From assembly GCF_017979475.1 (NCBI RefSeq), contig NZ_JAERIT010000013.1:1-37530 (forward strand): DNA of 37,530 nt, written 5' to 3'. Positions 1 through 37,530 of the stretch are shown here, in pieces. The stretch comes from Helicobacter pullorum NCTC 12824 (GTDB lineage Bacteria > Campylobacterota > Campylobacteria > Campylobacterales > Helicobacteraceae). The notes beneath the pieces are model-generated. The model was not told where the DNA came from and made no database searches. It saw only the letters and a list, made by a program, of their open reading frames with translations. The number at the start of each line of letters is the position of its first letter. Position 1 is the first letter of the stretch. The position numbers and the translations under genes are program-made.

Positions 1-51
1 ATAATACTTCAACCTAGTGTTTTTGATTTCATAAAAAGAATCTTGGGCTAA
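1..51 (+). CDS. Possible 3' end of a gene cut by the window edge
   Basis: The first frame reads 16 sense codons ending in ...SVFDFIKRILG and then TAA. The residue mix is protein-like and the stop lies 31 bases from the end of the facing leftward gene, which fits a convergent pair. Nothing else can be said, because the rest lies outside the window. It could equally be a chance open frame. Confidence 0.3.
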   Translation: MILQPSVFDFIKRILG

Positions 52-82
52 GTTATGCAGTTAAGGTTCTCTTGACTACTCT

Positions 83-181
83 TTACTCTTCGTCTTTATC
101 AATATCTCTAATAGATATTAATCCAACAATAGGTATAAGAAAAATAGCCAATGCCATAAATATGGCTGTAATTGTTCCCAT
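83..181 (-). CDS. Tiny single-pass membrane protein, 32 aa
   Basis: This short frame begins MGTITAIFMALAIFL and ends in an acidic tail, SIRDIDKDEE. Residues 3-23 form one hydrophobic helix, so it is very likely an inner-membrane peptide. A good ribosome site (GGAGG, about 7 bases before the ATG) precedes it. Its ATG overlaps the stop of the upstream 72-residue frame by one base (TAATG), so the two are probably translationally coupled and work together. I do not recognise the family. Small accessory subunits of transporters or oxidases often look like this, but that is only a guess. Function unknown. Confidence 0.6.
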   Translation of the reverse strand: MGTITAIFMALAIFLIPIVGLISIRDIDKDEE

Positions 182-399
182 TATAAATCCTCCAAATCAT
201 TAATTTTTTTATTAATGCGTTTTGATACAATAAGTATCAAAACACTTAAAAGAATAATTAAAAGAATAGATAATGCTAACAACCAACTTTCTGTCTTTGC
301 ATAATTTGTAACTCCCCAGCCAATAATGGCTAAAAAAGTTGCAACAAATATGCCAAGCCAAAACTTTAAAAGATTGATTTTTTCTTTTATTTTATCTAT
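181..399 (-). CDS. Small two-helix membrane protein, 72 aa, apparent ATA start
   Basis: The frame reads (M)DKIKEKINLLKFWLG..., with two hydrophobic helices at about residues 11-30 and 39-59, then a basic and charged tail (SKRINKKINDLEDL). There is no ATG, GTG or TTG before codon 40. The ATA at 397-399 has an AGGA ribosome site just ahead of it and a perfect TATAAT -10 box 18 bases upstream, so I place the start there. Either ATA is used as a rare start or an original ATG has mutated to ATA, which would cut expression. It overlaps the next small gene by one base. Family not recognised. Confidence 0.5.
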   Translation of the reverse strand: MDKIKEKINLLKFWLGIFVATFLAIIGWGVTNYAKTESWLLALSILLIILLSVLILIVSKRINKKINDLEDL

Positions 400-416
400 T
401 TTTCCTAATTTTTACT

Positions 417-422
417 ATTATA
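417..422 (-). promoter_or_regulatory. -10 box for the small membrane-protein pair
   Basis: The leftward strand carries an exact TATAAT here. A start point about 7 bases on would leave a leader of roughly 11 bases before the ATA codon, with AGGA inside it. There is no clear -35 box, as is usual in Helicobacter promoters. Confidence 0.5.
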
Positions 423-446
423 CCAAAATTCTCTATAAACAAAAAA

Positions 447-491
447 AGCCCCCTTTTAGCAAAAAGGATAAAATCCTTTTAAAAGGAGGCT
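447..491 (-). terminator. Strong leftward hairpin terminator without an obvious gene
   Basis: AGCCCCCTTTT pairs with AAAAGGAGGCT (10 of 11), and inside it AAAAGGAT pairs with ATCCTTTT around an AAA loop. On the leftward strand the stem is followed at once by seven T, the classic intrinsic terminator form. On the rightward strand no U-run follows. No leftward protein gene ends here, so it may end a small RNA started near 530, or shield the small membrane genes from antisense reads. Confidence 0.6.
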
Positions 492-609
492 AATTAGGGA
501 GAGAACAAACAAATAATTGAATATTCCCTCAACTTAAAATTTTGTAATTGATAAGTTTTAGAAAACTTTTAAAAAACTTCGTTAAAATTCTTCTAAAAAA
601 GTTGCAAAA
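492..609. other. Intergenic stretch before the CoA-binding gene
   Basis: This is very AT-rich. A 7-bp palindrome (AAGTTTT/AAAACTT) sits at 553-568 and a TAAAAT-like box near 584 could serve the rightward gene. No good ribosome site precedes its ATG. On the leftward strand AGGGA and TCCCT could pair ahead of the terminator. No tRNA or other known RNA was recognised. Confidence 0.3.
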
Positions 610-1047
610 ATGATTAATCAAGATTTACAAATAAAACAAATTTTAGAACAATCTAAAACCATTGCTATTTTGGGGCTTTCTCCCAGTGAAGATAAGCCAA
701 GTCATAAAGTGGCAAAATATCTTTTGGAAAAAGGTTATAGAATAATCCCTATTTATCCAAAAGGTGGAGAGATTCTTGGAATGAAGGTTTATCGGAGTTT
801 GCAGGAAGTTTTTTGTGATGAATCTATCAGGCAAAACAGAGGAGTTGATATTTTGGATATTTTTCGCAAAAGTGAGGCACTTTTGGGGATAATTCAAGAG
901 ATTTCAGAGTTAGAAAACAAGCCAAAATGCGTTTGGGCACAGCTTGGGATTCAAAGGCAAGGGGCAAAAGAGGAATTGGAAGCAAAAGGGATAATGTATT
1001 TTGAAAATTTATGTATCAAATTAGAACATCAAAGGTTGTGTAAATGA
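610..1047 (+). CDS. CoA-binding Rossmann-fold protein (YccU family)
   Basis: This 145-residue protein matches the stand-alone CoA-binding family related to the N-terminal domain of succinyl-CoA synthetase alpha. The glycine-containing loop AILGLSPSEDKPSHKVAKYL lies near residue 18, and IIPIYPKG follows the second strand, as is typical. The later part (VDILDIFRKSEAL, then WAQLGIQ) also fits. It should be cytoplasmic. The real substrate or partner of the family is not established. Its stop overlaps the ATG of the threonine dehydratase gene by four bases (ATGA), so the two are co-translated. Campylobacter jejuni, as I recall, has the same pair. Confidence 0.85.
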   Translation: MINQDLQIKQILEQSKTIAILGLSPSEDKPSHKVAKYLLEKGYRIIPIYPKGGEILGMKVYRSLQEVFCDESIRQNRGVDILDIFRKSEALLGIIQEISELENKPKCVWAQLGIQRQGAKEELEAKGIMYFENLCIKLEHQRLCK

Positions 1048-2252
1048 TTGCTTTAGCAAAAATAATGGACGCAAGTCGCAGATTAAAAGGCGTGGTAGAA
1101 CATACAAAGTTGGCTTTTGCACCAAAACTTAGTGAATTAAGTCAAGCAAAAGTCTATGTCAAACAAGAGAATCTCCAAAATACCGGTTCTTTCAAGCTAA
1201 GAGGAGCCTTTAATAAAATCGCCACTCTCACTCAAGAAGAGCGGAAAAATGGGGTGATTGCTTCAAGTGCTGGGAATCATGCACAAGGTGTGGCATATAG
1301 TGCAAAGCATTATGGCATTAGAGCGGTTATTGTAATGCCAGAATCCACTCCATTGCTTAAGGTTATGGGGGTTAAGGAGCTTGGAGCAGAAGCAATTTTG
1401 CATGGAAACAATTATGATGAAGCTTACGCTTATGCTTTGGAGTATGCACAAAAGAATAATTTGCATTTTATTCACCCTTTTGCCGATGATGAGGTGATTG
1501 CAGGGCAGGGGACAATCGCATTAGAAATGATAGAAGATCAAAATAATCTAACAACTATTGTTGTTCCTATAGGTGGAGGAGGATTGATTTCTGGAATTGC
1601 TGCAGCTTATAAGCAAATGTTACCAAGTGTGAGGATAGTAGGGGTTGTCGCACAAGGTGCGCCGGGAATGTATCATTCTTTTTATAAAAAGGCAATCCAA
1701 ACCACAAAATCTGTGCGGACAATTGCCGATGGTATTGCTGTGCGTGATGTGAATGAGAGAAATTTTGATTATATTTTAGAGAGTGTAGATGAGATTGTAA
1801 TGGTGGATGATGAGGAAATCGCTAATGCAATTTTGTATTTGTTAGAAAAACAAAAATTAGTAGTAGAGGGTGCTGGGGCAGCTGCTGTGGCGGCTCTTTT
1901 GCACCATAAGTTCAAAATTGCTCAAAATGAATCTGTGGGGTTGGTTTTGAGCGGTGGAAATATTGATGTTACAATGCTTGGAGTGATTATTGAAAAAGGC
2001 TTGGTTCGCTCTCATCGCAAAATGCGTTTTAGTGTTGTTTTGATTGATAAGCCCGGAAGTTTGCAGTCTCTTAGTGATTTGCTTTCAAGATTGGGGGCAA
2101 ATATTGTAAAAATCGATTTTGATAGGACTTCCACTTCTTTGGGGTATGGCGATGCAAATGTGGTTGTGGTGATTGAAACAAAAGGCAAAGAGCATCAAGA
2201 TGAAATTCGAAGAGAATTGCATAAAGATGGCTATAAATTTGTTGAAATGTAG
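1044..2252 (+). CDS. ilvA: Threonine ammonia-lyase (threonine dehydratase)
   Basis: This enzyme deaminates L-threonine to 2-oxobutanoate, the first step toward isoleucine. It is PLP-dependent and cytoplasmic. The PLP lysine is K51 in TGSFKLRGA, the phosphate-binding glycine loop is PIGGGGLISG near residue 175, and SGGNID lies near 303. A C-terminal ACT-like domain (about 328-402, RFSVVLIDKPGSLQSL) should give allosteric control. At 402 residues it matches the shorter form with one ACT domain. The start overlaps the preceding stop. A second in-frame ATG at codon 8 is possible, since neither has a strong ribosome site. Confidence 0.93.
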   Translation: MIALAKIMDASRRLKGVVEHTKLAFAPKLSELSQAKVYVKQENLQNTGSFKLRGAFNKIATLTQEERKNGVIASSAGNHAQGVAYSAKHYGIRAVIVMPESTPLLKVMGVKELGAEAILHGNNYDEAYAYALEYAQKNNLHFIHPFADDEVIAGQGTIALEMIEDQNNLTTIVVPIGGGGLISGIAAAYKQMLPSVRIVGVVAQGAPGMYHSFYKKAIQTTKSVRTIADGIAVRDVNERNFDYILESVDEIVMVDDEEIANAILYLLEKQKLVVEGAGAAAVAALLHHKFKIAQNESVGLVLSGGNIDVTMLGVIIEKGLVRSHRKMRFSVVLIDKPGSLQSLSDLLSRLGANIVKIDFDRTSTSLGYGDANVVVVIETKGKEHQDEIRRELHKDGYKFVEM

Positions 2253-2255
2253 TTA

Positions 2256-3452
2256 ATGCTAGTAGAAAGTAGAAAAATTTATTTTTATCTATGTGTTTTA
2301 TTGATTGTAGATTTTTTGATACTTTTGTGGGTTGGCAAGAATCTAAGCATTAGCTATGATGAAGCAAGTCATTTTTTTGAACCTTTGGATTTTGGTGGCT
2401 TTCTAAGCAATTTGAGTGTTTTTTTGTTTGGGCAAAATGATATTGGACTAAGAATGCTTTTTTTGCTTTTGCATTTGTGCAATGCAGTTTTAATGTTTAT
2501 TTTTGCCAAAGGATTCTTGAAGCGTCCAAGTGATGCACTTTTTTGTGTTTTGTTGTTTTTGTTGCTACCCGGAGTGAATGCAGCTGCAATCCTTATTTCT
2601 AATAGCGGAATTATTATTTTTCTTACTTTGTTGTTGTGTATTTTGTATCAACAAACGCATAAAATTCCTTATTGGCTTTTGTTGATTATGGCTTTTGTGG
2701 ATAAAAGTTTTGCTTTGGTTTTTTTGGCATTAATTTTTTATGGGATTGCACAAAAAAATACATTTTTAGTTTTTCTTTCGTTGATATTTTTTGCGCTTAA
2801 TATGTATTTATTTGATTTAGAAATTGGAGGACACCCAGCAGGATATTTCATTGATACTAGTGGGCATTTGCTTTTGATTTTTTCACCCTTGGTTTTTTTG
2901 TATTTTTTATACGCACTTTATCGTTTTTATAACTCTAAAACAAAGCCATTGATTTGGTATATTTCTATTGTTGCATTAGGTTTTATTCTTTTTTTGTCTT
3001 TGCGTCAAAAGGTGGAAACTGAAACTTTTGCACCATTATTGATAGTGGGGATTCCTTTGATGGTGAGTTTGTATTTTTCGGGGCTTAGAGTGAGATTACC
3101 TGAGTTTAAATCGCGTTATAAAATACCTTTTGGGATAACTTTGTTGGTTTTATTGGCAATGGTTTTGGTTTTGCTATTTTCTAAGCCCTTATTTGCATTA
3201 TTTAGCAGCAATCAAGAAGAATATTTTGCATACCGCCATTATTTGGCAAAAGAATTGGCTCAAAATCTAAAAGAGCAGAATATTTTTCAAGTCAATACAA
3301 ATGAAAGAATGCAAAAGCGTTTAAGGTTTTATGGAATCAATCAAGGTGGAAATGTCAAGATTACTACTCATTTTGTAAAAAATGCAAAAGAGATTCCTAT
3401 TTTTTATTATGGCAAAAAGGTTGCAGTGTTTTATGTCCAAAAAAGCCTTTAG
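2256..3452 (+). CDS. Multi-pass membrane protein, GT-C/ArnT-like glycosyltransferase fold
   Basis: The 398-residue protein has about ten hydrophobic helices and a short soluble C-terminal part (about 325-398). After the first helix comes SISYDEASHFFE. An Asp-Glu in this first outer loop (D35, E36) is the hallmark of GT-C transferases of the GT39/GT83 type, which move sugars from lipid carriers. That suggests transfer to protein or lipid at the outer face of the inner membrane, but the substrate cannot be read. Campylobacter has a membrane protein in a similar place near ilvA. It starts 3 bases after ilvA and overlaps the pseudopilin start by 20 bases. Confidence 0.6.
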   Translation: MLVESRKIYFYLCVLLIVDFLILLWVGKNLSISYDEASHFFEPLDFGGFLSNLSVFLFGQNDIGLRMLFLLLHLCNAVLMFIFAKGFLKRPSDALFCVLLFLLLPGVNAAAILISNSGIIIFLTLLLCILYQQTHKIPYWLLLIMAFVDKSFALVFLALIFYGIAQKNTFLVFLSLIFFALNMYLFDLEIGGHPAGYFIDTSGHLLLIFSPLVFLYFLYALYRFYNSKTKPLIWYISIVALGFILFLSLRQKVETETFAPLLIVGIPLMVSLYFSGLRVRLPEFKSRYKIPFGITLLVLLAMVLVLLFSKPLFALFSSNQEEYFAYRHYLAKELAQNLKEQNIFQVNTNERMQKRLRFYGINQGGNVKITTHFVKNAKEIPIFYYGKKVAVFYVQKSL

Positions 3453-4107
3453 CTTATTTGAAATTTTACTTGTTTTGGCAATTATTGGGATTTTGGGTGC
3501 AGTTGGCTATGTGATTTATCCACAATCTTTATTAAATCTTGCACAAGAGCAGATTGTGAATCATCTAAATTACACGCGTTTTTTGGCACTCAATTCTTCT
3601 AAGCAAATTACGCAAAATGCTTTTTGTCAAAGTGATTTTTGTCAAGAAGAGAGAGAAAGATACCAAGAGAGTTTTTGGAGATTGCAGTTTGCTGATTTGA
3701 AAAATATTGGTTGGGCTTATTCTGTTTTTAGCGATAGTGCAAGGAGCTCTAAGACAAAAAATTTTGATGATAGACCTATGGATTCTTTTGAAGTTGCTAG
3801 GGATTCTATGAGTGGAAAATATTTGAGTGTTTATACTTATAATAATACCAAATTTGCAAATGGTTTAAGGGAGGGTGATTTATCTATATCTAAGCGGTAT
3901 GGAGTGAGTAAGGTGCAAATGTATGGAGGATGCGGAAAGCAAAATGGAGGAAGAATACTTTTTGATGATTTGGGGTTTGTAAGATGTAAAAAATCGGGAG
4001 AAAAGGTAAGTTATCCAGATAGCGAGGTAATTTTGGAATTAATGGATAATTTTGGTGCATCGGTGAGAATTTGTATTTCTGAAAATGGTTTGGTTGAAAA
4101 GCGTTAA
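3433..4107 (+). CDS. Pseudopilin-like protein with prepilin N-terminus
   Basis: The start at MSKKAFSLFEILLVL gives a short basic leader followed by the type IV prepilin motif: cleavage before Phe6, with Glu at +5, then a hydrophobic helix to about residue 31. Longer in-frame starts exist upstream but would spoil the short leader. The residue before the cut is Ala where Gly is normal, so processing may be slow. The remaining 190 residues form a polar, Cys-containing domain (CQSDFC; later GGCGKQ and RICI). No other pilus or type II secretion genes are nearby. It overlaps the membrane transferase gene by 20 bases, so the pair is likely one transcript. Exact role unknown. Confidence 0.65.
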   Translation: MSKKAFSLFEILLVLAIIGILGAVGYVIYPQSLLNLAQEQIVNHLNYTRFLALNSSKQITQNAFCQSDFCQEERERYQESFWRLQFADLKNIGWAYSVFSDSARSSKTKNFDDRPMDSFEVARDSMSGKYLSVYTYNNTKFANGLREGDLSISKRYGVSKVQMYGGCGKQNGGRILFDDLGFVRCKKSGEKVSYPDSEVILELMDNFGASVRICISENGLVEKR

Positions 4108-4121
4108 ATTAAATAAAATTA

Positions 4122-4130
4122 TGTTACAAT
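4122..4130 (+). promoter_or_regulatory. Extended -10 promoter for ksgA
   Basis: TGTTACAAT gives a TGn extended -10 with TACAAT. A start of transcription near 4137 would place AAGG (4146-4149) in a short leader, which fits translation beginning near 4158 and not at the later GTG. Confidence 0.45.
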
Positions 4131-4157
4131 AAAAAAATATTTTTTAAGGTTTGAAAT

Positions 4158-4955
4158 ATCAAAACAATTGATAAAAATAGACTTGCAAAAAAGCATTTTG
4201 GACAGAATTTTTTACAAGATGAGAATGTGTTATTGCAGATTGTCCAATCCATTCCCAAAGAGGCTCTTGATTTGGAGCTTATTGAGATTGGGGCTGGCTT
4301 AGGTGATCTAACAAATAAGCTTTTAGGCTTAGGGAATATCACTGCTTATGAGGTCGATGAGGAATTGCTACCTTATTTGAAAGAGCGTTTTAAAAAAGCC
4401 CTTGAGAGTAAGCAATTGGAACTTAAAATTGGCGATGTAATGGAAATTTGGAAGGGAAATAGTTTGCGGGATAAGCCTTATTTTCTTATTTCAAATTTGC
4501 CTTATTATATTGCAACATTGTTGGTAATAAAAGCCATTAAAGATCCTTTGTGTAAGGGCTGTGTCGTGATGACACAAAAAGAAGTTGCTTTAAAATTTTG
4601 TGCTAGTGAGAATCAAAGTGATTTTAGTGCTTTGAGTGTTTTAACACAGAGTGTTGGGGAGGCAAAATTGCTTTTTGAAGTCCCACCAGTTGCCTTTGTG
4701 CCACAGCCAAAAGTAACTTCTGCGGTATTTTTGATACAAAAGAATCAAATATTGCCAAGCGATTTTTTGGAGGCATTAGAGGGATTGCTAAAGATTTCTT
4801 TTAACGCCCCAAGAAAAACGATTTTTAATAATCTTTCTAAAAACTATTCCAAACAAAAAGTTTTGGAAGTTTTAGAAGATTTGCAAATAACGCCCAATAA
4901 AAGACCTCATGAGATTGATACTGCCACTTATCACCGACTTTTGAAAATTTTATAA
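4158..4955 (+). CDS. ksgA: 16S rRNA dimethyladenosine transferase; non-AUG start
   Basis: KsgA dimethylates two adjacent adenosines near the 3' end of 16S rRNA, using SAM, during small-subunit maturation. The family's N-terminal signature KKHFGQNFLQDE is encoded at 4188-4223. Next come the SAM motif EIGAGLGDLT, the acidic YEVDEEL and the catalytic NLPYYIA. The first standard start in frame is GTG at 4225-4229 context (codon at 4227), which would delete the signature. Upstream, the frame is open to a TGA at 4152 and holds only ATC (4158) and ATT (4167). ATC lies 8 bases after AAGG, so I choose it (265 residues, normal length). The gene sits 13 bases before rnj. Confidence 0.85.
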   Translation: MKTIDKNRLAKKHFGQNFLQDENVLLQIVQSIPKEALDLELIEIGAGLGDLTNKLLGLGNITAYEVDEELLPYLKERFKKALESKQLELKIGDVMEIWKGNSLRDKPYFLISNLPYYIATLLVIKAIKDPLCKGCVVMTQKEVALKFCASENQSDFSALSVLTQSVGEAKLLFEVPPVAFVPQPKVTSAVFLIQKNQILPSDFLEALEGLLKISFNAPRKTIFNNLSKNYSKQKVLEVLEDLQITPNKRPHEIDTATYHRLLKIL

Positions 4956-4968
4956 AAGGCGGATTGTC

Positions 4969-6945
4969 ATGGAAGAAAAAGAAACGCAAAATAATACACA
5001 AAATACAAATTCACAAAAAGAGCCAAATAAAAGGCGTTTTAAACCACGAAACCAACAAGATAGAACAAGAGAAGAAAAACAAGGGCAAGAGGGACAAAGT
5101 CGCAATCACTATAGGCACAAAAAATCTCAAAATAATTCTGGACAAAATGGAGAAAAATTCCACAATAGAAATGGCGGAAATAGAGAGGTCAATCAATCTA
5201 ATTTGGAATTAAGAAAAGCTGTTGAAGTGAATGCAAAAGTCCATCAAAATTCTTTGACTACACACTCTCAAGTGCAATTTAATCCAAATGGAAAGGTAAG
5301 AATCACTCCTATTGGCGGGCTTGGTGAAATTGGCGGAAATATGACGGTGATTGAAACTCAAAATTCTGCAATTATTATTGATGCAGGAATGAGTTTCCCT
5401 GATGGCGATATGCACGGGATAGATATTTTGGTGCCAGATTTTAGCTATCTTGAAGTGATAAAAGACAAAATTGCAGGGATTGTGATTACCCATGCACATG
5501 AGGATCATATTGGTGCGATGCCTTATTTGTTTAAAAAATATCAATTTCCTATTTATGGGACTCCGCTTCCTTTGGGATTGATTGGTTCTAAATTTGATGA
5601 GCATGGTTTGAAAAAATATCGCTCGCTTTTTCGCGCAGTAGAAAAAAGAAAGCCCATTAGAATTGGTGAATTTGAGATTGAATGGATACACATTACTCAT
5701 TCAATCGTAGATTCTAGTGCATTGGCTATCAAAACAGAGGCTGGAGTGATATTCCACACAGGTGATTTTAAAATCGATCATACACCCATTGATGGTTATC
5801 CAACAGATTTGAATCGAATCGCATATTATGGAGAACAAGGCGTTTTATTGCTGCTTAGCGATTCTACAAACTCCCATAAAGCAGGATATACTCCTAGTGA
5901 GGCAAGCGTTGGACCCGCATTTGATATGTTGTTTTCGAGGGCTAAGGGGCGTGTGATTATGAGTACTTTTAGCTCTAATATCCATCGTGTTTATCAAGCA
6001 ATCCAGTATGGATTGAAATATGGTAGAAAAATCTCTGTAATTGGACGCTCTATGGAGAAAAATTTGGAAATTGCAAGGACTTTGGGTTATATAGATTTGC
6101 CACAAAATATTTTTATTGAAGCACACGAAGTGGCAAAATATGCCGATGAAGAAGTTTTGATTGTCACAACAGGTAGCCAAGGGGAGACAATGAGCGCCCT
6201 TTATCGTATGGCAACTGATGAACATAGACATATTAAAATCAAGCCAAGCGATATTGTGATACTTTCAGCAAAAGCGATTCCGGGTAATGAAGGTTCTGTT
6301 TCAAATATTTTGAATTTTATTAATAAAGCTGGTGCAAAAGTGTATTATCAAGATTTTAGTGAGATTCATACAAGTGGGCATGCTGCACAAGAAGAGCAAA
6401 AGTTGATGTTAAGACTTGTGAAGCCAAAATTCTTCTTGCCTGTGCATGGAGAGTATAATCATATTTTAAAACACAAAGAAACAGCCATTTCTTGTGGGGT
6501 TGATGAAAAAAATATTTATCTTATGGAAGATGGTGATCAAATAGAAATCGCACACAATTATTTACGCAAAGTAAGAAGTGTGAAAACTGGTAAAATCTAT
6601 ATTGATAATCAAATCAATGCATTTGTTGCAAATGATGTGGTGCTAGATAGGCAGAATCTTGCTGAAAATGGTATAGTGATTGTAGTCGTCCAAATAGATA
6701 AGGCAAAGAATGCAGTCATCGGTAAGCCAAGAATACAAACAATGGGAATTATTGCAAATAAAGATATTTTGAGCTTTAATAAAGAAATTGAGGAGTTTTT
6801 CTCACTTTTTGTTAAAAATTGCAAAAAAGAACTTTATAGCAGTCAAAAAGCTATGGAAAACGAGATTCGCAATGCTTTAAGAAAGCTGATGTTTAAAAAA
6901 ACCAAGCGTTATCCTACTATTATGCCTAATGTGATTTTTAGCTAG
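4969..6945 (+). CDS. rnj: Ribonuclease J
   Basis: RNase J is the main mRNA-decay nuclease of Helicobacter (endo- and 5'-3' exonuclease) and in H. pylori works with the helicase RhpA. This 658-residue protein has a metallo-beta-lactamase core with the zinc motif HAHEDHIGAMPYL at about 175, FHTGDFKID, and the beta-CASP part with VTTGSQGE and LPVHGEYNH. The first 105 or so residues are polar, rich in K, N, Q and R and probably disordered; this extension is typical of the Helicobacter enzyme. An overlapping frame from 4964 is a shadow of this extension. It follows ksgA closely, so rRNA maturation and RNA decay genes are probably co-transcribed. Confidence 0.93.
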   Translation: MEEKETQNNTQNTNSQKEPNKRRFKPRNQQDRTREEKQGQEGQSRNHYRHKKSQNNSGQNGEKFHNRNGGNREVNQSNLELRKAVEVNAKVHQNSLTTHSQVQFNPNGKVRITPIGGLGEIGGNMTVIETQNSAIIIDAGMSFPDGDMHGIDILVPDFSYLEVIKDKIAGIVITHAHEDHIGAMPYLFKKYQFPIYGTPLPLGLIGSKFDEHGLKKYRSLFRAVEKRKPIRIGEFEIEWIHITHSIVDSSALAIKTEAGVIFHTGDFKIDHTPIDGYPTDLNRIAYYGEQGVLLLLSDSTNSHKAGYTPSEASVGPAFDMLFSRAKGRVIMSTFSSNIHRVYQAIQYGLKYGRKISVIGRSMEKNLEIARTLGYIDLPQNIFIEAHEVAKYADEEVLIVTTGSQGETMSALYRMATDEHRHIKIKPSDIVILSAKAIPGNEGSVSNILNFINKAGAKVYYQDFSEIHTSGHAAQEEQKLMLRLVKPKFFLPVHGEYNHILKHKETAISCGVDEKNIYLMEDGDQIEIAHNYLRKVRSVKTGKIYIDNQINAFVANDVVLDRQNLAENGIVIVVVQIDKAKNAVIGKPRIQTMGIIANKDILSFNKEIEEFFSLFVKNCKKELYSSQKAMENEIRNALRKLMFKKTKRYPTIMPNVIFS

Positions 6946-6961
6946 AATCTTGGAGATTCTA
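6943..6961 (+). terminator. Small hairpin at the end of rnj
   Basis: TAGAATCT and AGATTCTA flank a 3-base loop, and the left arm overlaps the rnj stop codon. No T-run follows, so it would be a weak terminator or a 3' stabiliser. Another TAGAATC follows after two bases. The same inverted pair occurs after rpoZ. Confidence 0.35.
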
Positions 6962-7012
6962 GACTAGAATCCTAAACTTCTATTCTCTTGGTATTGAAAA
7001 ATAAAATAATAT

Positions 7013-7120
7013 TAAATAATAATTAAATTACTCCATATAATAATATTAAATGGCTTTCATTATCATTTTTATTATTTTTTAAGTCAATAATAAATAAAAT
7101 CCATTCTTATTATTATTTTA
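7013..7120 (+). promoter_or_regulatory. Probable Fur-controlled promoter region
   Basis: The stretch is built of AT-rich sites such as TAATAATTAAATTA, TATAATAATATTAAAT and TTTCATTATCATTTTTATTA, and TTATTATTATTTTA just before the ribosome site. These resemble both the classic Fur box (GATAATGATAATC) and the H. pylori box (TAATAAT-n-ATTATTA), but none is a perfect copy. Position in front of a TonB-dependent receptor makes iron control likely. Individual operators cannot be resolved by eye in DNA this AT-rich. Confidence 0.45.
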
Positions 7121-7132
7121 GGAGTGTTATTA

Positions 7133-9178
7133 ATGTTAAAAATATCCAAAAGTAGGTATGTATCTTATATTTCTTTAGCTTTGATTTTTTGCGGGGTAGG
7201 GGTAAATGCAGCGGAACAATATCGATTGGATACTTCAGTAGTTAGTGCAAGTGGTTTTTCTCAAGATGTGAAAGATGCACCAGCAAGTATTTCAGTAATT
7301 ACTAAGGAAGATTTAGAGGGGCGTCCATTTAAAGATTTGGGTGAGGCTTTAATGGGGGTGCCGGGGGTAGATGTTTCATTAAATAAATTGGGAAGTTATG
7401 ATTTTTCTATCCGTGGATTTAGCTCTAGTAGTGGATATGTTTTGGTGCTTGTTGATGGGAAAAGGCAAAATAGTATCCAAGGGCTTTATGATGATGGATT
7501 TGGTGGCGTTGAAAGCACATTTTTGCCACCATTGTCAATGATTGAGAGGATTGAGGTTATTAGGGGTCCTGCTTCTACTCTTTATGGTGGAGATGCAGTT
7601 GGTGGGGTTGTCAATATCATTACAAAGAAAAATCCAAGCCAATTTAGTGCTTCTATTGGCTTTGATTCTACTTTTCAGCAACACCCTAAAATTAATGGAA
7701 ATTCAAGGGGGATTAATGGATATATGGCAATTCCTTTGGTAAAAGATAAGCTTTCTTTGGCATTAAGGGGAAAATATTATACCAAGGGTGATACAGCAAT
7801 TACCACGCCAACAGGGGATTATGCAAGCCATAGTGCAGGGGAAATGAGGCTTGGAAATATCGGTGGTAAGCTTAATTGGACAATCAATGAACAAAACAAT
7901 GTTTATTTAGATGCAGAACATTCAGTAGCCTATACCGCTTCTTTGGCTAGTAGCTCTGCTGGGACTTATTCGCCAAGGAATGTTTATAAAGACAGGGTGC
8001 TTTTAAACCATGATGGGTATTATCATTTTGGTTCTATTAATACTTATGCACAAGCAAATTTCACAGATGATAAAACTATTGATGCACAAGGGACAAGTTA
8101 TATTGTAGAGAGTAAAGGGGTTTTGCCTTTTGATTTTAATGCAATGGGTTCTATGACTTTAAGTGCAGGGGTGCAATATCTCTATGAAAGCTACTTAAAC
8201 AATAATAGCGATGCTAAATATGCAGAGATTAAGGGGCATTTATTTGAGCAAAATACAATAGCACCTTATGCGGAAGCAGAATATTATATTACCGATGATT
8301 TAATCTTAACAGGAGGGATTCGCTACGCGCATAGTGATTTATTTGATGGTGAAGTAACCCCTAGAGGTTATCTAGTGTATCATCTCACAGAAACTATTAC
8401 ACTTAAAGGCGGTGTGGCAAAGGGATATAGGACGCCAGAGGTGAGACAGCTTTTTGATGGAATCTATCGTCTTAATAATCGCAATAATCAAGGTGTTTAT
8501 GGAAATTCAGATTTAAAGCCAGAGACAAGCACAAACTATGAAATTGGAGTAATTTTTGAATTCCCAAGCTATGCAAATTTAAGTGTTACAGGTTTTCAGA
8601 CAGATTTTAGAGATGCAATTGAATCAGAGGATTTTAATCAAGGGGATATGTTGCCTAATGGAAGCATTTGCCAAGGACCAGAAGGGACAAATGGGGAAAA
8701 TGCTTGTAGATTTTTCTCTAATGTAGCTAAAACACAAGTTAAAGGGATTGAAGTGAGTGTGCAGACTGCAAAATGGTATGGTTTGAGTGCAGATTTGAGT
8801 TATACCTTTATGGATAAGAAATACAAAAGTGGTGTGAATAATGGGCAAAGATTTGCCGATACACCTAGGCATATTGCAACACTAAAGCTTAATTATACCA
8901 ATGGTAAATTTAGCTCATACCTTAGGGGGAGTGGCAGATATGATTCGTTGATTGATGAAACAAGAAAATATGAAGATTATTATGTTGTAGATTTGGGTGT
9001 TAGCTATAAGATGACAAAAAATTCAAGTATAGCATTAGCAATTAATAATTTACTTGATAAAGATTTTTATAAGCCTTATGAAAGTGTTGGTAGGGGTGGT
9101 GCTATTTCTTATGCAAATAGTTATCAAGATTATATCGATGGTAGGAATTTTTGGATTAGTTATAAATTAGATTTTTAA
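7133..9178 (+). CDS. TonB-dependent outer-membrane receptor, CirA/FepA-like
   Basis: This 681-residue protein takes up iron chelates or similar ligands across the outer membrane using TonB energy. A signal peptide (MLKISKSRYV..., cut near residue 26, VNA-AEQ) is followed by a TonB-box-like DTSVVSASG at 33-41. The plug domain runs to about 160 (DAPASISVITKEDL, IRGFSS, IERIEVIRGPASTLYGGDA), then the beta-barrel, with NLLDKDFY near the end and a terminal Phe. The plug most resembles CirA-type catecholate receptors, but the ligand is not proven. GTG three codons earlier is possible; I prefer the ATG because TTAGGAG lies 8 bases before it. The PepSY gene follows 12 bases after the stop. Confidence 0.88.
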   Translation: MLKISKSRYVSYISLALIFCGVGVNAAEQYRLDTSVVSASGFSQDVKDAPASISVITKEDLEGRPFKDLGEALMGVPGVDVSLNKLGSYDFSIRGFSSSSGYVLVLVDGKRQNSIQGLYDDGFGGVESTFLPPLSMIERIEVIRGPASTLYGGDAVGGVVNIITKKNPSQFSASIGFDSTFQQHPKINGNSRGINGYMAIPLVKDKLSLALRGKYYTKGDTAITTPTGDYASHSAGEMRLGNIGGKLNWTINEQNNVYLDAEHSVAYTASLASSSAGTYSPRNVYKDRVLLNHDGYYHFGSINTYAQANFTDDKTIDAQGTSYIVESKGVLPFDFNAMGSMTLSAGVQYLYESYLNNNSDAKYAEIKGHLFEQNTIAPYAEAEYYITDDLILTGGIRYAHSDLFDGEVTPRGYLVYHLTETITLKGGVAKGYRTPEVRQLFDGIYRLNNRNNQGVYGNSDLKPETSTNYEIGVIFEFPSYANLSVTGFQTDFRDAIESEDFNQGDMLPNGSICQGPEGTNGENACRFFSNVAKTQVKGIEVSVQTAKWYGLSADLSYTFMDKKYKSGVNNGQRFADTPRHIATLKLNYTNGKFSSYLRGSGRYDSLIDETRKYEDYYVVDLGVSYKMTKNSSIALAINNLLDKDFYKPYESVGRGGAISYANSYQDYIDGRNFWISYKLDF

Positions 9179-9190
9179 GGAAAGTAAATA

Positions 9191-9751
9191 ATGGCAAAAA
9201 AAATTATCAGTAATAAAACTTGGATGCAAGTGCATTTGTATGTTAGTTTATTTTTTATACCTATGGCTTTGATTTATGCTATTACAGGTTCTTTATATAT
9301 TTTTGATATTCGGCAAAATGCGGGGGCAGAGATTCATGAAGTTAGGATTCAAGCCCCTATCCAAAAGGGAAGTGAGAGGGAGACAATGCTAAGAATCCTA
9401 AAAGAAAATAAGCTAGAAATACCAAGCAATACAGAAGTTAGATTTTTCAAAGGTTCTCATTCTATGGGGACTTTGAAATATCAAGTTTTGCTCACACAAG
9501 ATAAAAATAGCCCAAATTATACACTAAGGGCAATTGATAGAAATTGGTATGGAGTTTTGCTGCTTTTGCATAAGGCGGCTGGGAAGTATTATTTTGATAT
9601 TTTAGCGGTTGGATTTTCGATTGCTTTAGTGCTTTTGTATCTTTCTGGATTGTTTTTAACGGCATTTTGCAAACGCGATAGGAAAGGATCTATCATTGCA
9701 ATTATTCTTGGAATATTGGTAACGACTTTGGCGGTGTATTTGAGTATTTGA
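9191..9751 (+). CDS. PepSY-associated membrane protein
   Basis: The 186-residue protein has an N-terminal helix (about 14-36, containing VHLYVSLFFIP), a periplasmic domain of about 90 residues with PepSY-like character, a second helix near 133-158 after LLLLHKAAGKYY, and a third at 168-186. His residues beside helices 1 and 2 could bind haem or metal. PepSY membrane proteins next to siderophore receptors often act as inner-membrane reductases that free iron from chelates. That role is inferred here from family and neighbour. It is clearly co-transcribed with the receptor. Confidence 0.75.
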   Translation: MAKKIISNKTWMQVHLYVSLFFIPMALIYAITGSLYIFDIRQNAGAEIHEVRIQAPIQKGSERETMLRILKENKLEIPSNTEVRFFKGSHSMGTLKYQVLLTQDKNSPNYTLRAIDRNWYGVLLLLHKAAGKYYFDILAVGFSIALVLLYLSGLFLTAFCKRDRKGSIIAIILGILVTTLAVYLSI

Positions 9752-9816
9752 TAGATAGGTTTAATCTTGTAAAAATTGCTTTGTTGCTATAATTTTGCAT
9801 TTTTTTAGGATTTATC

Positions 9817-10878
9817 TTGGAAGTGGCAGTGTATTTGCACATTCCCTTTTGTGATAGCAAATGTGGTTATTGTGCATTTAATTCAAAAACTAATAAAAAT
9901 CATCTTAAGCATCAATATATGCAAAGATTGTATGATGATTTGGCGGAGCAATTGGCGTTTTATGGAGTTTCTAAAATCACTTCAGTTTATATAGGGGGTG
10001 GTACTCCAAGTGTGGTGGAATCATCAAAATACCAAAGAATTTTTGAGATTCTTTATCCTTTTTTGGAAGGGAATGCAGAAGTCAATATTGAAGCAAATCC
10101 AAATTCACTAACTTTAGAATGGATGAAGAATCTAAAAAGTTTTGGTGTCAATCGCTTAAGTCTTGGGGTGCAGAGTTTTTTTGCTGAAAAATTGCGATTT
10201 TTGGAGCGTATTCATAGAGAAGATTCTATTTATGAGGCAATGGAAAATGCACTCAAAGTTGGGTTAGAAAATATTAGTATAGATTTGATTTATGGCACTC
10301 CATTTTGTGCCAAAGAGATTTTGGAGCAAGAAGTGCAAATGGCATCTAAGTTGCCTATTAATCATATTTCTGCTTATCAATTAAGCATTGATGAGGGGAG
10401 TAGATTTTTTGTGCAACAAAAAAGGGAATTTAGTGGAGAGTTTGAGGGGTATCCGAGTATGGGGCATTTTATGAAAGAGTGTTTGGGGCAACAAGGGTTT
10501 GTGCAATATGAAGTGAGCAATTATGCAAGGGGTTATTATTCTAAGCATAATCTAGGGTATTGGGAACAAAAAGAATATTTAGGTATTGGAGCGGGTGCAG
10601 TAGGGTGTATCAATGGTATTAGGACTTATGGGGTGTGTGAAATTGAGGATTATTTGAAGGGAAAAAGTGGAGATAGAGAGATTCTAAAATCAAAGGATAT
10701 AGAATTAGAACATTTATTTTTGGGGCTTCGCTCTTGTGTGGGTGTGCTAGAATCTAAAATAACCAAAAAGAAAGCCTTAGAAATTTTGCTCAATGAGAAA
10801 AAAGTAGAAAAAAAAGAGAATAAAATCTATGCGTTGGATTATTTTTTGGGCGATGAGTTGGCGTTATTTTTGGGGTAA
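9817..10878 (+). CDS. hemW: Radical SAM haem chaperone HemW (HemN-like)
   Basis: The protein opens EVAVYLHIPFCDSKCGYCAF, with the radical-SAM cysteines C12, C16 and C19 (CxxxCxxC). Further HemW/HemN features are YIGGGTPS, VNIEANPNS, RLSLGVQSF and the HNLGYWEQKEYLGIGAGA segment. At 353 residues it fits HemW, which is thought to deliver haem, and not the longer oxygen-independent coproporphyrinogen oxidase HemN. The start is TTG, with AGGA six bases upstream; a GTG two codons on is less well placed. Its end overlaps the end of the leftward ribD by 15 bases. Confidence 0.88.
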   Translation: MEVAVYLHIPFCDSKCGYCAFNSKTNKNHLKHQYMQRLYDDLAEQLAFYGVSKITSVYIGGGTPSVVESSKYQRIFEILYPFLEGNAEVNIEANPNSLTLEWMKNLKSFGVNRLSLGVQSFFAEKLRFLERIHREDSIYEAMENALKVGLENISIDLIYGTPFCAKEILEQEVQMASKLPINHISAYQLSIDEGSRFFVQQKREFSGEFEGYPSMGHFMKECLGQQGFVQYEVSNYARGYYSKHNLGYWEQKEYLGIGAGAVGCINGIRTYGVCEIEDYLKGKSGDREILKSKDIELEHLFLGLRSCVGVLESKITKKKALEILLNEKKVEKKENKIYALDYFLGDELALFLG

Positions 10879-11895
10879 AAGCCAAAGGGCTATATCATTG
10901 CCTATCATTTGGCAGTGTAGAAGTTTAAAATGGGCTTGAAAATGGTGCGTTAGGTGATAAGTCGAAAGGGTTGGGCTTACAAAGACAAGCAGCATATCAA
11001 TATGGGGCAGGAGAGATTCTAAAAGATTGCTTCCGCCTTCACACATTACAAAACCGCTAAAGTTTGGAATAGAGTGGCAAATTTCAACTTTGCGATTAGG
11101 AATAGCAAAGAGGGGAGCGGTTTGAGGGAAATTGGAATTTTTGGTCAAAATTGTGATATTAGGAGGGTTTTTGTTTGCCAAAGAACAAAACCTTGAATCT
11201 AGTGTGGGATTATCAAGCAAAATTGTTTTTCCTGAAATGATGAGATTATTAAGTTTGGAGCGTAGATTGTGCATAAAAATTTGTGTTTCTTTGGAGCTAA
11301 TTTGCCCCCCATCAATACTACCATCAAGTCTGCAAGCATATTTAAACAGCACAAAACTTCCTTTTTTTTGCAAAAGGTTGAAGGGCAATAGTAATTCTTG
11401 AGCTTTGATAGCAAGCGTGTTAAATTGTGAATCCTCCCATATTTTAGTAACTTTTATATTGGAATTTGCGAGATATTCTGCACCGCCTTGTGCTTTGGGA
11501 TTGGGGTCTTTTGCTGCAACAATGAGATTTTTGATTCCTAAAGATTTGATAAGAGATGCACAAGAAGGGGTTTTGCCTTCGTGCATACAAGGTTCTAGCG
11601 TGGTGTAGAGAGTGGAGTTGTGAAAAATATCTTTGGCATTTTGTTTGAGATATTGGTGGATTTGGTGGGATTCTTGGAGTGAAAGGATAGCAGAATCTTG
11701 GGTGAGGTGGAAATAGGCATTTTTGAGGGCTAAAACTTCCGCATGGGGTTTGCCTGCTTCTTGGTGTGCATCAATAGAGAGGAGTTTGCCATTTTTGTCC
11801 AAAATAGCTGCACCAACTGCAGGGTTTGGTAGGGTTTGGCATTGGGTTTTCCATGCCTCTTTGATTGCTAATTCTAAATAAAGAGATTCTACCAT
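10864..11895 (-). CDS. ribD: Bifunctional riboflavin deaminase/reductase
   Basis: RibD carries out two cytoplasmic steps of riboflavin synthesis: deamination of the pyrimidine intermediate and NADPH-dependent reduction of its ribose. The deaminase zinc site is complete: H51-A-E53 and PCMHEGKTPSC (C103, C112). The C-terminal reductase part is about 200 residues and somewhat short and diverged, as often in Campylobacterota; 343 residues in all against about 367 in E. coli. The start overlaps the end of rimP by 7 bases. The end overlaps hemW, leaving no room for a terminator between the two convergent genes. Confidence 0.9.
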   Translation of the reverse strand: MVESLYLELAIKEAWKTQCQTLPNPAVGAAILDKNGKLLSIDAHQEAGKPHAEVLALKNAYFHLTQDSAILSLQESHQIHQYLKQNAKDIFHNSTLYTTLEPCMHEGKTPSCASLIKSLGIKNLIVAAKDPNPKAQGGAEYLANSNIKVTKIWEDSQFNTLAIKAQELLLPFNLLQKKGSFVLFKYACRLDGSIDGGQISSKETQIFMHNLRSKLNNLIISGKTILLDNPTLDSRFCSLANKNPPNITILTKNSNFPQTAPLFAIPNRKVEICHSIPNFSGFVMCEGGSNLLESLLPHIDMLLVFVSPTLSTYHLTHHFQAHFKLLHCQMIGNDIALWLLPQK

Positions 11896-12320
11896 TCAAA
11901 ATAAGTTTGTGCTTTTTTGATTTCAGAAATTGGAATTATTTCGCCACTTTCTAGCTTTAGAGATTCATCGTCTATGGCTATGAGTTTGCCCTTGAAATCT
12001 TGTTTGGAGGTGGTTTTTATTTTTACTAATTCACCTATTGCATCTTCAAAATGTTCTTTGGTTTTTAAGGGGCGTTCAATCCCCGGAGAACTCACTTCTA
12101 GGTAATATTTTTCGAAATTTGGAATCTCAACATCCAAAAGCGGAGAGAGTGCAAGACTAACTTCTTGGCAATCATCAAGGCTAACAGAAGGTTTTTTGGT
12201 AATAGAGATTCTAAGGATTTGGTTTTCATTTTCTTTGAGGGTTGTAATATCATAGATTTTGCAACCAAAACTCTCTACAAGTTTTTGGATTTTTGCTTGT
12301 AATTCTTGGCTAATTAGCAT
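11889..12320 (-). CDS. rimP: Ribosome maturation factor RimP
   Basis: RimP helps assemble the 30S subunit. The 143-residue protein has the usual two parts: an N-terminal alpha/beta domain (MLISQELQAKIQKLVESFGC) with SLDDCQEVSLALSPLLD and the conserved YYLEVSSPGIERPL, then a small SH3-like domain (VKIKTTSKQDFKGKLIAID). A longer in-frame start exists 30 bases upstream inside rbfA, but AAAGGA lies six bases before the chosen ATG and homologues begin there. It overlaps the end of rbfA by 11 bases, so translation is probably coupled. Confidence 0.9.
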   Translation of the reverse strand: MLISQELQAKIQKLVESFGCKIYDITTLKENENQILRISITKKPSVSLDDCQEVSLALSPLLDVEIPNFEKYYLEVSSPGIERPLKTKEHFEDAIGELVKIKTTSKQDFKGKLIAIDDESLKLESGEIIPISEIKKAQTYFEW

Positions 12321-12681
12321 CGATATTCCTTTTTTGTTTTTCTTGCTCAATAGTGCGGAAGATTTTGTCTAGTTTGTTTTCTATTTCAAGCGATTCATCA
12401 AAAAAGAATTGAAAATCAGGACATCTAAACCAGCCGGTTTCTTCTAAGCAGTATTCTTTGATGAGATTTTTTGCTTTTTTGAGTTGATTTAGGATTTCTT
12501 TTTGCTCTTGCTTATCCAAAGAAGCAGAATCTAAAAAAACTTGTGCAGAATATTTACCTCTTGAACATTTTACTTCAATTACATTTAAGGCATTGAGCCT
12601 AGTATCATTAAGATTGGCTAATGCTGTTGGGATAAGCTCTTTTAGAAGCGATTGAGTCCGCTCTAGCTTGATATTTTTCAT
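12310..12681 (-). CDS. rbfA: 30S ribosome-binding factor A
   Basis: RbfA is a KH-fold protein that binds immature 30S subunits and aids 16S 5'-end processing. The 123 residues begin KNIKLERTQSLLKELIPTAL and carry the typical strand pattern LNVIEVKCSRGKYSAQVFLD and the helix FRCPDFQFFFDESLEIENKL. It starts 3 bases after infB stops. In this order infB, rbfA and rimP form the standard translation-initiation operon. Confidence 0.9.
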   Translation of the reverse strand: MKNIKLERTQSLLKELIPTALANLNDTRLNALNVIEVKCSRGKYSAQVFLDSASLDKQEQKEILNQLKKAKNLIKEYCLEETGWFRCPDFQFFFDESLEIENKLDKIFRTIEQEKQKRNIDAN

Positions 12682-12684
12682 TTC

Positions 12685-15333
12685 CTAGAATGTCCTTTGT
12701 TTGGCAACTTCTTTGTAAGTTTCAAAAACATCACCCACTTGAATATCATTATAATTTTCTAGCATAATTCCGCATTCAAAGCCTTTTTGCACTTCTCTTG
12801 CATCATCTTTGAATCTTTTAAGCGAAGCAATGTTTCCTGTATGGATTACAACCCCATTTCTAATTAAGCGGACTTTGATGCCTCTTTGAATCACTCCATC
12901 AGTTACAAAACAACCCGCGATAGTCCCTACTTTTGCGATATTAAATGTTTCTCTTACTTCTGCTTGTCCGGTATTTTCTTCTTCAAATACAGGGGAGAGT
13001 AATCCGCCAAGCAAGGCTTTAATATCATCAATTAGAGCATAAATAATAGAGTAAGTTTTGATTTCAATCCCTAGTTCTTTTGCTTTATTTTTGACACTTC
13101 CTGTTGGGCGGACATTAAAGCCCAAAATTACACAATTTGTGCTTGCTGCTGCAAGAGTAATATCGCTTTCTGTGATACCTCCTACGCCTTTGTGGATAAT
13201 ATTGACTTTTACTTCATCGTTTTGAAGTTTTTCTAAACTACCGCGGATAGCTTCTAAACTTCCTTGAGTATCGGTTTTGATAATAACAGGGAGATTTTTA
13301 AGCTGCCCTTGTGCTACCATAGAGCTAAGCTCATCAAAAGAAACTTTTGTAGAGTGTGAAAGCTCTTTTTGTCGTAGGTGGGCTGCGCGTTTTTGTGCGT
13401 AATCTCGGGCAATGTTGTCATTTTCTACAGCCAAAAGGATAGAACCAGCAGGTGGGACTTCATTTAATCCGGTGATAACGCCCACTCCAGAAGGTGTAAT
13501 GGTAGTAATATTTTTGCCTAAATCATCGCTAATCGCTCTTACACGCCCATAAGCAGTATCTGCAATAATGCTATCCCCAACTTTTAATGTTCCATTTTGG
13601 ACGATTAATGTTGCAACAGGTCCTTTTCCTTTTTCTAAGCTACTTTCAATTACAACAGCACGCGCGGGTTTATTTGGGTTGGCTTTTAATTCTAGGATTT
13701 CTGCTTGAAGTAAAATGGTTTCTAATAAATCATCAATCCCTTCTCCTGTTTTTGCAGAGATATGCACAAATTCATATTCGCCTCCCCATTCAAGTGGAGT
13801 AAATCCAAGCTCTGCCGCTTCTGCTTTGACTTTGTCGGTGTTTGCTTCGGGTTTGTCAATTTTATTGACTGCAATAATAATCGGTGCATTTGCGGCTTTT
13901 GCGTGATTTAATGCTTCGATTGTTTGAGGTTTGATGCCATCATCTGCGGCAATAACGATAATTGCAATATCTGTTACTGAAGCTCCTCTTGCACGCATTT
14001 CACTAAAAGCCTCATGTCCGGGAGTATCAATAAAGGTGATTTGTTTGCCATTTTTGGTAATCGTGTAAGCTCCAATGTGTTGAGTGATTCCTCCTGCTTC
14101 AGCTGAAGCGATTTTGGTATTTCTAATGTAATCTAACAAAGAAGTTTTTCCATGATCAACATGCCCCATAATCGTAACAACGGGTGCGCGTTCTACCAAG
14201 TCTTTTTCATTTTCATTAGATTCGTGGAGTTGTGTATAGTCTAGCTCATCGGCATTATTTGTAATTTCGATTTGTATGCCAAATTCTTCTGCTAGGATTT
14301 CAATGGCGTCTTTTTCTAAAAAGTCGTTTTTAGTTACCATCATTCCAAGTGAGAAAAGGACTTTGATAACATCTCCTGTGGAACGCCCTATTTTTTCTGC
14401 AAATTCATAGGCTCTAATTTCTTCTGGAATATTTACAATTCCTTGGATAGTTTCTTGAGTTTTTTGAGGTTTTGGGGCTTTTTTGCGGCTAGAACGCCTT
14501 GTGCTACCTTGCTCCATAAAAGGATTGTGACGCTGGATTTTGATTCTTTCTGTGGTAGCTCTTTTTTCATTTTCTTCTTCATCAAGATTGACTTCATCTT
14601 GCACGCTTAAATCAAATAAAATAATGCCTTCTTCCTCTTCATCATCAGAGCTTTGAAACTCCCTATTGTCTAATAAATCTATTTTTTGTTGGTTGGGCTT
14701 TTTGGTGTGTTGTAGATTGGATTTTTCTTTTTTCTTTTTTTTGTCTTTTTTTGCAAAGCTATCATTGTCAAAATTGCCTAACAAATCTTGTAGTGTTTTT
14801 GAAGGTTCCTTTTTTTCTTCTATTGGTGTTTGTGGGATTTCTTCGGTTTTTAAGTCTCGTTTTTTAACAATTCGTAATCCCGTGCGTTTGATAGTGGAAT
14901 TTTCTTGAGGGGTAATGGGTAAGTCTTGCTTTGGAGATTCTTGTTGTGTTTTTGGGGATTCTTGTGGATTTTCTTCTTGTAAAACTTCTGTGATTGCGAT
15001 TTTTGGAGATTCTTTTTTGGAATCTTTTGTGGAAGTTTTTGTGCGAGTTTTTTTGTCAATCTCATCTTCTTTTGTTTTTTTGAGTTTGGATTCTTCTTTC
15101 TTTGTTTTTGTGGTTTTTTCTGTTTTGGTGCTTTTTTTGGTTTCTTCTTTGGAAGTTTTTATCTCAACACTTTTGCCTGATAAAACATAATTGTATAATT
15201 CTTCTGCCTGTTCTGTTGTTACAGCACTTGAAGCGGTTTTTACTTCAAACCCTAATTCTTGTGCCTTTTGAAGAATCTCTTTGCTAGTTTTCCCGATTTC
15301 TTTTGCAATTTGACTGATACGGATTTTATCCAT
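12685..15333 (-). CDS. infB: Translation initiation factor IF-2
   Basis: IF-2 is the GTPase that places initiator tRNA on the 30S subunit and drives subunit joining. The 882 residues comprise an N-terminal IF2N domain ([20 protein letters not shown]), a charged linker of about 230 residues rich in K, E, T and S, a second IF2N-like domain near 305-370, and the G domain. The latter has GHVDHGKT at 390-397, [21 protein letters not shown] and SAKTGEG. Domains II-IV follow to the end. Its ATG overlaps the stop of ylxR by one base (TAATG). Apparent frames on the other strand of the linker reflect its low-complexity codons. Confidence 0.96.
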
Positions 15334-15572
15334 TATGTAAAAATCTCCTTTAATGATTCTTTTAAAATTTCTTTATGTTTTTTATCAATCTTATGTATTC
15401 TAGTCACGGCATTGATAAAGTTGGGTGTATTTTGACAGGCTTTACACACATAAAAACTTCTGCCTTCCCCCCTAAATAAGTGAATTGCTAAATCTTTATA
15501 TTGTAAGCGTGTTAATTGCTCTTTAGCAAATCTTTCTCTACAAACAATGCACATTCTAATTGGACTTGACAT
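15333..15572 (-). CDS. YlxR-family RNA-binding protein (DUF448)
   Basis: This 79-residue protein belongs to the YlxR family found upstream of infB in many bacteria. It has MCIVCRERF at the start, then GRSFYVCKACQ; the two CxxC pairs could hold a metal. Basic surface residues suggest RNA or ribosome contact, and some YlxR proteins have been reported as RNA- or nucleoid-associated regulators. The exact role in Helicobacter is not known. It overlaps infB by one base and lies 21 bases after thrB. Confidence 0.85.
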   Translation of the reverse strand: MSSPIRMCIVCRERFAKEQLTRLQYKDLAIHLFRGEGRSFYVCKACQNTPNFINAVTRIHKIDKKHKEILKESLKEIFT

Positions 15573-15593
15573 AAAATTCTCGATTATAGCAAA

Positions 15594-16487
15594 CTAGAGC
15601 TTAAATTCATCATCAAAAACCATACCAAAATTATCAAATTTCAATGTAAGAACTTTTAATTTTGGAAACTTATTGGTCAAAACCTCACATAAATTAGCAC
15701 TATCTTCTTTGTAACAGAGGTTAAAAAAGGTAGAACCACTGCCAGATAAAGTGCTCATTAAAGCACCATTGTTTAAAGCGGTTTTTTGCACTTCAAATAA
15801 AATAGGGATTTGCCTCATTCTAAAAAATTGATGAAATTTATCCATACTTGCCTCCCTTAGCAAATCCCATTTTTCTTCAAAAAACGCACTTGCCAAAAGT
15901 GTAGAGTGAGAAAGGTTGAAAATAGCGTCCTTTTGGGAGTATTTTTGTGGCAAAGTTTTTCTTGATAGATGAGTGGAAATAGATTGATTGGGGATAACAA
16001 TCACAGCTTGGATAGAATCGGGCAAAGTTTTTTTTAAGAAGCGGACTTGATTGCGTGAGAGCATACAAGCATTAAAACCGCCCATACAAGCTGGAGTAAT
16101 ATTATCAGGGTGGGATTCATAATGCAAAGCGATATTGATGATTTTTTGCTTATCTATTGGGATTTGTGCGACTTTAAATGCGGCACTAATTGCACCAATA
16201 ATCACAGCAGAGCTACTGCCTAAGCCCCTTGAAATAGGTATGGAATTTTCAAAAGTAAATTTAAATGGAAGGGTTTTGCCAATGAGTTTTTTGAGTTGTT
16301 CATTAAAGATTCGCACAAAAACATTATCAATGCGTAATTTTGGATTCTTCGCCCCTTCTCCATGGATTTGAATGGAAGTAAATTTTGAGGGCTTTAAACT
16401 AAAATAATTATAAAGTTCCAAAGCAAGCCCTAAACTATCAAAACCCGGTCCTAAATTAGCACTAGTGGCTGGAACGCGTAAAAGCAT
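15594..16487 (-). CDS. thrB: Homoserine kinase
   Basis: ThrB phosphorylates L-homoserine with ATP on the way to threonine. It is a cytoplasmic GHMP kinase of 297 residues. Visible motifs are VPATSANLGPGFDSLGLAL at the N-terminus, the ATP loop PISRGLGSSSAVIIGA, and the C-terminal STLSGSGSTFFNL. An in-frame start 78 bases upstream exists inside the next gene, but the ATG used here has AGGA six bases before it and opens directly with the conserved MLLRVPATSANLG. The next step upstream in the operon is not amino-acid related, so the grouping is positional (as in H. pylori). Confidence 0.92.
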   Translation of the reverse strand: MLLRVPATSANLGPGFDSLGLALELYNYFSLKPSKFTSIQIHGEGAKNPKLRIDNVFVRIFNEQLKKLIGKTLPFKFTFENSIPISRGLGSSSAVIIGAISAAFKVAQIPIDKQKIINIALHYESHPDNITPACMGGFNACMLSRNQVRFLKKTLPDSIQAVIVIPNQSISTHLSRKTLPQKYSQKDAIFNLSHSTLLASAFFEEKWDLLREASMDKFHQFFRMRQIPILFEVQKTALNNGALMSTLSGSGSTFFNLCYKEDSANLCEVLTNKFPKLKVLTLKFDNFGMVFDDEFKL

Positions 16488-16497
16488 AAAATTTCCT

Positions 16498-17037
16498 TTA
16501 ATCCAAATTAGCAAATTTGAGTGTAAATTCAACTTCGCCTTTGCCGATGCGTAATTCTTTGGCAATAGAATCTACACTCCATCCATCTTTATACATAGAG
16601 ATAATACGCCCTTCATCAATGTTATTTGGATTACTTGGTGTATAGGCAAATTCTTTGATTCTTTCTTCTAGGGCGATGATTTTATTGTCTATGTTATCTT
16701 GGTATTCTTCGTATTTTTCTCTAAGGGAGGAAAGGTGTGTTTTGATGGGGGAAATCTGGGCATAAAGGTTAGAATCAATGAGATTTTTCATCTCAAGGCG
16801 AGTTTCTTGATAAATTTGTTGCTTAAAGGATTGCTTGAATTTTTCTAAGTCGTTTTCTTGTTCTTTGAATTTTTTTTGGAGACGATAAATCTCTTTGTTT
16901 AAATCCTCGATAGAATTTTCATAGCGTCTAGCCTTCCTTGCACTTTCATAATCTTTTAGATACAAATAGATAATTAGCAAAATAAAAACAAGAGCGATTC
17001 CTCCCCCAATCCAAAGTATCATATTTTCGTTATTCAT
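16498..17037 (-). CDS. Membrane-anchored coiled-coil protein with helix-turn-helix tail (DUF6115-like)
   Basis: One N-terminal helix (residues 6-27, MILWIGGGIALVFILLIIYL) is followed by a long coiled coil (about 35-130, rich in E, K, Q and L) and a C-terminal helix-turn-helix-like end, GRIISMYKDGWSVDSIAKEL then GKGEVEFTLKFA. The tail matches what I know of DUF6115/DUF2802 proteins, often found in or near motility gene sets. The HTH is probably a protein contact, not a DNA binder, as the protein is membrane-fixed. It overlaps the upstream gene by 8 bases. Function is not established. Confidence 0.65.
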   Translation of the reverse strand: MNNENMILWIGGGIALVFILLIIYLYLKDYESARKARRYENSIEDLNKEIYRLQKKFKEQENDLEKFKQSFKQQIYQETRLEMKNLIDSNLYAQISPIKTHLSSLREKYEEYQDNIDNKIIALEERIKEFAYTPSNPNNIDEGRIISMYKDGWSVDSIAKELRIGKGEVEFTLKFANLD

Positions 17038-17593
17038 GGTTAGCCTCTTTATTGTTGGATTTCATCAAACGTATTAATGCTCTTTCTTTGGAAGCGACAT
17101 AGCTATCCCATTCTGTTTCATCTCGCCCATGGATTTTTTCGATAATAGCTAAATTAGTATGAAAAATAAAATAAATAGGTATGATTCTAGTTGGGAAAGT
17201 GGGCAATTCTACTCTGCCATAATAAAGTGCATTTTCTTGCAATTTGGAATCTTTTAGTGCAAAGCAATTATGCCCAATAGTAGTAATAATATCTTTGTTG
17301 GATAAAGGAATATACGACTTAGTTTCGCCTTGTATTTTGTGCTCTAGGATTTCTATTTTGCGATAAATTTCTACTAAAAGCTCCAAAATAATTGTATTCT
17401 CGCTATCTAAATTTCCTTTTTTGGCACGCATTAAACGCAACCATTCTCCTATTGGATCTTCATCGCTTTGGGTAAGTTTATTAAATTCTATGGCAAATTC
17501 TTCAGCATTATCATGGGCTTTTTGGTATTGGATTTGCAAGGCGGTGTTAATTAAGCGGCTTTTTTCAAAATTTTCCATATTCTCTAATCCCAT
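17030..17593 (-). CDS. Unrecognised soluble protein, possibly atypical PilZ-like
   Basis: The 187 residues have no signal peptide or membrane helix. The N-terminal half is helical (KSRLINTALQIQYQKAHDNA) and the C-terminal half is beta-rich, with YYGRVELPTFPTRIIPIYFI and then a final helix SYVASKERALIRLMK. A helical front, a beta-barrel of this size and a closing helix resemble c-di-GMP effectors of the tetrameric PilZ kind, but the RxxxR and D/NxSxxG motifs are not evident, so this is a weak suggestion. ATG at 17578 is an equally good start. It begins one base after the prenyltransferase stop and overlaps the DUF6115-like gene. Confidence 0.45.
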   Translation of the reverse strand: MGLENMENFEKSRLINTALQIQYQKAHDNAEEFAIEFNKLTQSDEDPIGEWLRLMRAKKGNLDSENTIILELLVEIYRKIEILEHKIQGETKSYIPLSNKDIITTIGHNCFALKDSKLQENALYYGRVELPTFPTRIIPIYFIFHTNLAIIEKIHGRDETEWDSYVASKERALIRLMKSNNKEANHE

Positions 17594-17594
17594 A

Positions 17595-18449
17595 TTATTT
17601 TGTGAATATTAAATCTAATAAACAAAATCCAAAAAATACAATCCCAAGATAACCATTAACAACAAAGAATGCTTTTGGAATATTGTGAAAGTTTTTTGAA
17701 ACCAAAAAATGTTCATAGGCAAGGGCAAAAACAGCTATGATTAATCCAAACCACATTAAGAATCCTCGATTGGATTGCATGATAAAAAGTCCCCAAAAAA
17801 TCAATGTTAAAAGATGAAAAAGGCGTGAAATCCAAAGTGTATTTTGAATCCCAAAAACTCTCGGCACAGAATGCAATCCTTCTTTTTTGTCGTGTTCTAT
17901 ATCTTGCAAAGAATAAAGTAAATCAAAGCCTGCTACCCAAAATAGCACACCACAGCATAGCCATACACTCCACAATGGAATCTCTCCACTCACTGCAGCT
18001 ACCCCAGCAATTGGTGCTAATCCAAGTGATAACCCCAAAACCAAATGGGCTGCTGAAGTAAATCGCTTCATTAAAGAATAGCTAGCTAAAATCAATAAAA
18101 TAGGCACGGAGAGATAGAAACACAAAGGATTGATTAACCACCCCATAAAAATAAATACAATAGCATTAATCAAAATAAAAACAAGCATTGCAAAAGGGGA
18201 GATTCTACCATCAACACTTGGGCGATTTTTGGTGCGTGGATTGGTGCTATCAAATTTTCTATCTGCATAACGATTGAATGCCATTGCAAAATTTCTAGCA
18301 CTAATGCTTGCAATCACCCCAAATGCAAAGAGTTTCCAGCCAAACCAGCCATTTGCTGCAGTAAGCATTGCAATAAAAATAAAAGGCATAGAAAAAATGC
18401 TGTGTTGAAACATGACAAGTTCGCTAAAATCTTTGATTTTTGCAAACAT
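17595..18449 (-). CDS. mqnP: UbiA-family prenyltransferase, probably menaquinone pathway
   Basis: This integral membrane enzyme attaches a polyprenyl chain to an aromatic ring. The 284 residues hold about eight helices and both Asp-rich sites: NRYADRKFDSTNPRTKNRP (about 59-77) and DLLYSLQDIEHDKKEG (about 174-189), which bind the prenyl diphosphate through Mg. Helicobacter makes menaquinone by the futalosine route and lacks ubiquinone, so the MqnP role is more likely than the UbiA name often given. Its ATG overlaps the stop of the DUF502 gene by one base, so the two are probably coupled. Confidence 0.82.
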   Translation of the reverse strand: MFAKIKDFSELVMFQHSIFSMPFIFIAMLTAANGWFGWKLFAFGVIASISARNFAMAFNRYADRKFDSTNPRTKNRPSVDGRISPFAMLVFILINAIVFIFMGWLINPLCFYLSVPILLILASYSLMKRFTSAAHLVLGLSLGLAPIAGVAAVSGEIPLWSVWLCCGVLFWVAGFDLLYSLQDIEHDKKEGLHSVPRVFGIQNTLWISRLFHLLTLIFWGLFIMQSNRGFLMWFGLIIAVFALAYEHFLVSKNFHNIPKAFFVVNGYLGIVFFGFCLLDLIFTK

Positions 18450-18991
18450 TATTTGACTCCTAGTGATATGATTTTTTTAAATCCATCGCTTACAGATAAA
18501 TCTGACATTTTAATATTTTTTTGGTGGATTCTTAGAATAAAGCCAGAAGTAGGATTTGGCGTTGTTGGGACAAAAACCCAATAATATTCCCCTTCTTCTT
18601 TGGTGATAAAGCCCATTAGCTCCATTTCTCCAACATTGACATAAGCTACACCCAAATAACCTTCTTTATTTTTGCCAGAAAATATGTGTAAGACTTCTTT
18701 GATTCCAGAATAAATGCTTTTTACAACAGGAATCTTGCCGATAATGATTTCTGTGATTCTAATGAGCAAAAATTCCTTATTTTTATCTACCAAATGCCCG
18801 ATATAATACAACAAAATAAGGCTAATAGCAAAGATTAAAAGCGTGATAAATAAATTAGAATTAGTAATGCCAAAAATAGAGTAAAAAATCGCTGCACAAA
18901 ACTTATAAACAAAAGAAAAAATCCAAAAAAGCAACAAAAAAGGCAGAATCGCAAAAATGCCTTTGCTAACTTTTGCAATGAATTGATTCAC
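18449..18991 (-). CDS. DUF502 family membrane protein
   Basis: Two hydrophobic helices (about 10-33 and 42-64) precede a soluble domain with the family hallmark FVPTTPNPTSGFI (about 140-152) and MSDLSVSDGFKKIISLG at the end. DUF502 proteins are widespread inner-membrane proteins without a settled function. The start is GTG, with AAAGGA five bases ahead. It shares a transcript with the prenyltransferase. A 149-base gap separates it from comEC upstream. Confidence 0.85.
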   Translation of the reverse strand: MNQFIAKVSKGIFAILPFLLLFWIFSFVYKFCAAIFYSIFGITNSNLFITLLIFAISLILLYYIGHLVDKNKEFLLIRITEIIIGKIPVVKSIYSGIKEVLHIFSGKNKEGYLGVAYVNVGEMELMGFITKEEGEYYWVFVPTTPNPTSGFILRIHQKNIKMSDLSVSDGFKKIISLGVK

Positions 18992-19140
18992 AAGATTCCT
19001 TTGAAAATAAAAAATAATGTAGAATTTTAACTGATTTTCATAAAAAAACCAAATGTAAATTTTGGTGTGTTTTGGAAATATTGAGTAGATGGGTAATTGA
19101 TGAGTATTGAGCGTGTAATGGTGGCATAAGATGGGCTAGA

Positions 19141-20424
19141 TTATGGAGTTTTTGCAAAAAGATAGATTCCATAGATATAATAAATCAAATTCACTCCAAA
19201 AAGCGTATAAAATGCGTAGCGATAGAAAATTGCTAGGAGGGTTAAGAAATTACAAAATAAAAAGAAAAATAAATTTGGTTGTAAGGTGATAGTGTGCGTA
19301 TCAATATTAACCCACCACAAGAGTAGCAAGTCTAATAATCCACCAAAGCCAAAAAAATGTGCTAATAAAATCAAAGGATAATAAAGAGTAAAAAGTGGAG
19401 TGAAAATCAAAGAAGTGAGGGAAAGGGGAGAAAATGGAGGAAAAAAGTAATAAACAATAACCCCCATAAGAAAAAATGTAAAGACATTGAGAAAAAATCC
19501 ATAAAGTAATTTTTGAAATAATGTGCGTGGAATCTTAAAATATTTGAAAAATAGCAAAATATATAAAACTCCAAAAGATGAGAAATAAAAGCCAACTGAA
19601 AAGATGAGGGAGGGAAAAAAGCTAAGTAAAATTCCAATACTCCAAAAAAAGGATTCTAATTTTAAAATATCTAATCCTTTAAAAATTAGGAAAAATGCTA
19701 CACAAGACATTGCTAAAGCCCTAAGGTAGGAAGGGGATTGTGTGAGTAAAAAATAATAAACAATAAGCAATAATAAAACTAGCATTCCCAAATCAAAATA
19801 GCGATTGCGGTATGGAAAATAACGCTTATGCAGAGGCGAATAGATTAATCCTAAGATGAAAAATCCTATGGCACTTAGGATTCCTGTATGGTAACCAGAT
19901 ATGGCAAAAATATGTGCAATTCCATAGCTTTGAGCAAGATCCCTCCAAGGAAGTGGTAAAGGATCTGATAAAAAAAGCGAAAGATAGTATTCTCCCATTA
20001 ATTGTGTTTGGTGTTGGCTTAAAATAAAATCCCTAAGGGGCTTTCTAAAATTCTCCCCTTGCAAAAGCGAAAGGTTAAAACTTGGTGCATAAAAGCCTTT
20101 TAGAAAATCTACAAAACTAACTTGCTTTAAAATAATGTTTAAAGAGATTCTTTTGTTTTTGAGATTCTTTAAGTCTTCCCACGAAGTAGTATAAAAAGCT
20201 CCAAAATTGCTTTGGAGTTTTAGGACATAATAGCTTTTATCTCCTCGCATTTTTGTGTATTGCAAAAGCACATTAGCTTCAATTTTGGCGGATTTTTGGG
20301 ATTTTAGGGTGTGGAATTGATAATATTTGTAGCTTAGGGTGCAACTTAAGATAGCAATTAAAAAGAGCAAAAAAACCAGCCTCTCTTTTTTGCTGAAAAA
20401 AAGAGGGGGAGAGAGGTTATTCAT
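19141..20424 (-). CDS. comEC: ComEC/Rec2-type DNA uptake channel (short form)
   Basis: ComEC carries single-stranded DNA across the inner membrane during natural transformation. This 427-residue protein has an N-terminal region of about 150 residues with one helix and an OB-like part (LLQYTKMRGDKSYYVLKLQS), then the competence domain with HIFAISGYHTGILSAI and many helices. It lacks the C-terminal metallo-beta-lactamase domain of Bacillus ComEC, as does H. pylori ComE3. No clear ribosome site precedes the ATG, which is 10 bases after the stress-protein stop, so translation may depend on coupling. Presence suggests the organism can be transformable. Confidence 0.88.
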   Translation of the reverse strand: MNNLSPPLFFSKKERLVFLLFLIAILSCTLSYKYYQFHTLKSQKSAKIEANVLLQYTKMRGDKSYYVLKLQSNFGAFYTTSWEDLKNLKNKRISLNIILKQVSFVDFLKGFYAPSFNLSLLQGENFRKPLRDFILSQHQTQLMGEYYLSLFLSDPLPLPWRDLAQSYGIAHIFAISGYHTGILSAIGFFILGLIYSPLHKRYFPYRNRYFDLGMLVLLLLIVYYFLLTQSPSYLRALAMSCVAFFLIFKGLDILKLESFFWSIGILLSFFPSLIFSVGFYFSSFGVLYILLFFKYFKIPRTLFQKLLYGFFLNVFTFFLMGVIVYYFFPPFSPLSLTSLIFTPLFTLYYPLILLAHFFGFGGLLDLLLLWWVNIDTHTITLQPNLFFFLFCNFLTLLAIFYRYAFYTLFGVNLIYYIYGIYLFAKTP

Positions 20425-20434
20425 TGGAGGGTGG

Positions 20435-21259
20435 TTAAAATTTCCAAATCAAAACATCTATTTTGGAGTTTTCTAAAACATCCAATGCAAAAAAGCTAAT
20501 TTTGCCACTTGTAGGCAGTGCAATTAATGAAGCATTTTTGCTTTCTGCGACGCTTAAGAGGCGAGTATAAGAGAGAATGCCACTATCTAATATCATTTCT
20601 TTTTTGCTACCTTGGAAGTTTTTTAAGAATTTTTTGGCTATTTCTTTGGCTTTGTTTTCGGCATTTTGGTTGAAATTTGTAATTTGTTCATCATCAGCAC
20701 CATAATGCCCTAATCGAATCTCAAAAGGGCGATTAATCATATGATAGAAAATCAAGTGAGCCTCTGGAAAGATTCTTTTTGCAATTTTTGCAATTTTGAC
20801 AGAAGAATCGCTAAAATCTGTCGGAGAGAAAATATTGATATAATCTGGCAAACTTTCGTTTTTGGCAACAAGGACGGGAATAGATGATTTTTTGATGATT
20901 TGTTTGGTAACAGAGCCAAGCAAAATATCTGTCAAATGCTGTGTCTCTCCTGTGGCACCTACACATAAGATTTGGCATTTGTATTCTTTGATGTGTTTAT
21001 TGATTTCTTTATGGATAGTGCCAACATAGCAAAATTGTCGCATTTCTATTTCTAGGTTTGGAAAATTATCTTCAATGAATTTTGCTAGAGCTTCTTTGCC
21101 TGCTTTTTTGTCTTTTTTGGGGTTGTGGAAGATTGAATATTCCACAATATGCAAAACATCTAAAGAACATTGGAATTTTTTTGCAAGATAGATTGCCTTT
21201 GTAAGTGCCATAAGACTTTTTTTTGAGAAGTCTGTTGCGACTGCGATTCTGTTTTTCAT
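20435..21259 (-). CDS. Tandem universal stress protein (two UspA domains)
   Basis: The 274 residues form two UspA folds: about 1-133 (RIAVATDFSKKSLMALTKAI) and about 140-274 (INIFSPTDFSDSSVKIAK). The first ends with a nucleotide-binding signature, GATGETQHLTDILLGS followed by SIPVLVA. The second ends SLIALPTSGKISFFALDVL and lacks the GxxG...GS pattern, so only one domain is likely to bind ATP. Role is probably stress survival by an unknown contact. The gene has its own promoter inside an inverted repeat and lies upstream of comEC. Confidence 0.87.
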   Translation of the reverse strand: MKNRIAVATDFSKKSLMALTKAIYLAKKFQCSLDVLHIVEYSIFHNPKKDKKAGKEALAKFIEDNFPNLEIEMRQFCYVGTIHKEINKHIKEYKCQILCVGATGETQHLTDILLGSVTKQIIKKSSIPVLVAKNESLPDYINIFSPTDFSDSSVKIAKIAKRIFPEAHLIFYHMINRPFEIRLGHYGADDEQITNFNQNAENKAKEIAKKFLKNFQGSKKEMILDSGILSYTRLLSVAESKNASLIALPTSGKISFFALDVLENSKIDVLIWKF

Positions 21260-21316
21260 CTTTGAAAGTCCCCCTTGTATTTTATGTATAGATTATACAG
21301 GTAGAAACTTTCAAAG
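21260..21316 (-). promoter_or_regulatory. Dyad-flanked promoter of the universal stress gene
   Basis: CTTTGAAAGT at 21260-21269 and ACTTTCAAAG at 21307-21316 are a perfect 10-bp inverted repeat, 37 bases apart. Between them on the leftward strand is TATAAT (21292-21297). One arm touches the ATG and the other lies before the -10 box, so they straddle the promoter and cannot both be in the RNA. This layout suggests two operator half-sites. GGGGGA is the likely ribosome site. Confidence 0.45.
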
Positions 21317-21501
21317 CAAAGAAAAAAAGAAAGTATTTTTGTATTTCTCCAAAAAGGTGTAAAAACTACCCATTTTTTATAAAAAAGTTTAGAAAAAATG
21401 ATTTTGTAATAGAGCTAAGAATAGATGCAGATGAGTTTAAGAGGTTTTATAGATAAAAGAGCTAAAGAGATACAAAATGCAAAAATTAGTATTTGTGATG
21501 A
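21317..21501. other. Non-coding gap with a possible decayed reading frame
   Basis: The left half is plain AT-rich DNA. From 21400 the rightward strand reads FVIELRIDADEFKRFYR and stops at 21454; skipping one T continues as KRAKEIQNAKISICDD to a TAA at 21503. The mixed charged, protein-like text across two frames suggests a small gene with a frameshift. There is no start codon in the first frame. This may be chance. Confidence 0.2.
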
Positions 21502-21780
21502 TTAATAGCCTTTAAATAAGTCTTGGTGTCTTCCTATGCGATAAAGACTTAAAATTTCTTTATCTCTTTGATATATTATTATCAAATCGCTAAAAATATG
21601 GCATTCCATATAATTTTTATAATCTCCACCTAATGGATGTGGTTTTAATTGTGGATTTAAAATATCATCGTTTGCAAGTTGTTTAATCACTTCATCAATA
21701 GCATTTTCACTCCAACCTTGTTTCAAGACTTGTCTATAATCTTTTTTGAAAGTGTTTTTAATGTCAATTTTTCTCATCAT
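21502..21780 (-). CDS. YafQ-family mRNA interferase toxin
   Basis: The 92 residues match the YafQ branch of RelE toxins, ribosome-dependent mRNA cutters. The residues that matter in E. coli YafQ all seem present: the His in LKPHPLGGDYKN, His and Asp in ECHIFSDLIIIY, and His and Phe in RIGRHQDLF. It overlaps the antitoxin stop by four bases (ATGA); a second ATG follows at once, so either may be used. The toxin is downstream of the antitoxin, the usual order. Action: growth arrest when the antitoxin is degraded. Confidence 0.85.
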   Translation of the reverse strand: MMRKIDIKNTFKKDYRQVLKQGWSENAIDEVIKQLANDDILNPQLKPHPLGGDYKNYMECHIFSDLIIIYQRDKEILSLYRIGRHQDLFKGY

Positions 21781-22058
21781 TCATCACTCATTAAGGCTTT
21801 TTTAGCTTCATCAAAATCATTAAAAACCCCTATACTTGTATTATTGTTTAAGGCATTAATTGTTTTACTATTTGGAATATTATTCTTTTTGTTTTTTTTA
21901 GAACTAAAAGATTCTTTTAATTTTTTTTGCAAAAATTTAAAAATCTCTCTATTCTCTTTTAATTGCTGGTTTAACTTTTCTGATTTTCTTTGTGTTAGAT
22001 TTAAAGCATGTATTATTTCTTTTTGTGTTGCATTTTCATATTTAGCATAATCAAACAT
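21777..22058 (-). CDS. Antitoxin partner of the YafQ-type toxin, unusual N-terminus
   Basis: The gene is a cognate antitoxin by position and by its C-terminal segment GVFNDFDEAKKALMSDE, like the toxin-wrapping tail of RelB/DinJ proteins. The first 60 residues, however, are a Lys- and Gln-rich helix (TQRKSEKLNQQLKENREIFK) with coiled-coil character, and I see no ribbon-helix-helix. So the DNA-binding and autoregulation mode may differ from DinJ. A ribosome site AAAGGG precedes the ATG by six bases. No palindromic operator was spotted upstream. Confidence 0.65.
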   Translation of the reverse strand: MFDYAKYENATQKEIIHALNLTQRKSEKLNQQLKENREIFKFLQKKLKESFSSKKNKKNNIPNSKTINALNNNTSIGVFNDFDEAKKALMSDE

Positions 22059-22118
22059 AATTTACCCTTTTGCTATTTTGATGGCACAATTATATCTAAT
22101 ATTGTTTAAACAAAAAGT

Positions 22119-22244
22119 TTGTGTGGGTTGTTTGGTTTGAAGAAAAACGGAGATAAAAATTCCAAAAAAGAAATAATAGAAAGCTTTGAAAAATGCCCTT
22201 TTATGCAAGAAATGCAAGGGCATTATAATATTTATTTAGTTTAA
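22119..22244 (+). CDS. Possible small protein or gene remnant, 41 aa
   Basis: A TTG-started frame reads ...KKNGDKNSKKEIIESFEKCP then FMQEMQGHYNIYLV and stops 7 bases before the end of the facing mnmA. The C-terminal half looks like real protein, but there is no ATG and no ribosome site. It may be the tail of a lost gene or chance. The mnmA terminator hairpin lies inside it. Confidence 0.22.
   Translation: MCGLFGLKKNGDKNSKKEIIESFEKCPFMQEMQGHYNIYLV
22192..22224 (-). terminator. Terminator of mnmA
   Basis: AATGCCCTT and AAGGGCATT form a 9-bp stem with a 15-base loop. Leftward, TTTTTC overlaps the end of the stem, giving a short U-run. It lies 28 bases after the mnmA stop. Confidence 0.6.
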
Positions 22245-22251
22245 AATTTGA

Positions 22252-23301
22252 TTAAAAAGTGCCAATAAATCCACCACCTAAAACCTGATTCCCTTCATAT
22301 AATACTAGGGCTTGTCCGTTTGCTACTCCATAAGCAGCTTCTTTGAGGTGTGCTGTGATAATGTTTTGGTTGTTTTTGTTTTCTAGGCTAATTTTAGCTG
22401 GAATCTTGTGGCTTTTGTAGCGTATTTTGACTTCACAATCTATTTGCCTTTTGTCTTCAAACCATTCTTGTGGCAAAGAGAGATTGAGAGCTTGAACTTG
22501 TGTGGTAGCTAATTCTTCTTTGTCTCCCACAATGATAGTATTTTCTTTGGGATTGATTTTTAGCACATAATGTGGAGTAAGCGCACCTTTGATTGTAAAG
22601 CCTTTGCGTTTTCCTATGGTGTATTGCATATAGCCTTTGTGTGTGCCAATTTTATTGCCTTTGCTATCTAGCACATCTCCTGTTTTGTTGGTGTTGTAGT
22701 GTTTTTGCAAAATATCAATGTATGAATTTTCAACAAAGCAAATTTCTTGAGAATCTTTATAAGTCTCTAGTGTGCCAAGCCAAGGAAGTTCCTTTAGTGC
22801 AATGGGTTTGATTTCTTCTTTTTTTTTGTCTCCAAGTGGAAAAATAATTCTATCAATCCATTCTTGCTTTAAACCAAAAAGAAAATAGCTTTGATCCTTA
22901 TGTGTATCCACTGCTTGAGCGATTCTGCCATTTTGGATTTGTGCATAATGCCCTGTTGCAACAAAATCGCAATTGAACTCTTTGGCAAGTTTAAAAGCAA
23001 TGTGGAATTTTACATTAGGATTACACATTGCGCATGGATTAGGTGTTAAGCCTTGTTTGTAAGATTCGACAAAATAATCATACACGCTTTTTTTAAACAG
23101 CTCTCTCTCATCAACAATTTGATAAGGAATCTTAAGATATTCAGAGCATTTTTGAATATTTTGTGTGTAGTATTGATGTTTTTCGTCTTTGTTGTGAAGC
23201 TTAAGGTAAATCCCATAAACGCTGTAACCTTGTTTTTGTAGTAGATACGCACAATAGCTGGAATCCACGCCGCCGCTCATTAATAATAAAACTTTTTTCA
23301 T
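22252..23301 (-). CDS. mnmA: tRNA-specific 2-thiouridylase
   Basis: MnmA adds sulphur to U34 of the Lys, Glu and Gln tRNAs, using ATP and a sulphur relay. In 349 residues it shows the PP-loop SGGVDSS at 9-15, the catalytic cysteine C93 in [12 protein letters not shown], and its partner C188 in DSQEICFVE. The C-terminal domain ends GGGFIGTF. The ATG follows an AAGAGG ribosome site. It stands alone between a promoter gap and its own terminator. Confidence 0.95.
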
Positions 23302-23438
23302 AATTTTTTCCTCTTATATTTTATGTTGTTTTCTTTAATATTAAGTTTTTGGGGCTTGAATTGTAGCTAAAAAGCCTTAAAATAGAGCTTTTATAAGAAA
23401 ATATAGTGAAATTTATTTTAATTTTTATTATACATATT
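23302..23438 (-). promoter_or_regulatory. Gap holding the mnmA promoter and a weak hairpin
   Basis: Leftward, a TAAAAT-like -10 box lies just before the AAGAGG ribosome site of mnmA. AAAAGC at 23387-23392 can pair with GCTTTT at 23370-23375 and is followed by T, which could end the preceding operon weakly. The rest is AT-rich without clear structure. Confidence 0.3.
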
Positions 23439-23858
23439 TTATGATGGACTAATTTTTTGATAAAAGAGTTTTTGGTTTAAGAGAAGTTTATTGTCTGTAT
23501 ATTTTGCCCATTGGATTTCTAGTGCAAAAATATCCCCTTTGATGAGTTTTGCATAAGGGAAATGGGAATAATAAATCTCTTTTTGCATTAAAGAAGCGTC
23601 TTTAAAAAGAGCTTTGATTTGTAGTCCTTTAAGCAAAGATAAGTTTTGATGATCTTTAGCAATTGTGATTCCGATTTTTGGGCTTTTTTGTGCAAGTTGA
23701 ATATGCTTTGAAGTTTTGTCACTTTTGATTAAAAAGGTTAAATTTTCTGTATCAAAGGCGTAATAGCAATTGGCAACATACACGCCATCATCATCTATGG
23801 TGCTCAAAGAAAGCAAATGATTTTGTCTAATAAAGTCTAATATCTTTAAATCCATCAT
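23439..23858 (-). CDS. YhbP-like pyridoxamine-oxidase-fold protein (UPF0306 type)
   Basis: The 139 residues begin MDLKILDFIRQNHLLSLSTI and keep the split-barrel flavin-binding pattern: a strand of small residues (LSLSTIDDDGVYVANCYYAF), then TFLIKSDKTSKHIQLAQKSP, and a C-terminal WAKYTDN. This resembles the UPF0306/YhbP family, which may bind FMN or a related cofactor. No enzyme activity is established. A start 36 bases upstream is possible, but AAAAGG lies 8 bases before the chosen ATG, next to a second ATG. It ends the nnr-thiG-recO run. Confidence 0.65.
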   Translation of the reverse strand: MMDLKILDFIRQNHLLSLSTIDDDGVYVANCYYAFDTENLTFLIKSDKTSKHIQLAQKSPKIGITIAKDHQNLSLLKGLQIKALFKDASLMQKEIYYSHFPYAKLIKGDIFALEIQWAKYTDNKLLLNQKLFYQKISPS

Positions 23859-23920
23859 TGTTTGAACCTTTTTAGTAAGGGTATTATTTTGCATTACAAT
23901 TTTATCGCCTTTGATTTAGC

Positions 23921-24532
23921 TTATAAACCAAGCATTAAAATATTCCATAATTTTTCAACCTCCAAATCCTCCAAAAACTCTCCTTGCAAGTTTAGCCATT
24001 GTGCGATGTGAGATTTTTGGAAGGTTTCACCTTGAATGCAAGATTTATGCCCACAAATAATACCGCGACTAATTGCGATTTCATCAGAAGTTTCTTTCTC
24101 GCATATTATACAAGTAGAGAGTGGATTTTTCCTGCCTTCAAAATTGAGTAATTGTGCATAAAGATTCAAAATGCACCGCTTAGATTCTTCTTTGTGGAGA
24201 CGTTTAGCACCTTCCTCTAAGTGTTTAAAATAAAAGGAATCAATATGATTAATATCATGTAAATGTTGATTGAGTAATTTTAGGTATTGTTGCCAATAGT
24301 AGCGTTTATTAGGTTCTCTCTCCCAAGCAAAGCCCAAATGCATAGGCTCTCTTAGTTTGCCAATTTCTCGCAAATCTTGCTCGATGATAAAGTCAATTTT
24401 ATTCCCCAAATGAATAATGCTATGCCTAGCCCCATAGAATCTATAAAGTGTGTGAATGTGATTAGAAGTTAGGATTCTAACAAGCAAATCTTCTTCACGC
24501 ACTTTATGTGTGTGCAATATGAAACCTTGCAA
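23921..24532 (-). CDS. recO: DNA repair protein RecO
   Basis: RecO works with RecR to load RecA on gapped DNA and anneal strands. The 203-residue protein has an N-terminal OB fold (GFILHTHKVREEDLLVRILT), a helical middle and a zinc-like site, CIICEKE followed by GIICGHKSC. The length fits the short Helicobacter form. The start is TTG, with GAGG about six bases upstream, 9 bases after the thiG stop, so it is likely translated from the same message. Confidence 0.85.
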   Translation of the reverse strand: MQGFILHTHKVREEDLLVRILTSNHIHTLYRFYGARHSIIHLGNKIDFIIEQDLREIGKLREPMHLGFAWEREPNKRYYWQQYLKLLNQHLHDINHIDSFYFKHLEEGAKRLHKEESKRCILNLYAQLLNFEGRKNPLSTCIICEKETSDEIAISRGIICGHKSCIQGETFQKSHIAQWLNLQGEFLEDLEVEKLWNILMLGL

Positions 24533-24541
24533 AAACGCCTC

Positions 24542-25324
24542 TTAAAATTCTAAAAGCCCATCAGTTGGAGAGCTAGCCGTTGCATAAGGCTTTTTGGGGA
24601 TTCTTCCTGCTAGATAACTTGCTCTCCCAGCCCTCACTGCTTGTGCCATTGCTTGTGCCATTAAAATAGGATTTTTAGCTTGAGCAATAGCAGTATTAGT
24701 TAGCACACCATCAGCACCAAGCTCCATTGCAATTGCCGCATCAGAAGCACAACCAACACCAGCATCAACAATCACAGGAATCTTGATAGCAGATTTGATA
24801 AATGCTATATTATAGCGGTTTTGGATACCAAGTCCGCTTCCAATAGGGGCAGCAAGTGGCATAACAGCACTTGCACCAGCGTTTTCTAAATGTTTTGCCA
24901 TTACAGGATCATCGTTGCTATAAGCTAATACCACAAAGCCATCTTTGGCTAAGGTTTCACAAGCTTTGAGTGTTTCTAAAACATCAGGATAAAGAGTTTT
25001 TTGGGTATCTCCAATAATTTCAAGTTTAATAAAATCAATCCCGGTTGCTTCCCTAGTTAGCCTAAAAAGCGTAATAGCCTCATTAGCATTAGTGCAACCA
25101 GCGGAGTTTGGGAGAAATTGTATTTGAGTATTCTTAAAATAATCCAAAAGATTCTCTTCATTTGGATTAGTGATATTCACCCGACGCACTGCAACGGTGA
25201 TCATTTCAGCTTCAGAAGCAAGAGTAGCTTCATAGGTAGTTTTAAAATCAGGGTATTTTCCACTACCTACAATAAGGCGACTTTTAAAGCTTTGATTTCC
25301 GATTATTAAAGCATCATTGTTCAT
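24542..25324 (-). CDS. thiG: Thiazole synthase
   Basis: ThiG forms the thiazole phosphate of thiamine from deoxyxylulose phosphate, dehydroglycine and the ThiS thiocarboxylate. The 260 residues show the (beta/alpha)8 family motifs [34 protein letters not shown] and the Schiff-base lysine in FIKLEIIGD, then [18 protein letters not shown] near the phosphate site. No other thiamine gene is in the window, so ThiS and ThiH must be elsewhere. It lies 29 bases after nnr. Confidence 0.93.
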
Positions 25325-25353
25325 AAATATCCTTGTAAATTTTAAAATTTATA

Positions 25354-26799
25354 TTAAAGATAGCGAATTTGTGTAATTAAATCAAGGGGGCTTAGAGAGA
25401 AATCTGCATTTTTTTTACAAAAATTGTTTGCACAAAGGCTGTGGGCTAAAGTTCCTTGAATGCAAGATTCTAAAGGAGAATAGCTTTGAGCCAAAAAGCC
25501 CCCAATCATCCCTGCTAAAACATCGCCACTCCCTCCTTTTGCAAGAGCATTACTCCCCAAAGGATTGATGAAAATTTCTCCATTTTTTGCAATAATGCTA
25601 TTAGCACCTTTTAAGATGAGCGTAATGTTGGGGTATTTTTGTGAAAATTCTAGTGCAAGAGAAATGCGATTCTTTTGGATTTCTTGAGTAGAAATTTCTT
25701 GATGACAAAGCGTTTTTAAAATCGTTTGAAATTCTTTTGGGTGCGGAGTTAGGATAAGATGTTTAAAATTTTGTGTGAGATTTTGAAAATCTTTGTGATA
25801 AAAAATATCTGCATCTAATAAAAGCGGAATTTCTTTGAAATTTTGGAGAGATTCCAAAGGCAATGGGGTTTCTTTGCCAAAGCCCATTCCCAGCAAAATA
25901 GCAGTTGTGTTTGATGGGATAAAGCAAGAGTGCATAATCTCATAAGGAAAGTTTGAAGGTGGAGTTTGACTAATGATACTAACTAGTCCCGCGCCTATTT
26001 TAAATCCGCTAAGGGCAGCTAAGATGCTAGCACCGCTTTTTTCGCCACCAAAAATACTTAAATGTCCAAAACTACCCTTATTGCAGTTTTGCAGCTTTCT
26101 TGTTGGGGCTTTGAAATCTTGAGATTCTAAAAGCCTAAAAGAAGAATCTGTGCTAAAAATTTGTTGGCTAATGCCAAGCTCTATGCAGTGGATTTCCCCT
26201 ACAAAATCCTTTGCTAAATCGCTAAAAAGTGCAGTTTTTAAAGCCCCCATTGTAAGGGTAAAATCTGCTTTGAAGGCAAATGCTTTATCATCTAAGATAC
26301 AAGGATTCCCGCTTTTGTCAATTCCACTTGGAATATCACAAGCAATTTTTGTTGCACAAGATTGATTGAGTAATGCAATAAGGGATTTTAATTCATCTGC
26401 AAGCTGCCCTTTAAATCCGATACCAAAGATTCCATCGATGATGAGATTGAATTGTGCAAGAGTGGAATTATCAAGGGTGGATAGAAATTCAATCTCGCAG
26501 CAAAGAGAGACTTTTTTTAGGCGTTCATATTGGAGTTGGCATAGGGAGCTTTTAATCCCTAGGGGCAAAAATATCCCCAAAGAGTATTTGCCAGCCAACA
26601 TTCTAGCCAACGCTAGACAATCTGCACCATTATCACCACTGCCGCAAACTAAAAGGATTTTGGAGTGCTTATCAAATTGAGAACAAATAAATTCTGCCAT
26701 ACCTCTAGCAGCATTTTCCATTAAAATTTCAGAAGGGAGTAAAAAATCTTGTGTTGCACGAGAATCAAGAATCTTAGTATCAAAAAATAAATTTTTCAT
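25354..26799 (-). CDS. nnr: Bifunctional NAD(P)HX epimerase/dehydratase
   Basis: The protein repairs hydrated NADH and NADPH. The N-terminal YjeF-type epimerase (about 1-205) has SEILMENAARGMAEFI, VCGSGDNGADCLALAR and DGIFGIGF. The C-terminal ATP- or ADP-dependent dehydratase (about 225-481) has GSFGHLSIFGGEKSGAS, ILTPHPKEF and the diagnostic NALAKGGSGDVLAGMIGGF. Length 481 is normal for the fused form. It begins the leftward run nnr-thiG-recO-yhbP-like and faces the lipoprotein gene across a 99-base divergent promoter region. Confidence 0.92.
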   Translation of the reverse strand: MKNLFFDTKILDSRATQDFLLPSEILMENAARGMAEFICSQFDKHSKILLVCGSGDNGADCLALARMLAGKYSLGIFLPLGIKSSLCQLQYERLKKVSLCCEIEFLSTLDNSTLAQFNLIIDGIFGIGFKGQLADELKSLIALLNQSCATKIACDIPSGIDKSGNPCILDDKAFAFKADFTLTMGALKTALFSDLAKDFVGEIHCIELGISQQIFSTDSSFRLLESQDFKAPTRKLQNCNKGSFGHLSIFGGEKSGASILAALSGFKIGAGLVSIISQTPPSNFPYEIMHSCFIPSNTTAILLGMGFGKETPLPLESLQNFKEIPLLLDADIFYHKDFQNLTQNFKHLILTPHPKEFQTILKTLCHQEISTQEIQKNRISLALEFSQKYPNITLILKGANSIIAKNGEIFINPLGSNALAKGGSGDVLAGMIGGFLAQSYSPLESCIQGTLAHSLCANNFCKKNADFSLSPLDLITQIRYL

Positions 26800-26861
26800 T
26801 TTCTACCTTAAGCAAAATTGATAGTTTGGGATTAAAATTTATTTGCAATCTTAACAAAATA

Positions 26862-26870
26862 TGCTATAAA
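26862..26870 (+). promoter_or_regulatory. Extended -10 promoter for the lipoprotein
   Basis: TGCTATAAA is a TGn extended -10 close to consensus. Transcription would start about 22 bases before the ATG, and AAGAG in the leader is a fair ribosome site. A matching leftward box for nnr was not clear. Confidence 0.45.
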
Positions 26871-26898
26871 TCCAAAATTAATTTTTAAGAGTGAATGG

Positions 26899-27306
26899 AT
26901 GGGTTATAGGATAATTGTTTTATGCTTGATAGTTTTTTTGGGCTGTGAAAAACCATTAGAAAATAAAGAATCTAATAACACCAAAGAAACACAAAGTTTT
27001 ATTCCTAATGCTAATTCTTTGAGCGACGATAAAGAGAAAATAGAAACTCCAAAAAAAAGTGCATTAAAACAACACATAGAGAATCTAAGTGAGCAGTTGC
27101 GTCAAAAAAATTTGGATAATTTGCAAATGCAACACAATGGCACAAAGGAACATATTAAGCATTTTGAGGAATTTTACAACCGCAAAGATTTACCAAAAGA
27201 CAAAAGCCAAAAAGGGCAAAATTCATACCAAAATCTTAATAAGGCTTATGAGTTGCAATTACAACAAATGGAAAAATTACAACAAAAGAATGATGAAATT
27301 TGGTAG
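26899..27306 (+). CDS. Small lipoprotein with helical C-terminus
   Basis: A short signal peptide ends in a lipobox, VFLGCEK, so Cys17 should carry lipid. The mature part begins with a disordered, Asn/Ser/Lys-rich linker, then a helical, Gln- and Lys-rich stretch (about 53-70, 105-133, e.g. LNKAYELQLQQMEKLQQK) that may form a coiled coil. The residue after Cys is Glu, not Asp, so outer-membrane sorting is possible. The family is not recognised. It has its own promoter and a small hairpin after it, so it is probably monocistronic. Confidence 0.72.
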   Translation: MGYRIIVLCLIVFLGCEKPLENKESNNTKETQSFIPNANSLSDDKEKIETPKKSALKQHIENLSEQLRQKNLDNLQMQHNGTKEHIKHFEEFYNRKDLPKDKSQKGQNSYQNLNKAYELQLQQMEKLQQKNDEIW

Positions 27307-27321
27307 ATTCCTCAAATTCTT

Positions 27322-28099
<778 letters not shown>

Positions 28100-28113
28100 T
28101 TAAAGGATAGAGA

Positions 28114-28332
28114 ATGAGAACAGAACAAATCGCTTCTAAGGCTTTAGAAAAAGTAAATTTTGATAGATATTTATTATCTAATATTCTTTTTGCAAGAATT
28201 GATGAGCTAAGTAGGGGTGCAAAACCACTTGTCAATAAAAATGTCAAGACAGATAAGCTTGCCGATATTGCATTGCTAGAAGTAGCCGAGGGGAAAATCG
28301 GATTAGAAAAAGTGGAGGATTTGCAAGGCTAA
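28114..28332 (+). CDS. rpoZ: RNA polymerase omega subunit
   Basis: The 72-residue protein begins MRTEQIASKALEKVNFDRYL and holds LFARIDELSRGAKPLV, the typical omega pattern. It helps fold beta prime and, in many bacteria, is part of a ppGpp site on RNA polymerase. AAAGGA precedes the start. Its place between pyrH and spoT, the ppGpp synthetase, is the same as in H. pylori. Confidence 0.9.
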   Translation: MRTEQIASKALEKVNFDRYLLSNILFARIDELSRGAKPLVNKNVKTDKLADIALLEVAEGKIGLEKVEDLQG

Positions 28333-28348
28333 GAATCTTTTAGATTCT
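28332..28348 (+). terminator. Hairpin between rpoZ and spoT
   Basis: AGAATCT and AGATTCT pair around TTT; the left arm begins at the stop codon of rpoZ. No U-run follows, so it may lower spoT expression or stabilise the upstream message. Same inverted pair as after rnj. Confidence 0.35.
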
Positions 28349-28370
28349 ATGTGATTGTTTAGGGTAGAAT

Positions 28371-30518
28371 GTGAAGTTTTTAGACAAAGTTGCTGCAATT
28401 AATAGTCCGCAAAAAGCCACAGAATTGCTTTATAGTATGGTGGAGATAACACCAAATATAGAAGCAGCCATTGCTTTTGCTACACAAGCACACAAAGAGC
28501 AAAAAAGACGCAGTGGAGAGCCTTATATCGTGCATCCATTGCTTGTTTCTTGCATTGTAGCCCATTTTGGTGGCGATGAAGTAATGGTGTGTGCAGCACT
28601 TTTGCATGATGTGGTAGAAGATACGCAATACACGCTTGATGAAGTAAGAAGAGATTATGGCGATGATGTTGCTTCTTTGGTAGATGGATTAACCAAAATC
28701 GTTGCCATTAGAGCAGAGGAATTGCCCGCTTCACATTCTAATGAGAAGCTTGTTGTAGCGGCTTTGAGTTTCCGAAAGATGTTAATTACTTCAGTAAAAG
28801 ATGTGCGGGTTTTGGTAGTCAAATTGTGCGATAGATTGCATAATATGCTAACACTTGGTGCCTTGCCTCCAAATAAACAACGCAGAATCTCTGAAGAAAC
28901 TTTGGTAGTTTATGCTCCAATTGCACATAGACTAGGAATCTCAAGCTTAAAAAATGAGCTAGAAGATAGAAGTTTTTTTTATATTTTTCCACAAGATTAC
29001 CGCAAAATAGAAGATTATTTTTTAAACCATAAGCAAACAATTCAATTAAAACTTAATGCGTTTATGCAAAAGGTCAAAAAAAGCCTTATCCAAAGTGGTG
29101 TGCCAGAGGGAGATTTCCATTTAGAAAGCCGAGTGAAGCGGCATTATTCAATTTATCTCAAAATGCAACGCAAAGGCATTTCTATCGAAGAAGTTTTGGA
29201 TTTGCTTGCTATTAGAGTGATTGTTAAAAATGATTTGGATTGTTATAAAGTGCTTGGAATTTTGCACTTGCGTTTTAAGCCTATTATGTCGCGGTTTAAA
29301 GATTATATTGCCTTGCCAAAAGAAAATGGCTATCAGACAATCCATAGCACCCTTTTTGATGATTCGGCTATTTTTGAAGTGCAAATCCGCACAGAAGATA
29401 TGCACAGAAGTGCAGAGTATGGAATTGCTGCACATTGGAAGTATAAAATCGGTGGCAATAGTGGTCCGAGCCTTGATTGGCTCAATAAATTACAATTTCA
29501 AAATAATTCAGTAGAAGAGTTTTATGAACTTGTAAAAAACGATCTTTATCGGGAAGATATTGTTGTTTTTTCACCCGATGGGGATAATTATTCTTTGCCC
29601 ATTGGTGCGGTGGTGTTGGATTTTGCTTATGCGGTGCATACAGAAGTGGGGAATCGCGCAAAAGAAGCTTATGTGAATAATCAAAAAACTTCTCTACTAA
29701 CCACTCTAAAAAGTGGTGATATTGTAAAAATCATCACTGCAAAAGAGACGATTTTGCGTTGTTCGTGGATAGATGCAGTCAAAACTTCAAGAGCCAAAAG
29801 TCAAATTAAAATGAATTGTGCTTCAAGGATTAAAGAAATTGAGAAAAAAAGTGCGATTAATATCATTGCGACTATTTTTGAAAAAAGTGCAGAAGAAATC
29901 GAAATGTTTGTAAAAGAAAATGGACTAGAAGAATCCATTTACAAAGCAACAACCGATATTGCTTTTTTGAAAGATATTAAAAATCGGATTAAAAATTATT
30001 ATAAACAAAAAGCGGGATTTCTAACGCAAATTAAAATCCGAATTTTAAAACTCAAAGAATTGTATTTTGATAATTTAGTCATTCAAACTAACCACACAAT
30101 CAATCAAGCTGTTTTTGATTATTGCTGCCACCCCAAATTTGGAGATTCTATTATTGCATTTAAAAGTGGTTCTAAAGCATTTGTGCATCATAAGCTTTGT
30201 GATAGGGCGTATTTGGAGATTCAAAAAGGTGTAAAAATGCTTTATGTAAATTGGCTTGGCGATAGATTGCAGACTTATAAACTTATCGTTGCTTTGGAGA
30301 ATCAAAGAGGAGTTTTGGCAAATTTCTTGCAATTTTTGGCAAAATGCGATATTAATGTGCTAGGTGTCGAGCTTGGTTCTCAAAAAAGCACTTATGCAAC
30401 CCATTGTGAGGTGCGTTTTGAAACACATATTTCAGATGTGAAGGAGCTTAGAGCATTGCTTGGAAATAATTATAAAATCATTGATATTAGCGCTTTTAAA
30501 GACGCATATGCAAATTAA
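28371..30518 (+). CDS. spoT: Bifunctional (p)ppGpp synthetase/hydrolase
   Basis: The sole long RSH enzyme of Helicobacter both makes and breaks (p)ppGpp. The hydrolase HD domain is intact: H55 and H79-D80 with E83-D84 (LLHDVVEDT). The synthetase part includes RFKDYIALPKENGYQTIHST and EVQIRTEDMHRSAEYGIAAH. A TGS domain follows near 400-460 (VFSPDGDNYSLPIGAVVLDF), then a helical region, a Cys/His-bearing zone (FDYCCHPKFGDS) and a C-terminal ACT domain (about 640-715). Start is GTG after AGGG. Two positions upstream ATG reads into TGA and cannot be used. Confidence 0.93.
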   Translation: MKFLDKVAAINSPQKATELLYSMVEITPNIEAAIAFATQAHKEQKRRSGEPYIVHPLLVSCIVAHFGGDEVMVCAALLHDVVEDTQYTLDEVRRDYGDDVASLVDGLTKIVAIRAEELPASHSNEKLVVAALSFRKMLITSVKDVRVLVVKLCDRLHNMLTLGALPPNKQRRISEETLVVYAPIAHRLGISSLKNELEDRSFFYIFPQDYRKIEDYFLNHKQTIQLKLNAFMQKVKKSLIQSGVPEGDFHLESRVKRHYSIYLKMQRKGISIEEVLDLLAIRVIVKNDLDCYKVLGILHLRFKPIMSRFKDYIALPKENGYQTIHSTLFDDSAIFEVQIRTEDMHRSAEYGIAAHWKYKIGGNSGPSLDWLNKLQFQNNSVEEFYELVKNDLYREDIVVFSPDGDNYSLPIGAVVLDFAYAVHTEVGNRAKEAYVNNQKTSLLTTLKSGDIVKIITAKETILRCSWIDAVKTSRAKSQIKMNCASRIKEIEKKSAINIIATIFEKSAEEIEMFVKENGLEESIYKATTDIAFLKDIKNRIKNYYKQKAGFLTQIKIRILKLKELYFDNLVIQTNHTINQAVFDYCCHPKFGDSIIAFKSGSKAFVHHKLCDRAYLEIQKGVKMLYVNWLGDRLQTYKLIVALENQRGVLANFLQFLAKCDINVLGVELGSQKSTYATHCEVRFETHISDVKELRALLGNNYKIIDISAFKDAYAN

Positions 30519-30527
30519 GGAGAATAG

Positions 30528-31742
30528 ATGAGTGTAGAAAAGCAAATAGAGTTGGCTTTAGAAGAAATCCAAAGAGGAACACAAGAAATTATAGGTTTGG
30601 ATTATATTAAAAAGTTAGTAAGCGATTATTTCAAAGAAGGAAAAACCTTCAAAGTCAAAGCGGGATTTGATCCAACTGCACCAGATTTGCATTTGGGACA
30701 TACAGTGCTTTTGCAAAAACTAGCTACCTTTCAAAAATATGGAGGTAGGGTTTATTTTCTAATCGGTGATTTTACAGGGATGATTGGTGATCCATCAGGC
30801 AAAAGTGAGACAAGAAAACCATTGAGCAAAGAGCAAGTTTTGGCTAATGCGAAGACTTATCAAGAGCAAGTTACAAAGGTATTGGATTCTTCTAAAATGG
30901 AGATTGTGTTTAATTCAAAATGGCTTGATGAGCTTGGAACGCGTGGAATGATTGAGCTTTCTGCCAAATTTTCAGTCGCAAGAATGCTTGAGAGAGATGA
31001 TTTTGAGAAACGGTTTAAAGCACAAAGTCCTATTAGCATTGTAGAGTTTTTTTATCCTTTGTTGCAGGGGTATGATTCTGTGGCTTTGGATTGTGATATT
31101 GAATGCGGAGGGACAGATCAGAAGTTTAATTTGCTAATGGGTAGGCATCTACAAAGAGCTTATGGTATGTCCAAAGAACAATCAGTAGTAATGGTGCCTT
31201 TATTAGAGGGCTTAGATGGCGTCAATAAAATGAGTAAAAGTTTGGGTAATTATGTGGGAATTACACAAGAACCAAAAGAAATGTTTGGGCGATTATTGAG
31301 TATTTCTGATAGTTTGATGTGGCGTTATTATGAGCTTTTGAGCACCAAAAGTTTGCAAGAAATTGCAGAGCTTAAAGAGGGGGTAGAAAAGGGAAGTTTG
31401 CACCCAAAAGCAGTCAAAGAAAACCTAGCCTTAGAAATCATTACTCGCTATTACAATAAAGAAAGTGCAGAAGCTGCAAGAGAGGAATTTATCAAGGTTT
31501 TTAGCAAAGATGAATTGCCAAGTGATATGCCAACTTTTGAAAAAAATGCTGGAATCTGGATTGCACAATTGATGAATGAATGTGCCTTAAGCACTTCTAG
31601 CTCGGAAGCTTTGCGGCTCATTAAACAAGGTGGAGTAAAAATCAATGGCGAAAGATTAACTGATACAAAGCTAAATTTAGAAGCTGGAGAATATGTTATA
31701 CAAGCTGGGAAGCGTAAATTTGCGCGTATATTGATTAAATAA
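30528..31742 (+). CDS. tyrS: Tyrosyl-tRNA synthetase
   Basis: A class I synthetase of 404 residues, of the TyrZ/long bacterial type. The ATP signature is HLGH at 55-58 ([13 protein letters not shown]) and the second is KMSKS at 234-238 in [14 protein letters not shown]-terminal S4 RNA-binding domain (about 340-404, [20 protein letters not shown]) grips the tRNA. AAGGAG lies six bases before the ATG, 9 bases after spoT. Confidence 0.95.
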
Positions 31743-31754
31743 AAAAGGGAAATT

Positions 31755-32849
31755 ATGCCATATAAATTAGAATTAAAACCTCTCAAAATAGGAAAATACA
31801 CAATACCTCTCCCGATTTTTCAAGGTGGAATGGGAGTTGGGATTAGCTGGGATAATCTAGCGGGAAATGTCTCCAAAAATGGTGCATTAGGGATAATTTC
31901 TTGTGTTGGGACTGGATATTATAAAAATAGTGCTTTTGTCCAAAGAGTGATAAAAAATCGCCCTTTTGATACGATTAATTTCTATTCCAAAGAATCTTTG
32001 TTAGAAATTTTTAAAAATGCAAGAAAAATCTGCGGAGAAAATCCTCTTGGTGCAAATATTTTGTATGCTATTAATGAGTATGGGAGAGTTGTCCGTGATG
32101 CGTGTGAGGCAGGGGCAAATATGATTATCACGGGTGCAGGATTGCCTACAAATATGCCCGAATTTACAAGTAATTTCCCAAATGTCGCACTTATTCCCAT
32201 TGTTTCATCGGCAAAGGCTTTAAAAATACTTTGCAAGCGTTGGGAGGGAAGATACAAAAGAATGCCCGATGCGGTTATTGTAGAGGGTCCTTTGAGTGGA
32301 GGACATCAAGGGGTGAGTTATGAGGATTGTTTCAAGCCAGAATACCAGCTAGAGAGTATTGTCCCTGAAGTTTTAGAAGAAAGCAAAAAGTGGGGAGAGA
32401 TTCCTATTATCGCAGCAGGTGGGATTTGGGATAGAGCAGATATTGACAAAATGATAAAGTTAGGGGCAAGTGGTGTGCAAATGGGAACTCGATTCTTGGG
32501 GGCTAGTGAATGTGATGCAAGGTATTATAATGAGCTAATGCCAAAAATCAAAAAAGAAGATATAGAGTTGATTAAATCCCCAGTGGGTTATCCTGCAAGG
32601 GCGATTGTTACCGGCGTGATTAGGGAATTACGCGAGGGGAGAAAACCAAAAATCGCTTGTATTAGTAATTGTGTCGCACCTTGCCATAGAGGCGAGGAGG
32701 CAAAAAAGGTAGGATATTGCATCGCAGATGGTTTGGGCGATGGGTATTTAGGAGATCCTATCAAAGGCTTATACTTTACAGGTGCAAATGGTTATAGGAT
32801 TGAAAAAATCCAAAGCGTTAAAGAAATCCTTGATGAACTAACCAAATGA
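31755..32849 (+). CDS. FMN-dependent nitronate monooxygenase/FabK-like oxidoreductase
   Basis: The 364-residue protein has a TIM-barrel of the nitronate monooxygenase (2-nitropropane dioxygenase) family. Seen are FQGGMGVGISWDNLA at the start, GPLSGGHQGVSYEDC with the active-site His, PIIAAGGIWDRADIDKMIKL and GASGVQMGTRFLG for the flavin phosphate. The C-terminal part has a cysteine set, ACISNCVAPCHRGEE, with GYC later, which is unusual for the family and might bind metal. The real substrate in Helicobacter is unknown. The stop overlaps amiA by four bases. Confidence 0.82.
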   Translation: MPYKLELKPLKIGKYTIPLPIFQGGMGVGISWDNLAGNVSKNGALGIISCVGTGYYKNSAFVQRVIKNRPFDTINFYSKESLLEIFKNARKICGENPLGANILYAINEYGRVVRDACEAGANMIITGAGLPTNMPEFTSNFPNVALIPIVSSAKALKILCKRWEGRYKRMPDAVIVEGPLSGGHQGVSYEDCFKPEYQLESIVPEVLEESKKWGEIPIIAAGGIWDRADIDKMIKLGASGVQMGTRFLGASECDARYYNELMPKIKKEDIELIKSPVGYPARAIVTGVIRELREGRKPKIACISNCVAPCHRGEEAKKVGYCIADGLGDGYLGDPIKGLYFTGANGYRIEKIQSVKEILDELTK

Positions 32850-33937
32850 TGAGATTTGTTGTTGTAGTTTGCTTTTTTTGTAGTTTGTTGATGGGGGGAG
32901 GTTTGGAAATACTCTCTATCAAACAAACGCAAAATGGAATTACTTTGAGATTCAATCAAACAATCACTAAAAATCACTTCAAAAAGTTTGTATTAGAAAA
33001 TAAACAAGAATTGCGTTATGTGTATGATATACAAGCCTCTCTTATGGGGAGTGCAAAATCATTTGAAATACAAGGGACAAAAATCAAAATCGCACAAAAT
33101 TCCCCCACCAAAGTGCGTTTGGTGATACAAACGCCCAAAAAACTTGAAATAGCCCTAGCAGTCTCGCAAAAACAAGCAAGTTTTACTTTTCCAAATACAA
33201 ATAACATTTCTATCCCTATGCTTTTTGGCAAAGATACTTCCAAAAATTCAAAAATCAATACAAACGACAAAATTATCGTAATAGATCCCGGACATGGTGG
33301 CAAAGATTGTGGTGCAGTGGGTGTCAATAAAACTTGTGAAAAAAATGTAGTTTTAAAGATTGGATTGTATTTGAGGGACAATCTCAAAGAGAGAGGATAC
33401 AAAGTCTATATGACACGCAGTAGTGATAAATTTGTAGGCTTGCGAGATAGGACGAAGTTTGCCAACAATAAAAATGCAGATTTATTTATTTCAATCCATG
33501 CTAATGCTATTATGGACAACAAAGATGAGCTAGAAGGGGTAGAGAGTTATTTTCTCTCCACAGCAAGGAGCGAGAGGGCAAAGAAAGTCGCAGCTTTGGA
33601 AAACAAAGATGATATTGAAGCGATGAATTATTTTTCTAAACAATCTTTTTTAAATACGCTAAACACCCAAAGGATCATCGCTTCTAATCGTTTAGCAATT
33701 GATATTCAATATGGAATGTTAAGCTCTCTAAGGAAAGAATATAAAATTGTCGATGGCGGTGTGAGGGAAGGTCCTTTTTGGGTTTTAGCAGGGGCGGTAA
33801 TGCCATCAGTTTTGTTAGAAGTGGGATATATCACACACCCCAAAGAGGGCAAAAGACTCTCACAAACCAAATTCCAAAAAAACATTGCCAAGGGAATTGC
33901 CGATGGCGTTGATAGTTATTTTATTAGAAATCCATAA
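32846..33937 (+). CDS. amiA: N-acetylmuramoyl-L-alanine amidase
   Basis: This periplasmic amidase cuts peptide side chains from murein during cell separation; in H. pylori AmiA also drives the coccoid change. Signal peptide: MMRFVVVVCFFCSLLMGGG, cut near 19. An AMIN-like beta domain (about 20-130) precedes the Amidase_3 domain: VIDPGHGGKDCGAVG (Zn His near 150), TRSSDKFVGLRDRTKFAN, SIHANAI and the catalytic LLEVGYITHP near 330. At 363 residues it is shorter than H. pylori AmiA. The signal region contains G6, too short for a strong slip site. ATGA overlap with the previous gene. Confidence 0.9.
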   Translation: MMRFVVVVCFFCSLLMGGGLEILSIKQTQNGITLRFNQTITKNHFKKFVLENKQELRYVYDIQASLMGSAKSFEIQGTKIKIAQNSPTKVRLVIQTPKKLEIALAVSQKQASFTFPNTNNISIPMLFGKDTSKNSKINTNDKIIVIDPGHGGKDCGAVGVNKTCEKNVVLKIGLYLRDNLKERGYKVYMTRSSDKFVGLRDRTKFANNKNADLFISIHANAIMDNKDELEGVESYFLSTARSERAKKVAALENKDDIEAMNYFSKQSFLNTLNTQRIIASNRLAIDIQYGMLSSLRKEYKIVDGGVREGPFWVLAGAVMPSVLLEVGYITHPKEGKRLSQTKFQKNIAKGIADGVDSYFIRNP

Positions 33938-33946
33938 GGAAATAAA

Positions 33947-34792
33947 TTGAAAAAAATCACTTTACCACATTTAGTTTTTTCATCTTTGTATTTTATATTG
34001 GCATTTTTTACGATTCTAACTTTATTTTTAAGTGGAGTTGTGAATGATTTCAAGCAAATGTTTCGATTAGTAACACAGCCATTTGGAATCTATTTTTGCA
34101 CAGGGGTTACCTTTTTGCTCTGTGGAGTGATAGTGAGTGTTTTTAATATGGTGAGGATTTATTCTAGCCATTTACCCAAATTATATAGTGCGATGATTTT
34201 TGTCGCATTGTGTGTTTTTGGCACTTTTTTGTATTATGAACTTTTTGTGTTGCAAAGAACCTATTATGATATTTTTTCGCTAGAGGATTCTTTGAAATTT
34301 GCGACAAATGAGAATGCTTTTGATAAGAGCTTTTACCAAATGGTAATGGATTATAGTTTTTATTTGTTTTTTGTGGTTTTTCCCTTTATTATTTACTTTT
34401 TCAAACTCAACTTTGACAAAAGCACCAAAATAGGCAAAATTTTGCAATTAATGCAACCAAATATTAATGTAATGATTGTAACTTTGTTTGGTTTTGCTAT
34501 TACTTCCCCTATGAAATCCACAGCGGATTATATTGATTTTGCTTTGTTGATAGTAGGGTTATTGATGGTTGGGTTTCTTTGTTTGAAGCGAAAATATCTC
34601 ATTGGATTCTATGAATTTTTAAATCTTTTGCTTTTGCTTGTGAATTGTTTGATTATCTTTTGTTTTTCTTATTTTTTCGTAGATGGAGAATCTTATTTTG
34701 AAGTGCGAAAAGCCTTTTATTTCTTAGCCCTTTTTGGTTGGTGTAATATCTGGATGATGAAGCTAATCATCAAGCCTAATTATAAAGATTAA
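33947..34792 (+). CDS. Multi-pass inner-membrane protein, unknown
   Basis: The 281 residues hold about eight hydrophobic helices, separated by short loops; one larger loop (about 100-125, YDIFSLEDSLKFATNENAFD) probably faces the periplasm. I do not recognise a family or catalytic motif. Start is TTG, with AAGGA six bases before it, 9 bases after amiA, so it is the last gene of this operon. No strong terminator follows before the exoprotein gene. A role in the envelope is only suggested by position. Confidence 0.7.
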   Translation: MKKITLPHLVFSSLYFILAFFTILTLFLSGVVNDFKQMFRLVTQPFGIYFCTGVTFLLCGVIVSVFNMVRIYSSHLPKLYSAMIFVALCVFGTFLYYELFVLQRTYYDIFSLEDSLKFATNENAFDKSFYQMVMDYSFYLFFVVFPFIIYFFKLNFDKSTKIGKILQLMQPNINVMIVTLFGFAITSPMKSTADYIDFALLIVGLLMVGFLCLKRKYLIGFYEFLNLLLLLVNCLIIFCFSYFFVDGESYFEVRKAFYFLALFGWCNIWMMKLIIKPNYKD

Positions 34793-34830
34793 ATTATTAT
34801 TTAACTTTTACTAAATCATTTATATAATTT

Positions 34831-34886
34831 TGTTATAATTATTTTATTTTTATTTCATCAATTTTATCTCAATTTAGTAGTATAAT
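34831..34886 (+). promoter_or_regulatory. Two -10 boxes upstream of the exoprotein gene
   Basis: TGTTATAAT at 34831-34839 is a TGn extended -10 with a perfect hexamer, and a second exact TATAAT is at 34881-34886. Leaders would be about 114 and 67 bases. A further TATAAT at 34823-34828 overlaps the spacer of the first. Which is used cannot be told. Confidence 0.5.
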
Positions 34887-34896
34887 TCTCTTTATG

Positions 34897-34935
34897 AATT
34901 TATAAATAAAAAGACTTTTCTTTATTTTATAAATT
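34897..34935 (+). promoter_or_regulatory. Leader hairpin before the exoprotein gene
   Basis: AATTTATAAATAAA pairs with TTTATTTTATAAATT, giving 14 pairs with one bulged base and a 10-base loop (AAGACTTTTC). It lies in the leader between both promoter boxes and the ribosome site AAAGGAGAT. Being all A-T, it is temperature-sensitive in principle. Confidence 0.45.
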
Positions 34936-34959
34936 TAAATATCTTATAAAGGAGATAAA

Positions 34960-37530
34960 ATGTCAAACAATCCTAATTCTGTCGTAGTATGGGGGGGGGG
35001 GGCAAATAAGCCTTTAACTAACTCTTTAAAAACTCTCAAAAACTCAAAACCCCAAAAACTTACTAAGAATCCAAAGAAGATTCAAGAATCCCAAAAAGAT
35101 TCCAAAACCATTAGTAAAATCGGTATTTCTATCATCGCTAGTGTGTTATTGTCTCAAAACTTAGCGGCTTTACCTGCTGGGGGTAAATTTATCCACGGAA
35201 GCGGAAATATCAAAGTTGATGGCAAGACCAATACAATGGATATCACAGGAAATAACAGAAACCATGTAATTGCGTGGGGTGGTGGATTTAATATTAATAA
35301 TGGAGAAAGGGTAAATTTTAACGGAAGTGGCAAAGCCTTTTTGAATCTTGATTATTCCAACAAAGCCTCTAAGATATTAGGAACTCTCAATGGCAATGGC
35401 AATAATATCTATCTAGTCAATCCAAGTGGAGTGTTGATAGGAGAGGGTGGGAAGGTCAATAATGTAGGTCGGTTTGTCGCTTCTACTTCAAGTTTGGATA
35501 AAGCACTCACTAAATTTGTAAATGAAGCCAAACAAAATGGCGATCAAAATGCAGTGTATTTCTCCCCTGTGTTTAGTCGTGGTAGCTTGAAGGGCAATGT
35601 TATCAATATGGGGACTATTAATGCAAATAATATTATGCTAGTAGGTAATGTAGTGAGGAATCTAACCTCAAATGGCACCAAAGATGTCCAAGGAAAATAC
35701 AATAATACTGGTAATTTGCATATAATAGGAAGTGAAATCTTTTTGGATGTTGAGGGTGTTGCAAATAAGAAAAATATTCGGCTTACAGGAACTAATGATG
35801 TTCTCAATTCTACACCTAAAATTACAGTCCAAATGGCAATGAGCACTTTTAAAACTAATGGGCACAAGGATTGGATTACAAAAGATTATAGTATTGATGG
35901 ATCACAATTTGGAACAGGGAGTTATTATGTTGATCGTATCATTACCATTGGTGGCACAGGGGGTTGGAATGATTTTGCAAATGCTTGGAATGAAAATAAG
36001 GGACAAACAAGAAGCATAAATGAATTTAAATTAATCAGCAATCTTGATTTCAAAAATAGTCCCGATTTTGTTTCTGTTGGCAAACCGCAAGGTGCAGGGT
36101 TTAATAAAATCTTCAATGGTAATGGCTATAAAATGTCTAATATCACGCTTAATAATGATGACGCTTCAAACAATGGCGGTATAACTATCGCTGGTGTGTT
36201 TAACAAAATCGGTGGAGGCACTATCAAAAATCTAACTATTGATACAATCAATGCAAATATTACAGCAAATAGTGCAGATGTATTACATTTTGGTGCTTTT
36301 GCAGGGCAAATCAATGGTGGAACTATCGAGAATGTTACACTCAATAACATTAATATAAAAGGAACTATAAATTACAACAGCCCAAATAGTGGATCAAATG
36401 ATATGGGCTATATGGGCGGATTTGCAGGCGTGATTAGCAATAATGGAAACATTAGCATTAACAATGTTGTTTTGAATAATATTAAGCAAGTGTTTGTGTA
36501 TTCTAATCAAAGTATTGGAGCAACATTGTATGTAGGTGGATTTGCAGGGAGAATTGAAAATGCAAGTAATGGTTCTAGCACAAATATTAATAATGTGATT
36601 TTAAATAAAATCGGGACTTTACGCACAGATGTGGTTACAGGTTATGGAATTGGTAGTGCAAATCCATTGGTTGCTGGTTTTGTTCCATGGCTTGGATCGG
36701 GTAATTCTATTAGCAATGCTTCTCTTTATTTCACCGAAAATTCAAAACTAATGCCGGCACTTTTGAGAGATTTCAATGGGGATAGTCGCGACAAAGTCCA
36801 TAGTTTTTATCATCAAATGAATGGTCTTGGTAGCTCTATAAGTAATATCAATATTTTTTATAATAATAAGGCAACAAACCCAACTTATAATCGTCCTGAT
36901 ATAGATACGGGATATGGTTATGTTAGAGATGGAAATAATGCCCAAAGTGATAGAATGTATTATACGGCTAAAGGTTTGATTGAGGGTATTCGTTCGGGCT
37001 ATACTGGTTACTATGTGACGCCAGAAACAAATGGTTATTACAATGGCAAAGTGAATTTTACTGCTTATGATGCAGTATCAAATGATATGGGGTTTGATGG
37101 CAGGGTAAAGGCATGGCATCCAAATATAACTGCTAGTAATTACAATTACTCTTGGGTGAGACAAGAGAGAATCTCAAATACTTATCCTATGAATGGTAGT
37201 CTCAACACAAGCAGTGATTACACGACTTTGATTAATACATATCTCCCTCAAATTATCGATGATATTTTGGAAGCAGATTATGGGGTAACTATCGAAAAAG
37301 AAGATGGCTCATCAACACAAGCTACTTTGAATACTATCATCACACAACTTAATAACATTCTCAATGCAATCAATAAGGGAGAGGGCGAAGGAACTGCAGA
37401 TGGTAAAATTACTAATTTCTTAAATAATATTTTGATTGATAAAGATAATCCACAGCTAAAAGAATCTATCAAACAATCCATTAATTTCTTGCGTGCTTTT
37501 TATGAGGGGTATAATGGTAGCAACAGCAAT
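34960..37530 (+). CDS. Large two-partner-secretion exoprotein (FHA-type adhesin), phase-variable, cut by window edge
   Basis: The frame is open for 857 codons to the right edge with no stop. Residues 1-70 form a long signal peptide: a 53-residue basic N region (KPQKLTKNPKKIQES) and a hydrophobic core GISIIASVLLSQNLAA, cut near A70. Next is a haemagglutinin-type TPS domain: LPAGGKFIHG, IAWGGGFNIN, VNFNGSGKAFLNL and IYLVNPSGVLIGEGGKVNN, equivalent to the NPNGI motif. From about residue 408 come GLUG-like repeats (IAGVFNKI, GAFAGQI, GGFAGVI, GGFAGRI) with NVTLNNI-type linkers, predicted beta-helix. No TpsB porin is in the window. A G12 run at codons 11-15 controls the frame. A strong ribosome site, AAAGGAG, is present. 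Confidence 0.85.
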   Translation, partial: MSNNPNSVVVWGGGANKPLTNSLKTLKNSKPQKLTKNPKKIQESQKDSKTISKIGISIIASVLLSQNLAALPAGGKFIHGSGNIKVDGKTNTMDITGNNRNHVIAWGGGFNINNGERVNFNGSGKAFLNLDYSNKASKILGTLNGNGNNIYLVNPSGVLIGEGGKVNNVGRFVASTSSLDKALTKFVNEAKQNGDQNAVYFSPVFSRGSLKGNVINMGTINANNIMLVGNVVRNLTSNGTKDVQGKYNNTGNLHIIGSEIFLDVEGVANKKNIRLTGTNDVLNSTPKITVQMAMSTFKTNGHKDWITKDYSIDGSQFGTGSYYVDRIITIGGTGGWNDFANAWNENKGQTRSINEFKLISNLDFKNSPDFVSVGKPQGAGFNKIFNGNGYKMSNITLNNDDASNNGGITIAGVFNKIGGGTIKNLTIDTINANITANSADVLHFGAFAGQINGGTIENVTLNNINIKGTINYNSPNSGSNDMGYMGGFAGVISNNGNISINNVVLNNIKQVFVYSNQSIGATLYVGGFAGRIENASNGSSTNINNVILNKIGTLRTDVVTGYGIGSANPLVAGFVPWLGSGNSISNASLYFTENSKLMPALLRDFNGDSRDKVHSFYHQMNGLGSSISNINIFYNNKATNPTYNRPDIDTGYGYVRDGNNAQSDRMYYTAKGLIEGIRSGYTGYYVTPETNGYYNGKVNFTAYDAVSNDMGFDGRVKAWHPNITASNYNYSWVRQERISNTYPMNGSLNTSSDYTTLINTYLPQIIDDILEADYGVTIEKEDGSSTQATLNTIITQLNNILNAINKGEGEGTADGKITNFLNNILIDKDNPQLKESIKQSINFLRAFYEGYNGSNSN
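34991..35002 (+). repeat. Poly-G tract (12 G), slipped-strand phase switch
   Basis: Twelve G lie 31 bases inside the exoprotein frame and code for WGGG. With 12 the frame is open. With 13 it reads GGC AAA TAA and stops at once; with 11 it reads CAA ATA AGC CTT TAA and also stops. Runs of this length are known switch points in Helicobacter and Campylobacter. Confidence 0.9.

What the first reader, a model, noticed from the sequence alone, without database searches (positions are those of the whole stretch)
34960..35040. G12 tract inside the signal-peptide region makes the large exoprotein an on/off switch
The run of 12 G sits at codons 11-15. The length seen keeps the frame open for 857 codons, while one G more or less leads to a stop within five codons. 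The slip site lies in the poorly constrained N region of a long signal peptide, so small residue changes (multiples of three) would be tolerated. Known: poly-G slippage is the main phase-variation device in Helicobacter/Campylobacter. Inference: surface adhesin expression is switched between cells.
Basis: partly seen in the sequence, partly recalled or inferred. Interest (0 to 1): 0.75.

Follow-up and report, generated by a model that had tools for sequence, protein, structure and literature searches.

The report
Poly-G on/off switch for surface exoproteins
A run of twelve Gs near the start of a large secreted-protein gene in a Helicobacter-type bacterium very probably works as a random on/off switch, a known kind of device that this genome has copied in front of four related genes standing in different switch positions.

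Summary
In detail: G12 lies at window 34991-35002, 31 nt from an ATG with a good ribosome site. The frame stays open to the contig end; in the other two frames a stop follows within five codons. Three paralogues in the same genome have a poly-G at the identical place behind a nearly identical 31-nt leader, at G13, G11 and G13, so all three frames occur. Three congeners share the layout (G11, G11, G14). The protein is a two-partner-secretion TpsA exoprotein (EtpA/HxuA/HMW1-like secretion domain); one TpsB gene was found. In six of seven copies no ATG/GTG/TTG lies between tract and signal-peptide core. The H. canadensis homologue HCAN_0344 is in print as a phase-variation candidate with reads of G11-16, and a C. 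coli filamentous haemagglutinin is in that species' core phasome: a new member of a known kind. Less expected: leader and tract are far more alike than the genes behind them, three 3' ends are 94-99% alike, an orphan leader exists, and a second ATG touching the tract is open in the G11 copy, a possible weak third state. Switching in this strain and adhesion were not shown.

The parts
34840..34959 (+). upstream region shared with two paralogues and an orphan copy (86-87% identical to the two paralogues over aligned bases, with large gaps against one of them); carries AGGAG at 34950-34954; promoter not established
   Evidence: the consensus scan found 4 promoter-like sites in 401 bases against 2.4 expected, so no promoter is claimed
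34960..34990 (+). leader, MSNNPNSVVV and the T of the next codon, from ATG1 to the tract; 94-100% identical in the four paralogues
34989..34991 (+). ATG2, a second ATG in another frame whose G is the first G of the tract; present in all five copies in this genome; of the four copies with a gene body, in frame with the body only in the G11 copy
   Evidence: no Shine-Dalgarno-like purine run before it (sequence)
34991..35002 (+). G12 tract, the slip site
35003..35106 (+). Lys/Asn/Ser-rich N-terminal extension after the tract; its length differs between copies
35107..35175 (+). signal-peptide hydrophobic core and likely cleavage region (TISKIGISIIASVLLSQNLAALP)
   Evidence: hydropathy; conserved in alignment A1; cleavage not predicted by a tool
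35164..35940 (+). TPS secretion domain, fold of TpsA exoproteins (range = model residues 54-312 aligned to EtpA)
34960..37530 (+). TpsA-like exoprotein gene, cut by the contig end

Best explanation
The G12 run is a translational phase-variation switch. During replication the run gains or loses a G by slipped-strand mispairing (inferred). At the length seen, ribosomes starting at ATG1 read through into the signal peptide and a TpsA exoprotein, which a TpsB pore would export and probably hold on the cell surface by a C-terminal disulfide loop (inferred from homologues). In the other two frames translation stops within five codons of the run and no exoprotein is made from ATG1. The genome carries this switch on four related genes whose runs stand at different lengths, so each cell would show its own subset of exoproteins. 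Shown here: tract, frames, homologous tracts of other lengths, secretion-domain family, a TpsB gene, lack of a usable downstream start in the window copy. Inferred: slippage in living cells, surface display, adhesion.
For: G12 in a 34% GC window, 0.0008 expected. Three paralogues with tracts at the same position, G13, G11, G13. Congeners G003 G14, G004 G11, G005 G11. The leader pattern hits 4 of 121 genomes of the family, all in one genus. No in-frame ATG/GTG/TTG between tract and core in 6 of the 7 copies checked. 37 tracts of G9 or more in the genome; of the 23 touching an open frame of 150 codons or more, 22 have G on the coding strand and 14 lie at the 5' end. TpsB over the Pfam cut-off in the genome and in 6 of 6 genomes tested, which are the six with TpsA relatives. 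TPS domain. Printed support: HCAN_0344, G14, reads G11-16 (PMC2823697); C. coli 'filamentous haemagglutinin' G8-10 in 90% of 10 strains (PMC6321876).
Against: No reads, no second strain of this species and no expression data were available; tract lengths are from assemblies, the own one a 26-contig draft. The H. canadensis reads are 454 reads, which the authors say can be problematic at homopolymers. In G005 and in C. coli LMG 9860 an ATG directly follows the tract, so the switch may leak there. C. coli C8C3 has no G run of 7 or more in the fetched DNA. The relatives in G002 and G017 whose starts are in the fetched DNA show no tract at this place (several others are cut by contig ends). 13 of 19 genomes of the genus have no match at all. 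Pfam gave no family for the window protein at 0.001 and NCBIfam none at 1.
Confidence: 0.91

Rival explanations
1. The switch has three levels: ATG1 in frame gives full expression, ATG2 in frame gives weak expression, and the third frame gives none.
For: ATG2 touches the tract in all five copies of this genome; in the G11 copy it opens a frame that runs 1,225 codons past the tract to the contig end. Putative initiation codons in two frames before a repeat tract are described for H. influenzae lic2A (PMC3116884 passage).
Against: No purine-rich ribosome site stands before ATG2. The copies share the leader by descent or conversion, so five copies are nearly one observation. In the three congeners the ATG before the tract is in the same frame as ATG1.
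Confidence: 0.25
2. The tract only tolerates drift and the protein is made anyway, from a start downstream or by frameshifting on the G run.
For: An ATG directly after the tract in G005 and in C. coli LMG 9860; the H. canadensis annotation placed the start after the repeat (PMC2823697).
Against: In 6 of 7 copies no ATG/GTG/TTG lies before the hydrophobic core; the leader is kept at nucleotide level in copies whose bodies have diverged. Frameshifting was not tested.
Confidence: 0.06
3. The differing tract lengths are assembly or sequencing errors and the tract is stable.
For: Draft genome in 26 contigs; homopolymers are error-prone (general knowledge).
Against: Long tracts at the same place in four paralogues and three other genomes of the genus, with G on the coding strand in 22 of 23 cases genome-wide. 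Errors can change a length but do not make the tracts.
Confidence: 0.03

Closest known systems
HCAN_0344, H. canadensis putative filamentous haemagglutinin domain protein (PMC2823697; parts 1 and 2 of 4 of the text read)
   Same: Homologous TpsA gene with poly-G (G14, reads G11-16). G003 is very probably this genome: its two G14 tracts in the fetched stretch, two genes apart, fit HCAN_0344 and HCAN_0346.
   Different: One copy there, four plus an orphan leader here; about 43% identical after the tract. The paper rated it only 'putative' because the annotated start lay after the repeat, whereas the conserved leader here argues for the upstream start.
C. coli HxuA-group filamentous haemagglutinin (PMC6321876; one section and passages read)
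   Same: Filamentous haemagglutinin with a G tract, range G8-10, in 90% of 10 strains. That L109 belongs to this group is my inference.
   Different: In LMG 9860 (L109) the run is A9G10 and an ATG follows it; in C8C3 (L104) no long tract is present.
B. pertussis fhaB (PMC7446907; passages read)
   Same: A TpsA gene switched by a G10 tract, with mixed lengths in all 49 isolates of that study.
   Different: That tract is at nt 1078 of the gene, so truncated fragments with a TPS domain may still be made; here the tract lies before the signal-peptide core and the off state gives only a short peptide.
H. influenzae lic2A (PMC3116884; passage read)
   Same: Putative initiation codons in two frames before a repeat tract.
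   Different: CAAT repeats in another kind of gene; ATG2 here is untested.
N. meningitidis tpsA1 with silent tpsS cassette (PMC5231331; passages read)
   Same: A TpsA gene that takes up segments by gene conversion.
   Different: Here conversion is only suggested by 5' and 3' ends that are alike around diverged middles.

Membership tests
Simple-sequence-repeat translational phase variation | Long mononucleotide tract between a start codon and the body of the gene | tested here: met
Simple-sequence-repeat translational phase variation | Other frames end early and no downstream start rescues | tested here: met
   met for the window copy and 6 of 7 copies checked; G005 has an ATG right after the tract
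Simple-sequence-repeat translational phase variation | Tract length differs between homologues | tested here: met
   12, 13, 11, 13 in one genome; 14, 11, 11 in congeners
Simple-sequence-repeat translational phase variation | Reversible length change within a clone with change of expression | not testable with these tools
   no reads, no further strains, no expression data
TpsA exoprotein (two-partner secretion, type Vb) | N-terminal TPS secretion domain | tested here: met
TpsA exoprotein (two-partner secretion, type Vb) | Partner TpsB pore in the genome | tested here: met
   605 codons, PF03865 38.1 bits over cut-off 22.7; POTRA_2 17.4 bits, below its cut-off 24; about 3.7 kb beyond the end of the C11 paralogue, not beside the window gene
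HMW1/HxuA-type anchored TpsA | Cysteine pair at the C-terminus | tested here: inconclusive
   C-x11-C in 6 of 6 homologous C-termini examined; the window gene is cut before its end, so for it the feature is not seen
ESPR-type extended signal peptide | Match to a curated ESPR model | tested here: inconclusive
   no ESPR family among Pfam matches up to E 5 for the window protein; HMMER filters drop weak matches

The most novel reading that the evidence does not exclude
The upstream region, leader and G tract form a portable launch cassette that is kept uniform among TpsA genes (and exists as an orphan), while 3' ends are also kept uniform. The cassette would give each gene three expression levels through two ATGs in different frames, and the like ends would let diverged middles be exchanged between switch positions by recombination, combining phase variation with antigenic variation.
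Probability: 0.2. Interest if true: 0.62.

Novelty: new member of a known kind. Interest (0 to 1): 0.4.

Why it matters
It bears, by comparison, on the start-codon doubt that left HCAN_0344 a 'putative' candidate: a start before the tract is conserved in four paralogues and three congeners. It shows a family of large secreted proteins under separate slip switches in one genome, with only one TpsB found (genome about 93% complete), which would make cells of one clone differ in surface proteins. The shared ends suggest how such families may stay switchable while their middles diverge.

Tried and rejected
Pfam gave no TPS family for the window protein, and of the three TpsA proteins given to NCBIfam only C. 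coli L104 matched TIGR01901; the profile search against solved structures and the fold comparison settled it instead. The contig tail was searched in the genome to find the rest of the gene: apart from itself only a 47-base match at 81%, so the C-terminus stays unknown; comparing its last residues by eye with the C11 and C16 paralogues suggests that roughly 200-230 residues are missing. A consensus promoter scan was uninformative. Eight paper searches were made; those for Helicobacter phase variation with filamentous hemagglutinin, poly-G with two-partner secretion in Campylobacter (0 papers), and H. pullorum hemagglutinin gave nothing closer than the papers cited. PMC539331 (section on virulence and passages) reports FHA-like genes near TpsB genes in C. 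lari and C. coli RM2228, with no tract discussed at them in what I saw. No paper search was made for the uniform leader, the orphan or ATG2, so nothing is claimed about their being in print. No scan of metagenome contigs was available, so tract length among strains of this species was not tested. G-quadruplex and RNA-structure roles were considered and not tested.

Full report
Observation. The run of 12 G is at 34991-35002, 31 nt into an ATG-started frame at 34960 preceded by AGGAG. It is the only G or C run of 7 or more in the window. The frame is open to the window end, 857 codons, and the window is the whole 37,530-bp contig C6, so the gene is cut. The other two frames end 1 and 4 codons after the tract. 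Composition predicts about 0.0008 such G runs per window.

Paralogues. A protein search of the same genome found three more long genes of the family. All three carry a poly-G at the identical place behind a nearly identical leader: G13 (C16, open frame 1,238 codons), G11 (C16, cut by the contig start, 1,234 codons) and G13 (C11, 1,452 codons). With the window's G12, all three frames occur in one genome: one copy open from ATG1, two closed, and one closed for ATG1 but open for a second ATG that touches the tract. A fifth place (C20) has upstream region, leader and G13, but at most 17 open codons after it. The genome is 93% complete, so further copies may be missing.

Other species. Of 19 genomes of the genus searched, 6 including the own have relatives. 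The leader pattern occurs in 4 of 121 genomes of the family, all in this genus: the own (4 places), G003 (G14), G004 (G11) and G005 (G11). The named record of H. sp. 11-8110 (L103) carries the same locus as G004. G002 and G017 fit H. burdigaliensis and H. valdiviensis, whose loci in the named scan carry the same frames; those of their TpsA frames whose starts are in the fetched DNA show no tract at this place, and several others are cut by contig ends. In C. coli LMG 9860 the run is A9G10 followed by ATG; in C. coli C8C3 no G run of 7 or more is present in the fetched DNA. By ATG1, G005 is open and G003 and G004 are closed.

No rescue. Seven copies with a gene body were checked (window, two on C16, C11, G003, G004/L103, G005). 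In 6 of 7 no ATG, GTG or TTG stands in frame between the tract and the hydrophobic core; in the window the first is a GTG inside the core. G005 is the exception. The two C. coli copies were not in this count.

A uniform 5' module. Among the four paralogues the 31-nt leader is 94-100% identical. The 120 nt upstream are 86-89% identical over aligned bases among three of them, with large gaps against C16a, and differ in C11. The DNA after the tract, over 280 codons, is only 62-77% identical and its fourfold sites 46-71%. BLASTN finds little or nothing in the middles, but the 3' ends of C11, C16a and C16b are 94-99% identical over 146-792 bases. The window gene stops before that part. The orphan is 97% identical to C16a over 120 nt upstream, but has the GGACCC ribosome region of C11. 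This points to gene conversion or shared recent origin of the ends; selection on the leader is not excluded.

Genome context. The genome has 37 G tracts of 9 or more preceded by another base. All 37 were examined: 14 at the 5' end of an open frame of 150 codons or more, 5 near the 3' end, 3 internal, 1 with C on the coding strand, 14 touching no such frame. The frames are stop-to-stop and unannotated, so these classes are rough.

What is known. PMC2823697 (parts 1 and 2 of 4 read) lists HCAN_0344, putative filamentous haemagglutinin domain protein, G14, reads G11-16, as 'putative' because its annotated start lies after the repeat. PMC6321876 (one section read) lists a filamentous haemagglutinin with G8-10 in the C. 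coli core phasome. B. pertussis fhaB varies at a G10 tract (PMC7446907, passages). The kind is therefore known.

What is left. Slippage and expression in this organism, the role of ATG2, whether the middles are exchanged, and adhesion were not tested.

Noticed in passing
L075 (G000:C7:4500-8700, minus strand; tracts at C7 about 6,564-6,659): A long exoprotein-like open frame (711 codons, signal-peptide-like core, no Pfam hit up to E 0.1) has two poly-G tracts, G13 and G12, 71 nt apart at its 5' end: a possible double switch.
   Followed up: partly
L087 (G000:C20:152200-156200), 1993-2090: Orphan copy of the TpsA upstream region, leader and G13 tract with no exoprotein behind it, followed by an oxidoreductase-like frame (my reading of the sequence).
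   Followed up: partly
L103, L104, L109, L113 (C-termini of the TpsA frames): C-terminal motif CI.SDNAKTN.PC shared between Helicobacter and C. coli TpsA proteins, a likely surface anchor.
   Followed up: partly
L113 3286-5901 (minus) and L116 2748-5357 (minus): A protein frame of about 870 codons with a signal-like N-terminus lies between tpsA and tpsB, with a small cytochrome c-like gene; the L113 one had no Pfam hit up to E 0.1. Role unknown.
   Followed up: no
L102 3367-3378 and L110 3267-3278: In H. burdigaliensis and H. valdiviensis a G12 tract lies roughly 600-700 nt upstream of a TpsA frame that itself starts without a tract.
   Followed up: no
G000, 5 of 37 tracts: Tracts near the 3' end of open frames, as in the C-terminal phase variation proposed for H. 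canadensis (PMC2823697).
   Followed up: no
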